A stretch of DNA of 64,000 nt from Mucilaginibacter terrae (lineage in GTDB: Bacteria > Bacteroidota > Bacteroidia > Sphingobacteriales > Sphingobacteriaceae), in assembly GCF_031951985.1 (NCBI RefSeq), contig NZ_JAVLVU010000001.1, positions 3,596,001-3,660,000 on the forward strand, read 5' to 3'. The position numbers were made by a program, and so were the translations under genes. Within the stretch, counting starts at the first letter, position 1. Each line of letters opens with the position of its first letter. Below, piece after piece: positions 1 to 64,000 of the stretch. The notes under the pieces were generated by a model. That model searched no databases. It was given only the letters and a program-made list of their open reading frames with translations, and was not told where the DNA came from.

Positions 1-396
1 CAAAATAAGCAAATACAAGTGCTGGCCGATATACCCGAAAATTTACAGGTAAAGGTTAATGAAGAACTATTTGCTATGGCGCTGAGCAACCTGGTTACCA
101 ATGCTATAAAATTCAGTACCCGCAGCAGCGAAATTATGATACGCGCCGTTGTTATGGAAGACCATGTAATGATACGCGTAATTGACTACGGCATTGGTTT
201 TAACGAATCAAAGGCACCGTCGTTTCAGCCATTCAGCAAATCGAGCCGCCCCGGTACTGATGGAGAAAGCTCCAACGGTTTGGGCTTGTATTTCACCCGT
301 AAAATTATCAAATATCATGGCGGCACCCTGGTTGCCGAAAGTGAGGGCGAAGGCAAAGGAGCCAAGTTTATTGTAAGACTTCCGCTGGCGGCGTAA
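1..396 (+). CDS. sensor histidine kinase, C-terminal part (gene begins upstream of window)
   Basis: This is the HATPase_c catalytic domain of a histidine kinase; the reading frame is open from base 1, so the sensor and dimerisation parts lie outside the window. The N box reads ALSNLVTNAIKFS, the G1 box DYGIGF, and the G2 region SNGLGLYFTRKIIKYHGG, the classic ATP-binding elements. The protein ends shortly after the last strand of the fold (FIVRLPLAA), so no receiver or output domain follows. The input signal and partner regulator cannot be judged from this fragment. The next gene is another kinase of a different type after about 150 bp, so the two are probably separate transcription units. 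Confidence 0.9.
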   Translation, partial: QNKQIQVLADIPENLQVKVNEELFAMALSNLVTNAIKFSTRSSEIMIRAVVMEDHVMIRVIDYGIGFNESKAPSFQPFSKSSRPGTDGESSNGLGLYFTRKIIKYHGGTLVAESEGEGKGAKFIVRLPLAA

Positions 397-409
397 TTGA
401 GTTTATGGT

Positions 410-475
410 TCATGGCCGGAGTTTTATCAAGCATTATTCCGGCTATGAATTGTGAACCCTCCACTATGAACTACA
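410..475. repeat. imperfect intergenic palindrome
   Basis: Between the two kinase genes, the words gttcatggccgga and tccggctatgaa...tgaac face each other around a 17-base spacer, giving an imperfect hairpin. The same word, atggttcatgg or its complement, recurs in other spacers (for example near 63305). It could end transcription of the first kinase, but there is no clear T run. Confidence 0.4.
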
Positions 476-553
476 ATAAACATTCATCCACACAAATACC
501 CTAATCACCGATACCTGTGCGGCAGATGTGGCAATAATTATGTTGCTTTGTAT

Positions 554-1750
554 ATGCTTCGCTCTAAAGCCACTACGTTTACTATACATGCAGCCGGATG
601 GTTGCTATTCTTAATATTCCCATTATTGTTTTTGAGCGGTGGGCAAAAAAATAGCAACGTATGGACTTTGCTTTCTTCATCATACTACTGGTTGTTTTGC
701 CTCACCTACATGGTGCTGTTTTACTTTAACCTGTGGCTTTTAATTCCGCGTTTTTTTCTCAAAAAAAAGTATGTTGATTACGGTATAGGCGTAATGCTTT
801 TACTAAGCTGCGTGTATTTTTTGCAACCCTTTGATAAGCTGTTGGCTAATAATCCGCGTGTACAAAGCCAGATTGGCATGCCGGGCGGCCTACCCCCGCC
901 ACCAATTGATACCTTAACACAGGTACAGCCGAAGTTAAACCCTGCCGCCACGGCAGATAGTACACCATTGCCCTTTGGCCCCCTGCCTCATCAGGATCTA
1001 CGCATGCAAGACCCTGCCCAAAAACCACACGGCAATCCGCTGTGGCGGCACTCGCCCGGTGTTGATATTGTGAGTTTGGTATTGTTTGTAATTATGACGG
1101 CGTTAAGCCTTTCCATACGCATGGTGCAGCAATGGCAAACCACCGAGCAAAAAGTTATAGTGGCAGAGGCCGGTAAAGCCAATGCCGAACTATCGTTCCT
1201 TAAAGCGCAAATTAATCCGCATTTTTTGTTTAATACGCTCAATAATATATACACGCTTTCGGTGATGAACAGCGAGCACACTTCCGAAAGTATAATGAAG
1301 CTGAGCAACATTATGCGCTATGTAACCGATGAAGTGAGTGAAAATTTTGTATTGCTGCAAAATGATGTGAATTGTATAAGCGATTATATTGCTTTGCAAA
1401 GCTTACGTTTAGGCCGTAAAGCCGAGGTGAAATTTACCGTAAGCGGCAACATGAGTAATCAAAAAATTGCACCGCTCATACTTATGTCGTTTGTGGAGAA
1501 TGCTTTTAAGTACGGCATTAGCAAGCAAGAATTTAGCCTGATTACCATTGACATAAATGTTGAGGGCGCAAAAATTGAATTTTATTGTGAGAACAAGATA
1601 TTCAACAATAAATTGACCGTGATTGAGCGTACTGGCATAGGTATTGCCAATACCCGCCAGCGCTTGCAGCACTTATACCCAGGCAGGTATGAGCTTAAAA
1701 TTGATGATGCCGGTAACCGCTTTAAAGTGAAACTCAGCCTGCAAAGCTAA
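554..1750 (+). CDS. LytS/YehU-type sensor histidine kinase
   Basis: Membrane histidine kinase of the His_kinase (PF06580) class that phosphorylates a LytTR response regulator. Four membrane segments lie in the first 190 residues (about 12-28, 38-65, 75-92, 172-189). Between the third and fourth sits a Pro-rich loop of about 75 residues (GLPPPP and further Pro-Leu/Pro-His repeats), longer than usual. The phosphoacceptor motif is INPHFLFNTLNNIY with His at about residue 223, followed by an HATPase domain with VENAFKYG and TGIGIANTRQRL. An in-frame TTG lies two codons upstream, but ATG at 554 is the better start. The response-regulator gene follows after 21 bp, so they form one operon. The signal is unknown. 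Confidence 0.92.
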   Translation: MLRSKATTFTIHAAGWLLFLIFPLLFLSGGQKNSNVWTLLSSSYYWLFCLTYMVLFYFNLWLLIPRFFLKKKYVDYGIGVMLLLSCVYFLQPFDKLLANNPRVQSQIGMPGGLPPPPIDTLTQVQPKLNPAATADSTPLPFGPLPHQDLRMQDPAQKPHGNPLWRHSPGVDIVSLVLFVIMTALSLSIRMVQQWQTTEQKVIVAEAGKANAELSFLKAQINPHFLFNTLNNIYTLSVMNSEHTSESIMKLSNIMRYVTDEVSENFVLLQNDVNCISDYIALQSLRLGRKAEVKFTVSGNMSNQKIAPLILMSFVENAFKYGISKQEFSLITIDINVEGAKIEFYCENKIFNNKLTVIERTGIGIANTRQRLQHLYPGRYELKIDDAGNRFKVKLSLQS

Positions 1751-1771
1751 TCTTCCTAACCCCTGATTATA

Positions 1772-2476
1772 ATGAGCAAGTTAAAATGTATAGCTATTGA
1801 TGATGAGCCCCTGGCACTCGAGCTGATGGAGCAGTATATAGCGCGTTTCCCATCGTTACAGTTGTTGCACACGTTTGAGGATGCTGTATCGGGTGCCGAG
1901 TATTTAAAGCATAACCCGGTTGATTTACTGTTTGTAGATATTAATATGCCGGATATTACCGGCATTGACCTGGTGCGTTCGTTAACCAATAAGCCCATGG
2001 TTATTTTCACTACGGCTTATCGTAACTTTGCCCTGGAAGGTTTTGAACTGGAGGCGCTGGATTACCTGCTTAAACCTATTGATATTACCCGCTTTACCAA
2101 GGCGGTTGAAAAGGCCTTAGAGTTTAATCAGTACAAAACATCGGTAGCGCAGCAGCCCGTGCAGGAAAGCCTGTATGTATATTCAGAATACCGCATGCTC
2201 AAAATTAACGTGCCCGATATTGAGTACATCGAGAGCATGGAAGACTACATTAAGATCCACCTGACCAACGAAGATAAGCCCATCCTCACCCTTATGGCAC
2301 TAAAAAAGGTGCTCGAAAAACTTCCGCAAAATCATTTTAAACGTATCCATCGCAGCTATGTGGTTGCAGTGGATAAAATCAGAATAATCCAAAACCGTAA
2401 AATAAAACTATCCAAAGCCGAGTTGCCCGTGGGGGATAGCTATGCTGCTTCGGTTAAGGAGTGGGCGAAGGGGTGA
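1772..2476 (+). CDS. LytTR-family response regulator
   Basis: Two-component response regulator, 234 aa. The N-terminal receiver has the acidic pair in IDDEP (residues 9-13), phosphoacceptor Asp56 in LLFVDINMPD, the TTAY switch Thr near residue 80 and Lys101 in LLKPID. The C-terminal LytTR DNA-binding domain covers about 133-230 (IEYIESMEDYIKIH, FKRIHRSYVVAVDKI). LytTR proteins bind direct repeats upstream of targets. It is the cognate partner of the kinase just upstream, with which it is co-transcribed. Targets cannot be told from the sequence. Confidence 0.95.
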   Translation: MSKLKCIAIDDEPLALELMEQYIARFPSLQLLHTFEDAVSGAEYLKHNPVDLLFVDINMPDITGIDLVRSLTNKPMVIFTTAYRNFALEGFELEALDYLLKPIDITRFTKAVEKALEFNQYKTSVAQQPVQESLYVYSEYRMLKINVPDIEYIESMEDYIKIHLTNEDKPILTLMALKKVLEKLPQNHFKRIHRSYVVAVDKIRIIQNRKIKLSKAELPVGDSYAASVKEWAKG

Positions 2477-2485
2477 TGGGTTTAC

Positions 2486-2797
2486 TTACAACATCCCCTC
2501 CAGTTGCGTAAATACCGAAACCATTTGCCTGCCTTTTTCGGTTAAATTGTACTCAATGTGCAAGGGTTTTTGCTTAATAATTATTTTCTCTAAAAGTCCG
2601 TCTTCTTCCAGTTCGCGCAGGGCAACTGATAATGATTGCTTATTGGCGCCCTGAACCGAACGCAACAAGCCACTGAAACGCAATGGTCCTTCGGTTGCCA
2701 AACGGAATATCGCTGCTTTCCATTTGCCCGATAACATTTTGAGGAGCGCCTGTGCCGGGCAAATTTCGGCGTCGCTGGTAGTTTCTTTAGTAGTCAT
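2486..2797 (-). CDS. HxlR-family winged-helix transcriptional regulator
   Basis: A 103-aa HxlR/MarR-like regulator. It has the family's N-terminal Cys (CPAQALLKMLSGKWKAAI) followed by the winged helix (LRFSGLLRSVQGANKQSLSVAL, RELEEDGLLEK) and a C-terminal dimerisation helix. Family members often sense reactive electrophiles or thiol oxidation through this Cys and repress a neighbouring oxidoreductase. Here no oxidoreductase is adjacent: it converges on the two-component operon, and the divergent neighbour is a small membrane protein. Start ATG at 2797 is the only good one. Confidence 0.9.
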   Translation of the reverse strand: MTTKETTSDAEICPAQALLKMLSGKWKAAIFRLATEGPLRFSGLLRSVQGANKQSLSVALRELEEDGLLEKIIIKQKPLHIEYNLTEKGRQMVSVFTQLEGML

Positions 2798-2983
2798 TAA
2801 TTTCTGACATATTGTTTTATTCAGTTATGTAGCACAACTTTGAACGAAAATAGCAATTTAAAATATTCCTTTTAAGAATGTTTTATAAAAGGTAACCGGC
2901 TTGTTGTGTACAAAACAATAAACTACCGGGTAAGTAACAAGGCGGGGGTTATCATGCTATCGCCAAAACAGCAAACACATTAC

Positions 2984-3244
2984 ATGAAAAACAACAGCCT
3001 GTTGGAGTTAAGCATTCAGGATCTAATTAAAAGAAGAGATTTACTAAAAGGTGTGCTTATTGGTTTTAGCATTTTATGGTTGTTAATATTGGGGATGATG
3101 GTGTATTTTTTAATCAATAAATCGAGCACTAAAACCCTTATACCATTTGCCATACTGCCTACAGCCTTGCCGGTAACTATACTACCTGTATATATTTATA
3201 TGAACACGCTTAACAACAAAATAAAATTAAGAGAGAAAAAGTAA
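2984..3244 (+). CDS. small two-helix membrane protein of unknown function
   Basis: About 86 aa from ATG 2984 (MKNNSLLELSIQDL); in-frame upstream starts exist at 2954 (ATG) and 2906 (GTG). A short cytosolic helix with charged KRRD is followed by two hydrophobic spans (about residues 22-43 and 52-70) and a basic tail ending REKK. No family is recognised. It is transcribed divergently from the HxlR gene, which might regulate it. A hairpin terminator lies about 130 bp downstream. Confidence 0.6.
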   Translation: MKNNSLLELSIQDLIKRRDLLKGVLIGFSILWLLILGMMVYFLINKSSTKTLIPFAILPTALPVTILPVYIYMNTLNNKIKLREKK

Positions 3245-3372
3245 ATCGTATAAGCTAAACATTTATCGTAGCTATACTGCCAGCGCAAAAAGGAGGCTTT
3301 ACTTACAAAGCCCGGAAAATTTAAGTTACAACACATTAGTACCTACTCCTTACATACAACACACCACCCAGG

Positions 3373-3410
3373 CAACCAGGTTTTTACAAAAGCCTGGTTG
3401 TTTACTTTTA
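3373..3410 (+). terminator. probable Rho-independent terminator
   Basis: Perfect 8-bp stem caaccagg/cctggttg around a 12-base loop, followed by a T-rich stretch. It is placed to end the small membrane protein transcript. Confidence 0.55.
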
Positions 3411-3481
3411 TGCCTTTAGGTATGCATTAAATTTGAGGCAACGACTATTGGGTATTAACGCCTTTTAGCTACATTTGGGTA

Positions 3482-4060
3482 ATGCACCCCGAATTTGAAG
3501 CTTATTTACAACAGCGCACCAGCCTTAAACCTGATGAAATAAAACAGGTGAGCAGCAAGGCAATAGCCCGTACGCTAAAACGCAATGAGGATATGTTGCA
3601 GGCTGGCGATGTTTGCAGGCATAAAACTTTTGTGCAATCGGGTTTGCTGCGCACGTTTGGTGTTACGGCCGATGGTAATGAGCATATCCTTCTCTTCTCG
3701 CCCGAAGAAACCTGGACTTTAGATGTTGAGAGTTACGATAAACAGAAACCATCCAAAGTAAATATAACGGCCATTGAGCCAAGCCGCGTTTTGCTTTGGC
3801 ATAAACCCGATTTTGATGCCTTGCTCATACAGGTTCCGGGATTGAAGCAACTGGCAGAACAGCTTATTTCGAGCAGTACGCATTTTAATAGGCAGCGTAT
3901 ACTTACTACTTTAAGCGGTAGTGCCGAAGAAAAGTATGAAGACTTTTTGCTAAGCTTTCCTGACCTGCTCAACCGTTTGCCCTTGCGTATGATTGCCGCT
4001 TACCTGGGCATCTCGCTTAAAACCCTTACCCGCATACGCCACGCACAGTTGCAGCGATAA
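3482..4060 (+). CDS. Crp/Fnr-family transcriptional regulator
   Basis: A 192-aa Crp/Fnr-type protein of the short Bacteroidota kind. The N-terminal cyclic-nucleotide-binding-like barrel covers about 20-125 (MLQAGDVCRHKTFVQSGLLRTF). The C-terminal helix-turn-helix covers about 140-190 (LPLRMIAAYLGISLKTLTRIR). The typical cAMP-phosphate-binding Arg-Ser motif is not obvious, so the effector may not be cAMP. Such regulators commonly sit beside a stress or detoxification gene; here the next gene, 75 bp downstream on the same strand, is an SDR/epimerase with a frameshift. Confidence 0.9.
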   Translation: MHPEFEAYLQQRTSLKPDEIKQVSSKAIARTLKRNEDMLQAGDVCRHKTFVQSGLLRTFGVTADGNEHILLFSPEETWTLDVESYDKQKPSKVNITAIEPSRVLLWHKPDFDALLIQVPGLKQLAEQLISSSTHFNRQRILTTLSGSAEEKYEDFLLSFPDLLNRLPLRMIAAYLGISLKTLTRIRHAQLQR

Positions 4061-4135
4061 TTTCAAAACAGGGTCAAATGACCTCGTTTTAAAGTGCTCT
4101 TGCCTTGCAAATTTGTAGCTATAAAACATATAACT

Positions 4136-5028
4136 ATGAAAGTATTTGTAACAGGAGCCTCCGGTTTTGTAGGCTTGGCCGTGGTAAATGAGTTATTACA
4201 ACATGGGCATGAAGTTTTAGGACTTGTACGCTCTGACAAAGGTGCCGAACAACTTAGAGCCGCGGGTGCCGAAGTATTGCTGGGTGATGTAAACAACCCC
4301 GACCATTTGCGCAAAGGTGTACTGGCTTGTGATGCTGTAATACATACCGCTTTTAACCATGATTTTTCGCAATACAAAGCCAATTGTGAGGCCGATAGGT
4401 TAGTTATACAAACCTTAGGCGATGCATTGGTAAATACGCAAAAAACTTTGGTAATTAAACGGGCATAGGTTTATTAAACCTTGGCCGTTTAATTACCGAA
4501 GACGATACCCTACCTGCTGGTTCGGACGTTGTGCCCAGGGCTGCATCTGAAGAAGCCGCCGCCGCCGTAGCCGCAAAAGGCGTTAATGTATATGTAGTGC
4601 GCTTGCCACCCAGTGTACACGGTACGGGCGACCATGGATTTGTGCCCATGCTTATCAACTTAGCCAAAGAGAAAGGCGAGGCGGCGTATATAAATAGTGG
4701 CGATAATGTTTGGCCTGCCGTTCACCGTACCGATGCGGCTGCGCTTTACAGGCTGATTGTTGAAAAACAGCCATCGCTTAAAGTGTTACATGCAGTAGCC
4801 GAAGAGGGAGTTCCTTATCTCCATATTGCCGAAACCATTGGCAAAGGTGTGGCGATCCCGGTGCTTAGCAAAAGTGGCGATGCAGTTGCCGCCTATTTTG
4901 GCTGGTTCAGTCATTTTGCCGCTATGCATTGCCCGGCATCAAGCGATGAAACCCGCCGGGCTTTAGGTTGGGAGAGCAAAGGCCCGGGCTTGTTAACTGA
5001 TATGGTTAACGGTGGATATTTTGCCTGA
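4136..5028 (+). pseudogene. NAD-dependent epimerase/dehydratase family protein, frameshifted
   Basis: Extended SDR (Rossmann) protein split into two frames. The first part, from ATG 4136, carries the nucleotide-binding GASGFVG motif and ends early at 4468 just after KTLVIK. The second frame resumes without gap as TGIGLLNLGRLITEDD and continues to 5028, including VRLPPSVHG and DTRRALGW-like C-terminal signals (DETRRALGWE). One base appears missing in the run attaaacgg around 4453-4460; an extra A would restore a full-length protein of about 297 aa. Either the gene is inactivated or this is a sequence error. It probably belongs to the regulon of the upstream Crp/Fnr protein. Close relatives act on NAD(P)-linked sugars or aldehydes, but the substrate is unknown. 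Confidence 0.85.
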
Positions 5029-5091
5029 ATGGTGTTTGAATAGCCATTTATAGTGTTCAAAATGTCACAATGTTTAAATTCAATTCAATTA

Positions 5092-5110
5092 ATTTTACCT
5101 TAGGTAAAAT
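5092..5110. promoter_or_regulatory. 19-bp perfect palindrome upstream of cold-shock gene
   Basis: ATTTTACCT-T-AGGTAAAAT is a perfect inverted repeat with 9-bp arms and one central base, 44 bp before the csp start. It has no following T run, so it looks more like an operator or mRNA-structure element than a terminator. A weak -7-like TACCTTG lies just downstream (about 5129). Confidence 0.45.
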
Positions 5111-5153
5111 ATGTCGATAATTATGCCTACCTTGTAGACTTATTAATAATACA

Positions 5154-5345
5154 ATGCAACAAGGAACAGTAAAATTTTTTAATGAGACAAAAGGTTTCGG
5201 ATTTATCACACCAAATGATGGTGGTAAAGAGATCTTTGTTCATGTTTCAGGTTTGATCGACAACGTTCGTGAGAACAGCGAGGTAACCTTCGACGTAGAA
5301 GAAGGCCGTAAAGGACCAAACGCAGTAAATGTAAAAGTAGCTTAA
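5154..5345 (+). CDS. cold-shock protein (CspA family)
   Basis: A 63-aa single cold-shock domain that binds single-stranded RNA/DNA and melts mRNA structure. RNP1 is KGFGFI (13-18) and RNP2 IFVHV (27-31); the fold ends with the usual KGPNAVNVKV. Full family length. A strong terminator follows directly, so the message is monocistronic. The palindrome at 5092 and an A/T-rich leader may carry cold-responsive control. Confidence 0.97.
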   Translation: MQQGTVKFFNETKGFGFITPNDGGKEIFVHVSGLIDNVRENSEVTFDVEEGRKGPNAVNVKVA

Positions 5346-5368
5346 TACACTATATAAATCATTACTGA

Positions 5369-5400
5369 GCATTCTCCGCTAATTGGAGAATGCTTTTTTT
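5369..5400 (+). terminator. Rho-independent terminator of csp
   Basis: Perfect 9-bp stem gcattctcc/ggagaatgc with a 7-base loop and a run of seven T. Confidence 0.92.
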
Positions 5401-5494
5401 GTACTTCAAATTTTATATACAACAATCTCTTCGCAAAAGGACGTAGAGCACATTGATGGATTTAATAATTAAGTCCGTTCATTAAAAACAAACT

Positions 5495-5950
5495 ATGGGT
5501 AGATCATCAGAAACATTTAGTAAAAAAGAGAACGAAAAGAAAAGACTGAAAAAACAGCAGGAAAAAAAGGAAAGAGCCGAAGAGCGCAAATCCAATGCTG
5601 TTAAAGGACAAAGCCTTGAAAACATGATGGCTTATGTAGATGAGAATGGTAACATTACCTCAACTCCTCCCGATCCTACAAAAAAGAAAAAAATATCAAC
5701 AGACGATATCCGTATAGGTACGCCTAAGCAGGAAGATATCCCGGTTGAAATTGAAAGAACCGGAACGCTAACTTTTTTCAATGAAGGTAAAGGTTATGGT
5801 TTCATTAGAGATGCGCAATCGCAGGAAAGCGTTTTTGTGCACATTAATGGCATAATACAACAAATCAAGGAAGGCGATAAAGTAACTTTCGAAACCGAAA
5901 AAGGTCCAAAAGGGCTTAATGCCATAAAGGTAAAAAAAGCAGCTAAGTAA
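5495..5950 (+). CDS. cold-shock-domain protein with basic N-terminal extension
   Basis: A 151-aa protein with a highly charged Lys/Glu-rich helix (about residues 8-40), a disordered linker rich in Pro/Lys, and a C-terminal cold-shock domain (about 84-148) with RNP1 KGYGFI and RNP2 VFVHI. The helical tail could be an RNA- or ribosome-binding arm or a coiled coil; this is inference. It is the second CSD gene in tandem with the short csp at 5154 but has its own terminators on each side, so it is transcribed alone. Such extended CSD proteins occur in Bacteroidota, but their role is not settled. Confidence 0.9.
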   Translation: MGRSSETFSKKENEKKRLKKQQEKKERAEERKSNAVKGQSLENMMAYVDENGNITSTPPDPTKKKKISTDDIRIGTPKQEDIPVEIERTGTLTFFNEGKGYGFIRDAQSQESVFVHINGIIQQIKEGDKVTFETEKGPKGLNAIKVKKAAK

Positions 5951-5976
5951 TCTCTGTTTAGAGACATCTATATAAT

Positions 5977-6015
5977 AAAAGCCTGTGCTCCAAAAGAGAA
6001 CACAGGCTTTTTTAA
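5977..6015. terminator. bidirectional terminator
   Basis: An 11-bp stem aaaagcctgtg/cacaggctttt with a 13-base loop, A run on the left and T run on the right. It serves the CSD gene (+) and the convergent M16 peptidase (-). Confidence 0.9.
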
Positions 6016-6038
6016 TTTGATAGTTGCCTTAAACTTGT

Positions 6039-7271
6039 TTAATCCTTTGGCTCAAAAAGCAAAGTAATCAAGTTTTTCTCGTCAAATACATGGTTGCTAA
6101 TTTCGAGCACTTGCTCGGCGGTAACAGCGTTGATCTTGTCAAAAACCTGTTGCAGGGAATCCACGTCATTAAAATCGATCAAACTTTTAGCCATCGATAT
6201 TATGAGGCTCAGTCGGTTTTCTTCGGCCAGGGCTATTTGGCCAATAAACTTTTGCTTGGCCTGGTGCAGTTGTAGCGTACCCAATTTATGCTCACGCAAC
6301 TTGCGCAGTTCTTTATGAATGAGTTTGATGGCTTTGCCTGCCTTCTCTTCATCGGTACCAAAGTAAATGGAAAATATGCCCGTATCGGTAAACGGCGTAT
6401 AGTTCGATTCGATGGTGTAGGCTATGCCATATTTCTCCCGTATTTCGAGGTTTAAGCGGCTGCTCATTCCCATGCCGCCCAGCAGGTTGTTCACCAGCAA
6501 CAAGCCGCTTTTATGATGGTGCGATGAATCATAAGCCAAATTGCCAATAATGCCATGCAACTGGGAAATAGGCTTTTGCAGGGTAATTAATTGTCCTGGT
6601 TGTGCCAAAGGCCTTTCGCGGTGCTTGGTCGAAGTATTGGCGGGTACCCCACCTAAATACTTTTCGGTAAGTTTAATAAGCTTATTAAAATCGTAATCGC
6701 CTATTACAGCAAATACCATTTGGTGGGTATTGTAATTAGCGGCTATAAACTGCGCTATATCATCTCGGCCCAACTGCTTAACCGATTCTTCGGTACCCAA
6801 AATATTGTTGCCCAGCGTATGGCCTTTAAATAAGTAACTTTCAAAATCGTCTTGAATGGCTTCTTCGGGCTGATCCTGGTAAGAGGCTATCTCATCTAAA
6901 ATTACACTACGTTCTTTAACCAACTCTTCTTCGGGAAAAGTAGAGTGGAAAACAATATCTTCAAATAAATCGATGGTGCGCTCTAAATGTTCTTTTAGCA
7001 GCGAGGCATGTATGCAGGTATACTCTTTGGTGGTGTAGGCATTTAAATCGGCACCTACCAGTTCTAAACGGTTTAAAATTTGGTTAGTGTTGCGTTTTTT
7101 AGTTTGCTTAAACAGCAGGTGCTCTATAAAATGGGCAAGGCCGTCTTTGCCTGGGGTTTCGTCGCGTGCACCGGCGTTAACAATAAAGCAGGTGTGCGTT
7201 ATATTTGATGGTGCGTGCTTGTACAACAGCCGTATGCCATTGCCCAGCGTATGTACCTGGTAATCTGTCAT
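6039..7271 (-). CDS. M16-family zinc peptidase (pitrilysin/processing-peptidase type)
   Basis: A 410-aa inverzincin peptidase. The zinc motif HFIEH (His47, Glu50, His51) and the distal Glu in the EEELVKERSVILDEI helix about 75 residues later are present, so the subunit looks catalytically active. The C-terminal M16_C domain (about 165-345) is also present. There is no signal peptide, pointing to a cytosolic enzyme like the processing-peptidase-like YmxG group. A perfect -7 box TATCTTTG lies 8 bases before the ATG, so the message should be leaderless or nearly so. Confidence 0.95.
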   Translation of the reverse strand: MTDYQVHTLGNGIRLLYKHAPSNITHTCFIVNAGARDETPGKDGLAHFIEHLLFKQTKKRNTNQILNRLELVGADLNAYTTKEYTCIHASLLKEHLERTIDLFEDIVFHSTFPEEELVKERSVILDEIASYQDQPEEAIQDDFESYLFKGHTLGNNILGTEESVKQLGRDDIAQFIAANYNTHQMVFAVIGDYDFNKLIKLTEKYLGGVPANTSTKHRERPLAQPGQLITLQKPISQLHGIIGNLAYDSSHHHKSGLLLVNNLLGGMGMSSRLNLEIREKYGIAYTIESNYTPFTDTGIFSIYFGTDEEKAGKAIKLIHKELRKLREHKLGTLQLHQAKQKFIGQIALAEENRLSLIISMAKSLIDFNDVDSLQQVFDKINAVTAEQVLEISNHVFDEKNLITLLFEPKD

Positions 7272-7278
7272 GGACCGG

Positions 7279-7286
7279 CAAAGATA
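7279..7286 (-). promoter_or_regulatory. -7 promoter box of the M16 peptidase gene
   Basis: TATCTTTG on the minus strand (consensus TAnnTTTG), with only 7 bases between it and the ATG at 7271, implying a leaderless or almost leaderless transcript. Confidence 0.6.
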
Positions 7287-7427
7287 CGCTAAATTATATC
7301 CATAACCGGTAGTGTGTTTACGCCGCTAATGCGTATTATTGTAGGGCAAACGTCATAAGTATGACTTCGTTTACTTTAATACATTGTGACTATGCTGTTA
7401 CCTTTTAAAACATATTAAAGATTAATC

Positions 7428-7961
7428 ATGAAGATTGCCGACCTCACTTTTGAGCCGCTTATTGAAGCCGATGCCATTGCCAAGCGCATTAATTTAATGA
7501 GCGAACAATTGAACGCCGACTATGCCGAAAAATCGCCCATTTTTATTGGCGTATTGAGTGGCAGTTTTATGTTTATATCCGACTTAGTTAAACAAATTAC
7601 CATTCCCTGCGAGGTTACCTTTACCAAACTGGCCTCTTACTTTGGCGGCACCAGCAGCACCCGCAAAATACGCGAAGACATTGACCTCAGTGTTGACATA
7701 AGCGGCCGTCATATTGTAATTGTTGAAGATATTGTTGATACCGGTAATACGCTGGCTTACCTTATCGAAAAATTAAAACTACACAGCCCGGCATCAATAA
7801 AAGTATGCTCACTGTTGCTCAAACCCGCCAAGCTCGAAACTTCGATTGAAGAGCTACGCTACGTAGGTTTTGAAATTGAAAACGAATATGTAGTAGGCTA
7901 CGGCCTTGACTATAAAGAGTTGGGCAGGAATTTAACGGGCATTTACAGGCAGATTAGTTAG
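7428..7961 (+). CDS. hpt: hypoxanthine phosphoribosyltransferase
   Basis: A 177-aa purine-salvage enzyme transferring phosphoribose from PRPP to hypoxanthine or guanine to give IMP or GMP. The PRPP-binding loop VEDIVDTGNT is at residues 99-108, the flexible-loop region SYFGG at 70-74, and the C-terminal base-binding segment VGYGLDYKELGRN. Full length for the family. It stands alone, divergent from the M16 gene, with long spacers on both sides. Confidence 0.96.
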   Translation: MKIADLTFEPLIEADAIAKRINLMSEQLNADYAEKSPIFIGVLSGSFMFISDLVKQITIPCEVTFTKLASYFGGTSSTRKIREDIDLSVDISGRHIVIVEDIVDTGNTLAYLIEKLKLHSPASIKVCSLLLKPAKLETSIEELRYVGFEIENEYVVGYGLDYKELGRNLTGIYRQIS

Positions 7962-8149
7962 GTTAATTGTTTAGCTAAAGCATGTCCTCCCAAGTGGAAC
8001 GGTTTTTAGATTTTACTAAAGTACTTAATCAAACTACTTAGCTCAAACAGCTTTTATATTACTCAGTTTGTGATGTAATTTATTGCACTAAGTGCCTGCA
8101 ACGGCATATATACTTTAAGTTGCAATTGGCAGCTTGTGTGAATTTTTAC
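7962..8149. other. intergenic region without recognisable feature
   Basis: A/T-rich spacer after hpt. No convincing reading frame, terminator or repeat is visible here; together with 8261-8432 it flanks a possible 36-codon minus-strand ORF. Confidence 0.5.
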
Positions 8150-8260
8150 TTAGCTAAACCAACTTAAAATAACAGCCCATAACGCAAAAGTGTGATTGGG
8201 AGCAGCAAGTTCAAACTGTTCATCAATCCGATCTGAAAATTCTGATAATTCGCGTCTCAT
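8150..8260 (-). CDS. possible 36-aa small protein
   Basis: An ATG-started frame of 36 codons (MRRELSEFSDRIDEQ...) with a charged amphipathic N-terminal half and a hydrophobic C-terminus (FALWAVILSWFS). It is the only sensible frame in a 470-bp spacer. No family recognised; it could be a small membrane peptide or chance. Confidence 0.3.
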   Translation of the reverse strand: MRRELSEFSDRIDEQFELAAPNHTFALWAVILSWFS

Positions 8261-8432
8261 AATATTTTTAGTTTGATTTATTCAAAATTAAGTAAAAAAT
8301 ATACCAAAAACCAAATCGGTATTGTGATTAATTAAAATTTCTTATTTGCTTAATGTAAGCTTTAAACTGGAGTAGCCTAATGTGGTCATTTAATACATCA
8401 ATGCTAAGCATGAGAGTGGATATTAATTGCAT

Positions 8433-8837
8433 TTAAACCGGGTATTGATAGTTATGATCGGGCACTGTACCCATCAGTATAGTTATGTAAATAAAGAGTG
8501 CTATCGGGACAGTTAAAACCGACACCCAGTAGCCGCAGGTGAACAAAATGTGCCTTATGTCCTCATCGTTATTGATATTAAATGTGCTGTCAATAGCAAA
8601 ACCTAAATAGTACAGCAAGTTGGCGGCAGTCATGTAAAGACCATAGAACAGTAAGAAAGTTATAATAATGACGATGCTTGCATCAATTGCCAGATAAGCG
8701 CTTTCTTCAAGTGCCATGGCCAGCCAGGCAAATACACTGCCAAAAGCTCCGCTTATCAATAATCCCTTATTGTATTCCCAGCGTTTGGCTTCCCACCAGC
8801 GGTAAATATCGGTTCGGTGTAAGTTGTTTGTTAGCAT
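8433..8837 (-). CDS. membrane protein of unknown function, paralogue 2
   Basis: A 134-aa protein with about four hydrophobic segments. Its N-terminus (IYRWWEAKRWEYNKGLLISG) matches that of the gene immediately upstream (RWWWLKRLEYNKGLLVSG), and later NNDEDIR...CGYWVSVL matches NNEDNFR...CGYWLSVL, so the two are tandem duplicates. The start overlaps the upstream gene's end by 7 bp, indicating translational coupling. The RWW-KR-EYNKGLL motif faces the cytosol by the positive-inside rule. No function assigned. Confidence 0.8.
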   Translation of the reverse strand: MLTNNLHRTDIYRWWEAKRWEYNKGLLISGAFGSVFAWLAMALEESAYLAIDASIVIIITFLLFYGLYMTAANLLYYLGFAIDSTFNINNDEDIRHILFTCGYWVSVLTVPIALFIYITILMGTVPDHNYQYPV

Positions 8838-9211
8838 AGGTAGTGGTTGGGATGTGCAATTACAAAGAATAATATAATGCTAAGTGTGAGCAGCGGTGGT
8901 ACCAATACCGATAGCCAATACCCGCACTTGTAAATCATCAGCCTGAAGTTATCTTCGTTGTTGCTGTTAAAGGCAATATCCAGCACCCAGCCCAGGGTAA
9001 AGGCAATATTGGCTGCTATAAAGTAAAGGGTGCAGGCAATACCAAAGGGAATGAACAAAAAATGCACAACATTTGGATATAACATAACGCTCGAAAATCC
9101 GCCGATTACAAACGCTATTGCGCCGCTTACCAGCAGCCCCTTGTTGTACTCCAGCCGTTTAAGCCACCACCAGCGGTTTACGTTTACTTCTTCAAAATCA
9201 TGCGTTGGCAT
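8831..9211 (-). CDS. membrane protein of unknown function, paralogue 1
   Basis: A 126-aa protein with about four membrane segments and the same RWW..KR.EYNKGLL N-terminal signature as its downstream neighbour, with which it overlaps by 7 bp. It differs mainly in the first loop and the C-terminus (NHYLC). It is the first gene of a two-gene unit, about 70 bp downstream of creD. Retention of both copies suggests a heteromeric partner pair; that is inference. Confidence 0.8.
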   Translation of the reverse strand: MPTHDFEEVNVNRWWWLKRLEYNKGLLVSGAIAFVIGGFSSVMLYPNVVHFLFIPFGIACTLYFIAANIAFTLGWVLDIAFNSNNEDNFRLMIYKCGYWLSVLVPPLLTLSIILFFVIAHPNHYLC

Positions 9212-9282
9212 AGTGCAGTGTTTGTAAAGGGTAAATTGGCCGCGATGCTGTTTGCACAGCTACCGGCCTGTATGACAAGGTG

Positions 9283-10650
9283 TTAGGCGAAAGTTTCTTC
9301 GATTTCGGCAGGCTGCTGTGCGTCCCAGCTTATTTTGCGCGAAAAGTACATGAGCGTAGAGATAATGATAAACAGGGCTATACTCCCCACCAGCAACGAC
9401 AAGTCTTCTAACTGAATGATAACGAAGATAAACCCGTAGAATATGGTAAGAATTACCGCGAACAACACAGCAGCCTTACGGTTAGATAGCAGCGATGCCG
9501 TGAACCAGGCAATTAGGCCAATGGTTGCCACTGCCGCAATTAAGTAGGCAATATTATAACCCACCTGTTCTGAAAAAGACAGCAATAGGGTATAAAATAC
9601 GATCATGGCCGCCCCGATCAACGCATAGTTGAATACATGGATGCGGCGCTTTTGAATAACCTCGGTTAAAAACAACGATACAAAGGTGAGTACGATAATT
9701 AGGATGGCGTATTTAGAAGTACGTTCGGTTTTTTGGTACTCATCAACCTGTATATGCAATTGCACGCCAAATAAGGCATTTTTGTTGTTTTTGAAACTAT
9801 TAAGCAGGGTATCATTCCCCGCCCACTGCTGCGGGAAGGGACGATTGTAGTACAGCATGCGCCATTTGGCATTAAAGGTACTGTCTACAATGGTACGTTC
9901 GTTTGGAAGGGTGCGACCGTCAAACTTAGGGCTGGGCCAATTGCCGCTTACCTCCACCTGGGTGGTTTTGCCGGTGTGCGCAAAACTCAGGCTTTCGCTG
10001 CCCTTTAAATCAAGGTCAAAGTTAAATGGAATATCATCTGCTCCTGTGCTCAGGTCAATGCTGGCCTGCAAGCCGTTATCTAACAAGTTATCGCCGTTTA
10101 ATGCCGGTTCTACTTCCAGCTTTAGGTTTTGTATGTTAATTACCGGGTTCGATTTTAATCCCTTTAAATCGCTTATGGCAAATATAACCCGGGCTTTGTT
10201 CAGCATCAACTGGTTGCTGTCTATCTGTAGTTTGGCTATATCGGCCCGGTTAAAGTTCCCGGTTATGTTGAGTTTCGAATCATAAACACCCACATCAAAT
10301 ATGCCGCGGTGTAATTTACGGGTAGCCACATTGCCTTTAATGTTGAGGTTTTGAGGTAGGAGGTATATGCGTTGGGTGTACTCCTTAATAATAACCTTGT
10401 TGCTGGTATCACGTTCGCGTACCTGTTTTTTATAAGGTATGATGAGCACCGGCCCCTGCACCAGTTGGCTGCCCGACCATTGGTCTGATACTTCCTGCGT
10501 AATTTGTTCCTGCCTAACGCTGCGCTCTTGTATTAGCCCCTGTATCCACGCCGATGGGATGAGTAGCAGCAAGGCTATTACCATTATAATAAGCATTTTT
10601 AACAAAACCGACTCTTTGAGCCAGTTGGTTGATGATGGTTGTGTTTGCAT
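9283..10650 (-). CDS. creD: inner membrane protein CreD
   Basis: A 455-aa CreD-family protein. One N-terminal membrane anchor (about 17-37) is followed by a large extracytoplasmic domain (about 40-300) and a cluster of about six C-terminal membrane helices (about 303-435), with the family's RSVRQEQITQEVSDQWSGSQ opening. In enterobacteria creD belongs to the CreBC regulon and affects colicin tolerance and beta-lactam responses; the biochemical activity is not defined. Here no creBC lies nearby: instead the gene follows a winged-helix regulator and a membrane protein. It has its own promoter-like site upstream. Confidence 0.92.
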   Translation of the reverse strand: MQTQPSSTNWLKESVLLKMLIIMVIALLLLIPSAWIQGLIQERSVRQEQITQEVSDQWSGSQLVQGPVLIIPYKKQVRERDTSNKVIIKEYTQRIYLLPQNLNIKGNVATRKLHRGIFDVGVYDSKLNITGNFNRADIAKLQIDSNQLMLNKARVIFAISDLKGLKSNPVINIQNLKLEVEPALNGDNLLDNGLQASIDLSTGADDIPFNFDLDLKGSESLSFAHTGKTTQVEVSGNWPSPKFDGRTLPNERTIVDSTFNAKWRMLYYNRPFPQQWAGNDTLLNSFKNNKNALFGVQLHIQVDEYQKTERTSKYAILIIVLTFVSLFLTEVIQKRRIHVFNYALIGAAMIVFYTLLLSFSEQVGYNIAYLIAAVATIGLIAWFTASLLSNRKAAVLFAVILTIFYGFIFVIIQLEDLSLLVGSIALFIIISTLMYFSRKISWDAQQPAEIEETFA

Positions 10651-10676
10651 AATTAATTATTTAAAAAGAACTTTCG

Positions 10677-10690
10677 TTTTCAAAGTAAAT
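10677..10690 (-). promoter_or_regulatory. promoter element shared by creD and the 11.7-kb operon
   Basis: Minus-strand ATTTACTTTGAAAA, a close match to the Bacteroidota -7 box, lies before creD. The identical 14-mer sits before the upstream operon at 11698-11711, suggesting common control. Confidence 0.5.
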
Positions 10691-10721
10691 AGATAAAAAA
10701 ATATAGCCTGGTGACCTGTGT

Positions 10722-11024
10722 TTATTTTTTTTGCAGCTTAATTAATTGTTCGAGCGCGTTTAAATGGATTTGAAAAGCCTTTTTGCCCGTGGCCGATGCC
10801 TGGTAAGTTGTATTGGGCTTACGGCCTATAAAGCTTTTATGTATGGTAATATATTCCTCTTTTTCGAGGGCTTTTAAGTTGGAGGCCAGGTTGCCGTCGG
10901 TAACGTCAAGCAATTCTTTAAGCGAGGTAAAGTCATAGCTTTCATTTACCATGAGTACGCTCATAATTTGCAACCTTACCCGGTTCTCAAAAGCCTTATC
11001 TAATTTGTTAAAATCTACTTTCAC
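10722..11024 (-). CDS. winged-helix transcriptional regulator (HTH_27/ArsR-like)
   Basis: A 100-aa DNA-binding protein made almost only of a winged helix: RVRLQIMSVLMVNESYDFTS (helix 1), LKELLDVTDGNLASNLKAL (recognition helix), then the wing around FIGRKPNTTYQ. No sensor domain. Its start overlaps the upstream membrane-protein gene by 4 bp (ATGA type), so the two are translated together. This regulator, membrane protein and CreD arrangement recurs in Bacteroidota as far as I recall; it likely autoregulates and controls creD. Confidence 0.88.
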   Translation of the reverse strand: MKVDFNKLDKAFENRVRLQIMSVLMVNESYDFTSLKELLDVTDGNLASNLKALEKEEYITIHKSFIGRKPNTTYQASATGKKAFQIHLNALEQLIKLQKK

Positions 11025-11680
11025 CTATCGTATTTAAAGTGCATTACGGTGCCGTAAATAATGTGCAGTACACCAAAACCTAATGCCCAAAACAGTAAAC
11101 CAAAACCCGGTAACGCGGCGGCCATTATGCCTAATATAGTTTCGCAAATGCCCAGGTATCTTATGTCATTAAAGGTAAACGCTCCGGCGCCTACTAAAGC
11201 CAGTCCGTAAAAAGCCAAACAGGCCGGGGCAACTATACCCAGGTACCCTCTAAGCAGCATTACTATAATAAAAGCCCCACCTGTTAACAACGGAACCGCC
11301 ATTTGAAACAGCAGCGCCTTGCTGGTTTTGCCCCAAAGCTGCTGGCCTTTGCGTTTAGCCTTGCGGCGGGTAAGTACCACACCTGTTGTAAGCGATGCTG
11401 TTAAAACCGCCAAAGCTATAAAAATCAATTGAGTCATTACGGGTGTAAATAGCAGGTCGGGTATGTTTTCTTTATCAAACAAACCGTTAACCATATACTC
11501 CCGGTACTTGAAAAAACCGCCGGGTAAGTAAATTATACTATATGCCAGCCATGCACCAATAAGTGCATACACACCAGCCAATATGCCCGATAAGCCGCTG
11601 AGCGATATAAACCTCGACGAGCGTTCCATCATATTACGGATAGATGCAAGGTCGTCGTGCAGTTTTTGTTCTTCTGACAT
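11021..11680 (-). CDS. multi-spanning membrane protein of unknown function (creD neighbourhood)
   Basis: About 219 aa from ATG 11680 (MSEEQKLHDDL); an in-frame TTG at 11704 is less likely. An N-terminal charged helix (residues 1-25) precedes about six membrane segments. It is the first gene of an operon with the winged-helix regulator, overlapping it by 4 bp. Partner of CreD by context only; no enzymatic motif seen. Confidence 0.78.
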   Translation of the reverse strand: MSEEQKLHDDLASIRNMMERSSRFISLSGLSGILAGVYALIGAWLAYSIIYLPGGFFKYREYMVNGLFDKENIPDLLFTPVMTQLIFIALAVLTASLTTGVVLTRRKAKRKGQQLWGKTSKALLFQMAVPLLTGGAFIIVMLLRGYLGIVAPACLAFYGLALVGAGAFTFNDIRYLGICETILGIMAAALPGFGLLFWALGFGVLHIIYGTVMHFKYDR

Positions 11681-11697
11681 TGAATAAAGTACTTTTA

Positions 11698-11711
11698 TTT
11701 TCAAAGTAAAT
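11698..11711 (-). promoter_or_regulatory. promoter element of the regulator operon
   Basis: Same 14-mer (ATTTACTTTGAAAA on the minus strand) as before creD, placed about 20 bases before the ATG at 11680. Confidence 0.5.
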
Positions 11712-11763
11712 GATTTGATTTGGATTGTGCAAGAGTGCAGGTGAAATAATTTAAAATTATCTT

Positions 11764-11820
11764 TAATACATTAACCCCCGGTTCGATATTTTAGGTATCA
11801 AACCGGGGGTTAATGTGTTA
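11764..11820 (-). terminator. long hairpin, probable terminator
   Basis: Twenty-base arms (11764-11783 and 11801-11820) pairing with one mismatch, core ttaacccccggtt/aaccgggggttaa, loop of 17 bases. It lies just after the alpha/beta hydrolase gene on the minus strand, but the following U stretch is broken. Confidence 0.6.
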
Positions 11821-11861
11821 CTTAGGTAAGTCCTAAAGTTACAATGTGAATATTTAAGCAA

Positions 11862-12770
11862 TTATGATCTGGCAAATTTTTCCAGTTCGGTGTTAAATTT
11901 TTCCATCTCTTCGATGAACAGCGCATGACCGCTTTTTTCGAACTTAACGATGTATGAATTTTTAAGGCCTTTATGCAACTGCTCTGCAAATACAAAATCA
12001 CATAGTTTATCTTTTGTGCCATGAAATATAGCTACAGGTACTTTAATTTTTGCTAATGCAGGGCGAAGGTCAAGATCGCGAAGGGCCATGATGGCATGTG
12101 TGGTGGCGTAAGGAGATGCATCCAAATTGATGCTGGCTAACCAGGCGGCTTGCGGAGCTGAAAGGCTGGTTTCGGTAGCGCCAAAACCTTTGCCAAAATC
12201 TTCAATTAATTGCTGCCTGTTGGTTTCAGTAGTGCGGATCAGTCCGGCTGCGGCTTCGTCAGATGCTCCGTAAGGATATCCTTCGCGTTGTTTCCATGAT
12301 GGAGCTGCTGCTGCAAATAAGGCAAGTTTGCTAACGTGTGCGCCGTTGTATTTGGCCATGTAATGTGTTACAACCGCACCACCCATCGAAAAGCCACCCA
12401 AAACCGCATTTTCAATTTTCAATTTTTCCAGCACTACTTTAATATCATCCGAAAATACATCGAAGTCGTATTTGCCATAAGGCCTGTCTGATTTTCCGAA
12501 ACCTCTTAACGATATACCGATAACCCGGAAACCTTTGTGAACCAAATATTGATACTGGTACTCGTACATGGCATCGTTAAGCGGCCAGCCGTGTATAAGT
12601 ACAATGGGCTGCCCGTTACCCAAATCGGTTACATGTAGCTTAACGTTTTTTTCTACCTCTATGTACTCTGCCCTACCTGCCGAAGCTGGTTGTCTTTTTA
12701 ACTGGGCAAAAACTGATTGGCTTAATGTTAAGATGAATAAAAGACTGATGGTTGAGATAAGTGTTTTCAT
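11862..12770 (-). CDS. exported alpha/beta-fold hydrolase
   Basis: A 302-aa alpha/beta hydrolase with a signal peptide (about residues 1-22, cleavage near VFA-Q), so periplasmic. The oxyanion region is HGWP (60-63), the nucleophile elbow GFSMGG with Ser128, acid Asp254 in HGTKD, and His282 in SGHALF. The SMGG elbow and HGWPL resemble non-haem chloroperoxidase/arylesterase-type hydrolases, so an ester or small lactone is a likely substrate; the actual one is unknown. The AraC-type gene 160 bp upstream on the same strand may control it. Confidence 0.9.
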   Translation of the reverse strand: MKTLISTISLLFILTLSQSVFAQLKRQPASAGRAEYIEVEKNVKLHVTDLGNGQPIVLIHGWPLNDAMYEYQYQYLVHKGFRVIGISLRGFGKSDRPYGKYDFDVFSDDIKVVLEKLKIENAVLGGFSMGGAVVTHYMAKYNGAHVSKLALFAAAAPSWKQREGYPYGASDEAAAGLIRTTETNRQQLIEDFGKGFGATETSLSAPQAAWLASINLDASPYATTHAIMALRDLDLRPALAKIKVPVAIFHGTKDKLCDFVFAEQLHKGLKNSYIVKFEKSGHALFIEEMEKFNTELEKFARS

Positions 12771-12931
12771 TGTACTGCTTTTTTAATATGTAATGTTTAA
12801 ATATTTTGTTGTTGATTAACATTACAAAGGTGGGCAGAACCATTAAGCTACGGAATGGACAAAAGGCCGAGTGTCTTGCAGATTTTTCCCTAAGCTTACA
12901 ATTTTGCAGAATTTTATACCAGTTGATGGCG

Positions 12932-13822
12932 TTAAGCCATCGCTATTTCGGCACCATCTGTGCTGCCGGCATTGCTTTGGGTTAAAAATTTAGCCCTGAA
13001 CCCCGAAGGTGATTCGCCGGTTTTAATAAAAAACATACGGCTAAAATAAGCAGGATCGTCATATCCCAGGTTATAGGCTATTTCTTTAGCAGTTAAAGCG
13101 GTATGTACCAGCAGCCTTTTGGCTTCGAGTATAATACGGTTTTTTATAATCTCGTTTGGCTGCGGCAGGTTCATGCGCTTAAAACGATGAGTTAGGGTTT
13201 TGGGTGCTATCAGCAACAAGTCGGCATAGTCGGCAACGGTGTGCTTTTCCTTGTAATGGGCATCAACCAGTTGTGTAAACTTCCTGAAAGAATCCGAATC
13301 ATTACTGTCTGCCGTGAGTGTACCCTCCAGGTGTTTTTGCTTCCATAAACGGGTAGACTTGATTAGAAGCTGCTTTAAATAGGTGCGCAGCATTTCTTCC
13401 TGCGAGGTATCTTTAAGCTTAAACTCATGCTCAATATGAGTAAATAAGCTTTCAAAAAACATGGCGTCGGCATCGGGTACAGCCGTCATGGGCATGTTAT
13501 TTATGTTGTTATACAATAAACCATCGCATGCCACCTCTTTATCATGTATTTGTATGCAGTAAAAATCGCGGTTGTAGTAAATAAAGTAACCGGTATCGGC
13601 GCACATGTGCTCAATGTTCAGCACCTGGTTGGGGCTTATAAAAAATACTGCCGGGCCATTGGTGTCATAAACATCAAAATCAACCTTTACCCTACAGCCC
13701 CTGGGCAAATACATGGCCTTTATATACGTTTTGTACGCTTCAGAATTAATGACGTTCAGCGTATCGACGTTAACATGTACCAGTCCTATGGTTTTAAGGT
13801 TGGCGTCAAAAATGTTGTGCAT
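12932..13822 (-). CDS. AraC-family transcriptional regulator
   Basis: A 296-aa regulator. The N-terminal part (about 1-180) is a ligand-binding-like domain containing an HxxCxxTG segment, and the C-terminal AraC double helix-turn-helix covers about 190-285 (VADYADLLLIAPKTLTHRFKR, KEIAYNLGYDDPAYFSRMFF, ending SPSGFRAKF). Such proteins usually activate an adjacent gene in response to a small molecule; the exported hydrolase downstream is the obvious candidate. The effector is unknown. Confidence 0.93.
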   Translation of the reverse strand: MHNIFDANLKTIGLVHVNVDTLNVINSEAYKTYIKAMYLPRGCRVKVDFDVYDTNGPAVFFISPNQVLNIEHMCADTGYFIYYNRDFYCIQIHDKEVACDGLLYNNINNMPMTAVPDADAMFFESLFTHIEHEFKLKDTSQEEMLRTYLKQLLIKSTRLWKQKHLEGTLTADSNDSDSFRKFTQLVDAHYKEKHTVADYADLLLIAPKTLTHRFKRMNLPQPNEIIKNRIILEAKRLLVHTALTAKEIAYNLGYDDPAYFSRMFFIKTGESPSGFRAKFLTQSNAGSTDGAEIAMA

Positions 13823-14003
13823 AATTGTATAATGAAAAGGTTGGTGTAAGCCCGGCTAATATAAAGCAGTTACCCGCAAATATATGATTTACAGCACATC
13901 AACTTTATTAAAATACACTTGCCCAATATGGGGTATTACCTACAGCTTTTTGGGAATGCTTGATAAGTTACGCCCAACCTTATCCAAGTTGCCTCTTGCG
14001 CCG

Positions 14004-14798
14004 TTACTTTTTATGGTTAAATAACCAATTAAATAACTCTGGTTCTGCAAAGGCACTATCCCAACTATTGTGATTGTCGTTTGGGTACAGCGTAAATTTA
14101 GGGTTGCCGCCATATTGTTTAATGGCTTGTACCATTTGCTCCGAATATTTAGGCAGTACAACATCATCCTTAACGCCATGAAAAATCCACATGGGTACCC
14201 GTTTGGCGTATTTCTTAGCAGTTTCGAGGTGGGCGCCGCCACAAATGGCAAAGGCTGCGGCAAATACTTTGGGTTTGCGCCATAAAAGTTCAAACGTACC
14301 CATACCGCCCATTGATAAGCCGCCAACATACACGCGGTCTTTATCAACATAATCATTTTTCAGAAAATGCTTTACAAAGCCCTCTAAAGCATGCATGGCC
14401 TGGGTTGGCTTTTTATTGGTAGTAAATTCAACAGATAAAAGGGTATTGGTTTTAGGATCGCGCTTGGTGATGGCATTGGCCCAATAGCTTTCCTTAGGGC
14501 ATTGCGGAAATATAACAATTGCCTGGTGCTGTTTGCGGAAAGCATCATTTAAAAATACTTTACCGCCGTTGCGCAGCTGGGCTTCATTATCATTACCGCG
14601 CTCGCCTGAGCCATGTAATACAAAAAGGAGCGGATATTTTTTAGTGGGATCGAAGTTTTGGGGTAACAGGATGCGATAAAGCAAGGTATCGCCTTTATGC
14701 TGATAAACTTCCTTTTTATACTTAGCAAATTGTTGTGCTTTAGCATTGGTGCATACCAAAGCCACAAAAGTTAATATTAACAATAAGTTCTTTTTCAT
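14004..14798 (-). CDS. exported esterase / prolyl-oligopeptidase-like hydrolase
   Basis: About 264 aa from ATG 14798, which places a clean signal peptide (MKKNLLLILTFVALVCTNAKA) at the N-terminus; the frame extends 10 codons further up. Alpha/beta hydrolase with the oxyanion motif HGSGERG (62-68), nucleophile Ser162 in GLSMGG, acid near Asp211-212 in HGVKDD and His243 in NDNHNSW. The RGNDN and PQCPKES segments are typical of the PHB-depolymerase-like/feruloyl-esterase family found beside polysaccharide systems. It stands alone here, so the substrate is undefined. Confidence 0.9.
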   Translation of the reverse strand: MKKNLLLILTFVALVCTNAKAQQFAKYKKEVYQHKGDTLLYRILLPQNFDPTKKYPLLFVLHGSGERGNDNEAQLRNGGKVFLNDAFRKQHQAIVIFPQCPKESYWANAITKRDPKTNTLLSVEFTTNKKPTQAMHALEGFVKHFLKNDYVDKDRVYVGGLSMGGMGTFELLWRKPKVFAAAFAICGGAHLETAKKYAKRVPMWIFHGVKDDVVLPKYSEQMVQAIKQYGGNPKFTLYPNDNHNSWDSAFAEPELFNWLFNHKK

Positions 14799-14958
14799 GG
14801 TTAGGTAAATAACCTTGCAAAGGTGCAAAAGTTTATTTACCGCAAAACAGAATAATGCTGCTTATATGTAAGTGGTGTAGTAAAGCAGCTATAGATATTA
14901 GTAGAGCCGTAGGGCTGAATAGTTTAAATTAATAAGGGAGAAGCAAAAGCAAAGGGGA

Positions 14959-15111
14959 TTAATTGCCGAAGAGGCTAACAGCAATTTGATCGTAATAGGC
15001 AAAAGCAAAAAGTACTATTACAGTAAGAACCATAGCCACAACATACAGACTATCGGCTTTGCCTTTGGGCTCTAAAATTGGAGCATTGAAGTTGTTTGAT
15101 AGTGTGTTCAT
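14959..15111 (-). CDS. 50-aa single-span membrane peptide
   Basis: ATG-started frame of 50 codons ending in TAA. It has a soluble N-terminus (NNFNAPILEPKGKADS), one strong transmembrane helix (about residues 22-39, LYVVAMVLTVIVLFAFAYY) and a short tail. The clean hydropathy layout and its placement as the only good frame in a 550-bp spacer support a real small protein. No family recognised; it lies between the exported esterase and the ECF sigma factor. Confidence 0.55.
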   Translation of the reverse strand: MNTLSNNFNAPILEPKGKADSLYVVAMVLTVIVLFAFAYYDQIAVSLFGN

Positions 15112-15317
15112 ATAGGTAATTATTAAAATGTTAAATAATTATTTGATTTTATACAAAGTACGTAATAAATGTTTACTTATCATAGCAAATCAGAAAAATA
15201 TTTAACTTTTGTAATAATATGAATTTGATATATGTATGTTAAAACATTATTAAAAGAAAAGGAGCAATACAACGCTGTTTTTAAAAATATTACAATTATT
15301 AAAAATTATAAAACAAT

Positions 15318-15353
15318 AAAACAGGCCAGCTGTATATGCGGCCGGCCTGTTTT
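15318..15353 (-). terminator. Rho-independent terminator of the ECF sigma gene
   Basis: Ten-bp stem aaaacaggcc/ggcctgtttt with a 16-base loop; U-rich on the minus strand just after the sigma-factor stop. Confidence 0.85.
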
Positions 15354-15379
15354 TATGATAGGTTTAAATTAAATAATAG

Positions 15380-15940
15380 TTAACAAGCCAAACGATGAGC
15401 CTCTCTCATGTTCAAGCGGCTCAGTTTATCTTTAAGTACGCCACGGGCACGGTGCAAGGTGGTGCGCGATACTAACTCGGTAATGCCCAGTGTTTCACCA
15501 ATTTCCTGGTGTGAGTAGCCTTCAATAGCGTACAGATTAAACACGTTACGGTAGTTGGTAGGCAACTGCTCAATCATCTGCAATAACTCTTTTGCCTCTA
15601 AACCGGTTTCATTGTAGGTCATATGTACGGTTACACCTTCGGGCAATTCATCAGCCAGTATTACCGGTTTAAGTTTGCGATAGCGCGATATAGCACAGTG
15701 CACCATAATACGGCGAATCCATCCCTCCACACTTCCCTCGCCACGGAATTTATCCATACTGCCAAATACCTTAATAAAACCTTCCTGCATAATGTCTTCG
15801 GCCTCGTCGCGATCTTTTGCGTAACGTGCACAAGCGGCTAACATGCGCGGGGCTAATACTTTATAAAGCATTTCCTGCTGTTTGCGCTCTTGTTTCAGGC
15901 ATCCATCCCATATACGGTTTAAGCTTTGTTCGGTAATCAT
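15380..15940 (-). CDS. ECF-type RNA polymerase sigma factor
   Basis: About 186 aa from ATG 15940 (a GTG lies eight codons upstream). Region 2 is at about 35-95 (DRDEAEDIMQEGFIKVF, SVEGWIRRIMVHCAISRYR) and region 4 at about 120-175 (LPTNYRNVFNLYAIEGYSHQEI, RTTLHRARGVLK). No anti-sigma gene is adjacent, so control must be elsewhere. Divergent from the COG2509 flavoprotein, whose promoter lies in the shared spacer. Confidence 0.93.
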   Translation of the reverse strand: MITEQSLNRIWDGCLKQERKQQEMLYKVLAPRMLAACARYAKDRDEAEDIMQEGFIKVFGSMDKFRGEGSVEGWIRRIMVHCAISRYRKLKPVILADELPEGVTVHMTYNETGLEAKELLQMIEQLPTNYRNVFNLYAIEGYSHQEIGETLGITELVSRTTLHRARGVLKDKLSRLNMREAHRLAC

Positions 15941-16076
15941 GGCTGTAAGTATTATTTGATACACCTATGCCAACTTTGGCACCAAATAATTAAGTGGTTG
16001 ATTTTTAGTATAATAAAAATTAATCTATTAACTAATCTGTTCGTTACCGAACGGTTTTAGTGTGCGGCCGAACACT

Positions 16077-16106
16077 TTTTGCACTGGAGTACAATGTTTA
16101 TCTTTG
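16077..16106 (+). promoter_or_regulatory. promoter of the COG2509 flavoprotein gene
   Basis: -33-like TTTTGC at 16077 and perfect -7 box TATCTTTG at 16099-16106, 33 bases before the ATG. Confidence 0.65.
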
Positions 16107-16139
16107 CACAATCCGGGATAAAAACCCGGCAGTAACGTT

Positions 16140-17690
16140 ATGATGAAAGAGATCGAAATTGTGTGCCTGCCCGAGGAGCATGAAAACATGGAAGCCCTGA
16201 TACGCATTGCGGCAGCTAAACTCAACCAGTCGCCCAAAAGCATCAATGATTTAAAAATTCGCAAACGCTCCATTGATGCCCGTGGACGTAAGGTGGTTTA
16301 CCGCATGCACGTGCAGGTATTTATAAATGAGCCTGCGCCTGCGGCCAGCTTTGCTATTAACTACCCTAATGTAAAAGACAAAAAGCCTGTTATTATTATA
16401 GGTGCCGGTCCGGCCGGGATATTTGCCGCGCTGCAATGTATACTAAGTGGCAGCAAGCCTATTATTTTAGAACGTGGCAAAGACGTAAAACAACGCCGTA
16501 GAGATTTAGCCAATATTAATAAGGAAGGACTGGTAAACCCCGAATCGAACTATTGCTTTGGCGAAGGAGGTGCAGGAACCTACTCCGATGGTAAGCTCTA
16601 CACCCGCTCTACCAAGCGCGGTGATGTAAACCAGGTGCTACAAATGTTTGTAGCCCATGGGGCCGACGAAGATATTTTGATAGATGCGCGCCCCCATATA
16701 GGTACTAACAAGCTGCCACAAATCATTACCGCCATGCGCGAAACCATTCTGAATGCGGGCGGTGAGTTTTTGTTCGACACAAAAGTAACCGCACTTGATA
16801 TTGAGTTTGGAAAGATAACCGGCGTGCAAACGGCCATCGGCGACCATATAAAGGCTGACGCCGTGATCCTGGCAACCGGCCACTCGGCGCGCGATGTGTT
16901 TGAAATGCTGCACCGCCAGAATGTATTAATAGAAGCCAAGCCCTTTGCACTGGGTGTACGCATCGAGCATCCGCAGGAAATTATTGATAAAGCTCAATAC
17001 CATTGCGATGTGCGTGGCCCGTACCTGCCGCCATCCTATTACAGCTTGGTAGAACAGGTTGACGACCGCGGCGTATTCTCCTTCTGCATGTGCCCCGGCG
17101 GCATCATTGCCCCCTGCTCAACCGAGCCCGACGAAATTGTGGTGAATGGCTGGAGCCCAAGTAAGCGTAATAACCCGTTCGCTAATTCGGGCACGGTAGT
17201 ACAAATTAATTTAGAGGATGTACCGGGCGATGATAATGACCCGTTTAAACTCCTGCGTTTTCAGCAACAGGTAGAACAAACGGCTTTTGCCGTAGGTGGC
17301 GGTAACCTCGTTGCCCCTGGCCAGCGTATGGTTGATTTTGTAGAAGGACGTATATCAACAGATATTCCTAAAAACTCGTACCTGCCCGGTGTGGCCAGTG
17401 CCAACTTAAAAGAGGTGCTGCCACTATGGATACACAACCGCCTGCAAAAGGCATTACCGGCATTTGGTCGTAAAATGAAGGGTTATTATACCAACGAAGC
17501 CTTGCTGGTAGGTGTAGAATCGCGTACTTCATCGCCCATAAAAATACCCCGCGACCGCGAAACCCTGCAACACCCGCAGGTAGCAGGCCTTTACCCCTGC
17601 GGCGAAGGTGCAGGTTACGCCGGTGGTATTATTTCGGCTGCTATTGATGGGATAAACTGCGCCGTGGCCGCCATTAAGCAATTAGCCTAA
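16140..17690 (+). CDS. FAD-dependent dehydrogenase of the COG2509 type
   Basis: A 516-aa flavoprotein. A short N-terminal domain (about 1-75) precedes a dinucleotide-binding motif IIIGAGPAGIFAA at about 84-96 and the family's CFGEGGAGTYSDGKLYTR signature, with GxxGxGYAGGI near the C-terminus (CGEGAGYAGGI) closing the FAD site. COG2509 proteins are uncharacterised oxidoreductases, conserved widely and of unknown substrate. Two adjacent ATGs (16140, 16143) are equally possible. It stands in its own unit with a promoter and a hairpin on either side. Confidence 0.93.
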   Translation: MMKEIEIVCLPEEHENMEALIRIAAAKLNQSPKSINDLKIRKRSIDARGRKVVYRMHVQVFINEPAPAASFAINYPNVKDKKPVIIIGAGPAGIFAALQCILSGSKPIILERGKDVKQRRRDLANINKEGLVNPESNYCFGEGGAGTYSDGKLYTRSTKRGDVNQVLQMFVAHGADEDILIDARPHIGTNKLPQIITAMRETILNAGGEFLFDTKVTALDIEFGKITGVQTAIGDHIKADAVILATGHSARDVFEMLHRQNVLIEAKPFALGVRIEHPQEIIDKAQYHCDVRGPYLPPSYYSLVEQVDDRGVFSFCMCPGGIIAPCSTEPDEIVVNGWSPSKRNNPFANSGTVVQINLEDVPGDDNDPFKLLRFQQQVEQTAFAVGGGNLVAPGQRMVDFVEGRISTDIPKNSYLPGVASANLKEVLPLWIHNRLQKALPAFGRKMKGYYTNEALLVGVESRTSSPIKIPRDRETLQHPQVAGLYPCGEGAGYAGGIISAAIDGINCAVAAIKQLA

Positions 17691-17696
17691 AAAGCA

Positions 17697-17727
17697 ATGG
17701 GAGCCAACCCTCGCGGCTGCCTCCCAT
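17697..17727 (+). terminator. probable terminator after the COG2509 gene
   Basis: Stem atgggag/ctcccat around a 17-base loop, 7 bases after the stop; the following T stretch is weak. Confidence 0.6.
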
Positions 17728-17759
17728 CTTATTGTTAGATTGAATGTAATTTCAGGATT

Positions 17760-17848
17760 TTAAAGCCCCCTCTAAATCTCCCCCTGGAGAGAAGACTTCC
17801 AAAAAGGAGCTTAAAGCCCTCCCTCTTGGGGAGGGTTTGGGTGGGGTT
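17760..17848. repeat. C-rich palindromic interspersed repeat
   Basis: Contains CCCCCTCTAAATCTCCCC and ccctccc-tctt-ggggaggg followed by tttgggtgggg. I recall this C/G-rich element as common in Sphingobacteriia spacers. Its right part is read in frame as the C-terminus of the next gene (PHPNPPQEGGL). Confidence 0.65.
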
Positions 17849-18209
17849 CTTCAGGCCAATCATAAGCACTCCACTTGCCACGGCCACCTCGGCAACGTTT
17901 ATCAAAGTGATCTTTGAAACGACTACGTTCTTCAGGACTCATGTTTTTAAAACGTTCGGCCATGCGGCCGCGCATCCATGGAGCACCGCCGCCGCCAAAC
18001 CTGCCAGGGCGACCGAAGCCGAATAAAATCTTACTTAATATAAATATGCCCATGGCCTGCCAAAAGGTAATGGCGCTTACGTGTAGGATGCCTGGCAGCA
18101 GGATGTTCCACAATTGCATAACGGCCAGGCTTATGAGCCCCAAAAATGCCGCTGCAATAAACGGGATGAATATAAACCGGTAAGGTCGGTCGTAAAATGC
18201 TCTTTTCAT
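17811..18209 (-). CDS. two-span membrane protein with repeat-derived C-terminus, beside ECF sigma gene
   Basis: A 132-aa protein with two hydrophobic segments (about 10-32 and 40-62) followed by a Gly/Arg-rich cytosolic part (GRPGRFGGGG, MSPEERSRFKDHF). It lies 13 bp after an ECF sigma gene on the same strand, so it is co-transcribed and may act as its membrane partner (anti-sigma role not shown). The last residues, PHPNPPQEGGL, are encoded by the interspersed repeat 17760-17848, so the original stop has been replaced and the tail is probably not functional. Confidence 0.75.
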   Translation of the reverse strand: MKRAFYDRPYRFIFIPFIAAAFLGLISLAVMQLWNILLPGILHVSAITFWQAMGIFILSKILFGFGRPGRFGGGGAPWMRGRMAERFKNMSPEERSRFKDHFDKRCRGGRGKWSAYDWPEEPHPNPPQEGGL

Positions 18210-18222
18210 GTCTTTTTTATCT

Positions 18223-18783
18223 TTAAAAGTTATTCATATCATCATACAATTGCTTTAGCCGCTTGCGCAGGTGCAGCACCGCATACCGCTTCCGCGATAC
18301 CAGGGTTTGTAAATTTACCCCGGTTTCGGTAGCCATATCGTCAAAGCTTTTGTCTTCCAGCTCGTGCCATATAAATACCTGCCGTTGTTCGGGCGGTAGC
18401 TCATCAAGCGCTGCAAAAAGTTCCTCCCAAAAAATGTTGCGCAAGTATTCGGTTTCGGGCGTAGCGTTTTTGCTTAACATAATGGCACCCAAATCAAGGG
18501 CGTCGTCCTCGTTTTCGGTATCGTCGGGTGATAGATCGTTAAGCAGCCACTCGGTGTGCTTGCGGTATTTGTCGGTAATTTTGTTGCGGGCAACCCGGTA
18601 AAGCCAGGCGCCGGTTTGCTCAATAGGAGCCGCATTAACTACTGAACTTAGCTGATACCAAACATCCTGCAGTATGTCTTCGGCATCGGCATCGCTTTTT
18701 ACCCTGCGCCTGATGAACGACAGCAAGCCCTTGCCATAATCTTTGATGGCTTGGAGGGTAAAACTGTTCTTATCTTGGGACAT
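18223..18783 (-). CDS. ECF-type RNA polymerase sigma factor
   Basis: About 186 aa from ATG 18783. Region 2 (ADAEDILQDVWYQL, TGAWLYRVARNKITDKYR) and region 4 (LPPEQRQVFIWHELEDKSFDDM, LVSRKRYAVLHLRKRL) are intact; the segment between them carries an acidic linker (PDDTENEDDALDLG). It is the first gene of a unit with the membrane protein downstream. Signal unknown. Confidence 0.92.
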   Translation of the reverse strand: MSQDKNSFTLQAIKDYGKGLLSFIRRRVKSDADAEDILQDVWYQLSSVVNAAPIEQTGAWLYRVARNKITDKYRKHTEWLLNDLSPDDTENEDDALDLGAIMLSKNATPETEYLRNIFWEELFAALDELPPEQRQVFIWHELEDKSFDDMATETGVNLQTLVSRKRYAVLHLRKRLKQLYDDMNNF

Positions 18784-18962
18784 TAGTGCAGTAACCAATT
18801 TTGTATGTTTTATTGAAGCAGACGATTCATCGACCAAAACATTTTAATGAATTTGAAAAAATGTTTGCAATCACATTTTCTTATTAAAATAGATTGCATA
18901 TTGGCTCTTTAGTTACAGGCACGGTAAAACGTGGAACTAAAATTGCAAACAGATTAAATATC

Positions 18963-19448
18963 ATGACAACAGCACTTAAACTTCAAAATGCTTTAGAAGA
19001 TGCCTTTGTGGGCCAGCCCTGGTACGGCACGCCTATTAGCACGATAGTAACCGATGGTAGCTGGATTGCTGCCTACAATAAACCCCAAGGTTCGGTGCAC
19101 AGTATTGCCAACATTGTTTTACACATGATTGCCTGGACCGAAGAAATTATCAATCGCCTCCAAGGCAACCCTGCCGCCGAACCTGCCCGTGGCGACTGGC
19201 CCGAACCCGGCGAAGCATCGGAACAAAAATGGAACGAAATGGTTATTGATTTAGATGAGGCTAACAGTAATTTGATCAAAGCCATACAGGCGTTTCATGA
19301 AGATAGATGGAACCAGCCTATTAATGATGAGCGAAACTTGGGCGGACCGGTAACCACTTACAAGGAGTTGATATACGGGTTCATTCAGCATCAAATTTAT
19401 CATGCAGGCCAAATAGCACTATTAAACCGTATTAACCATGCTTACTAA
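18963..19448 (+). CDS. DinB-like metal-binding protein
   Basis: About 161 aa from ATG 18963; the frame runs back to 18894 but without a good start. Four-helix DinB fold with the metal-ligand histidines in VLHMIAWTEE and FIQHQIYHAGQIALL. DinB proteins in bacteria often act as thiol-dependent transferases; the substrate is unknown. Its 3' end overlaps the CoA-binding gene by 11 bp, so the two are translated together. Confidence 0.88.
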   Translation: MTTALKLQNALEDAFVGQPWYGTPISTIVTDGSWIAAYNKPQGSVHSIANIVLHMIAWTEEIINRLQGNPAAEPARGDWPEPGEASEQKWNEMVIDLDEANSNLIKAIQAFHEDRWNQPINDERNLGGPVTTYKELIYGFIQHQIYHAGQIALLNRINHAY

Positions 19449-19809
19449 CCAAAAGAAAACCCTCATACTTGGAGCAACCCCCGATGCCAGCCGTTACGCC
19501 TACCTTGCCGCCAACCGTTTGGTACGTACCGGGCATCCTATTATAAATGTGGGTATAAAAAAAGGGGAGGTAGCCGGCGTGGCTATCGAAAAGCCCGAAG
19601 CCATACACAGCGATATAGATACGATTACCTTATATGTTGGTCCGCAAAACCAACCGCAGTTGTACGATTATATTTTGGCCACCAACCCCAAGCGTATCAT
19701 ATTCAACCCCGGTACCGAAAACCCCGAACTGCGAAGCCTTGCACGCGAACGCGGAATTGAAACACTGGCGGCTTGTACGCTGGTGATGTTATCAACGGGA
19801 GATTACTAA
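19438..19809 (+). CDS. CoA-binding domain protein (YccU type)
   Basis: A 123-aa single Rossmann CoA-binding domain (GATPDASRYAYLAANRL, NPGTENPEL, then AACTLVML). YccU-like proteins bind CoA, but their role is unassigned. It overlaps the DinB gene by 11 bp; the pair may link a thiol-transfer and a CoA-related function (inference). Confidence 0.9.
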   Translation: MLTNQKKTLILGATPDASRYAYLAANRLVRTGHPIINVGIKKGEVAGVAIEKPEAIHSDIDTITLYVGPQNQPQLYDYILATNPKRIIFNPGTENPELRSLARERGIETLAACTLVMLSTGDY

Positions 19810-19816
19810 GTGGGTA

Positions 19817-19981
19817 GAGAGCCAAGAAACAAGAGCCAAGAGAAAAAATTAAAGATAGCCCAGTCAAGCGTCTTCGCTTAACCATTGTTTTTTATAGCGT
19901 CCACGCTCCCGAAGCGTACTTATAACCTTAGGAGTCCAATTTACATTTTGTCTTGGCTCTTGATTCTTGGCTCTTGCTTCT
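19817..19981. repeat. paired inverted 'agagccaagaa' repeat element
   Basis: The left arm agagccaagaaacaagagcc and the right arm cttggctcttgattcttgg are inverted copies of the same word and flank about 110 bp of unique sequence with its own small hairpin (agcgtc...). The same word recurs near 55884, 56901 and, in altered form, 24220. The right arm runs into the end of the RsmF gene. Confidence 0.7.
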
Positions 19982-21386
19982 ATTCTGCTCCCCCTTCAGA
20001 GGGCTGAGTAGCCTGAGCCTGACTTATAATCCTAATCTCCTTTGGGTAATAATTATTCATCCTATTAGGTAACAACTTGGCCCAGCCCAAAACCTGTCCC
20101 TGGTATTTCATCAAGCTCCAGCCTTTGTTGATGGTATCTAAATCAAAATTGTCTTTACGCAAATAGGCAATGGCCTGGTCGTAGGTAAGTTCGGTTTGCA
20201 AAAAAGACTCTTTATTAATAAGCAGGCTTTGCGCAAACTCATGATCGGGGATGAGTTCTTTACCGGCCAGTTTGCCCAGCCGCACGCCCGATTTCTTTAT
20301 ATAGAGGTACTGCTGTAAAGTTTCCAACTCCTCGCGTAACGATTTATTGATAGCCAGCCAGTCATCGTTCAGTTTAAAAAAGTACATGCCAGCTGCATCA
20401 TTTACAAGTGGCTTAAGCAGGTCTATCTCCTTATAATTAGGTTTAGGTTGGTTTTTGTTTTTATGAACATGTACCTCGCCGCTACTTTCGCGCTTGCGCA
20501 GGCAGGCTGCAAATAATCCTTCACCCTTTACCTTATCGGGGTAAAAACGATAGCCCCACGCTTTATGCCCGGCCGATCGGCTTTCAACAATACCCCATTC
20601 AGTTTGCAAAGGTATTTGTATGCTTTCCATGTCAAATTCTTCGCAAAGCCAATCCAGCACAGCCTCGTCTTCTTCATAGGAGTAAGAGCATGTACTATAT
20701 ATAAGGTAGCCGTCTTCGGCCAGTGCCGGGTAAACATCGGCCAGAATACGTTCCTGCCGTTGCTGGCAAAGCGTGACATTCTCTTCCGACCACTCGTTCA
20801 TCGCATCCGGGTCTTTCCTGAACATGCCCGAACCAGAGCATGGCGCATCAACCACTATAATATCAAAAAAGCCTTTAAGGCGCGAAAACGCCTTCGGATC
20901 GTTATTGCTCACCACCACATTGCTGCGGCCCCAGCGGTTAAGGTTATCCGTTAATATAGGTACTCGGGTTTTAATAATTTCGTTGGCTACCAGCAAATCT
21001 TCATCACCAAGCGCCGAACTAATTAGCGTGCTTTTACCTCCGGGAGCAGCACATAGATCCAAAACGCGGTACGGGCCATTCTCTTTATTATATATATACT
21101 GTATAATGTGGTCAATAAACATCGACGATGCCTCCTGCACATAATAGCATCCGGCATGAAAAAGCGGGTCGAAAGTAAACGAAGGGCGGCTTTGCAGGTA
21201 ATAACCATTGCGGCACCAAGGCACCGGCTGGGTATTATTTAAAGTAATTTCTTTAGATGGATTTATCCTAACCGAGGTTGGAGCGTGATTTTGCTGATGT
21301 GTTTCAGTAAAAGTATCGGCATTAAAACCGGGTGCCTGTTGTAAAGATTGGATAAAACCTGCGGGAAAATGAGCGTTATTATTCAT
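19980..21386 (-). CDS. RsmF/NOL1-type rRNA cytosine-C5 methyltransferase
   Basis: A 468-aa SAM-dependent RNA m5C methyltransferase. SAM motif I CAAPGGKST, catalytic PCSGSGMFRKDP (motif IV Cys) and TCSYSYEEDE (motif VI Cys) are present; the C-terminal domain (about 300-460) matches the RsmF type. It methylates a cytosine in rRNA (C1407 in E. coli RsmF); which site here is not shown. The last residues (PSEGGAE) touch a repeat element. The -7 box TACCTTTG ends 8 bases before the ATG, so the message is nearly leaderless. Confidence 0.93.
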   Translation of the reverse strand: MNNNAHFPAGFIQSLQQAPGFNADTFTETHQQNHAPTSVRINPSKEITLNNTQPVPWCRNGYYLQSRPSFTFDPLFHAGCYYVQEASSMFIDHIIQYIYNKENGPYRVLDLCAAPGGKSTLISSALGDEDLLVANEIIKTRVPILTDNLNRWGRSNVVVSNNDPKAFSRLKGFFDIIVVDAPCSGSGMFRKDPDAMNEWSEENVTLCQQRQERILADVYPALAEDGYLIYSTCSYSYEEDEAVLDWLCEEFDMESIQIPLQTEWGIVESRSAGHKAWGYRFYPDKVKGEGLFAACLRKRESSGEVHVHKNKNQPKPNYKEIDLLKPLVNDAAGMYFFKLNDDWLAINKSLREELETLQQYLYIKKSGVRLGKLAGKELIPDHEFAQSLLINKESFLQTELTYDQAIAYLRKDNFDLDTINKGWSLMKYQGQVLGWAKLLPNRMNNYYPKEIRIISQAQATQPSEGGAE

Positions 21387-21393
21387 GCTTTTG

Positions 21394-21401
21394 CAAAGGT
21401 A
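21394..21401 (-). promoter_or_regulatory. -7 box of the RsmF-type gene
   Basis: Minus-strand TACCTTTG with 7 bases between it and the ATG at 21386; a second case of a near-leaderless gene in this window. Confidence 0.55.
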
Positions 21402-21496
21402 TATATAATAAACAGGCTAAACCGTATTTGTGAAAACCGCTAACTATACTGATATACAGCCTTTAAATAAAGGCATTGAAAAATTGTAAATTTTAT

Positions 21497-21527
21497 TTGG
21501 GAGTAGGGTTAAATGTTTCTATCTTTG
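21497..21527 (+). promoter_or_regulatory. possible upstream rRNA promoter P0
   Basis: -33-like TTGGGA at 21497 and -7 TATCTTTG at 21520-21527 with spacing like the two stronger sites downstream. Confidence 0.45.
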
Positions 21528-21617
21528 ATGCCCCGCAAACGAGTAGGGTTGTGCATTGAATTAATAGGTTAGAACAATTGAATGTTAAGAAGGTTTAAAA
21601 TTATTTTAAAATAATCC

Positions 21618-21647
21618 TTGACAAAGAAATAAAGATTCTTACCTTTG
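21618..21647 (+). promoter_or_regulatory. rrn P1: rRNA operon promoter P1
   Basis: TTGACA at 21618 and -7 box TACCTTTG at 21640-21647, followed by the discriminator CACTCCCAA. Confidence 0.8.
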
Positions 21648-21753
21648 CACTCCCAATCGCAACGAAAGGGAAAAGAATTGAAAAGCGGCACAGGGGTATT
21701 TTAAAAGGTTATTTTCGAAAGAAAAGGCCGCCAAAAAAAAGAAAAACTTTTTT

Positions 21754-21783
21754 TTGGAAAAGTAAAAAGAATATCTACCTTTG
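21754..21783 (+). promoter_or_regulatory. rrn P2: rRNA operon promoter P2
   Basis: -33 TTGGAA at 21754 and -7 TACCTTTG at 21776-21783 followed by CACTCCCAA, the same start region as P1. Confidence 0.75.
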
Positions 21784-22138
21784 CACTCCCAAACGGAACG
21801 AAGCTGAGAGGCTGAAAAGAAGAGCGGGAAAGCGGAACGAAAACGGGAAGCAAAACGCAGTCTGCAACGGGCAGCGAAACTGAAACAGCCTTAGGGCGAA
21901 CAAACAAAGATTTCGAAACACCGCAATGGTGCCAGATATAAAGTCGAACCGGGATGGTGAGACGACAAAGTTCTTTTAAGAAGTAACATGTAACGTAGCG
22001 GGAGAGATAAGTAATTGTCTACTCTGTCAAAAAAAAAGAAACCTTCAAATATAGCTACTGAATACTGTATAAAGATATACAAATAATCAGATTTCTATTT
22101 TTAAGTAAAGTAGGGTCTGGATACAAACAAAACATTTT
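21784..22138 (+). other. rRNA leader
   Basis: Purine-rich untranslated leader between P2 and 16S. Repeated GCGGAACGAAAAC-type words suggest antitermination or processing signals, but no box can be named. Confidence 0.6.
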
Positions 22139-23663
<1,525 letters not shown>

Positions 23664-23818
23664 CTGGAGCAGTATTCTGAAAGTGGCCTTGAAGGAACAA
23701 TTGGAAAGACAGAAAGTCCTGCTACGTACATGTATTTCTTAAGAAATTAAAGAAGAAGAAAAAAGAGAAACCCTTTAAAAAGGAAGCCATATCAGAAAAG
23801 TGGCTAACATCAAACCAT

Positions 23819-23893
23819 AGTCTCGTAGCTCAGTTTGGTTAGAGCACTACACTGATAATGTAGGGGTCAGCAGTTCAAATCTGCTCGGGACTA
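23819..23893 (+). tRNA. tRNA-Ile (GAU)
   Basis: Cloverleaf with acceptor pairs agtctcg/cgggact, anticodon loop ctGATaa and T loop ttcaaat; CCA not encoded. Lies in the 16S-23S spacer as usual. Confidence 0.96.
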
Positions 23894-23916
23894 CTACAGG
23901 GGTTAAATGAGAGAAG

Positions 23917-23977
23917 GAATGAATGAGCGAATGAGTGAAACATTCAGTCATTATAACATTCACCAAATCACTCATTG
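23917..23977. repeat. palindromic element 1 of the rRNA spacers
   Basis: Degenerate inverted words (aatgaatgagcgaatgagtg against cattcaccaaatcactcat) fill the space between tRNA-Ile and tRNA-Ala. Confidence 0.55.
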
Positions 23978-23987
23978 CTTTTTAAAA

Positions 23988-24061
23988 GGGGAATTAGCTC
24001 AGCTGGCTAGAGCACCTGCCTTGCACGCAGGGGGTCAACGGTTCGAATCCGTTATTCTCCA
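23988..24061 (+). tRNA. tRNA-Ala (UGC)
   Basis: Acceptor pairs ggggaat/attctcc, anticodon loop ctTGCac, T loop ttcgaat. Second tRNA of the spacer. Confidence 0.97.
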
Positions 24062-24072
24062 CGATGCTTACG

Positions 24073-24140
24073 AGTAGTAAGTAGCAAGTATAAAGTAAAA
24101 AGACTCCGGTCTTGATACTAAGTACTCACTACTAAGTACT
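24073..24140. repeat. palindromic element 2 of the rRNA spacers
   Basis: Arms built from agtagtaagtagcaagta and its complement-like tactaagtactcactacta around a central gactccggtc. Confidence 0.55.
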
Positions 24141-24215
24141 AAAAGCAAAACGTTCTTTGACATATTGGAAGAAGTAATTGAAAAACTGAAAAAACAACAG
24201 TGAAGGACAGTTACG

Positions 24216-24288
24216 AAGAGTACAGAATAAAGACTCAATAATACAGACAAGCAATTGTCTTGATTCCTGACTCTTGACTCCTGACTCT
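24216..24288. repeat. palindromic element 3 of the rRNA spacers
   Basis: Inverted words gagtacagaataaagactc and tgactcttgactcctgactc around the perfect centre agacaa-gcaa-ttgtct. Related in style to the 'agagccaaga' elements elsewhere. Confidence 0.55.
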
Positions 24289-24343
24289 GAAATAACTTGA
24301 ACTAAATAAAACATACCGTATCGAGCAAAAGCGATACAGGTAG

Positions 24344-27227
<2,884 letters not shown>

Positions 27228-27430
27228 AACAGATAAGGTGGTGTGATCTTTCCGGTCACATCACCGAACTCAAAAAACAAAATAGTACTGTAAAGTTCTT
27301 TTCAGGAAAAAACAGTTGCTTCTTTCAATAATATGTCATTGTTAAGGCCGGTAGGTCAAAGGCAAAAGGATAAAGGTATCAAAACCTTTCACCCTTCTCC
27401 TTTCCACCCTTCCCTTCAACAAAAAGAAAT

Positions 27431-27541
<111 letters not shown>

Positions 27542-27552
27542 CCTTATCAATC

Positions 27553-27585
27553 AACCCCGTACGTTCACTCGTAGCGGGGTTTTTT
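27553..27585 (+). terminator. rRNA operon terminator
   Basis: Stem aaccccg/cggggtt with a T run, 12 bases after 5S. Confidence 0.9.
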
Positions 27586-27694
27586 GCGTTTAATACCCTT
27601 TCTCTCATAGAATTATACCTATACATTTGTGTATAAACCTGCATGCTACGGTGATGGGTTTGATCTTATTATGATAAGATGCTCTATTATAAAT

Positions 27695-27913
27695 TTAACA
27701 TTGTATGCCTGAAAAGTTTATTAAAACATAAACAAATGCAATGCAAAAAATGATACAGGAAACGAAAGCCATTAATACTTTACCACTTGGAGAGAGTATA
27801 AATGCACGTAAGTCAGATTGAGGGAGTATGGCCTTGAGTAAAGCAATCAAGCCTAAATAAATTAGGAATATTAAAATAGCAGCTATAATTAAAGTGCCTA
27901 TATTTTCGGCCAT
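27695..27913 (-). CDS. small two-span membrane protein
   Basis: 72 aa with two membrane segments (about 7-29 and 45-67) joined by a short polar loop (PQSDLRAFILSPSGK). No family recognised. Its start codon is the edge of a 42-bp perfect palindrome, so the leader of the mRNA would fold into a hairpin directly before the AUG. Gene order (rRNA, this gene, lpdA) gives no functional hint. Confidence 0.6.
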   Translation of the reverse strand: MAENIGTLIIAAILIFLIYLGLIALLKAILPQSDLRAFILSPSGKVLMAFVSCIIFCIAFVYVLINFSGIQC

Positions 27914-27953
27914 ATTAGTTTAATGCATTTTTAAAAATGCATTAAACTAATAT
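27912..27953. promoter_or_regulatory. 42-bp perfect palindrome next to a start codon
   Basis: Twenty-one-base arms (atattagtttaatgcatttt and one more t; then its exact complement) with no spacer. The minus-strand ATG at 27911-27913 overlaps its left end. It could be a translational hairpin, a transcription terminator acting on the plus strand, or a protein-binding site. Confidence 0.75.
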
Positions 27954-28016
27954 AGTAAATCTTATTATCAGGACTAATCTTTACCAAAAAATTAACATTA
28001 TTACGGTTTGATGCTT

Positions 28017-28024
28017 TACCTTTG
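28017..28024 (+). promoter_or_regulatory. -7 promoter box of lpdA
   Basis: Perfect TACCTTTG, 25 bases before the lpdA ATG. Confidence 0.6.
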
Positions 28025-28048
28025 GGCTCCAACAAATAGATTACTATT

Positions 28049-29452
28049 ATGCAATATGATGTTATCGTTATAGGTTCGGGGCCGGGTGGCTATGTGGCTG
28101 CTATACGTTGTGCCCAACTGGGTTTAAAAACTGCTTGTATTGAAAAGTACAGCACATTTGGCGGCACCTGCTTAAATGTAGGCTGTATCCCGTCAAAAGC
28201 TTTGCTCGACTCGAGTGAGCATTACCATAATGCTGCTCACACTTTTAAAACCCATGGTATTAACCTTGATAACCTGAGCGTTGACTTTAAACAGATGGTT
28301 ACCCGTAAAGATGAAGTAGTTGCACAAACTACCGGTGGCATTACCTTCCTGTTCAAAAAAAATAAAATTACTTCTTACCAAGGTGTAGGTTCGTTTAAAG
28401 ACAAAAATACCATTATCATTAAAAAAGCCGATGGTACGGAAGAAACTATTACCGGTAAAAATGTGATCATTGCTACCGGTTCAAAACCATCGAGCCTGCC
28501 TTTTTTACCTATCGACAAAAAGCGTATTATAACTTCAACAGAAGCCTTAAATCTGCCGGAGGTTCCTAAGCACTTAGTGTTAATTGGTGGTGGTGTTATT
28601 GGTTTGGAACTGGGTTCGGTATATGCGCGTTTGGGTGCTAAGGTTTCGGTTATCGAATACATGGATTCGATCATACCTACCATGGATAAAGGCTTGGGTA
28701 AAGAACTTCAGAAGGTGCTTTCCAAATTGGGTATGGAATTTTACCTCGGCCATAAAGTTACCGGTGCTAAAGTAGAAGGTGAAGAAGTTACCGTTACTTT
28801 TGATACTCCTAAAGGCGAACAAAAAGAACTGAAAGGCGACTATTGTTTAGTAGCCGTAGGTCGTGTTGCTTATACCGATGGCTTAGGTTTAGAGAATATT
28901 GGTATTACGGTTGAAGAGCGCGGTAAGAAAATTACTGTTGATGAACATCTTGAAACCAGTGTTAAAGGCATATACGCTATTGGCGATGTAGTTAAAGGTG
29001 TTATGCTTGCGCACAAAGCTGAGGATGAAGGTACTTTTGTAGCTGAAATAATTGCCGGTCAAAAGCCGCATATCAACTATAACCTTATCCCGGGTGTGGT
29101 TTACACCTGGCCAGAGGTTGCCAGCGTAGGTTATACCGAAGAGCAACTGAAAGAAAAAGGCGTGAAATACAAAACAGGTTCATTCCCTTTCAAAGCCAGC
29201 GGACGTGCCCGTGCCAGTATGGATTTGGATGGATTTGTTAAAGTATTGGCTGATGCCGCTACAGATGAAATATTGGGCATGCACATGATCGGTCCGCGTG
29301 CGGCCGATATGATTGCCGAAGGTGTGGTTGCGATGGAATTCCGTGCCAGTGCGGAAGATGTAACCCGTATGAGCCACGCTCACCCAACATTTACCGAAGC
29401 CATTCGCGAAGCCTGTTTAGCAGCTACCGACAATAGGCCTATACATATTTAG
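28049..29452 (+). CDS. lpdA: dihydrolipoyl dehydrogenase (E3)
   Basis: A 467-aa FAD flavoprotein that reoxidises dihydrolipoyl groups of 2-oxoacid dehydrogenase and glycine cleavage complexes using NAD+. FAD motif IGSGPGGYVAAI at 8-19; redox disulfide Cys41/Cys46 in GGTCLNVGCIPSK; NAD motif GGGVIGLELGSVYARLG; active-site His in HAHPTFTEAI. Full length, no lipoyl domain attached. No E1/E2 genes adjacent, so it is likely the shared E3. A terminator follows after 55 bp. Confidence 0.97.
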   Translation: MQYDVIVIGSGPGGYVAAIRCAQLGLKTACIEKYSTFGGTCLNVGCIPSKALLDSSEHYHNAAHTFKTHGINLDNLSVDFKQMVTRKDEVVAQTTGGITFLFKKNKITSYQGVGSFKDKNTIIIKKADGTEETITGKNVIIATGSKPSSLPFLPIDKKRIITSTEALNLPEVPKHLVLIGGGVIGLELGSVYARLGAKVSVIEYMDSIIPTMDKGLGKELQKVLSKLGMEFYLGHKVTGAKVEGEEVTVTFDTPKGEQKELKGDYCLVAVGRVAYTDGLGLENIGITVEERGKKITVDEHLETSVKGIYAIGDVVKGVMLAHKAEDEGTFVAEIIAGQKPHINYNLIPGVVYTWPEVASVGYTEEQLKEKGVKYKTGSFPFKASGRARASMDLDGFVKVLADAATDEILGMHMIGPRAADMIAEGVVAMEFRASAEDVTRMSHAHPTFTEAIREACLAATDNRPIHI

Positions 29453-29507
29453 TGAGTAAGATGATCAGTTGATTACGTGAGTAGTTAATTTGGTCGACAT
29501 TTGATAT

Positions 29508-29545
29508 AAAGGTTGCAGGGATTATCCTTGCAACCTTTCTTCTTT
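29508..29545 (+). terminator. terminator of lpdA
   Basis: Thirteen-base arms aaaggttgcaggg/ccttgcaaccttt, mostly paired, followed by cttcttt. Confidence 0.75.
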
Positions 29546-29625
29546 AATGAGGTTATGAATAAAGATATTTAACTTGAGTTTTATTAAGGAATTAACTTCC
29601 GGTTATCAACAATGGACTATCAATT

Positions 29626-30066
29626 ATGAACTTACTGATCAATATACCCATCACCTTGGTTACTGTAGGCATTATGGAAGCTTTCTCCTGGTTCATCCAT
29701 AAATACCTTTTTCATGGCCCGTTGTGGTTTATTCATAAAACGCACCATCAAGCGCGTCACGGGTGGTTTGAGTTGAATGATGTATTTAGCCTCGGTTTTG
29801 CAGGTTTATCTATGTGGCTGATGTGGACAGGGCATTTTACGCTTGATTACCGCTTTTGGATAGGCGTAGGCATCAGCTTGTATGGTTTTATCTACTTCAT
29901 TTTTCATGATTGGTTTATACACAACCGCTTTAAGGCATTTAAAACTACCAATAGCTATTTGCTGAGCATCCGCCGAGCGCATAAAATTCACCATAAGTCA
30001 ACGGAGAAAAATCCATCGGAAGAATTTGGGTTGCTGGTAGCGAGTAAGAAGTATTTTAAGAGATAG
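29626..30066 (+). CDS. crtZ: beta-carotene hydroxylase (CrtZ-like)
   Basis: A 146-aa membrane di-iron hydroxylase. All four His clusters are present: HKYLFH (25-30), HKTHH (37-41), HDWFIH (94-99) and HKIHH (119-123). CrtZ adds 3-hydroxyls to beta-ionone rings, giving zeaxanthin. Length and spacing fit CrtZ rather than the longer sterol desaturases. No other carotenoid gene is in the window, so it lies apart from any crt cluster. Confidence 0.9.
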   Translation: MNLLINIPITLVTVGIMEAFSWFIHKYLFHGPLWFIHKTHHQARHGWFELNDVFSLGFAGLSMWLMWTGHFTLDYRFWIGVGISLYGFIYFIFHDWFIHNRFKAFKTTNSYLLSIRRAHKIHHKSTEKNPSEEFGLLVASKKYFKR

Positions 30067-30073
30067 TATTGTA

Positions 30074-30799
30074 TTAATATGGTTTTTCGTTTAGTAAAAT
30101 ATAATTGAGCTTTTTACTTAACCCATCTAAATCAGGAAAAAGTGTATAGTAGGAAACTCCAAAATTATTTAAATCAATTTTTATATCACGTTTTGCACTT
30201 TCAGGGATAATAAATTTCTCTAAATAATTCGCATCCTCAAATGGTTTTGTAGGTTCTCTAAATAATTGAAAAATGCCACTTTGGGCACTAATTCTTGGTG
30301 TTAATGATGGGATAGATAAATATTGATAAGAACTACCTAAATCGTCAAACGGTGATTCTGTTTTTCTTAAAATAGTAGTCAATTTTTTTTGCGCATTAAA
30401 GGCAAAAAAAGCACCATCTGTTTTACTTTCATTTTCTACAGCAAAAAACAATGCAACAAGTGGGGACAGTGTCCAGTCAAGCAAGCGTGTTTTTAAACCA
30501 TGATGTTGAGCTATTGCAAGTAATATAAATAAGTTCGGTTCTCTTAAATCACTGTAAGTTTGAATCTCAAATTGACTAAATGCATTTTTCTCGGCCTCTT
30601 CTACATGTTTAACAGTAGGGAATCTTTCTGTGCCAAGCAACCTTCCGATACTGGGCATTAATTTGTAATCCAAATTACTATGGCCTCTAAAATACCACTG
30701 ATAGGGTTTGATAGTTGTTGGAGAGTGTCTTTCTTCTACAATTTCTACAAACCTTTTAAATGATGTAATTAAATATTTGTCATCAGTAAATACTTTCAT
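30074..30799 (-). CDS. FRG-domain protein
   Basis: A 241-aa protein with the FRG motif: YFRGHSNLDYKLMPSIGRL near residue 36 and AIAQHHGLKTRLLDWTLSPLVALFFAV at about 110-135. FRG domains are of unknown biochemistry and occur as stand-alone proteins or inside defence and toxin-like systems. The gene looks distinctly more A/T-rich than its neighbours and sits alone between crtZ and murB, which is consistent with recent acquisition. No cognate partner is seen. Confidence 0.9.
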   Translation of the reverse strand: MKVFTDDKYLITSFKRFVEIVEERHSPTTIKPYQWYFRGHSNLDYKLMPSIGRLLGTERFPTVKHVEEAEKNAFSQFEIQTYSDLREPNLFILLAIAQHHGLKTRLLDWTLSPLVALFFAVENESKTDGAFFAFNAQKKLTTILRKTESPFDDLGSSYQYLSIPSLTPRISAQSGIFQLFREPTKPFEDANYLEKFIIPESAKRDIKIDLNNFGVSYYTLFPDLDGLSKKLNYILLNEKPY

Positions 30800-30896
30800 T
30801 GTGATATTGGCCCGTTATACTGTGGCCTTATTCAAATATACATATTAGCTATCTCTAATAAAATTCCGAAATTCGCCCCACTATATAACAACGCTC

Positions 30897-31916
30897 ATGC
30901 TGCAGATCGAAGAAAACGTTTCGCTTAAAAATTTCAACACCTTTGGTATTGAGGCCAGTGCCCGGTACTTTGTAGAAATTAACCATGAGCAGGATTTAAC
31001 CGAACTCTTTGCCGATTCGCAATGGCTAACCACCGAGCGGCTCGTTTTGGGCGGCGGCAGCAATATGTTGCTGGTAAATAATTTCGACGGACTGGTGATC
31101 CGCCTCAACATTCGCGGCATCGAACACCGCATAAACCACAATGAGGTTATTATAGAAGCCGGTGCCGGCGAAGTATGGAACGACCTGGTAAACTTTTGCG
31201 TAAACCACAACTTTGCCGGTATGGAGAACCTCAGCCTCATTCCCGGTTCGGTGGGTGCATCACCCATCCAAAACATAGGCGCTTATGGGGTCGAACTCAA
31301 AGATGTGTTTGAAAGCTGCCGCGCATTCGAAGTTGCTACCGGACAAGTAAAAGTTTTTAGTAAAGAAGATTGCCAGTTTGGCTACCGCGAAAGTGTGTTT
31401 AAATCGGCCTTAAAGGGGCAATACATTATTACGTCGGTTAAGTTTAAACTGTCGCTTACCCCCAATCTTAACATAAGCTACGGAGCCATAGGGCAGGAGT
31501 TGGCTAACCGGGGCATTGGGGAGCCTACTATAAAAGATGTATCACAAGTGGTATCGGCCATCCGTGTATCTAAACTGCCCGACCCTTCTACCATAGGTAA
31601 TTCAGGAAGCTTTTTTAAAAATCCGGTTATTGATACCAATCTATTCCAAACCATAAAAGCACAATATCCCGAGGTGGCAAACTATCCCGCAGGCGATAAT
31701 AAAGTTAAACTGGCAGCAGGCTGGCTTATAGAACAATGCGGCTGGAAGGGAAAAGTGGTAGGTAATACCGGTACCTGGGAAAATCAGGCATTAGTACTGG
31801 TGAATCACGGCGGGGCTACCGGTCAAGAGATATACAACCTGTCGTCGCAAATCATAGACAGTGTGTATACAAAATTTGGCGTTATGCTCGATCGCGAAGT
31901 GAACATCATCCCATAA
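30897..31916 (+). CDS. murB: UDP-N-acetylmuramate dehydrogenase
   Basis: A 339-aa FAD enzyme that reduces UDP-GlcNAc-enolpyruvate to UDP-MurNAc with NADPH in peptidoglycan synthesis. N-terminal FAD_binding_4 domain with GGGSNML and PGSVGASPIQNIGAYGVEL; MurB C-terminal domain with GNSGSFFKNPVI (catalytic Ser) and a conserved Glu near the C-terminus. Type I (E. coli) length. Away from the other mur genes. Confidence 0.97.
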   Translation: MLQIEENVSLKNFNTFGIEASARYFVEINHEQDLTELFADSQWLTTERLVLGGGSNMLLVNNFDGLVIRLNIRGIEHRINHNEVIIEAGAGEVWNDLVNFCVNHNFAGMENLSLIPGSVGASPIQNIGAYGVELKDVFESCRAFEVATGQVKVFSKEDCQFGYRESVFKSALKGQYIITSVKFKLSLTPNLNISYGAIGQELANRGIGEPTIKDVSQVVSAIRVSKLPDPSTIGNSGSFFKNPVIDTNLFQTIKAQYPEVANYPAGDNKVKLAAGWLIEQCGWKGKVVGNTGTWENQALVLVNHGGATGQEIYNLSSQIIDSVYTKFGVMLDREVNIIP

Positions 31917-32133
31917 AGCTTACACTTTATACAGTAAAATCCAATAATCTGAACACAACGTAGGGTATTGTACTCAAAACCTTACAGTAAATATTACAGT
32001 TATAATAACAAATGTTACCAATTTGTTTTATAAATATTAAGGCATTGATGCACAGTAGGCTTATCAAGGGCATTTAGGTATAAAAACCTCAGTTTTTTTC
32101 GAATTTATACTGGCTATTTGTCATTTTAAATTC

Positions 32134-32173
32134 ACAGATAATACAAAACGGTATCATGTTTGCCATTATCTGT
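32134..32173. promoter_or_regulatory. inverted repeat before the ECF sigma gene
   Basis: Nine-base arms acagataat and attatctgt, 22 bases apart, with a further acagataac beside the sigma start. It may be an operator or attenuator of this gene. Confidence 0.4.
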
Positions 32174-32198
32174 ATACAAAACTTTAACAGATAACAGA

Positions 32199-32738
32199 AT
32201 GACAAAGATTGAGTTTAACACCATGGTATTGCGTCAAGCCAGTTCACTACGTTCATACGCACTGCACTTTACTCATGACGCAGACGATGCTAACGACCTT
32301 GTTCAGGATACAATGTTGAAGGCTATTACCTACTACAATAAATTTAAAGAAGGTACCAATTTGAAAGGATGGTTGTACACCATCATGAAAAACACGTTCA
32401 TTAACAACTACCGTCGTTTTGTTAAAATGAGCACCTTCGTAACCAAGTCTGAAGAAATTTCATCAGCCAACTTAGTATTCAGCTCAACCAAAAATCAGGG
32501 TGAATCTAAATTTGTAATGGATGATATTCGTCGTGCTTTAGACAAATTACCCGAAGATTATTATGTGCCATTCACCATGTACTTTGAAGGTCACAAATAT
32601 CACGAAATTGCTGATCACTTAACAATCCCTATCGGTACCGTAAAAACCCGTATCCACGTTGCCCGCAAGCTGCTTAAAAAGAACTTGAAAGCATATGATA
32701 ATGGTGTTAAAAAAGCGGTTTATGCCGAGGAAGAATAA
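32199..32738 (+). CDS. ECF-type RNA polymerase sigma factor
   Basis: About 179 aa from ATG 32199 (an upstream in-frame TTG/CTG-type extension is ignored). Region 2 has FTHDADDANDLVQDTMLKAI and LKGWLYTIMKNTFINNYRR; region 4 has LPEDYYVPFTMYFEGHKYHEIADHL and IPIGTVKTRIHVARKLLKK. No linked anti-sigma; family members of this kind are highly conserved in Bacteroidota and widely expressed. Strong terminator follows. Confidence 0.93.
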   Translation: MTKIEFNTMVLRQASSLRSYALHFTHDADDANDLVQDTMLKAITYYNKFKEGTNLKGWLYTIMKNTFINNYRRFVKMSTFVTKSEEISSANLVFSSTKNQGESKFVMDDIRRALDKLPEDYYVPFTMYFEGHKYHEIADHLTIPIGTVKTRIHVARKLLKKNLKAYDNGVKKAVYAEEE

Positions 32739-32770
32739 TTTGCACTTTTAAACTCAATATATAGAATGAG

Positions 32771-32800
32771 AAGGCCCGCTTTGTATAAGCGGGCTTTTTT
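32771..32800 (+). terminator. terminator of the ECF sigma gene
   Basis: Stem ggcccgctt/aagcgggct with a short loop and six T. Confidence 0.9.
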
Positions 32801-32953
32801 GTTGATGGGAATTATCTAATCTTATAAAAGCGGCTAAAGCTTTTGTTAAAAATGAAACTTTATCCTGCACTGTGTCTTGCAACGAGTATATAAAAATGGT
32901 TCAGCTATGCATGGTTGCAGGCCTGTGAGGCATAAATTTATTTACCTTGCAGC

Positions 32954-33250
32954 ATGCTTCAATTGCTGCAACTAATAGCGTTAATTATAGGTTTTATGGC
33001 TTTCGGTTTTTTTGCCAAAGCCAATGTAACTATCATCAAATTCAGGAAACTTACTAACTGGGGTTTATTGCAATTATGGACTGGTAACCTCAATACGCAA
33101 ACCTTGGTCAAACATGCTCCTGTGGCTAATAATCTTGTAGAAAAAAAGCTGCTTAGAGCAATTGTTACGCATGATCGCACAAAAAATATCGTTTATTTTT
33201 GTGTAGTGGTTAATGTGTTAATATTGGTAATTAGTCTTTTAAATAAATAA
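32954..33250 (+). CDS. membrane protein of unknown function
   Basis: 98 aa with a membrane segment at each end (about 2-20 and 78-95) and a basic loop (FRKLTNWGLL, KKLLRAIVTHDRTKN). No family recognised. It stands alone between the sigma factor and a convergent gene. Confidence 0.6.
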   Translation: MLQLLQLIALIIGFMAFGFFAKANVTIIKFRKLTNWGLLQLWTGNLNTQTLVKHAPVANNLVEKKLLRAIVTHDRTKNIVYFCVVVNVLILVISLLNK

Positions 33251-33283
33251 GCGTAAGCCGGTAAATTAGCAAAGTACTTACTT

Positions 33284-34646
33284 CTAATTCCGTTTTAACC
33301 AAGCCTCGGGCACCGGTATAATACAAATATTCATCGATTTTCCATCGGCCGATAGCATGGCCGATTGTATTTCTATCCGTGTACCGTCAGGACTAAATGT
33401 AGGGTGCGGATGGTCGGCCGCGGTTTCTTTATGGCCGGTTGAAAGCATGATCATTTCACGTGTGTGCCTGTCAATAAGGTATATACTGCGCGAAAAATCA
33501 TCGCCCACGGCCCAGCGGCCATCTTTTGACCCACCCACATGCCATAAACCGCTGCCGCTTGGTGTTTGCCCGGCAATGGTCATTTCGCGTGTGCGAATGT
33601 TTACTATGCCCAGCCCGGTTGGCTTTTCGCGTGTGCCCGATTGCCCCCAGGCTGTTTCCTGACCGGGGTTGGCACCGCCCACTGCCGTTCCGGGCTTTGC
33701 CTCACCTTCGGTGCCGGGTATTTTACGGTGACCCATAATGGCAATGGCTACCTCGTTGGGCGTAATAACGGCTTCGTGGGTTACCCATTCGTAAGGCGCC
33801 TCGGGGTAAAGCGGGCGCAAGCCTGTGCCATCGGCCATAACCGTCCATGTGCGTTGGGGCGATTTTCCGCCGGTTTCCCAGCAAAAAATAATTTCGCCAG
33901 GTACCCAGGGGTTTACCTGTATATGCCCAATTTGGAAAGGTACCGATGTGATGTATTTAATATCGCCTGTTTTAACATTCATGCTGGCCAGGCCGTTTGG
34001 TCCTGCGCCCATATTGCGTGGGCCAAAGGCACTTTCAACCTTAGCACCTGGCTCCATATGCTTTGCTGCCTCGGCACGGCCCACATGAAAGTATACTTTA
34101 TCCTCGTCGGCATCTAAAGCCATGTCGCCACCTGCACCCATCTCGGCAGGTATGGTGCCGCAAATGCGTTGATATGCCGATACGGGCTGCATTTTACCGG
34201 TTTTGCTATCGGCAAGTATTTTAGTTAGATCCATTTCAACCAGTTGCATAGCCGTTGAAGTGCGCTGACCGGGAGTTTCGGGCTGATTACCTGCGCGGCG
34301 CAGTAAGTATAGCTTCATGCTTTTGCGGGCCAGGTTGAGCATGCCGGTGTAACCACCTTCGGTAATTTGCACCATATCGCCGGTTTTTTCATTTACGGCC
34401 AAAGCCTCTCCCTTAGCCCGGTTTGAGCGGAATACCAGCCACTGGCCGTCTGATGTCCATTGCGGGTGAGTTTGGTAAATTTTGGTATCGCCCGCAGGGG
34501 TGCTGGTTAAAAAATGTAAGCATGGTGCCGGTTACAGGGTCTTTCACTATTTTTCGTTCGCTCGGGAAACGTTTGCCTATTTGCGCGTAGGTACTTAGGT
34601 TAAGTCCTGTCAATAAAATGAACAGTCTAACACATATTTTTTTCAT
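33284..34646 (-). pseudogene. secreted beta-propeller (PD40/TolB-like) protein, frameshifted
   Basis: A signal peptide (MKKICVRLFILLTGLNLSTYA) begins a protein whose first frame ends at 34413. A second frame runs without gap from TMLTFLTSTPAGDTKIYQTHPQWTSDGQWLVFRSN to the end at 33284. The switch falls in a six-A run on the plus strand at 34509-34514 (six T on the coding strand); removing one base joins the frames into about 453 aa. The body contains WTSDGQWLVFRSN, HVGGSKDGRWAVGDD and HPTFSPDGTRI, repeat signatures of PD40 propellers, as in oligogalacturonate-lyase-like and TolB-like proteins. Periplasmic by prediction. Either decayed or a sequencing error in the homopolymer. Confidence 0.85.
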
Positions 34647-34760
34647 GGTTAGGTATAAAGTTTTAATAAGCTATACGAGTTGGCTTATGCGGTAAAATAA
34701 ATGGTTATGGCTAAGCTACTACTAAATTGCCACTCAGTATCTATTATCAGGACGGTGCAG

Positions 34761-34781
34761 GTTACTCTTATGCAGAGTAAC
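34761..34781. other. short perfect hairpin
   Basis: Arms gttactct/agagtaac around tatgc, in the spacer before the SPFH gene. No T run; role unknown. Confidence 0.35.
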
Positions 34782-34864
34782 AATAAATAATATATTCGTT
34801 ATTTGTTTTTCAAGAGTTAATGCCCATTTTAGTGCTGTACTTATCGGCAATTAAATAATACAAC

Positions 34865-35986
34865 ATGGGATTTTTAAGCAATTTGCTCAGCGAATTTATA
34901 GATATAATAGAGTGGGTTGATACCACTCAAGACACACTGGTATGGAAATTTGAACGACATAACAATGCCATAAAAATGGGTGCCAAGCTTACCGTACGCG
35001 AATCGCAGGTAGCTATTTTTATGAACGAGGGTAAGGTGGCTGATGTGTTTACGCCGGGCATATATGAGTTATCGACCCAAAACATGCCCATATTAACGGC
35101 TTTACAAAGCTGGGCCTACGGTTTTAAAAGCCCGTTTAAGGCCGATGTGTTTTTTATAAGTACCCGCCAGTTTACCAACCAAAAATGGGGAACCAAAAAC
35201 CCGGTAATGCTGCGCGATGCTGAGTTTGGCCCGGTGCGTTTAAGGGCCTTTGGTACATTTAGTTTCAGGGTAAATAACGCGCTTAAATTTTTGCAGCAAG
35301 TATCTGCTACTAATACCAATTATACCGTTGATGGTATTAACGAGCAGCTGCGCAACACCATCGTATCAAGAGGTATGGATGAGGTTGCGGCTTCTAAAAT
35401 TCCAATTCTCGATCTGGCTGCTAATTATGATGAAGTATCGGGCCTCATCAAAAATAAAATTCAGGGCGATTATGATAACCTTGGCCTCGAGCTAACCACG
35501 CTCATGGTGGAGAATATCTCATTGCCGCCCGAAGTGGAAACCGCTTTAGATAAACGCAGCCAAATGGGTATTATTGGCAACCTGGGTGCTTATGCACAGT
35601 ACCAGGCTGCCAATGCTATCGAAAAATCGGCTGAGAATACTATTGGTGGTAACCTGGCATCAGCAGGAATGGGGCTTGCCGCAGGTGCTGCCATGATGGG
35701 GCAGGCGGGCAATATATTCCAGCAAAACCATTTTGATGCCACTGCTACTAACCAGGCAGGCGGCCCTCCGCCAATACCCCAAGCTGATGAGTATTTTATT
35801 GCCTTGAACGGTAAATCTGATGGTCCGCATAGTTTAGACACTATTACCAAAATGGTATCGGCACAAACACTTAATGCCACAAGTATGGTTTGGAAAAAAG
35901 GTATGGCCGAATGGCAGGCAGCCGGTAATACGCCCGAGCTTGCTGGTTTATTTGAAAACATGCCGCCACCGCTTCCGCAGGTTTAA
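34865..35986 (+). CDS. SPFH-domain protein with C-terminal GYF_2 domain (YdjI-like)
   Basis: A 373-aa protein. The SPFH/virion-core-like domain covers about 25-250 (MGAKLTVRESQVAIFMNEGKVADVFTPG and the rest of the fold), a Gly/Ala-rich helix is at about 255-300, and a GYF_2 domain is at the C-terminus (EYFIALNGKSDGPHSLDTI, then MVWKKGMAEWQAA). SPFH proteins organise membranes; B. subtilis YdjI of the pspA-ydjGHI group is the closest recalled model. It is followed 13 bp later by a zinc-ribbon protein, so the two form one unit. No pspA homologue is in the window. Confidence 0.9.
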   Translation: MGFLSNLLSEFIDIIEWVDTTQDTLVWKFERHNNAIKMGAKLTVRESQVAIFMNEGKVADVFTPGIYELSTQNMPILTALQSWAYGFKSPFKADVFFISTRQFTNQKWGTKNPVMLRDAEFGPVRLRAFGTFSFRVNNALKFLQQVSATNTNYTVDGINEQLRNTIVSRGMDEVAASKIPILDLAANYDEVSGLIKNKIQGDYDNLGLELTTLMVENISLPPEVETALDKRSQMGIIGNLGAYAQYQAANAIEKSAENTIGGNLASAGMGLAAGAAMMGQAGNIFQQNHFDATATNQAGGPPPIPQADEYFIALNGKSDGPHSLDTITKMVSAQTLNATSMVWKKGMAEWQAAGNTPELAGLFENMPPPLPQV

Positions 35987-35999
35987 ATCCTGATATTTT

Positions 36000-37115
36000 A
36001 TGAGTGATATATCGGTAAACGATTCGTTGAAGTGTGCAGGCTGTGGCGCGGTATTACATTATGTGCCCGGTACCCACCAATTAAAGTGCGAGTATTGCGG
36101 CGAAGCCAATGAAATAACCCCGGCTACAACCAAACGTAACGAGATAGAATCGGTAGAGTACGCCGCCTTTTTGAAAACGGTTAACGGCCTGCCCGCAAAC
36201 CCCGATATTAAAGTAGTTAAGTGCAACAGTTGCGGGTCTGAAACTAATTTTAACGGTAATGAGGCCGCCGGTAAGTGTGCTTTTTGTGCATCGCCATTGA
36301 TAATACAGTTGGGTAAAAGCGAGAGTACGTTAAAACCACACTATATTCTACCGTTTATTTTGAATGAAGCCGATGCCGGGCAAAAGTTTAAAGACTGGCT
36401 GGAAGGCTTGTGGTTTGCACCCGGTGATATTGTGCGCGAGGCTAAGGCTAATACCTCGCTAAAAGGTATTTACATGCCTTACTGGACCTATGATTGTAAT
36501 ACCACCACCCACTACACCGGCGAGCGCGGCGAATACCACTATACCACCGAAACATACACCGAAACCGTAAACGGCAGGGAAGAGACCCGCACCCGGCAGG
36601 TAAGGCATACCCGCTGGTACGATACCCGCGGAAAGGTTTTTTGCGATTTTGAAAATGTCACCATACCGGCCAGCCAATCGTTACCTGCCGAAACTCTTAC
36701 CGAGCTTAATCCCTGGAATTTTAAAGCGCTTAAAGCTTATGACGAAAGATACTTGAGCGGCCTAAGTGCCGAAACCTACCAGATAAAACCCGATGCTGGT
36801 TTGGAAATGGCCAAACAGATTATGGTTGATACTATTGAAGATGCCATACGTGATGATATTGGCGGCGATGAGCAACGTATATCAAGCCATCATAGTCAGT
36901 ATAACAACGTGGCCATAAAATATGTGATGCTTCCTGTTTGGGTGAGCGCCTATATATACGGCAAAAAGGTTTACCAATTTACGGTTAATGCCTGCACCGG
37001 CGAGGTGGTTGGCAAAAGGCCATACAGCGCAATCAAAATTGCGCTGGCTATTATACTGGGTTTAATACTTATTGCCCTCATTATTGTAGCACTTGCTGCA
37101 AAACAAATACGTTAA
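36000..37115 (+). CDS. tandem zinc-ribbon protein with C-terminal membrane anchor (YdjG-like)
   Basis: A 371-aa protein. Two Cys4 zinc ribbons lie in the first 100 residues (KCAGCG...KCEYCG and KCNSCG...KCAFCA), a mixed domain of about 200 residues follows, and a C-terminal membrane helix is at about 345-367. B. subtilis YdjG, which recruits the SPFH protein YdjI, has the same ribbon-plus-anchor design. Working with the SPFH protein upstream at the membrane under stress is a reasonable inference. Confidence 0.85.
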   Translation: MSDISVNDSLKCAGCGAVLHYVPGTHQLKCEYCGEANEITPATTKRNEIESVEYAAFLKTVNGLPANPDIKVVKCNSCGSETNFNGNEAAGKCAFCASPLIIQLGKSESTLKPHYILPFILNEADAGQKFKDWLEGLWFAPGDIVREAKANTSLKGIYMPYWTYDCNTTTHYTGERGEYHYTTETYTETVNGREETRTRQVRHTRWYDTRGKVFCDFENVTIPASQSLPAETLTELNPWNFKALKAYDERYLSGLSAETYQIKPDAGLEMAKQIMVDTIEDAIRDDIGGDEQRISSHHSQYNNVAIKYVMLPVWVSAYIYGKKVYQFTVNACTGEVVGKRPYSAIKIALAIILGLILIALIIVALAAKQIR

Positions 37116-37217
37116 GTGCAGGAGCTGATGCTTTTAAGTATCTAACTATTTAAACACAATTGCTCTATTTAAAACAAAAAGGTAACATTCAGGCTTTTAT
37201 GAGGAAATATCCTCAAA

Positions 37218-39662
37218 ATGCCTAAGTGGTTAAAAATCATATTAAAAATAGTTGCCGGTGTAGTATTGCTGTTTATGCTACTCTCAGTAGGGTTATTTAT
37301 TTACATCAATACCAATAAAACCAAAGTACTCTCCTTAATTACCTCTACGCTTAATAAAAACCTGGATGGTAATCTGAGTATAGGGGATATGGAAACTACT
37401 TTTTTTAAAGGATTTCCGGGTATATCGGTATCGCTAAAAAATGTGATCATAAAAGATAAGCGCTGGGCCGAGCACAAGCATACCCTGCTGAGTGCTAAAG
37501 ATTTTGATGTGTCGATAAATACCGCTGCTTTGTTACGCGGTACTATCCGCATCAGCAATATCGAAATAAGCAATGCGGCTATCGAACTGTATAAGGATAG
37601 TACCGGCTACAGTAATACTTCAGTCTTTAAAAAGAAAAAAGATCAGCCTAAAAAAACTACCGAAGATGATGGCGGAGGCAGTTCGGCAGAGTTTGGCAGG
37701 TTTACGCTGAACAATGTAAGTTTTGCGGTGAATAACCAAGCAAATAATAAGCTTTTTGCATTTGATATTAATAAACTGGCCGGTAAAATGGCTTACCCCG
37801 ATAGCGGTTGGCGGGCAGCGCTTGACTTAAAAGTTATGGCGCGCAGCATGGCCTTTAATACCGATAAAGGCAGCTTTATTAAAGACAAAGAAATATCGGG
37901 ACAAATGCTGGCCGGGTATAATGAGGAGAGCAATAAAATTTACGTTTCTTCAAAAGGATTGAAGATCGGGTACGATGTTTTCCAGGTAAACGCATTGTTC
38001 GATACCGGTAGAAAGGAAACTGAATTTGCCATTCACCTTAATGTGAATAAAATTATGTGGCGCAGCGCATCCCTGTTACTGGCCGACAACATCAGGAAAA
38101 CGCTCGACAAGTTCAATATGTCAAAACCCATCGATCTTAAAGCCAGCATTTCAGGCAGCTTAGGTGGCGGCGACCCTTTTCTTTATGTGGAGGGCAAGAT
38201 CAAGGATAACACGTTGACCATCCCCGGTAGTAAAATTGACAGCTGTACGTTTGATGCTGTTTTTACCAACCATGTAGACAAAACTAAAGGCTACGATGAT
38301 GCAAACTCAGCTATACATTTATATAAGTTTTCGGGCCGGTACAATCATTTGCCTTTTATAATTGATACCGGTAGCATTGTTAACTTCGAAAAGCCTGTTG
38401 CCACCGGTAACTTCCGGTCGAGTTTTGCGCTGGCCAATATGAATTACCTGCTGGCCGATATAGCCAAATTTAGCAAGGGCAGTGCCGATATGAACCTGCG
38501 TTACAAGGCCGATGTGGTAAACTATACCATTAATAAGCCCTTTATTGCCGGGGTAATTAACTTTAAAAACGCCGACGCAGTTTACCTGCCGCGTAACCTT
38601 GCTTTTAAAAACACTTCGCTATCGCTCAACTTTATTAAGGGCAATTTAATACTTAACAACATTAGGGTACAAAGCGGCCACAGCGTGGTAATGATGAACG
38701 GGCGTGTAAATAATTTTTTAAACTTTTATTACGATGAGCCCGAGAAGATCTTACTCACCTGGAACATCAAAAGTCCGGAGTTAAGATTGGCAGAGTTTAT
38801 GGGCTTTTTGGGCAACCGCAAGAACGTACAAACCAAAACAGTGCGCAGGGGAGGTAGTAACAGCGGCAACATTATCGATCAGTTGGGTAACGTGTTGGAT
38901 AAGGGTAATGCCGAAATGCACATGGATGTAGCCAAGGTATACTATAAAAAGTTTTTAGCTACCGATGTAAGGGCAAATTTGTTGACAACTTCCGATGGTA
39001 TCATTATTAAAGATGTTGGTTTAAAGCATGCAAATGGTACGTTGCGCTTAAATGGTAAGTTGTTACAAGGAGCCAATCTAAACAGATTTAACCTCAATAC
39101 TACCGTTAGCAATGTAGATATACGCCAGTTTTTTTACTCGTTTGATAATTTTGGGTTGAGTGCCATTACTTACGAAAACCTGAAAGGATACTTATCTGCC
39201 AAAGCCAATATTACCGGCGGCGTAACTGATAATGGAACGTTAGTGCCCCGTTCAATTCATGGTACAACCTTAGTTAGTTTACGTAACAGCGCCCTGCTAA
39301 ACTTCGATCCGTTGATTAAAGTTGGTAAGTTTGCCTTCCCGTTCCGCGATCTAAAGAATATCGAAATACCTAAGCTGGATGCCAAATTTGATTTAGAGGG
39401 CGATAAGATCATCATCAACCCCATGCAGTTTAGCTCGAGTGTGTTGAATGCTGATATTTCGGGGGTGTATGGCCTTAACCACGGTACTAATATAGCCTTT
39501 GATGTGCCTTTGCGTAACCCTAAAAAGGATGAGGACATTACCGATAAGGATGAGTTACAAAAGCGCCGCTACCGGGGCATTGTATTGCACCTGGCCGCTA
39601 AAGAAGATGAAACTGGTAAAGTTAAAATTGGCTTTAATAAGGATCGGAAGAAGAAAGATTAA
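37218..39662 (+). CDS. AsmA-family protein
   Basis: An 814-aa protein with one N-terminal membrane helix (about 5-27) and a large periplasmic part with AsmA features (ISLKNVIIKDKRWAEHK-type N-terminal domain and the C-terminal AsmA_2 region with MNGRVNN and HGTTLVSLRN). AsmA-like proteins form a lipid bridge between the inner and outer membrane and affect outer-membrane assembly. The end overlaps the convergent PfkB gene by 4 bp. Confidence 0.9.
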   Translation: MPKWLKIILKIVAGVVLLFMLLSVGLFIYINTNKTKVLSLITSTLNKNLDGNLSIGDMETTFFKGFPGISVSLKNVIIKDKRWAEHKHTLLSAKDFDVSINTAALLRGTIRISNIEISNAAIELYKDSTGYSNTSVFKKKKDQPKKTTEDDGGGSSAEFGRFTLNNVSFAVNNQANNKLFAFDINKLAGKMAYPDSGWRAALDLKVMARSMAFNTDKGSFIKDKEISGQMLAGYNEESNKIYVSSKGLKIGYDVFQVNALFDTGRKETEFAIHLNVNKIMWRSASLLLADNIRKTLDKFNMSKPIDLKASISGSLGGGDPFLYVEGKIKDNTLTIPGSKIDSCTFDAVFTNHVDKTKGYDDANSAIHLYKFSGRYNHLPFIIDTGSIVNFEKPVATGNFRSSFALANMNYLLADIAKFSKGSADMNLRYKADVVNYTINKPFIAGVINFKNADAVYLPRNLAFKNTSLSLNFIKGNLILNNIRVQSGHSVVMMNGRVNNFLNFYYDEPEKILLTWNIKSPELRLAEFMGFLGNRKNVQTKTVRRGGSNSGNIIDQLGNVLDKGNAEMHMDVAKVYYKKFLATDVRANLLTTSDGIIIKDVGLKHANGTLRLNGKLLQGANLNRFNLNTTVSNVDIRQFFYSFDNFGLSAITYENLKGYLSAKANITGGVTDNGTLVPRSIHGTTLVSLRNSALLNFDPLIKVGKFAFPFRDLKNIEIPKLDAKFDLEGDKIIINPMQFSSSVLNADISGVYGLNHGTNIAFDVPLRNPKKDEDITDKDELQKRRYRGIVLHLAAKEDETGKVKIGFNKDRKKKD

Positions 39663-40534
39663 TCTTGTTTTACAGCCAAAAAGTTCATTACATCGGCCTC
39701 GGTGCCTGTAAATGCACCTGAATTGGCAATTTTAATACTGGCCATGGCTGCTGCAAATTCGCCGGCCTCTTGTATGTCAGCACCTTTAACGCGCTTAAAT
39801 AAATAGCCTGCCATGTAAGTATCGCCGCAGCCGGTGGCATCGGTTACGCTATCGGGTATGTAAGCGGGTACGTTGTAAAATACGCCATCGGTGTATATTA
39901 CCGAACCCATGCTGCCCAGCGTAATTACCACTTCTTTTACGCCCCAGTTGGCCAAAATAAGTGCGCCGGCTTTAATGTCGGTTTCACCGGTTAGTGCTTC
40001 CAGTTCGTGCTCGTTAACTTTGAGTATGCTGATGTATTGCAGGGCTTCCTGTTTTTGCGGCCAGTCTACTGCGTGTACTGCTAAATTACGCACCTCGCGT
40101 AAGTAGCCTTGTGCATCTAATGATAAGCGGCCTTTGCCAGCCAGGTATTTGATCACATCTAACGACATATCATCGGCCAGTAGCGGACCTAAATGGAAGA
40201 TTTCGGCTTCTACATCCTGCAATTGGTCAATGCTAAAAGCATCGGCTTTTTGCAATACACGTTGTGTACGTTGGTCTTGGTTAGCGCTGTAACTGTTTTC
40301 GAAGTAAACCGAATGTGCACTGGTAAAGGCTGTAATTGGAGTGCCCTGCGACCGTAGCTTTTCAACCACAGGCATTTCGCTATTGCCCAGCGAGGTTACC
40401 AAACCGTAATTTACATCCATTAACTGCAACGCTTTTGAGAAATAGTACGATGTACCGCCAGCCATGTGTACCGTGTTGTGCGGAGTAATAACTTTATCTA
40501 ACGTAATATGACCTATGCAGCAAATGTTTAACAT
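39659..40534 (-). CDS. PfkB-family sugar kinase
   Basis: A 291-aa ribokinase-type enzyme. The N-terminal glycine pair GG in MAGGTSYYFSKAL and the C-terminal anion hole DATGCGDTYMAGYLFKR with catalytic Asp are intact; the ATP site has VTLGSMGSV. The substrate sugar or nucleoside is unknown. Its end overlaps the AsmA gene by 4 bp (convergent). Confidence 0.92.
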   Translation of the reverse strand: MLNICCIGHITLDKVITPHNTVHMAGGTSYYFSKALQLMDVNYGLVTSLGNSEMPVVEKLRSQGTPITAFTSAHSVYFENSYSANQDQRTQRVLQKADAFSIDQLQDVEAEIFHLGPLLADDMSLDVIKYLAGKGRLSLDAQGYLREVRNLAVHAVDWPQKQEALQYISILKVNEHELEALTGETDIKAGALILANWGVKEVVITLGSMGSVIYTDGVFYNVPAYIPDSVTDATGCGDTYMAGYLFKRVKGADIQEAGEFAAAMASIKIANSGAFTGTEADVMNFLAVKQD

Positions 40535-40622
40535 GTAATTTACTTTAACCTAAACCGCAAATATACGTTGTTCATTATAATGTGAATGTCAATCGTTATC
40601 TTCATAGCTATATATCCTAAAT

Positions 40623-41042
40623 ATGCCTAAATCAAAAGACGTCCATGATCCTGAAGCTGTAAGTGCATATATTGAAAAACTGCCCCAGGCACGAGCCATG
40701 TTGGTTGAAGCCATAAGGCAGGCCATTTTAGGTACTGATACCGTTATTGGCGAACAAATTAAATGGAACGCACCTGCATACTTTTACAACGCGGAAATGA
40801 AAGCGTTTGATGCTAAAGAGTACAAGCGCGATATTGTAGTGTTTAACCTCAGGCAAAAAGACCATGTGCTGCTCATCTTCCCCACAGGGAACATTATTGC
40901 AAGTGATGCGGGGTTGTTACAAGGCGATTATGCCGATGGCCGCCGCATGGTGAAGATATTTGATATAATCGACTTACACGCCAAGCAGCAAGCTTTGCTA
41001 CGGGCAATTAAAAGCTGGATTAATTTGGTGGAGAAGCCGTAA
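40623..41042 (+). CDS. DUF1801-family protein (YdhG-like)
   Basis: A 139-aa DUF1801 protein with the iron-chaperone-like fold (IRQAILGTDTVIGEQIKWNAPAYFYN and later VLLIFPTG, HAKQQALLRAIKSWI). Function not established; YdhG-type proteins are annotated as possible iron chaperones. Divergent from the PfkB gene. Confidence 0.88.
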   Translation: MPKSKDVHDPEAVSAYIEKLPQARAMLVEAIRQAILGTDTVIGEQIKWNAPAYFYNAEMKAFDAKEYKRDIVVFNLRQKDHVLLIFPTGNIIASDAGLLQGDYADGRRMVKIFDIIDLHAKQQALLRAIKSWINLVEKP

Positions 41043-41846
41043 TTAATTCTTCCCGTTTTCCACGCGTTTGAGTTCATCGCTGCGGTCTTTTTTAAAGTCG
41101 AAGTTGATAAAGTCTTTTGATGTAGGCAAATCAACGGTAAAAGATGTAAGCAGATCTATTTCGATGGTAATATCACCTGTTAATATGTCGATAATGTGGC
41201 CGCCATTCTGTTTATTGGCCGATAGGTAATGAAAGTGATAACCGCTGATGTTTGGCCCTTCCATGTAAGCCGGGATACGGTAGCCCACCAAATCGCCCTG
41301 GATATTATCAAAACTAAAAAAATGCTGCAAAGGCAACATAGTTGCCAAAGCTGTGTAAGGTTTTTGGCTAACCAGTGGAAAGGCCCGTGTTTTTATATTA
41401 CCGAACGAACCTTTAATGTGAATGGCATAAATACTGTTTTGCTGCGGCAGAAGGCTGTCGAGATAGGCAAACAGTTTCTCTTTGTTCATGCGGGAGGTTA
41501 CCCGTATAGTTTTATCGGCATGGAAGAAATTGACAACGGCAAAGGAAGTAAGTTCGGTATCCTTTACTTCGAAAGTTTTGCCGCTGGCCTGGGTTTGGTA
41601 TATTTTGTTGTTGAGGATGAGCAACTCTCCATCTAATTTATCAGGTGCTCCCAAGCCAAAGTTACCATGCTGTTTAAGCTTGTTGTACGGGTAATAACCA
41701 TCGTACAATCCGCCTATAAAAGCTGCGGCATGGCCGGCGGTAAAAAGCGTATTTTCCTGGCCGGGCTGTGTTTGGCCTTTAGCACCAATGGTAACTGCAA
41801 AAATGAATATGGTGATAATGAATATGCGATAAAGGTTTGTGCTCAT
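41043..41846 (-). CDS. exported acetolactate decarboxylase
   Basis: A 267-aa alpha-acetolactate decarboxylase (AlsD/BudA family) that makes acetoin from acetolactate. The Zn ligands His204, His206 and His217 are in SGYHFHYLSANKQNGGHIID; the active-site Glu in LDGELLIL (about 74) and Arg in IKTRAFP (about 154) are present. Unusually it has a signal peptide (about 1-24), so the enzyme would be exported, as in the secreted Bacillus enzyme. No acetolactate synthase is nearby. Confidence 0.9.
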   Translation of the reverse strand: MSTNLYRIFIITIFIFAVTIGAKGQTQPGQENTLFTAGHAAAFIGGLYDGYYPYNKLKQHGNFGLGAPDKLDGELLILNNKIYQTQASGKTFEVKDTELTSFAVVNFFHADKTIRVTSRMNKEKLFAYLDSLLPQQNSIYAIHIKGSFGNIKTRAFPLVSQKPYTALATMLPLQHFFSFDNIQGDLVGYRIPAYMEGPNISGYHFHYLSANKQNGGHIIDILTGDITIEIDLLTSFTVDLPTSKDFINFDFKKDRSDELKRVENGKN

Positions 41847-41890
41847 TTAATGTAAATGTATAGATATATTTGGCAAAAAATATATCATCC

Positions 41891-42187
41891 ATGTTAGCAC
41901 ATCACGTAATATTTTGGCTTAAAGCCGATACCACCGACGAACAAAAAACAGCTTTCCGCGCAAGCCTCGAAACTTTGGCCGGTGTAGAAACCGTTAAAAC
42001 CATACACATTGGCACACCAGCTCCTATTGAGCGCGCCGTAGTTGATACTACTTATACCTTCAGCTTGGTATTGCTGTTTGAAGATATGGCCGGGCACGAT
42101 GTGTACCAGGTTCACCCGCTGCACAAAGCGTTCTTAGAAGAATTTCGCGTGTACTTTGAAAAGGTTGTTATATACGACGCACAATAA
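41891..42187 (+). CDS. Dabb-family (stress-responsive alpha/beta barrel) protein
   Basis: About 98 aa from ATG 41891 (a TTG lies seven codons upstream). Ferredoxin-like Dabb domain (HHVIFWLKADTTDEQKTAFRA; then the YTFSLVLLFEDMAGHDVYQVHPLHKAF motif). Forms small dimeric barrels; role unknown. The strong terminator downstream is shared with the permease gene. Confidence 0.9.
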   Translation: MLAHHVIFWLKADTTDEQKTAFRASLETLAGVETVKTIHIGTPAPIERAVVDTTYTFSLVLLFEDMAGHDVYQVHPLHKAFLEEFRVYFEKVVIYDAQ

Positions 42188-42200
42188 GCATCAGGATAAA

Positions 42201-42240
42201 ACAAAGAAAAGCGACTCAAAAGGTCGCTTTTCTTTGTTTT
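42201..42240. terminator. bidirectional terminator
   Basis: Fifteen-bp perfect stem acaaagaaaagcgac/gtcgcttttctttgt around a 7-base loop, between convergent genes. Confidence 0.93.
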
Positions 42241-42253
42241 ACAGCATTTGGGT

Positions 42254-44948
42254 TTATTCGGCTTTTAAACTACTCACCGGATTAACAATGGCTGCTTTAA
42301 TAGCCTGGTATGCCACGGTTGAAAATGCAATAATGATAGAGCATAAGCCTGTTATGCCAAATATCCACCAGCTCAAATTAGTATGGTATGGGTAATGCGA
42401 TAGCCATCCGCTCATCAACCACCAGGCAATAGGTGCGGCTATTACAAACGAAATGCAAATTAGGATTAAAAAGTCTTTAGTGAGCAGCGTGGCAATGCGC
42501 GTTACCGATGCCCCCAAAACTTTGCGTATACCTATCTCTTTTACCCGCCCTTCGGCCATACAAGCTGCCAGTGCAAACAAGCCCATGCATGATATAAAAA
42601 TGGTTAAGCCGGCAAATACGGCGGCAATTTTACCGGTGTTTTTGTCGTCTTCAAACATTACACTGTACGAGTCGTCGTAAAACTTATAATCAAATGGGTA
42701 ATCGGGATTGTACTTTTTAAATATTGAACTGATAGCACTAATATTCTTTGAAGTAGAATTATCACCATTAAGCCGTAACGATATGGTGCCAAATTCTTTT
42801 TTATTATGCCCTTGTATTACCATCGGCAAAGGTGGTGCATAAGGCGACCCGGCCACAAAATTTTTAACAACTCCAACCACCATTAAATTGCCTTTCCAGC
42901 TTTTAATGTGCTGGCCTACGGCATTGGTAAATCCCATGGTTTTGGCCGCGTGCTCATTTAGTAATACAGAAGCGGTATCGGCCGGGTACCGGTTCACATC
43001 AATATCACGGCCCTGAACAATTGGTAAGCCAAGCGTTTTGGCAAACATACCGTCGGTTATATATTCGGCAAAGCTTTGGCGGGTGTTGGGGTTTTTGCCA
43101 GGCCATTCGTACGAGTCGTTATTAGTCCATATATCCAAAGCAGGCGAATTTGTGCGGGTGATATTGGTAACTACACCGCTGCGCAATAGTTCGCTTTTGA
43201 TGATGGGGTAGTTGCGGGCAATATCGCCCTTCATGTACACATATGCCAGGTTATTGAGGTCGTAGCCGGTATCGCGGTTTTGTGCAAACTTTATTTGCCG
43301 GTATATGACCACCGTACAAATAATAAAAGCAATGGCAAAGGTAAATTGAACTACCACCAAAAACTTACGCGGTGCAATAAGCGTGTTAGCCGCTTTAAAA
43401 GTGCCCTTTAAAGTATTGATAGGTTTAAAACCCGACAGGTAAAATGCGGGGTAACTACCCGATATAATGCCGGTAAATAAAATGAAACCAATGCCGGTTA
43501 ACCAAAAAATGGGATTTGGTGTAAGGAATAACTAACTCTTTGCCAATAACGCTGTTAAACCACGGCAAACTCAACCAAACCAACGCCAAGCCAATAGCAC
43601 CCGATACAAAGGCGATCAAAACCGATTCACCCAGAAATTGCTTGATCAGCCATTCCTTACCCGCGCCAGATACCTTGCGTATGCCGACCTCCTTAGCTCG
43701 CCTGGTACTGCGGGCGGTGCCCAAATTCATGTAGTTAATGCAGGCAATTATCATAATAAAAGCCGCAATAATCATAAACAAACGAACAATAACAATATGC
43801 CCAGCTACCAGTTGGCCGTTTTCAGAATTTGAATACAGCCACCATTTGGCCATGGGGTGTACAAATACTTCTTCGTTTTGCTCGCCGTTGTGCTGTTTAT
43901 AAATGTTTTTAAATGCTTTATCGGCTGCCGCTAATGTTACGCCGGGTTTAAGTAGTGCGTAGGTATCTACCGAATGATTTTTCCATTCATTATTATCCCA
44001 GCCAACTTCTTTCATGTAGCTCCAGGGCACCAGGTACTCAAAGTTAAGCATGGTATTGTTGGGCAAATCTTGTAAAACGCCGGTCACGGTAAAATTTGCC
44101 GTGCTGTCAACTTTTACAATTTTGCCCATGGCGTTGGCATTGCCAAATAGTTTTTTGGCGAGTTTTTGTGTGAGTACGATATTATGCACACCGCTTAGCG
44201 CCTGTCCGGCATTACCCTCAATTAAAGGGAAACTAAATATTTTAAAGAAACCCGGATCAGTAGCATAGCCTGCCGTTTCCAGTTTTTTATCTCCGTTTTT
44301 GAGTACAAATGCGCCTATCCAGTTTAAGCGGGCAAAGTCTTCCACCTGCGGATAATTGGCTTTCAAGGTTGGTCCCAGCGGAATAGGGGTAACCCGCCAG
44401 GCCTGCATTTCGCCATCAACTTTGGCGCGGTTGTAAAGACGCACCACGCGGTCTTTATTTTGGTGAAACTGGTCGTAACTCACTTGGTTTTGCACCCATA
44501 TGAGTATAACAATGGCGCTGGCAATGCCCACGGCTAATCCCACAATATTAATTAACGAAATAGCCCGGTTACGTTGCAAATTGCGGATGGCAATTTTAAA
44601 GAAATGGCCGGCCATAGTCAGCTCGCTTTGCAGCTTATTAATTAGATTTTGTGTACGCGTAGGAGCAGGCCATGCAGTAACCGTGTTGTATGGAATCTTT
44701 TTAGTTTTGTATAAATGATTTTTAACAGGAGTGGCGTCAGCTATCAGGTAATCTACCTCAGTTAAAAAGTGGTTTACCTGTGCCTGGGTAATTTGTGGTT
44801 CAGGGTCTTTATAGGTTGATAAAAATTCTTTTACCGATACATATAGTTCAGGATATACGGCCAGCAACTGTTGCAACTCACGCTGCTCGGCACCCGAGGC
44901 TTCACCCGAAATAAATTTCTCCACCAGAAACCATATATGCTCTTCCAT
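42254..44948 (-). pseudogene. FtsX/MacB-type ABC transporter permease, frameshifted
   Basis: One long permease read in two frames. The N-terminal part (from ATG 44948) has a soluble region of about 75 residues (EEHIWFLVEKFISGEAS, common in Bacteroidota as a zinc-finger-like/anti-sigma-like extension), then the MacB_PCD domain and FtsX helices (RRAKEVGIRKVSGAGK). It derails near 43515, and the next frame resumes with NPIFWLTGIGFILFTG and continues to a second MacB_PCD/FtsX half (GRVKEIGIRKVLGAS). The switch falls in the coding-strand AAA of accaaatccc; one extra base explains it. Restored length is about 899 aa. Such permeases export peptides or lipids with a separate ATPase, not seen here. 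Confidence 0.85.
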
Positions 44949-45116
44949 AACCACGGCCTTTAATTAAATGTAAAGGTTAAATGGGTAAGCAGGAGCATAT
45001 TATAAGCCATGTATTTAAAGTATTGAATTATAGATATTTGTGATTTGGTGTTAAAATGTAACTGTGCGTTTTCGTACAGTCAACCGTTCGGTTGAAGAAC
45101 GATTACCTGAAATGCA

Positions 45117-45147
45117 AAAGCCGCCCTGCATATCGCAAAGCGGCTTT
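45117..45147 (-). terminator. terminator of the NmrA-like gene
   Basis: Stem aaagccgc/gcggcttt on the minus strand with a U after it. Confidence 0.75.
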
Positions 45148-45164
45148 CAAATAGACCTTTAAAT

Positions 45165-46043
45165 TCAAAACTTCGCTGCAAACTCCTTAGCAAAATCGTC
45201 AAGCTTAATGCTGCCTGTAACCGGCGAACCGCTTTGTTCAAAATGCTCAGGTATATTTCCGTTACGGAAACCTGTACCCATTTCGGTATACAACGCGGCA
45301 ATTTCTTCGGGCACACCTGCCCCAACCATGCCTTGTAACGATTGATCATCGGTAAACTCAACCCAAGGTAACTCTGGTTTACCAATGGCTGCGCCAAATA
45401 CTTTAGCTACCTGGGCAGGGGTAACTACATCGCTAACTACATAGCGTATGTTGCTACCAGTTGCCGGGCGTTGTAACTCTTCGGCTGCTGCGGTGGCAAT
45501 ATCAACCGGATGCACCAGCAGTAACTGAACGTTATCAGGATAATTTGCCCCAATAATATTGTTGTATTTGATGAGCGGCACGTCGTTATAATAGTTGGTA
45601 TAAAAATACCCGGCACGTAAAAAAGTAAAGGCAATGCCGTCAAGCTGTTTGTATAGTTCCTCAATTTGATGTATACCGGCAATTGGTCCGTTACCAGCCG
45701 GTAAATGCCCGCCAATACTACTGAGCATTACTATGCGCTTTATCCCTGCTTGTTTAAATGCAGCCGCATAAGCCTTACCAGCTGCAACAGTATTGGCTAT
45801 TATGTTGCTGCCACCCAGGTTGGGCGGAGTCATGGCAAACACGGCATCAGCACCGTTAAAAGTTTGGGCTAAAAAGTCGGCATTGCTAACCAATCCTATG
45901 GCGGCTTGGGCTCCAAGGTTCTCAATTTCAGCTTTGCGGTCGGCATTGCTGCTTACTACAGTTACCTGGTGCCCGGCGGCAACCAACTTTTGGGTTAAAG
46001 GCTTTCCTATATTTCCTAATGATCCTGTGATTACGATTTTCAT
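45165..46043 (-). CDS. NmrA/QorB-like NAD(P)H-binding oxidoreductase
   Basis: A 292-aa atypical SDR with the N-terminal motif ITGSLGNIGKPL. QorB-like proteins reduce quinones with NADPH; others in the NmrA group only sense redox state. The gene is divergent from an HxlR regulator, the standard layout where HxlR represses a quinone-type reductase under electrophile stress. The shared promoter region carries two gtacttac repeats. Confidence 0.88.
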   Translation of the reverse strand: MKIVITGSLGNIGKPLTQKLVAAGHQVTVVSSNADRKAEIENLGAQAAIGLVSNADFLAQTFNGADAVFAMTPPNLGGSNIIANTVAAGKAYAAAFKQAGIKRIVMLSSIGGHLPAGNGPIAGIHQIEELYKQLDGIAFTFLRAGYFYTNYYNDVPLIKYNNIIGANYPDNVQLLLVHPVDIATAAAEELQRPATGSNIRYVVSDVVTPAQVAKVFGAAIGKPELPWVEFTDDQSLQGMVGAGVPEEIAALYTEMGTGFRNGNIPEHFEQSGSPVTGSIKLDDFAKEFAAKF

Positions 46044-46067
46044 TTTTTATTTGTTATTGATGTAAGA

Positions 46068-46106
46068 CAAAGATATTTTTGTACTTACTTTTTTACAAGT
46101 ACTTAC
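46068..46106. promoter_or_regulatory. divergent promoter/operator of NmrA and HxlR genes
   Basis: A perfect -7 box TATCTTTG (minus, 46068-46075) with a -33 TTGTAA at about 46093-46098. Direct repeats gtacttac at 46081-46088 and 46099-46106, 18 bp apart, overlap the core promoter and are the likely HxlR sites. Confidence 0.6.
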
Positions 46107-46124
46107 CCTAAAGTATGTATTGCC

Positions 46125-46490
46125 ATGACTGCCATTAAAGAAAATTCGACCATACAGGAAAACAAAAAGTACGCACTGGAAAAATGCCCGGTAACGCATA
46201 CTATGGAGAAAATTGGTGGCTACTGGAAACCTATTATTCTGTACCACCTATCGCACGGCGACAGGCGCTACAGTGAACTGAAACGAGCTATTCCGGCTAT
46301 TACCGAAAAGATGCTGATTCAGCATTTAAAGCAATTAGAAGTTGATAATATTGTAATAAGGGAATCGAAGCAGGTGATCCCACCTTACGTTACCTACAGG
46401 TTGAGCAACGCCGGTAAAGATCTTATGCCTGTTATAGATGCCATGGCCGAGTGGGCTCTTAAAGATATGGATGTTGCTTTTAATAAATAG
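46125..46490 (+). CDS. HxlR-family transcriptional regulator
   Basis: A 121-aa winged-helix regulator with the N-terminal Cys motif CPVTHTMEKIGGYWKPII and the recognition/wing part YSELKRAIPAITEKMLIQHL, DNIVIRESKQVIPPYVTYRLS. Probably senses quinones or electrophiles through that Cys and represses the divergent NmrA-like gene. Confidence 0.92.
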   Translation: MTAIKENSTIQENKKYALEKCPVTHTMEKIGGYWKPIILYHLSHGDRRYSELKRAIPAITEKMLIQHLKQLEVDNIVIRESKQVIPPYVTYRLSNAGKDLMPVIDAMAEWALKDMDVAFNK

Positions 46491-46522
46491 CTGTGTAAGT
46501 AACTCAGCCTGCTATTTCCACC

Positions 46523-47077
46523 CTATACTTTTAAGCAGCCGCGGAAGCCCCGTGCTGCATAATAAGATTGTGCACCATTGTGATATACAAATACGGTATC
46601 ATACCTGCGGTCACAAAACAACGAACCGCCAAGTTTGCGAATAGGGGCTGGCGTAGCTATCCAGCTGGAGGTTTTAAGGTCGAATTTGCCGAGCGTTTGA
46701 AGCATGCGGTATTGTTCTTCAGTTATAATTTCGATGCCCATTTCGGCGGCCATATTTACGGCACTGTTTTGCGGTTTGGCTTCTTTGCGTGCTTCTAAAG
46801 CTTCATGGTCATAACAAAAACTACGGCGACCGGCCGGGCTTTCGGCCGAGCAATCAAAAAAAATATACTCGCCGGTATTTTCATCATACCCCACTACATC
46901 GGGTTCGCCGCCGGTAATTTCCATTTCATTTAATACCCATAGCTTACTGGTATCAGCCTCAAGCTTTGCGCTAACTTTTTTCCATTCCACATTTTCATGC
47001 CGTTTTATGTTTTTAGCAAAACGGGTTTGCAAGGTGCTGAGTAATTCTTGCTGTTGTTGGGGCGAAAGGCTTTTCAT
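46523..47077 (-). CDS. DUF4256-family protein
   Basis: About 184 aa from ATG 47077 (MKSLSPQQQQELL); the frame runs on to ATG 47134, which is also possible. Signatures of DUF4256 are WKKVSAKLEADTSKLWVLNEME, GGEPDVVGYD, FFDCSAESPAGRRSFCYD and LFCDRRYDTVFVYHNGAQSYY. Its function is unknown. Convergent with the HxlR gene and head-to-head with the SDR gene at 47235. Confidence 0.9.
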   Translation of the reverse strand: MKSLSPQQQQELLSTLQTRFAKNIKRHENVEWKKVSAKLEADTSKLWVLNEMEITGGEPDVVGYDENTGEYIFFDCSAESPAGRRSFCYDHEALEARKEAKPQNSAVNMAAEMGIEIITEEQYRMLQTLGKFDLKTSSWIATPAPIRKLGGSLFCDRRYDTVFVYHNGAQSYYAARGFRGCLKV

Positions 47078-47158
47078 GAGGTTTAATTGGGTAAAGTAAA
47101 TATAGCTATATCCTTTCAAAAGAGCTATTGTCATCCTAACCTAATAAAAAATAATTAC

Positions 47159-47205
47159 GGAACAATCGTTCCGAATTGAATTTATATTTGCGGAACGATT
47201 GTTCC
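47159..47205. promoter_or_regulatory. two operators flanking the SDR promoter
   Basis: GGAACAATCGTTCC (47159-47172) and its exact reverse complement GGAACGATTGTTCC (47192-47205) flank a perfect -7 box TATATTTG (47183-47190) 45 bp before the SDR start. Each copy is itself a GGAAC/GTTCC dyad. The TetR regulator two genes down is the likely binder. Confidence 0.8.
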
Positions 47206-47234
47206 AAACATAGAAATAACAATCACTCAAAATC

Positions 47235-47984
47235 ATGAAAAAGTTAGAAAATAAAGTAGCCGTAGTAACAGGAGCTTCAAAAGGTATAGGTGCAGGTATT
47301 GCTAAAGGTTTAGCTGCAGAGGGCGCCAGCGTAGTGGTTAATTATGCATCGGCCAAAGCCGGAGCCGACCAGGTGGTAGCTGAAATTACCGCCGCAGGAG
47401 GTAAAGCCGTAGCCATACAAGCCAACGTATCAAACGAAGCTGATATAACCCGTTTGTTTGACGAAACTGCCAAGGCTTTCGGTGCGGTTAATATTTTGGT
47501 AAATAATGCAGGTGTTTACAAATTCAACACAATTGAAGAGGTAACTGCAGAGGAATTTCATAACCAGTTTAACACTAACGTACTGGGTTTATTGTTAGCC
47601 ACCAAAGGCGCGGTAAAAAACTTTGCCCCTGAGGGTGGAAGCGTTATTAACATCGGTTCGGCTGTAACCGCTATTACCCCTCCTGCAAGTTCAATTTACA
47701 CGGCAACTAAAGGCGCTGTTGATGCCATTACCGGTGTGCTGGCTAAAGAACTGGCTCCTAAAAAAATACGCGTGAACTCATTAAACCCCGGAATGGTTGA
47801 AACAGAAGGCACTCACACTGCCGGCTTTATAGGTAGCGATTTTCAGCACGAAATGGTGCGTACAACACCGCTTGGTCGTTTAGGTCAGCCTGATGATATT
47901 GCCGATGTAGCTGTGTTCCTGGCCTCCGAAGATTCGCGCTGGTTAACCGGCGAAACATTGCTTGCAAGCGGCGGTGTTAGATAA
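47235..47984 (+). CDS. SDR-family oxidoreductase (FabG-like)
   Basis: A 249-aa classical short-chain dehydrogenase. Cofactor motif TGASKGIGAG (12-21), NNAG (90-93), catalytic Ser142, Tyr155 and Lys159 in SSIYTATKGA. The substrate is not evident; 3-ketoacyl-type or alcohol/ketone reductases of this length are common. It is probably controlled by the operators just upstream and the TetR gene 68 bp downstream, which would form a feedback module. Confidence 0.93.
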   Translation: MKKLENKVAVVTGASKGIGAGIAKGLAAEGASVVVNYASAKAGADQVVAEITAAGGKAVAIQANVSNEADITRLFDETAKAFGAVNILVNNAGVYKFNTIEEVTAEEFHNQFNTNVLGLLLATKGAVKNFAPEGGSVINIGSAVTAITPPASSIYTATKGAVDAITGVLAKELAPKKIRVNSLNPGMVETEGTHTAGFIGSDFQHEMVRTTPLGRLGQPDDIADVAVFLASEDSRWLTGETLLASGGVR

Positions 47985-48052
47985 TTGCCAGATTTAATAA
48001 ATAATTAAAATTTGAATAGCTTTGCTTTTTACAGGCAAAGCTATTTTACGTT

Positions 48053-48634
48053 ATGGCACGAACTAAAGATTTTGACGAGAACGAGGTGTTATGCAAAGCC
48101 ATACAACTGTTTTGGCATAAGGGCTATAACGCTACATCGATGCAAGATCTGGTTGACGGACTGGGCATCAGCCGCTCAAGCTTGTACGATACTTATACCG
48201 ATAAGCACACCCTATTCCTGAAAGCCCTGGAAAGCTATCAAACCAAAGGTGCTGCCAAAATTCAGGGTATAATTAATGAAGGCAACCCAACCAAAGAAAC
48301 CATCAAAAAACTACTTCAACTGGCCACTAACGATTTAACGGCTGACGCACAGCAACGTGGCTGCTTTATGGTGAATGCCGAAATTGAAGTAGCGTCGAGC
48401 GATGAGGAAGTAAACCAAATGGTGTGCAAAAACGATCAGCAAATGGAAGAAGCATTTTACCAGGTAATTAAACGAGGACAGGATAACGGCGAAATAAAAA
48501 ACAGCCGGGATGCCCGCGCGCTATCAAGGTTTATACTCAATACGCTGAAAGGTATGCGCGTTTCGGCCAAGTCAATTAGTGATAAAGTTTTTTTTGAAGA
48601 TATTATTAATTTGACGGTATCGGTGTTGGGGTAG
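48053..48634 (+). CDS. TetR/AcrR-family regulator
   Basis: A 193-aa TetR-type repressor. Helix-turn-helix in the first 55 residues (AIQLFWHKGYNATSMQDLVDGL, SRSSLYDTYTDKHTLF) and a C-terminal ligand domain with CFMVNAEIEVASSDEEV. It follows the SDR gene and likely binds the two dyads at 47159-47205. Confidence 0.92.
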   Translation: MARTKDFDENEVLCKAIQLFWHKGYNATSMQDLVDGLGISRSSLYDTYTDKHTLFLKALESYQTKGAAKIQGIINEGNPTKETIKKLLQLATNDLTADAQQRGCFMVNAEIEVASSDEEVNQMVCKNDQQMEEAFYQVIKRGQDNGEIKNSRDARALSRFILNTLKGMRVSAKSISDKVFFEDIINLTVSVLG

Positions 48635-48653
48635 TAGCTATGTTTATAGAATT

Positions 48654-48687
48654 AAAAGCCGCTTTGCAAATTGTGAAGCGGCTTTTT
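48654..48687 (+). terminator. terminator after the TetR gene
   Basis: Stem aaaagccgctt/aagcggctttt with T run. Confidence 0.9.
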
Positions 48688-48872
48688 CGTGAATGGTATT
48701 TTTTATCCTTTGTTAGAATAAGAGTTAAATATTTAGGATATATATATATCGAATGCTAATAATAGTACACCTAATGATATGAGTATAATTACTGTGTAAT
48801 GCTTTGGGCTTGAGGGTGAGTGCCGGCAACTACTTGCACAGGCTAACCGGGATATTGACTGAATTGCATAAC

Positions 48873-48910
48873 AACAAAAAAGCCGCTTTACAAAAAATAT
48901 AGCGGCTTTT
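48873..48910 (-). terminator. terminator of the tRNA-Glu unit
   Basis: Minus-strand stem aaaagccgct/agcggctttt followed by U's, 10 bases after the second tRNA-Glu. Confidence 0.8.
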
Positions 48911-48919
48911 AAATTTCAG

Positions 48920-48991
48920 TAGTCCATAGGGGAATCGAACCCCTGTTTCCAGAATGAAAATCTGGCGTCCTAACCCCTAGACGAATAGACC
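48920..48991 (-). tRNA. tRNA-Glu (UUC), copy 2
   Basis: Cloverleaf with anticodon loop ttTTCat, T loop ttcgatt and acceptor ggtctat/atggact (first pair G-U). Identical to the copy at 49058. Confidence 0.95.
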
Positions 48992-49011
48992 GGTTATTCA
49001 ATTGATTATAG

Positions 49012-49055
49012 CGAGAGTAGTGAATATTGGCTATTCACCATTAACAACTCACTAC
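49012..49055. repeat. small palindrome between the tRNA-Glu copies
   Basis: Words gtagtgaatattggctattc and accattaacaactcactac fold into an imperfect hairpin, perhaps a processing signal. Confidence 0.35.
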
Positions 49056-49057
49056 AG

Positions 49058-49129
49058 TAGTCCATAGGGGAATCGAACCCCTGTTTCCAGAATGAAAATC
49101 TGGCGTCCTAACCCCTAGACGAATAGACC
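49058..49129 (-). tRNA. tRNA-Glu (UUC), copy 1
   Basis: Same sequence as the downstream copy; first gene of the tandem pair. A promoter with a stable-RNA-type start region lies about 90 bp upstream. Confidence 0.95.
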
Positions 49130-49214
49130 AATTGTTAAATTGTTTTGCAGAGTGATGGTGTAAGCCATCGTTTGCGGGTTCAATTTTAAAGAACAATCCC
49201 TTATTTTGGGACTG

Positions 49215-49244
49215 CAAAGATAGATGTTTATCTGAAAAAATAAA
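49215..49244 (-). promoter_or_regulatory. tRNA-Glu promoter
   Basis: Minus-strand -7 box TATCTTTG (49215-49222) followed by CAGTCCCAA, almost the same start region as the rRNA promoters (CACTCCCAA). Confidence 0.65.
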
Positions 49245-49387
49245 AAATATTTAGGCAAAAAATTTAGATTTTTTTATACTCATTCTTTAAAGTGGTATTA
49301 CCAAACAAAAGGGATATATTTTAATTTTACCTGTGTTGTTGAACCGGAGCATTATACAGGCACCTAAAACGTCGATAACATGAACCT

Positions 49388-49669
49388 ATGAAAGCTGTAT
49401 GGAACAACCAGGTTATAGCCGAAAGCGACCAAACTATAGTTGTAGATAACAATCATTACTTTCCTAAAGAAAGTGTTAAAGCAGATTTTTTAAAAGAATG
49501 CGAAACGCATACAACCTGCTCGTGGAAAGGGCTGGCATCCTATTATAACATAGAAGTAGACGGAAAACAAAACCTCGATGCTGCATGGTATTATGCTAAT
49601 CCTAAGCCAGCAGCTGCACAAATAAAAGGTTACATAGCCTTTTGGAAGGGAGTGAAAATTACCGAATGA
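49388..49669 (+). CDS. DUF427-family protein
   Basis: A 93-aa DUF427 protein (MKAVWNNQVIAESDQTIVV, YFPKESVK, CSWKGLASYYNIEVDG and AAWYYANPKPAA). DUF427 is of unknown function. Its stop overlaps the next start as ATGA, so it is translationally coupled to the flavin reductase. Confidence 0.9.
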   Translation: MKAVWNNQVIAESDQTIVVDNNHYFPKESVKADFLKECETHTTCSWKGLASYYNIEVDGKQNLDAAWYYANPKPAAAQIKGYIAFWKGVKITE

Positions 49670-51048
49670 AACAGTACGACGTAATTATAATAGGGGCGGG
49701 CCAGGCTGGTAGTCCGTTAGCGCGCAAAATGGGCAAGGCCGGTAAAAAAACAGCCATTATTGAAAAACGCTGGATAGGCGGTACCTGCGTAAACGATGGC
49801 TGCACGCCAACCAAAACCTGGGTGGCATCGGCACGTGCGGCATATTTGGCCGGGCGTTGTAATAACCTGGGTGTACACATCGATGGCTACAGCATTGATA
49901 TGCCGCAGATTAAAAAGCGCAAAGACGATATTGTGATGCATTCGCGCAGCGGCAATCAAAAAAGCCTGGAAGAAGATCCTAACATTGATGTGTTGTTTGG
50001 CGAGGCATCCTTTAGCGGTCATAAAACCCTCACCGTAAAATTGAATGATGGCGGTACCGAAGAAATTCTGGCCGAGCAAATATTCATCAACGCCGGGTTG
50101 CAAACCGTAATTCCTGATATTGAAGGATTAAGTGATATTGACTATCTAACTTCAACATCTATCCTTGAGTTAGAAACCGTACCTCAGCATATTTTAGTGA
50201 TAGGTGGTAATTACATCGGCTTAGAGTTTGGGCAAATGTTCAGGCGCTTTGGTAGCCAGATCACTTTGCTCGAACGAGGCCCGCGCATTATGAGCCACGA
50301 GGATGAAGACGTATCGCATGAAGTGCATAATATTCTCGAAGAAGAGGGTATAGCCATTTTTACAAATACGCGTGCTACTAAATTCGAGAAAAACGCACAT
50401 GGCCGTATACTGGCAACACTTGATATTGATGGGCGTACCGAAGTAATGGAAGTTACCCATGTGCTTGTTGCTGCAGGTCGTGAACCTCAAACCGAGGCAT
50501 TGAAGATTGATGCAACCGGAGTTGAAACCGATGAAAAGGGTTTTGTTAAGGTAGATAATAAATTACAAACCAATGTGCCCGGCATTTATGCTTTGGGCGA
50601 TATAACCGGTGGTCCGGCCTTTACCCATATATCATACAACGATTTTACCATAGTTTGGCGCAACCTGCTCATGGGCGAAAACCTGACCACAGATGACCGC
50701 CCGCTACCTTACTGTATGTTTACCGACCCGCAACTGGGCCGCGTGGGCATCACCGAAACCGAAGCCAAAAAGCAGGGCATCAATTATAAGGTAGCCGTAC
50801 TTAAAATGACCGGCGTAGCCCGGGCCGTAGAAGTTGGCGAAACCCGCGGCCTCATGAAAGCCGTAGTAAATGCCGATACCAAAGAGATCCTGGGTGTGGC
50901 TATCCTGTCCGAAGAAGGCGGCGAAATTATGTCGGTTATGCAAATGGCCATGCAGGGCGGCATTACGTACGACCGTATCCGCTACTGCGTATTTGCGCAC
51001 CCTACGTATTCCGAGTCGCTGAATAATTTGTTTATGAAGCTGGAATAG
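49666..51048 (+). CDS. pyridine nucleotide-disulfide oxidoreductase (MerA-like core, no mercury motifs)
   Basis: About 460 aa from ATG 49666. FAD motif IIGAGQAGSPLARK, redox Cys pair in GGTCVNDGCTPTK, NAD motif IGGNYIGLEFGQMF and C-terminal His in FAHPTYSESL. The core resembles mercuric reductase, but the HMA domain and the C-terminal Cys pair are absent, so mercury reduction is unlikely. It may be a thiol-disulfide or NAD(P)H-quinone type enzyme. Coupled to DUF427. Confidence 0.9.
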   Translation: MKQYDVIIIGAGQAGSPLARKMGKAGKKTAIIEKRWIGGTCVNDGCTPTKTWVASARAAYLAGRCNNLGVHIDGYSIDMPQIKKRKDDIVMHSRSGNQKSLEEDPNIDVLFGEASFSGHKTLTVKLNDGGTEEILAEQIFINAGLQTVIPDIEGLSDIDYLTSTSILELETVPQHILVIGGNYIGLEFGQMFRRFGSQITLLERGPRIMSHEDEDVSHEVHNILEEEGIAIFTNTRATKFEKNAHGRILATLDIDGRTEVMEVTHVLVAAGREPQTEALKIDATGVETDEKGFVKVDNKLQTNVPGIYALGDITGGPAFTHISYNDFTIVWRNLLMGENLTTDDRPLPYCMFTDPQLGRVGITETEAKKQGINYKVAVLKMTGVARAVEVGETRGLMKAVVNADTKEILGVAILSEEGGEIMSVMQMAMQGGITYDRIRYCVFAHPTYSESLNNLFMKLE

Positions 51049-51069
51049 TTCCTCCAATCATTAAAACCG

Positions 51070-51153
51070 CGTCATTGCGAGGTACGAAGCAATCTCTGAA
51101 CTTTGCATATCCGCTTTTCATCCACAGAGATTGCTTCGTACCTCGCAATGACG
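51070..51153. repeat. 29-bp perfect inverted repeat (palindromic interspersed element)
   Basis: Left arm 51070-51098 (cgtcattgcgaggtacgaag and nine more) and its exact complement at 51125-51153, loop 26 bases. I recall this element as common between genes of Sphingobacteriia. It ends just before the promoter of the ABC-EgtBD operon. Confidence 0.85.
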
Positions 51154-51185
51154 TTGTGTTTGATGCAATAATCTGTTTACCTTTA
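51154..51185 (+). promoter_or_regulatory. promoter of the ABC-egtBD operon
   Basis: -33 TTGTGT at 51154 and -7 TACCTTTA at 51178-51185; the ATG follows 4 bases later, so the transcript would be leaderless. Confidence 0.55.
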
Positions 51186-51189
51186 AAAC

Positions 51190-52152
51190 ATGATCAAGGT
51201 TCAAAACCTCAGTAAACAATATGGCCAAACGATGGCTGTCGATAACATCTCGTTCGAAGTAGCTGAGGGCGACAACCTGATACTTTTGGGTACAAGCGGT
51301 TGCGGTAAAACCACCACGCTTAAAATGCTCAACCGACTTATTGAGCCAACCGCCGGGCAAATATTTATCAACGGGCAAGACATTACCACACAACAACCCG
51401 AACTATTGCGCCGCAACATAGGCTACGTGTTGCAAAACAACGGACTCTTTCCGCATTATACCGTGGCCCAAAACATTGCCGTGGTGCCCAACCTGTTAAA
51501 TTGGGATAAAGAGAAAATACGCAGTCGTACTTACGAACTGCTCGAAAAACTGCATTTATCAACTGAATTATTAGATAAGTATCCCGCACAGCTAAGCGGC
51601 GGCCAGCAACAACGTGTTGGGCTTGCCAGGGCACTTATGACCAATGCTCCGGTACTCTTAATGGACGAGCCCTTCGGTGCGCTCGATAATATTACCCGTG
51701 CCAAAATACAGCAAGAATTTAAGGCGCTGGATGAGTTGCAGCGCAAAACCATAGTAATGGTAACGCACGATGTGCAGGAAGCCTTTGAACTGGGTAACCG
51801 CATTGCCATTATGGATAAGGGGAAGATAGTGCAAATGGGTACACCTGCCGAACTGCTGTTTAAACCCGCTAACAATTTTGTTAATGATTTTCTCCATGCC
51901 CAACGCCTCCAGCTTGAATTGAAGGCTATTACCCTGCATAATGTTTGGTATAGCCTGCCATCGGCAAATGAAATGCCTGTTGCCGGTACCGAGGTTGATA
52001 TTGAAGAGAGTATATGGCAGGCCATGCAACAGCTTAAAGGCGATGTAAAATATGTTACCCTTAAACTGCCGCAAACCAATGAGGTTAAATCGGTAAATTT
52101 TGAACAATTGATGGCCGCCTATCACCAATTTCAAATTACCCTGCCAGCATGA
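51190..52152 (+). CDS. ABC transporter ATPase (OpuCA/EgtV-like)
   Basis: A 320-aa ATPase. Walker A GTSGCGKTT (34-42), signature LSGGQQQRVGLARAL, Walker B LLMDEPFGALD, and His-switch VTHDVQEAFELG. The C-terminal part beyond about 240 is not an obvious CBS pair. It overlaps the permease gene by 4 bp. Family members power quaternary-ammonium uptake (betaine, choline, carnitine), and in pneumococcus the related EgtV drives ergothioneine import. Operon with EgtB/EgtD suggests such a betaine-thiol or its precursor. Confidence 0.9.
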   Translation: MIKVQNLSKQYGQTMAVDNISFEVAEGDNLILLGTSGCGKTTTLKMLNRLIEPTAGQIFINGQDITTQQPELLRRNIGYVLQNNGLFPHYTVAQNIAVVPNLLNWDKEKIRSRTYELLEKLHLSTELLDKYPAQLSGGQQQRVGLARALMTNAPVLLMDEPFGALDNITRAKIQQEFKALDELQRKTIVMVTHDVQEAFELGNRIAIMDKGKIVQMGTPAELLFKPANNFVNDFLHAQRLQLELKAITLHNVWYSLPSANEMPVAGTEVDIEESIWQAMQQLKGDVKYVTLKLPQTNEVKSVNFEQLMAAYHQFQITLPA

Positions 52153-53720
52153 ACGATCAACAACAAACCTTATGGCAGTTTATGCAGCAGCAAAGCGATA
52201 AGCTGCTCACCCAAACGCTCGAGCACATTGGGTTAACGCTGGTATCGTTGCTAATAGCCGTGGTTATTGGTTTGCCGCTGGGCATCCTCATTGCTCGCAA
52301 AAGGCAACTTTCGGGTACGGTATTGGGTATTGCCGGGGTTCTGCAAACTATACCAAGCATTGCCCTTTTGGGTTTTATGATACCGCTGTTGGGTATTGGT
52401 GCCAAGCCAGCTATTGTGGCTTTATTTTTATATGCACTGTTGCCCATTATCCGTAATACATACACGGGTATAACCGGGGTAGAGGCATCGGTTAAGGAAG
52501 CTGCCCTGGCTATGGGCATGAGCGCCCGGCAAATACTGTTTAAGGTTGAGCTGCCTTTGGCAATGCCGGTAATATTGGCGGGCATACGCACCGCAACGGT
52601 TATCAACGTAGGGGTAGCAACGCTGGCTTCATACATTGCGGCCGGTGGCCTGGGCGAATTTATCTTCGGTGGAATATCGCTTAATAATAGCAATATGATA
52701 TTGGCGGGGGCCATACCGGCAGCCTTGCTGGCCATTTTGTTTGATGTGTTGTTGTCGGTAGTGCAGCGTGTCAGCTTTAAAAAATTGCAGTATGGTTTGT
52801 ATGCCGTTCCGGTTATTGTAGTGGCATTTGCGCTATTCTACCTCATTACTTCGGCATCGGGCAACGAACTCACTGCTGGTTTTACGCCAGAGTTTATGGG
52901 TAGGCAAGACGGTAACCTCGGTCTTCAACAAAAGTACGGACTGAAAATTCATACCACGGTTATTAATGATGCCGTGATGTATAAAGCTGCTTTTGAGAAG
53001 CAAATAGACGTAATTAGCGGGTATTCTACCGATGGCCGCTTAAAAGCATTTAATTTGGTAGTGCTCGATGATGATAAAAAGATATTCCCACCATATTACG
53101 CCGCGCCGATTGTAAGGTCAGATGCATTGAAAAAATATCCCGGCCTCGAAGATGCCCTCAATCTGTTGTCTGGCCACATCAATGATTCGGTAATGACCGA
53201 TTTGAATTACCGCACCGATCAATTGCACCAAACACCCGAACGTGTGGCTAAAGATTTTTTAGTAGCTAACAAGTTGTTTAAACCTAGTCGCAACGGAAAA
53301 GCAGGTGTTATTCGCATAGGCTCTAAAGTTTTTGGAGAACAATACATTTTGGCCGAAATGTACCGCATGCTTATTGAAGGTAATACGGAGTACACCACAT
53401 TGGCCAAAACCGGTTTGGGTGGTACCAAAATATGTTTTGATGCCCTAACCAATAACCAAATTGATTTTTACCCCGAATATACGGGTACAGGCCTGCTGGT
53501 TTTATTACAGCCATCGGCACAAAAAGTTAAAGAAGTAACGGTTGATAAGCAGAAAACTTACGACTATGTGCAGCAGCAGTTTAATAAAAATTACCACATA
53601 AAGTGGTTAAAACCCATCGGCTTCAACAATGCCTATGCATTAATGATGCGAAAACAACAGGCAGATGACTTGGGCATTAAAACAATTTCGGACCTTAAAC
53701 ACTTTTTGGATAGGAACTAA
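52149..53720 (+). CDS. ABC permease fused to substrate-binding domain (OpuC/EgtU-like, permuted)
   Basis: A 523-aa fusion. The permease (about 22-235) has an EAALAMGMSARQILFKVELP loop and about six helices. The substrate-binding domain follows, but its two halves are in reverse order compared with OpuCC-type proteins: residues 239-378 match the normally C-terminal half (ELTAGFTPEFMGR, DVISGYSTDGRLKAFNLVVL, KKIFPPYYAAP, NYRTD), while 386-521 match the normally N-terminal half (IRIGSKVFGEQYILAEM, DFYPEYTGTGLL, LKPIGFNNAYALMMRK, TISDLKHF). The junction KPSRNGKAG joins the old ends. EgtU of pneumococcus has the same TMD-plus-binding-domain design. Substrate unproven. Confidence 0.88.
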   Translation: MNDQQQTLWQFMQQQSDKLLTQTLEHIGLTLVSLLIAVVIGLPLGILIARKRQLSGTVLGIAGVLQTIPSIALLGFMIPLLGIGAKPAIVALFLYALLPIIRNTYTGITGVEASVKEAALAMGMSARQILFKVELPLAMPVILAGIRTATVINVGVATLASYIAAGGLGEFIFGGISLNNSNMILAGAIPAALLAILFDVLLSVVQRVSFKKLQYGLYAVPVIVVAFALFYLITSASGNELTAGFTPEFMGRQDGNLGLQQKYGLKIHTTVINDAVMYKAAFEKQIDVISGYSTDGRLKAFNLVVLDDDKKIFPPYYAAPIVRSDALKKYPGLEDALNLLSGHINDSVMTDLNYRTDQLHQTPERVAKDFLVANKLFKPSRNGKAGVIRIGSKVFGEQYILAEMYRMLIEGNTEYTTLAKTGLGGTKICFDALTNNQIDFYPEYTGTGLLVLLQPSAQKVKEVTVDKQKTYDYVQQQFNKNYHIKWLKPIGFNNAYALMMRKQQADDLGIKTISDLKHFLDRN

Positions 53721-53725
53721 TTTAC

Positions 53726-54871
53726 ATGACTTTAGCTGAGCGTTATAAAACAGTGCGCCGCCGCACCGAAGATATTTGTAGTCACCTGCAAACCGAGGAT
53801 TATGTGGTGCAACCCGTGGGTGATGTGAGCCCGCCTAAGTGGCATATTGGGCATACTACGTGGTTTTTCGAGACCTTTATACTCAAGGCCTATTTTATGG
53901 GCTACCAGGATTATAACCCCGATTACAACTACGTATTCAACAGCTATTACGAAACCGTAGGCGCACGCGTTATCCGTACCGATAGGGGCAACCTCAGCCG
54001 TCCAACCGTGTTGGATGTTTATCGCTACCGCGAATATGTGGACGAAGCCATTTACAAATTCCTATGCGAAGGGCCATCACCCGAAGTAGAAGAACTGTTT
54101 GTACTTGGTCTTAACCACGAGGAGCAGCACCAAGAACTCCTGTATTACGACATTAAATATATTTTGGGGCATAACCCGCTGTTTCCGGCATATAATCCGC
54201 AATATTCATCACCAAAAATTGAGGAACAACCAGGTTTCATCAGCATAAACGAAGGGGTTTATGAGGTAGGGCACACAGGAGAGGATTTTTGTTTTGACAA
54301 TGAGTTGAGCCGCCACAAGGTATATCTCAATGCTTACCACATAAGTACGGCGCTGGTAACCAATGCCGAGTACCTGGAATTTATTAACAGCGGCGGCTAT
54401 CAGGATTTTAGATATTGGCATGCCGAGGCCTGGGATTGGGTTAAAACCAACAATATTACAGCGCCTATGTACTGGCATAATATTGATGGCGAATGGCATA
54501 ATTACACTCTGCGTGGTTTGGAGCCTTTGCATTTGCACGATAGCGTTCAGCATGTAAGTTTTTACGAGGCTTATGCTTATGCCTCGTGGAAAGGTATGCG
54601 CCTGCCTACCGAGTATGAGTGGGAGGTTGCCGCCACGCAATTTAACTGGGGTAAAAGCTGGGAATGGACCGAAAGTGCTTACCTGCCTTATCCGGGTTTC
54701 AGCAAAGCACCGGGAGCTATTGGCGAATACAACGGCAAATTTATGGTGAACCAAAAAGTGCTTCGCGGAGCATCTGAAGCTACACCGCCCGGGCATAGCC
54801 GCACTACCTACCGAAATTTTTTTCACCCTAACCTGCGCTGGCATTTTACCGGCATACGTTTGGCCCAATAA
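53726..54871 (+). CDS. egtB: ergothioneine biosynthesis protein EgtB (sulfoxide synthase type)
   Basis: A 381-aa non-haem iron enzyme joining hercynine with a cysteine-type thiol to a sulfoxide. The N-terminal DinB-like part carries the iron ligands: His40 in KWHIGHTTW and His131/His135 in NHEEQHQ. The C-terminal FGE-sulfatase domain (about 205-380) carries GGYQDFRYWH, HVSFYEAYAYASWKG, RLPTEYEWE and RTTYRNFFHP. It lies 5 bp after the permease, so the unit is one operon. Whether it uses gamma-Glu-Cys or Cys is not clear; no egtA/egtC is present. Confidence 0.92.
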   Translation: MTLAERYKTVRRRTEDICSHLQTEDYVVQPVGDVSPPKWHIGHTTWFFETFILKAYFMGYQDYNPDYNYVFNSYYETVGARVIRTDRGNLSRPTVLDVYRYREYVDEAIYKFLCEGPSPEVEELFVLGLNHEEQHQELLYYDIKYILGHNPLFPAYNPQYSSPKIEEQPGFISINEGVYEVGHTGEDFCFDNELSRHKVYLNAYHISTALVTNAEYLEFINSGGYQDFRYWHAEAWDWVKTNNITAPMYWHNIDGEWHNYTLRGLEPLHLHDSVQHVSFYEAYAYASWKGMRLPTEYEWEVAATQFNWGKSWEWTESAYLPYPGFSKAPGAIGEYNGKFMVNQKVLRGASEATPPGHSRTTYRNFFHPNLRWHFTGIRLAQ

Positions 54872-54888
54872 TACAATACCATCTACCT

Positions 54889-55884
54889 ATGAAAAATTTT
54901 GAGAACAACGTATTTACCGACACCACGCTTGAGGAGCAGGATTTTAACCAACAGTTTTGCAATGATGTGATCAAGGGACTTACCTCAACACCCAAATGTT
55001 TACAAGCCAAGTATTTTTATGATACCGTAGGCGATGAACTTTTTCAGAAAATTATGGGCAGCCCCGAGTACTATCCTACCAATTGCGAGCTGGAAATATT
55101 CACTCAGCAAACTCAAGAATTAGGTAAAGCCTTGATAGCCGATGGCAGTCCGTTTGATTTGATAGAGCTGGGTGCGGGCGATGCCATGAAATCCACCCAT
55201 TTGCTGCGCCATTTGATGGATAAGGAAGTCGATTTCAGGTATGTACCTATCGATATTTCGGGACATGTGATTAACTATTTGAAAGAAACCTTGCCCGCAA
55301 CCGTACCCGGCCTGCAAGTGATTGGATTAACGGGCGAATATTTTCACATGCTGAAAGAAGCCGCCGAACTATCGCCACGCCGTAAAGTGGTTTTGTTTTT
55401 GGGCTCCAACATTGGCAATATGCCGGTGGCCGAGGCCGAAGCGTTTTGTACTGAGCTCCGTAATCATTTAGCCAAAGGCGACAGGGTTTTAATGGGTGTG
55501 GATTTAAAAAAGCATCCTAAAACTATTTTGGCTGCTTATAATGATGCCGATGGCTATACCCGCGATTTTAATTTAAACCTACTCACCCGCATAAATCGCG
55601 AATTGGAGGCTGATTTTGATTTGTCGCAGTTTGAGCATTACCCTATGTACGACCCTGAAACCGGTGCCTGTAAAAGCTATTTGATTAGCCTGGCCGATCA
55701 GCAGGTAAATCTTTGCGATCAAACCATTCAGTTTGCAAAAGATGAGTACATATACATGGAGATATCGCAAAAATATACCGTTGCCCAAACTAACTACATG
55801 GCCTCATTTTCGGGCTTTAAACCGGTGCAGCATTTTTACGATATCCGTAACTGGTTTTTAGACGCAGTTTGGCTGGTAGAGTAG
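54889..55884 (+). CDS. egtD: L-histidine N-alpha-methyltransferase EgtD
   Basis: A 331-aa SAM enzyme that makes hercynine by triple methylation of histidine. SAM motif ELGAGDAMKS (93-102), the conserved Asn174 in LGSNIGN, Tyr in EYYPT near 61-62, and the substrate-binding Glu291/Ser293 in MEISQKYT, matching the E/S pair known from the mycobacterial enzyme. Last gene of the operon; the PLP C-S lyase EgtE is not in the window, as expected for other Bacteroidota where it lies apart. Confidence 0.93.
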   Translation: MKNFENNVFTDTTLEEQDFNQQFCNDVIKGLTSTPKCLQAKYFYDTVGDELFQKIMGSPEYYPTNCELEIFTQQTQELGKALIADGSPFDLIELGAGDAMKSTHLLRHLMDKEVDFRYVPIDISGHVINYLKETLPATVPGLQVIGLTGEYFHMLKEAAELSPRRKVVLFLGSNIGNMPVAEAEAFCTELRNHLAKGDRVLMGVDLKKHPKTILAAYNDADGYTRDFNLNLLTRINRELEADFDLSQFEHYPMYDPETGACKSYLISLADQQVNLCDQTIQFAKDEYIYMEISQKYTVAQTNYMASFSGFKPVQHFYDIRNWFLDAVWLVE

Positions 55885-55930
55885 TAGAAACAAGAGCCAA
55901 GAAATTTAGAGTCAGGAATCAAGATTCAAG
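55884..55930. repeat. 'agagccaaga' interspersed repeat
   Basis: gtagaaacaagagccaag and gtcaggaatcaagattcaag follow the egtD stop, the same word family as at 19817 and 56901. Confidence 0.6.
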
Positions 55931-55945
55931 ATAAAAAACTACGCC

Positions 55946-55975
55946 GCTGTATGTGTCCTCACATACAGCTTTTTT
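55946..55975 (+). terminator. terminator of the egt operon, first of two
   Basis: Perfect 10-bp stem gctgtatgtg/cacatacagc, loop tcct, six T. Confidence 0.9.
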
Positions 55976-55993
55976 ATTACAACCCCGCCTTTA

Positions 55994-56020
55994 TCTGTGT
56001 CTTCACATACAGCTTTTTTT
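55994..56020 (+). terminator. degenerate duplicate of the terminator
   Basis: tctgtgtcttcacatacagc followed by seven T; same right arm as the first copy, left arm damaged. Confidence 0.55.
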
Positions 56021-56086
56021 ATACAACATTACTTAATTGAAGATATATTTGCATATCACCTTCCTCAAGGGGGTGGAATATAGACC

Positions 56087-56899
56087 ATGAGCAACTTCTC
56101 GTTAAAAGACAAAGTAATTATTGTAACCGGTGGCACCGGCGTTTTGGGTGAGGCCTTTATTAATGGCATTGCCGAAGCGGGTGGCATTGTGGGTGTTTTA
56201 GGACGTAAACAAGAGGTAGCCCAGGAACGGGCCGATGCTATTATAGCCAAAGGCGGACAAGCCATTGCCCTTGTTGCCGATGTGATGAACGAAGCCGACC
56301 TTGTGGCAGCCCGTAATAAGGTAGTTGACACCTATGGCCGCATTGATGGTTTGGTTAACGGCGCAGGCGGTAGCATACCCGGTGCGGTGCTCACGCCCGA
56401 AACTAATTTGTTTGAGATGAACCTCGATGGTATGCGCCGCGTAATGGACCTTAACCTTTGGGGCAGCATTGTACCCACACAGGTATTTGGCGAAGTAATG
56501 GCTAAAGGCGGTAAGGGTAGTATTGTTAACATCTCATCAATGGCGGCACAACAGGCGGTTACTAAGGTATTGGGATACAGCATGGCCAAAGCTTCTATTG
56601 ATATTTATACCAAGTGGTTTGCCCTCGAGGCAGCCAACCGCTACGGCGATTGCCTCCGCATGAACGCCATTGCTCCCGGCTTTTTCCTTACCGATCAAAA
56701 CCGTGCCCTGCTCACCAACCCCGACGGTACCTATACCCAACGCGGCAATCTTGTACTCAACAACACACCCTATAAACGTTTCGGCAAACCCGAAGAATTG
56801 ATAGGCGGCCTTATTTGGTTATTAAGTGATGCTTCGGCCTTTGTAACCGGCACCGTGGTTACTATTGACGGCGGATTTTCAATGTTTAGCGGAGTTTAA
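56087..56899 (+). CDS. SDR-family oxidoreductase (D-mannonate oxidoreductase-like)
   Basis: A 270-aa classical SDR. Cofactor motif TGGTGVLGEAF (14-24), catalytic Tyr164 and Lys168 in LGYSMAKAS, and the C-terminal GTVVTIDGGFSMF. The long loop with NLFEMNLDGMRRVMDLNLWG matches SDRs annotated as fructuronate/mannonate oxidoreductases, which carry out a step of hexuronate catabolism, but no uxu/kdg genes are near, so the substrate is tentative. Confidence 0.85.
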   Translation: MSNFSLKDKVIIVTGGTGVLGEAFINGIAEAGGIVGVLGRKQEVAQERADAIIAKGGQAIALVADVMNEADLVAARNKVVDTYGRIDGLVNGAGGSIPGAVLTPETNLFEMNLDGMRRVMDLNLWGSIVPTQVFGEVMAKGGKGSIVNISSMAAQQAVTKVLGYSMAKASIDIYTKWFALEAANRYGDCLRMNAIAPGFFLTDQNRALLTNPDGTYTQRGNLVLNNTPYKRFGKPEELIGGLIWLLSDASAFVTGTVVTIDGGFSMFSGV

Positions 56900-56900
56900 G

Positions 56901-57112
56901 ATAGAGTCAAGAACCAAGAGCCAAGAATCAAGACTTTCTTTGCAATAGGGTAGATTTTCTCTCTACCTTGTCATTTCGAGGAACGAGAAATCTTTTCGAC
57001 CTGAACAAGTTAGTCGCCTCGAAAAAATTTCTCTCTATCGTTCGAAATGACATATTTTTAATTATGTTGCAGGATAATCGTAGCTCCTAGTTCCTGGTTC
57101 TCGCTTCTATTT
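56901..57112. repeat. nested palindromic repeats
   Basis: Outer arms of the 'gagccaagaatcaaga' family (56901-56935 and about 57083-57110) enclose an inner inverted pair, tgtcatttcgaggaacgaga (about 56968) against ttctctctatcgttcgaaat (about 57032). The inner unit resembles a widespread Bacteroidota spacer element. Confidence 0.65.
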
Positions 57113-57757
57113 CCCCCGGCTTAAATAATAGTGCCACAATATCATAGTCGCAATGCTCCTGTACGGTTGCCATTGTTCGGCTATCAGCAGCAATTCGTCT
57201 TTGGTGGTAGCAGTTGGCAAACGTTTCAATCTTTTCATGGCATTCACAACGGCCAGGTCGCCAATAGGAAAAATGTTGGTACGGTGAAGGGTCATGAGCA
57301 GGTAAATATCGGCCGTCCAGTTGCCAATGCCTTTGAGGGAAGTGAGGCGGTGCCGCACCTTTTCATCAGGTAAATTCTCCAACTCTTCAAGCTTGAGTTG
57401 ACCACTTAGCAAGGCTTCGGCCAGGTAGCGCACATAAGCCATTTTTTGGCGGCTAAAATAACAGGCCCGTAATTCTTCATCAGTTAATAAAAGCAAACGT
57501 GCAGGAGTCACTTCTTGTATATTCTCTTTCAGCTTATTTAAAGCTGCCAATGCCGATGCCAGCGATACTTGCTGTTCGAGTATTACATGTACTAAAGATT
57601 CAAATGTATTACTGCGCGACCAAAACCGCGGGTAGCCATAATGTTTGATAACCCAAGCCAGATCGGCATCCGCTAAGGCTAATTCATCGCATAAGCTATG
57701 CAGGGTTTGCTGGTTGAATATGAATTGGTTTTGCACCTGATAAATGTAAGTTAACAA
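57107..57757 (-). CDS. AlkA-type DNA-3-methyladenine glycosylase
   Basis: A 216-aa HhH-GPD base-excision glycosylase that removes alkylated purines. The HhH motif is in LKGIGNWTADIYLL (141-154) and the catalytic Asp is Asp167 in FPIGDLAV; no iron-sulfur cluster motif, so it is the AlkA/3mg type rather than Nth. It follows a small protein gene with a 2-bp gap. Confidence 0.9.
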   Translation of the reverse strand: MLTYIYQVQNQFIFNQQTLHSLCDELALADADLAWVIKHYGYPRFWSRSNTFESLVHVILEQQVSLASALAALNKLKENIQEVTPARLLLLTDEELRACYFSRQKMAYVRYLAEALLSGQLKLEELENLPDEKVRHRLTSLKGIGNWTADIYLLMTLHRTNIFPIGDLAVVNAMKRLKRLPTATTKDELLLIAEQWQPYRSIATMILWHYYLSRGK

Positions 57758-57759
57758 AC

Positions 57760-58071
57760 TTACATAGCAATATCCTGATCAATGCGTGGGTCTTCGGGTA
57801 AAATTTCCATGTCAGGGAAATCGATGTATTCCGCGTACCATTGTATTGCGTTAATTACGTCGAGCGCATCATCAGGCGAAATATTGATGGTTTCAAAAGC
57901 ATATAGCTTTTTATCAGCATAGCCATAGAGTTGAATTTCGCTTGTGTCGGGCGTAAAGTTTTCGTTGGTAACACAGTAAACTTTCACCTTCAAGCCGGTA
58001 TCACGCGAGTGAATTACGTCACGGCAAGCGTCATTCGGATCGGTTGCTAAAAGAAATACGGACTGTTCCAT
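57760..58071 (-). CDS. hypothetical protein upstream of AlkA-type gene
   Basis: A 103-aa acidic, soluble protein (VFLLATDPNDACRD, VKVYCVTNENFTPD, AIQWYAEYIDFPDMEILPEDPRI). No recognised family. It is translated just before the glycosylase, so a link to repair is possible by context only. Confidence 0.7.
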   Translation of the reverse strand: MEQSVFLLATDPNDACRDVIHSRDTGLKVKVYCVTNENFTPDTSEIQLYGYADKKLYAFETINISPDDALDVINAIQWYAEYIDFPDMEILPEDPRIDQDIAM

Positions 58072-58223
58072 ATTATCCTAACACAACAATTTATATATAG
58101 TTTATTATTAATGTGTTTAAATATTTAGCAATAGGTTGAAAATATAACCGCGGAATAATTTTAAGTTTCAAGAAAATCAGAACAATGATTTACCGACAAT
58201 GTTAAAATTTTAAAGAAACTAAC

Positions 58224-58394
58224 ATGAAGCCAAGCCTCCAATATTTATTGATGTCATTATTAGCCATATTGCTGTACTCGTGCCATGAAGACCCGAAAAA
58301 TAAGTTTGGAGGGCCATCGAATGCGCGGGATACAGCCACATCTCGCCGGGATACCAGTTCTGTAGGAACACGTACTGATGGACATGGTGAATAA
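58224..58394 (+). CDS. small 56-aa lipoprotein
   Basis: ATG-started frame with a lipoprotein signal: a basic start, hydrophobic stretch (LQYLLMSLLAILL) and lipobox LLYSC with the modified Cys near residue 20, then a polar Ser/Arg/Thr-rich tail (ARDTATSRRDTSSVGTRTDG). Membrane-anchored, of unknown function. The overlapping minus-strand frame lacks any signal and is probably chance. Confidence 0.6.
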   Translation: MKPSLQYLLMSLLAILLYSCHEDPKNKFGGPSNARDTATSRRDTSSVGTRTDGHGE

Positions 58395-58591
58395 CCTTTG
58401 ATTAAAAATATAAATGTGGAATTAATTATCCCAAATTCCACATTTGTGGGAAATTTTTCTACAAGAGAAAAATAATTAACTATGAAAGGTGCTGATTTTT
58501 GCTTGTAGAGGCCGGATTAAACCATTGGTACAAGAATTGTCTATGTATTAATGCCCTACTCAAAAGGGCTGTTTTTCATAGGTAGATGTAG

Positions 58592-58630
58592 AGTCGGATT
58601 ACTGCGAGAGTTGTCCGACTTTCTTTTTAT
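58592..58630 (+). terminator. possible terminator
   Basis: Stem agtcgga/tccgact with a T-rich stretch on the plus strand, 200 bp after the lipoprotein gene, overlapping the end of the convergent thioredoxin gene. Confidence 0.45.
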
Positions 58631-59067
58631 ATATCTTTCCGTCGGCGCAAGGCTTCTTCTCCAAAGCTTATTAAATCTTTAGCCGTTATAAAGCCAACCG
58701 TGTTCAATACAATTTTTCCTTTGCTGTCAAATATAATGAGGGTAGGATAAGCCCGCATGCCCCATTGCTGTGCTAATTGCGGGTGGTTGCCTCTTTCCAT
58801 ATCTAATGCAACGTTTATAAAGTTTTGATTATAAAACGTTGCGGCATTTTTGTTTTTAAAGGTGGTTGCCTTCAGCATTTTGCACGGGCCGCACCAAGAG
58901 GCATAGGCATCTACAAAAATGTATTTATTTTGAGCAGCAGCCTGTTTCAGGGCTTCGGGCCATGAATTTTCAATAAAGTTTATCTGCTTATCGGTTTGTG
59001 CATACAGGGTGGCGCACATTGTGAGGGTAATAACCCATATAATCAATGTTCTTCTCAAGTAATTCAT
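58627..59067 (-). CDS. exported thioredoxin-family protein
   Basis: A 146-aa protein with a signal peptide (about 1-23, LYAQ) and a thioredoxin domain with WCGPC (Cys59/Cys62) and the cis-Pro MRAYPTLI. Periplasmic disulfide reductase of the thioredoxin_7/DUF255-like kind; target unknown. Confidence 0.92.
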   Translation of the reverse strand: MNYLRRTLIIWVITLTMCATLYAQTDKQINFIENSWPEALKQAAAQNKYIFVDAYASWCGPCKMLKATTFKNKNAATFYNQNFINVALDMERGNHPQLAQQWGMRAYPTLIIFDSKGKIVLNTVGFITAKDLISFGEEALRRRKDI

Positions 59068-59122
59068 AATTATATACCAGTTTCTTTATTGGTAAAGTTG
59101 GACAAGCATTTGCAGCAAAGGA

Positions 59123-59605
59123 TTAAAACCTGATCACATCCGTATCGGGCGGTATGTGGCCTAACAGCCTGAACATACTCAAAATTTGTCCTTTATGATG
59201 AAACTCGTGCGTAGCAACATGGGTGAAAATTTGTAATGGCGTTGACTGTGCCTGTTTGCCGCTGGCAGTAATTCCATTGATGGTTTCGGTAAGCCTGTTC
59301 TCGTAAGTGTTAATAAAGCTGATTACCAGTTGATCAACCTGAATATAAAAATTGCGTATGCTTTGTAAATCGGGATAGTCTTTTTCATCGGCATAAGGCA
59401 TGTTCAGTTTCATTGTGAAATTGGCCATCCAGTGCAGGTATACGTTGGCGTTATGAACCCACAAGTAGGCAATGCTCTTATCAACAAAGGCAGGTACGGG
59501 CGTGTGCAATTGACCAGGTAAATTGGTTTCAGCAAACTGAAGTACCACACCGCGCGAACCGCGAATCATTTCGTATTGCTGATATAGGAGAGCTGCATTT
59601 TCCAT
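59123..59605 (-). CDS. DinB-like protein
   Basis: About 160 aa from ATG 59605. DinB fold with histidines in YLWVHNANVYLHWM and ATHEFHHKGQIL. Follows the mtfA gene with 10 bp between; the two are probably co-transcribed. Substrate unknown. Confidence 0.88.
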   Translation of the reverse strand: MENAALLYQQYEMIRGSRGVVLQFAETNLPGQLHTPVPAFVDKSIAYLWVHNANVYLHWMANFTMKLNMPYADEKDYPDLQSIRNFYIQVDQLVISFINTYENRLTETINGITASGKQAQSTPLQIFTHVATHEFHHKGQILSMFRLLGHIPPDTDVIRF

Positions 59606-59615
59606 GTATGTAAAT

Positions 59616-60410
59616 TTAATTAGCTGCCGGGTCTTGTGCAAATATGCGGCTTAACTGCTCATACAATTCGGGATGTTTATCCTGCAACTGGTCAGGTTTC
59701 TCAAAAAAGTATTCAGACACCACGGCCAAAAACTCAGCCTCATTGGTGGCCGCGTAAGCATCAATGTCCGATTTGCCCCGCTCAATGCGGTTGATTTCCT
59801 GGTGCATCATTTTTAGCCAGGGTGTGGCATATTCGTGCGGTATCAGGTTTTCAGGCACGCCATCGGTTGCGCCGTCGCTTTTATCAAGCAGGTGTACAAA
59901 CTCGTGTATGCCGGTGTTGCTTTTGCCCGATGATTTGCTAAACCCATGCAACAAAGCCGAACGCGATAGCAACATCTGACCGTTCATATACCCCGAGCCA
60001 ACCATGCCCATAATGTTCCGGTTTTCATCGCCTTCAAACTGAAAATCGTTGTTAAAAGTATCGGGATAGAGTATTACATTGGTGAGGTTGTTATAACGCC
60101 ACTCTTTGTAGCCAAAAATAGGAATTACGGCACTGGAGGCCACCAGCACCCGGTCAAGATCGGTTATCTCAAGCCCTACGCCTTCAATATGCACACGATC
60201 TAAAAATGCGGCTATCATGCTTTCAAAGCGTAATTGGTTAGCATCATCAAGGTTGGTGTAGTAGTCTACATGGTCGTTTAACAACTTTTTTAATGATTCA
60301 TTTAACGATAAGGCAGGCGTATTATCCTTAGGTTTTTTGCCAAATAAGCTATATGCGGCTAAAATAAGCGCCAACACAATCAGCGCAGTAACAACAACAA
60401 ATGTGTTCAT
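59616..60410 (-). CDS. mtfA: M90-family zinc peptidase (MtfA-like)
   Basis: About 264 aa from ATG 60410 (the frame extends 36 codons upstream without support). N-terminal membrane helix (about 4-22), then the MtfA domain with the zinc site HEFVHLLD (HExxH) and a distal Glu region (TNEAEFLAVVSEYFF). MtfA in E. coli links the Mlc repressor and is a peptidase. Divergent from the VOC gene. Confidence 0.92.
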   Translation of the reverse strand: MNTFVVVTALIVLALILAAYSLFGKKPKDNTPALSLNESLKKLLNDHVDYYTNLDDANQLRFESMIAAFLDRVHIEGVGLEITDLDRVLVASSAVIPIFGYKEWRYNNLTNVILYPDTFNNDFQFEGDENRNIMGMVGSGYMNGQMLLSRSALLHGFSKSSGKSNTGIHEFVHLLDKSDGATDGVPENLIPHEYATPWLKMMHQEINRIERGKSDIDAYAATNEAEFLAVVSEYFFEKPDQLQDKHPELYEQLSRIFAQDPAAN

Positions 60411-60508
60411 GGTTTTGGGTAACGTTTGTGTTTGAATATAGTTCGGATGAATATAAGAATGCCTGAAGTTTGTAATTTGCAGTAAACAATATAAAACTAA
60501 ACAAAACC

Positions 60509-60937
60509 ATGAGAGCAATAAATCCTTGGATCAACTTCAATGGTAATGCCGAAGAAGCATTTAATTTTTACCAATCAGTTTTTGGTGGAGAATTTACCAG
60601 GATCACCCGTTTTAAAGACTTGGCAGGTCCTGATTTTGAGGTGCCGGAAGAGGAGGCCGATAAGATCATGCATATTGGTTTACCGCTTGGTAAAAACAAT
60701 GTGCTGATAGGCAACGATGTTCCTGCCTTTTTTGGCAGTGTAAGCGAAGATGAAAACAGGTCGAAAATACATGTAAGCACCGAAAGCCGCGAAGAAGCTG
60801 ATAAAATATTCAACAGCCTATCGGCAGGTGGAGATGTGGAAGGGCCAATCGACGACAGTCCATGGGGCACCTATGCCGGTATGTTCAGAGATAAGTATGG
60901 CATTGAATGGATCGTGGATTTTGACCCGAGTTTGTAA
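60509..60937 (+). CDS. VOC-family protein (PhnB-like)
   Basis: A 142-aa vicinal-oxygen-chelate protein of the PhnB type (INPWINFNGNAEEAFNFYQSVFGGEF, later PWGTYAGMFRDKYGIEWIVDFD). Such proteins may bind metals or modify small molecules; no substrate is assigned. It stands alone before a strong terminator. Confidence 0.92.
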   Translation: MRAINPWINFNGNAEEAFNFYQSVFGGEFTRITRFKDLAGPDFEVPEEEADKIMHIGLPLGKNNVLIGNDVPAFFGSVSEDENRSKIHVSTESREEADKIFNSLSAGGDVEGPIDDSPWGTYAGMFRDKYGIEWIVDFDPSL

Positions 60938-60957
60938 TGAGTAAACTTTACATCTAA

Positions 60958-61000
60958 TAAAAAAGGGCTGTTTTTAGAAAAAAAAACAGCCCCTTTTTTA
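60958..61000. terminator. bidirectional terminator
   Basis: Long A/T-ended stem aaaagggctgttttt/aaaaaacagcccctttt between convergent genes. Confidence 0.9.
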
Positions 61001-61020
61001 ATTTTATATATGATGAGGGA

Positions 61021-62073
61021 TTACCGGTCGGTATACTGTTCATCGTAATATTGCTGATAGTGCCCTGATGTTACATCATTCAGCCATTCTTCGTTAGCCA
61101 GGTACCAGTCAACGGTTTTCTCCAAACCTTCTTCAAAGGTAATGCTTGGGGTCCAGCCTAACTCGTTTTTAAGTTTGGTGGCATCAATGGCGTAACGTAA
61201 ATCGTGGCCGGCGCGGTCGGTTACGTAGGTGATCAGTTTTGCTGATGTGCCTGCTTCGCGACCTAATTTCTGGTCCATGATCTCGCACAAAAGCTTGATC
61301 AGTTCAATGTTCTGCCATTCGTTATGGCCGCCAATATTGTATGTTTCGCCTGATTTTGCTTTGTGAAAAATCACGTCAATAGCGCGGGCATGATCTTCAA
61401 CCCATAACCAGTCGCGCACGTTTTCGCCTTTGCCGTAAATTGGTATAGGCTTGTTTTGCTTGATGTTATGTATTGAAAGCGGTATCAGCTTCTCGGGAAA
61501 ATGATACGAGCCATAGTTGTTAGAGCAATTCGAGATCACGGCATCCATACCATAAGTATCCTGGTAGGCACGCACCATGTGGTCGGAGCTTGCCTTTGAG
61601 GCCGAGTACGGCGAATGCGGATCATAAGCGGTTTCTTCAGTAAACATTCCGGTTTCGCCTAATGTGCCGTAAACCTCATCGGTTGATACGTGGTAAAAAC
61701 GGGTTTCATCGTAACGACCTTTCCAGTGGTAGCGAGCTGCGTTAAGCAGGTTTACCGTGCCCACCACGTTGGTCATTACAAATTCCAGCGGGTTCGATAT
61801 AGAGCGGTCAACGTGCGATTCGGCAGCTAAATGGATAACCGCATCAGGCTTTTCGGCACCAAAAAGCTCATCTATAAACTGGGCATCAACAATATCACCT
61901 TTTACAAATTTATAGTTAGGCTCATTCTCAATGTCTTTAAGGTTAGCCAGGTTACCGGCATAGGTTAATTTATCAAGATTGATGATCTGGTATTCAGGGT
62001 GAAACTTCACAAACCTGCGCACCACATGCGACCCAATAAAGCCGGCACCGCCGGTAATGATAATTTTTTTCAT
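61021..62073 (-). CDS. rfbB: dTDP-glucose 4,6-dehydratase
   Basis: About 350 aa from ATG 62073. Extended SDR with ITGGAGFIGSHVVRRF, the catalytic motif YSASKASSD with Tyr and Lys, and HVDRSISNP plus RDWLWVEDHARAI of RmlB. Converts dTDP-glucose to the 4-keto-6-deoxy sugar used for rhamnose and other deoxysugars of surface glycans. The rmlA/C/D genes are not in the window. It is 7 bp after galE, so the two are co-transcribed. Confidence 0.95.
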   Translation of the reverse strand: MKKIIITGGAGFIGSHVVRRFVKFHPEYQIINLDKLTYAGNLANLKDIENEPNYKFVKGDIVDAQFIDELFGAEKPDAVIHLAAESHVDRSISNPLEFVMTNVVGTVNLLNAARYHWKGRYDETRFYHVSTDEVYGTLGETGMFTEETAYDPHSPYSASKASSDHMVRAYQDTYGMDAVISNCSNNYGSYHFPEKLIPLSIHNIKQNKPIPIYGKGENVRDWLWVEDHARAIDVIFHKAKSGETYNIGGHNEWQNIELIKLLCEIMDQKLGREAGTSAKLITYVTDRAGHDLRYAIDATKLKNELGWTPSITFEEGLEKTVDWYLANEEWLNDVTSGHYQQYYDEQYTDR

Positions 62074-62080
62074 ATAAACC

Positions 62081-63103
62081 TTATAATGGTTTGTTGGCAA
62101 TTGCTTTTTCCCACTCCCACGCCGATGCCATCATGGTATCAACATTCAGCTCGGCTTTCCATTTCAGCACTTCTGATGATTTGGTTACATCTCCCCAAAC
62201 CTGCTCCACATCGCCCTCGCGGCGCGGACCAATGCTCCATGCAAATTTAACGCCGGTGGTGCGCTCAAAAGCATTTACTATTTCCAGTACCGAAGTGCCT
62301 TTGCCGGTACCGATGTTAAATACATCATAACCTTTAAAGCCTTCATCTTCCATATATTTTAATGCGGCAACGTGTGCTTTAGCCAAGTCAACCACATGAA
62401 TATAGTCGCGTATACAGCTACCATCAGGCGTATTGTAATCATCACCAAAAACGGTTACTTTTTCGCGTTTGCCAATGGCGGTTTGAGTAATAAACGGTAC
62501 CAGGTTTTGTGGTACACCAATTGGCAACTCGCCAATTAAGGCCGACTCATGCGCACCAACAGGGTTAAAGTAGCGTAATGATACCACTTTATAGTTAGCG
62601 CCCGAAGCGATCATGTCTTGCAGTATTTCTTCTGCAATTTGCTTGGTGTTACCATAAGGTGATTGCGCAGCTTTTACAGGTGCATCTTCGGTTACAGGCA
62701 AATGATCGGGCTGACCATAAACGGTGCAGCTTGATGAGAACACAAAGTTTAAGGGCTTGCCATAGTACCCGTTTAACAGGTTAAGCAGTGAGTAAAAATT
62801 GTTACGGTAGTATTTCAACGGATGAGCAACCGATTCGCCCACGGCCTTAAAGGCCGCAAAGTGAATAATGCCACTAACATCGGCAATTGAAGTTGCCAGG
62901 TTTTTTACTGCAGCTTCATCACAAAGGTCTACCTGGTGAAATTGTGGTTTAAAACCCAGAATGGTAGTTAATTGATCTAAAATGCTGATGTGCGAGTTAG
63001 ACAGATCATCAATTATGACAGGTTCGTAACCAGCCTGCACCAGTTCAACAACCGTATGCGAGCCTATAAAACCCAATCCACCGGTTACCAATATTTTTTT
63101 CAT
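62081..63103 (-). CDS. galE: UDP-glucose 4-epimerase
   Basis: A 340-aa epimerase of the extended SDR family. NAD motif VTGGLGFIGSHTVVEL, catalytic Ser and Tyr/Lys in SSSCTVYGQ and SPYGNTKQIAEEIL, and NPVGAHESALIGE, RDYIHVVDLAKAH of GalE. Interconverts UDP-Glc/UDP-Gal for glycan and lipopolysaccharide synthesis. First gene of the unit with rfbB. Confidence 0.95.
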   Translation of the reverse strand: MKKILVTGGLGFIGSHTVVELVQAGYEPVIIDDLSNSHISILDQLTTILGFKPQFHQVDLCDEAAVKNLATSIADVSGIIHFAAFKAVGESVAHPLKYYRNNFYSLLNLLNGYYGKPLNFVFSSSCTVYGQPDHLPVTEDAPVKAAQSPYGNTKQIAEEILQDMIASGANYKVVSLRYFNPVGAHESALIGELPIGVPQNLVPFITQTAIGKREKVTVFGDDYNTPDGSCIRDYIHVVDLAKAHVAALKYMEDEGFKGYDVFNIGTGKGTSVLEIVNAFERTTGVKFAWSIGPRREGDVEQVWGDVTKSSEVLKWKAELNVDTMMASAWEWEKAIANKPL

Positions 63104-63418
63104 AGAAATACTTTTCGCAATTATAATTATTATTTATTGTATTGAGAGAACTCCTTGTGTTCAATGATGTACTAAGGCAATGCTTAAAGCACTCGTAAGT
63201 AATCTTTAAAACCTCCTGGTGGTTTAACTCCACCTACCAGTTAAAATAGTTTTGGCTTTAGCCATGTCAAATAATTCTTACTCAGGATTATTAGGGCAGT
63301 TACCATTAAACCATGAACCATTACCAAAAAACTAAAGAGCATTTTAAGCATGTAATTAATTATGTTGCTGGTTAAATTGTTACTTTTACAGTCAACGAAT
63401 ATAATACTTATAACACGG
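63104..63418. other. intergenic region upstream of galE and waaA
   Basis: 315 bp. It must carry the divergent promoters, but no clear -7 box is seen. The words accatgaaccattacc and ggtggtttaactccacc occur; the first resembles the atggttcatgg repeat near 410. No small gene convinces. Confidence 0.5.
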
Positions 63419-64000
63419 ATGCTTATTATCTACAATATTAGCATTAAATTATATTATCTGCTTGCCATTATTGCATCTAACTTTAGTGCCAAAGCTAAAG
63501 CATGGGTAAACGGACGCCGCACCCAAAAGGTTACACCGCTACCTAAAAGTATATGGTTCCATTTTGCTTCGTTAGGTGAGTTTGAGCAAGGCAGGCCGGT
63601 TTTAGAGCAAGCCAAACTTAAGTACCCCGATCATAAAATAGTAATAACATTCTTTTCGCCATCGGGCTACGAGATACGTAAGAATACCGTTTTTGCCGAT
63701 ACAGTGTACTATTTGCCATTAGATAGCGCCAAGAATGCCCGGCAATTTATTGAAGCCATAAAGCCATCGATAGTTGTTTTTACCAAGTACGAGTATTGGT
63801 ACCATTATTTTAACGAGCTGCATAAACGGCAAATACCGCTTTACGTTATATCGGCCATATTTAGGCCTAATCAAATATTTTTTAAATGGTATGGTGGCCT
63901 TCACCGCAAAATTTTGAGCAAGGTTACCCGCTTTTTTGTGCAGGATGAGGCTTCAAAGGATCTGCTCAAAACCATAGGTGTTAACAACGTATTGATAAGC
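63419..64000 (+). CDS. waaA: 3-deoxy-D-manno-octulosonic acid (Kdo) transferase, 5' part
   Basis: The frame starts at ATG 63419 and is open to the end of the window (194 codons). It has a short N-terminal hydrophobic helix, then WFHFASLGEFEQGRPVL with the catalytic Glu of the KdtA family, KIVITFFSPSGYEI and IVVFTKYEYWYHYF, typical of the N-terminal domain. WaaA adds Kdo to lipid A in the inner membrane. Divergent from the galE-rfbB unit, so the locus carries surface-glycan genes. Confidence 0.93.
   Translation, partial: MLIIYNISIKLYYLLAIIASNFSAKAKAWVNGRRTQKVTPLPKSIWFHFASLGEFEQGRPVLEQAKLKYPDHKIVITFFSPSGYEIRKNTVFADTVYYLPLDSAKNARQFIEAIKPSIVVFTKYEYWYHYFNELHKRQIPLYVISAIFRPNQIFFKWYGGLHRKILSKVTRFFVQDEASKDLLKTIGVNNVLIS

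Follow-up and report, generated by a model that had tools for sequence, protein, structure and literature searches.

The window analysed here, the whole stretch of 64,000 nucleotides from Mucilaginibacter terrae, contains a run of genes on the forward strand in which an ABC importer is directly followed by genes for ergothioneine synthesis. The run starts with a small DUF427 gene (PF04248; 49388–49669, +; Pfam, 2e-33), followed by genes for an FAD/NAD(P) disulphide oxidoreductase of the PRK06370/RclA/MerA-like type (49642–51048, +; Pfam/NCBIfam) and for a ProV/OpuCA/EgtUA-like importer ATPase subunit (51190–52152, +; ABC_tran, 1.9e-39; proV, 1.7e-92), the latter overlapping the start of the permease gene by 4 bases. 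Six bases past the stop codon of the permease gene starts egtB, encoding an EgtB-type sulfoxide synthase (53726–54871, +; TIGR03440, 4e-159, above the cut-off), and next comes egtD, encoding an EgtD-type L-histidine N-alpha-methyltransferase (54889–55884, +; PF10017, 1.2e-96; TIGR03438, 7.6e-86, with 288.0 bits against a cut-off of 290.9). A terminator-like hairpin after egtD (55946–55969, +), consisting of a 10-pair stem and a subsequent TTTTTT, was found as a pattern match only.

The permease gene itself (52149–53720, +) encodes 523 amino acids, of which residues 1–235 constitute the permease, followed by an OpuC/EgtU-type substrate-binding domain (SBD). The transmembrane permease domain (TMD; 52149–52853, +) matches the ABC importer permease family BPD_transp_1 (PF00528, 5.9e-25) over residues 41–213, and its last helix spans residues 210–235 in the AlphaFold2 model. 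A short tether, residues 236–239 (52854–52865, +), located within a segment of low confidence (pLDDT <50 at 233–239), leads into the canonical C-half of the binding domain, which is placed first (residues 240–378; 52866–53282, +). The nine-residue linker KPSRNGKAG, recognised from the sequence (residues 378–386; 53280–53306, +), then joins the canonical C-terminus to the canonical N-terminus, and the canonical N-half comes last (residues 387–523; 53307–53717, +). From phmmer searches against the PDB, S. pneumoniae EgtUC emerged as the nearest solved structure, with query residues 240–378 corresponding to chain residues 138–276 and query residues 390–518 to chain residues 10–134. PF04069 (OpuAC) was likewise matched in two stretches, both halves scoring above threshold (197.5 bits against a cut-off of 21.2): protein residues 240–371 correspond to profile positions 114–255, and in the genome-level search the reciprocal stretch, profile positions 3–112, follows directly after the first. 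The break lies between TISDLK (HFLDRN-end) and (N)ELTAGF, which are neighbours in canonical proteins, and the N-to-C order of halves that is usual in OpuC, OsmX and EgtU, though not in B. subtilis OpuAC, is not found here. The original prediction of a permease fused to an SBD with swapped halves, including its coordinates, is thus confirmed by the reading frame, Pfam and phmmer. The proposed break between SDLKxF and ELTAG and the KPSRNGKAG linker hold as well, with the refinement that the cut sits neither at a lobe boundary nor at a hinge. Over 104 loci compared, the spacing of the linker is nearly constant.

The order of the halves was further assessed by hhalign, using an alignment of 53 permuted SBD sequences (A1) against the canonical SBDs of Listeria, E. 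faecalis, Niallia and one Fusobacteria plasmid homologue. In native order, the C-half alone aligned with the four canonical SBDs over 136–142 columns (E 1e-30 to 1e-38), while in swapped order 263–270 columns were aligned (E 1e-53 to 1e-59). The domain is consequently not collinear with its canonical relatives, and the collinear HMM alignment that would have spoken against a permutation was absent. AlphaFold2, run on A1 and therefore on permuted sequences only, modelled the SBD in native order with a pLDDT of 92.8 and a pTM of 0.89. In a Foldseek search against the PDB, the top match of this model was B. subtilis OpuAC, a binding protein of permuted strand order, with which it aligned collinearly over 299 columns (13% identity, TM 0.57–0.62), while EgtUC aligned over 139 columns, i.e. 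one half, at 44% identity. The standard strand order, which a structure prediction could have revealed, is therefore not seen. The model supports folding of the SBD into what would be an ordinary two-lobe clamp with normal cage residues. The full-length model (pLDDT 85.8, pTM 0.68) places the SBD directly after the last transmembrane helix (210–235), with residues 233–239 poorly resolved and the first SBD strand at 242, and has fused OpuA structures as its best structural matches, with L. lactis OpuABC (7AHC/7AHD) at the top. In the latter the TMD is likewise fused N-terminally to a betaine SBD, but it differs in its canonical half order, its Trp-type pocket and an ATPase with CBS domains (PMC2861598). 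The swapped order could in principle be neutral, if the halves paired between two protomers in a domain-swapped dimer and no chain formed a closed permuted clamp of its own. The complex is expected to hold two copies of the chain, and isolated PBP lobes are known to swap elements (PMC9815098); however, in the high-confidence prediction of the monomer both lobes form within one chain, and the linker between the canonical termini is short and nearly constant in length, which makes such pairing very improbable.

The permuted arrangement is widespread. A scan of genome contigs gave a full-length permuted reading frame in all 80 loci from other species records, comprising Mucilaginibacter, Pedobacter, Flavobacterium rivuli and MAGs. 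All 47 matches in the family and all 129 in the order (among 250 genomes) were single, full-length and permuted. Of 395 Bacteroidota genomes sampled evenly, 54 contained a match, namely 22 permuted, 31 canonical and 1 fragment, with the half order confirmed for the fetched loci. The survey of Bacteroidota originally suggested for the spread of the order accordingly gives 22 of 53 classifiable matches. The permuted form spans at least six GTDB families and includes Bacteroidota outside the class of the window (Bacteroidia). An assembly or annotation artefact carries practically no probability, since an intact reading frame with conserved neighbours recurs in more than 100 independent genomes, and the conservation of the full-length permuted frame rules out artefact or chance alike. 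Canonical-order Bacteroidota homologues are arranged as N-half, C-half, TMD or, in one family, as separate subunits, while the fused homologues of Firmicutes, Fusobacteria and Synechocystis read TMD, N, C. In 20 non-Bacteroidota homologues from plasmid records N precedes C throughout, those of Firmicutes, Fusobacteria and Synechocystis often being fused. The homologue of Gemmatirosa (Gemmatimonadota) is SBD-first as well, so that the SBD-first fusion of canonical Bacteroidota and one Gemmatimonadota member represents a third way of building this importer. Neither canonical TMD-N-C members nor TMD-N-C-N-C intermediates were found in the Bacteroidota genome samples.

In trees of the TMD together with the reordered SBD, all permuted proteins formed one clade (UFBoot 100 in IQ-TREE, SH-like 0.994 in FastTree), located among canonical-order fused relatives, while the canonical-order sequences all lay across a branch of UFBoot 99. 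In the same tree, the permuted clade grouped with the TMD-first fused proteins of Fusobacteria and Synechocystis at 99, and the SBD-first proteins of Bacteroidota formed a separate group at 98. The SBD alone gave moderate support for the permuted clade (UFBoot 80–83), and in the TMD-only tree three canonical sequences fell inside it. A single permutation of a TMD-N-C ancestor offers the simplest account. We propose that the circular permutation of the SBD would have occurred once, in the ancestor of this clade found in Bacteroidota, a likely route being tandem duplication of the SBD to TMD-N-C-N-C and subsequent loss of the outer halves.

This origin has to be weighed against inheritance of the permuted order from an OpuAC-type ancestor, with no new permutation within the OpuC/EgtU group. 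Compared with L. lactis OpuAC, B. subtilis OpuAC (2B4L/2B4M; the query sequence matched 2B4L along its full length) has its halves exchanged in the same way, the cut lying behind SIEDLK; it ends on SIEDLKK and starts at the equivalent strand, so that half order and cut site agree with the protein described here, and it is also the top structural match. Circular permutation among the betaine-binding proteins 2B4L, 1R9L and 1SW1 was already reported in 2008 (PMC2395249). However, OpuAC is a separate, unfused lipoprotein (PMC2861598), and kinship to it was not apparent in sequence: hhalign gave E ~0.03 in either order, a weak test with a single OpuAC sequence, compared with at most 1e-53 for the canonical SBDs. 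The halves share about 33–45% identity with canonical EgtU/OpuC proteins, the permuted clade branches from within the canonical fused proteins, the permuted Bacteroidota SBDs tended not to join with OpuAC, and a Trp pocket in OpuAC stands against a Tyr cage in the permuted proteins (PMC9732360). Inheritance from OpuAC is accordingly highly unlikely. With a new permutation preferred, the locus appears to represent a second, sequence-independent occurrence of the half-swap in betaine-binding proteins, here fused to a permease. We are confident that it encodes an importer subunit which is permuted, folds and arose once; its substrate would be a quaternary-ammonium compound.

The nature of that compound can be approached from the pocket, whose residues are named here as in PMC9732360 (SpEgtUC numbering). 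The equivalents of K242, T275, T296, N339, Y341, E375, R379, D381, Y419 and Y443 are identical in all 32 permuted proteins compared, and in the window they include K393, T447, N494, Y496, E248, R252, D254, Y292 and Y316. The cage and carboxylate residues of EgtU (N339, Y341, Y419, Y443, K242, T296, R379 and E375) are hence complete throughout. Like the protein of the window, the EgtU (EgtUBC) of Firmicutes combines a TMD and a following SBD in one chain with a partner gene for a ProV-like ATPase; together with H. pylori EgtU it shares the aromatic cage, E375, R379, K242 and T296 and comprises the closest SBD sequences in the PDB. It differs in that its halves are not swapped, and G244, F293 and Y337 of Firmicutes EgtU are absent here: G244 is replaced by F (28 proteins) or Q (4), F293 by Y and Y337 by F, while G, F and Y are kept in 8 of 8 Firmicutes controls. 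Since these Firmicutes specificity determinants were looked for and are lacking, we do not class the protein as EgtU. The permuted proteins with Q at position 244 are a subgroup from elsewhere in the Bacteroidota, in which Q possibly reflects a different ligand preference.

F/Y/F at positions 244/293/337 is the pattern of the glycine-betaine binder AfProX rather than that of EgtU (PMC9732360), and the system could therefore transport osmoprotectants in general (glycine betaine, choline, carnitine) and merely be located in or near an ergothioneine operon. The same pocket occurs in canonical Bacteroidota homologues, mostly away from egtB–egtD, and several permuted loci have no egtB–egtD nearby. 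On the other hand, the G244F exchange in S. pneumoniae EgtU lowered affinity ~100-fold and did not abolish binding (PMC9732360), and H. pylori EgtU (8dp7), deposited with ergothioneine bound, aligns as S, Y, F at these positions; the Y/F switch alone does not exclude ergothioneine. Adjacency to egtB–egtD is near-universal in Sphingobacteriaceae: both genes are encoded on the same strand at a distance of up to 4 kb in 76 of the 80 Sphingobacteriaceae/Flavobacterium loci, and in 15 of 24 loci of a diverse permuted set compared with 3 of 31 canonical loci. At the genome level, egtD was present in all 18 sampled genomes with the permuted form and in 30 of 31 with the canonical form, i.e. in 48 of 49 with either form against 23 of 49 without (Fisher 6e-9), and within Bacteroidia in 13 of 13 permuted genomes against 4 of 26 without (Fisher 3e-7), both values referring to non-random controls and being uncorrected for shared ancestry. 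Unlike with the EgtU of Firmicutes and H. pylori, the host of the permuted importer itself carries ergothioneine synthesis genes. We consider a general osmoprotectant transporter possible but rather doubtful. With the gene directly before egtB–egtD in Sphingobacteriaceae, a betaine of the ergothioneine type is the most likely cargo despite the absent Firmicutes EgtU specificity residues, and we infer that an ergothioneine-related compound is probably carried. The system would work like an EgtU/OpuC importer, with transport activity itself presumed.

Two further genes accompany the importer. In 70 of the 80 Sphingobacteriaceae/Flavobacterium loci, the oxidoreductase gene precedes that of the ATPase, ~1 kb upstream of the permease gene, and the DUF427 gene adjoins it on the same strand in 49 of 80; in some distant permuted loci, a DUF427 gene is also located close to the transporter. 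A related oxidoreductase gene follows those of EgtU and its ATPase on plasmids of Ligilactobacillus, Liquorilactobacillus and Leuconostoc. As a guess, the product of 49642–51048 may be considered a candidate ergothioneine-disulphide reductase.

The domain limits of SpEgtUC, with D1 at 233–331 and 445–506 and D2 at 341–432 (PMC9732360), were transferred by alignment, resulting in the order TMD 1–235, D2 240–305, D1 318–379, linker, D1 387–486 and D2 496–523, with hinges between D2 240–305 and the D1 segment from 318, and between D1 387–486 and D2 496–523. The cut is therefore placed inside lobe D2, just ahead of its ligand-binding strand, and shifts the tether from D1 to D2: the TMD leads into D1 in Firmicutes and into D2 here. 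A changed tether, as originally predicted, is hence evident from the anatomy, with D2 instead of D1 after the last transmembrane helix. This helix runs within a few residues into the ligand-binding strand of D2, while in Firmicutes EgtU it leads into the first strand of D1. In the model, the first run (D2 core; E10–13, H24–31, E36–39, H42–50, E56–60) and the second (D1 core; E155–161, H164–180, E184–191, H193–202, E208–212) open both halves with the same beta-alpha-beta-alpha-beta pattern, so that the new attachment appears pseudo-symmetrically equivalent to the old one. This pattern is visible in the modelled secondary structure only; sequence similarity between N-half and C-half, as expected for an internal duplication, was not detectable. 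Attached in this way, the SBD would remain able to reach the permease dimer and to dock there, now anchored through the other lobe, and docking may be altered by the new tether. More tentatively, moving the anchor from D1 to the pseudo-symmetric D2 position might cause the SBD to dock on the two-fold permease dimer rotated by a half-turn with respect to the chain it belongs to, with changes in cis/trans docking and in coupling, an arrangement that would have been fixed in a Bacteroidota clade within an ergothioneine-uptake system.

Permuted binding proteins have precedents, which lower the novelty of the topology as such. Besides B. subtilis OpuAC with its identical half-swap, T. pallidum TpMglB-2 (Cluster Bc), a member of another binding-protein class, is a naturally permuted, membrane-tethered ABC binding protein, for which tethering was proposed by the authors as a possible reason for the permutation (PMC4990184). 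It differs in binding sugar, in belonging to Type I/Cluster B, in a different permutation and in being unfused to a permease. Full-text searches of the open-licence literature gave no paper on an EgtU/OpuC domain that is both permuted and fused to a permease, and we claim no priority. With the SBD covalently fixed to the permease, docking must tolerate the rearrangement. Canonical-order Bacteroidota homologues share the pocket signature, the single-chain fusion and the presence of egtD in their genomes, but are SBD-first and form a separate clade. Matched sets with closely similar pockets are consequently available as canonical TMD-N-C, permuted TMD-C-N and SBD-first N-C-TMD, which render the importance of the anchored lobe directly testable; if half-turn docking holds true, the permutation would constitute a natural experiment on which lobe needs tethering. 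Annotation under one HMM label hides such permutations. The locus points to an unstudied, ergothioneine-linked importer that is common in Mucilaginibacter, Pedobacter and their relatives.
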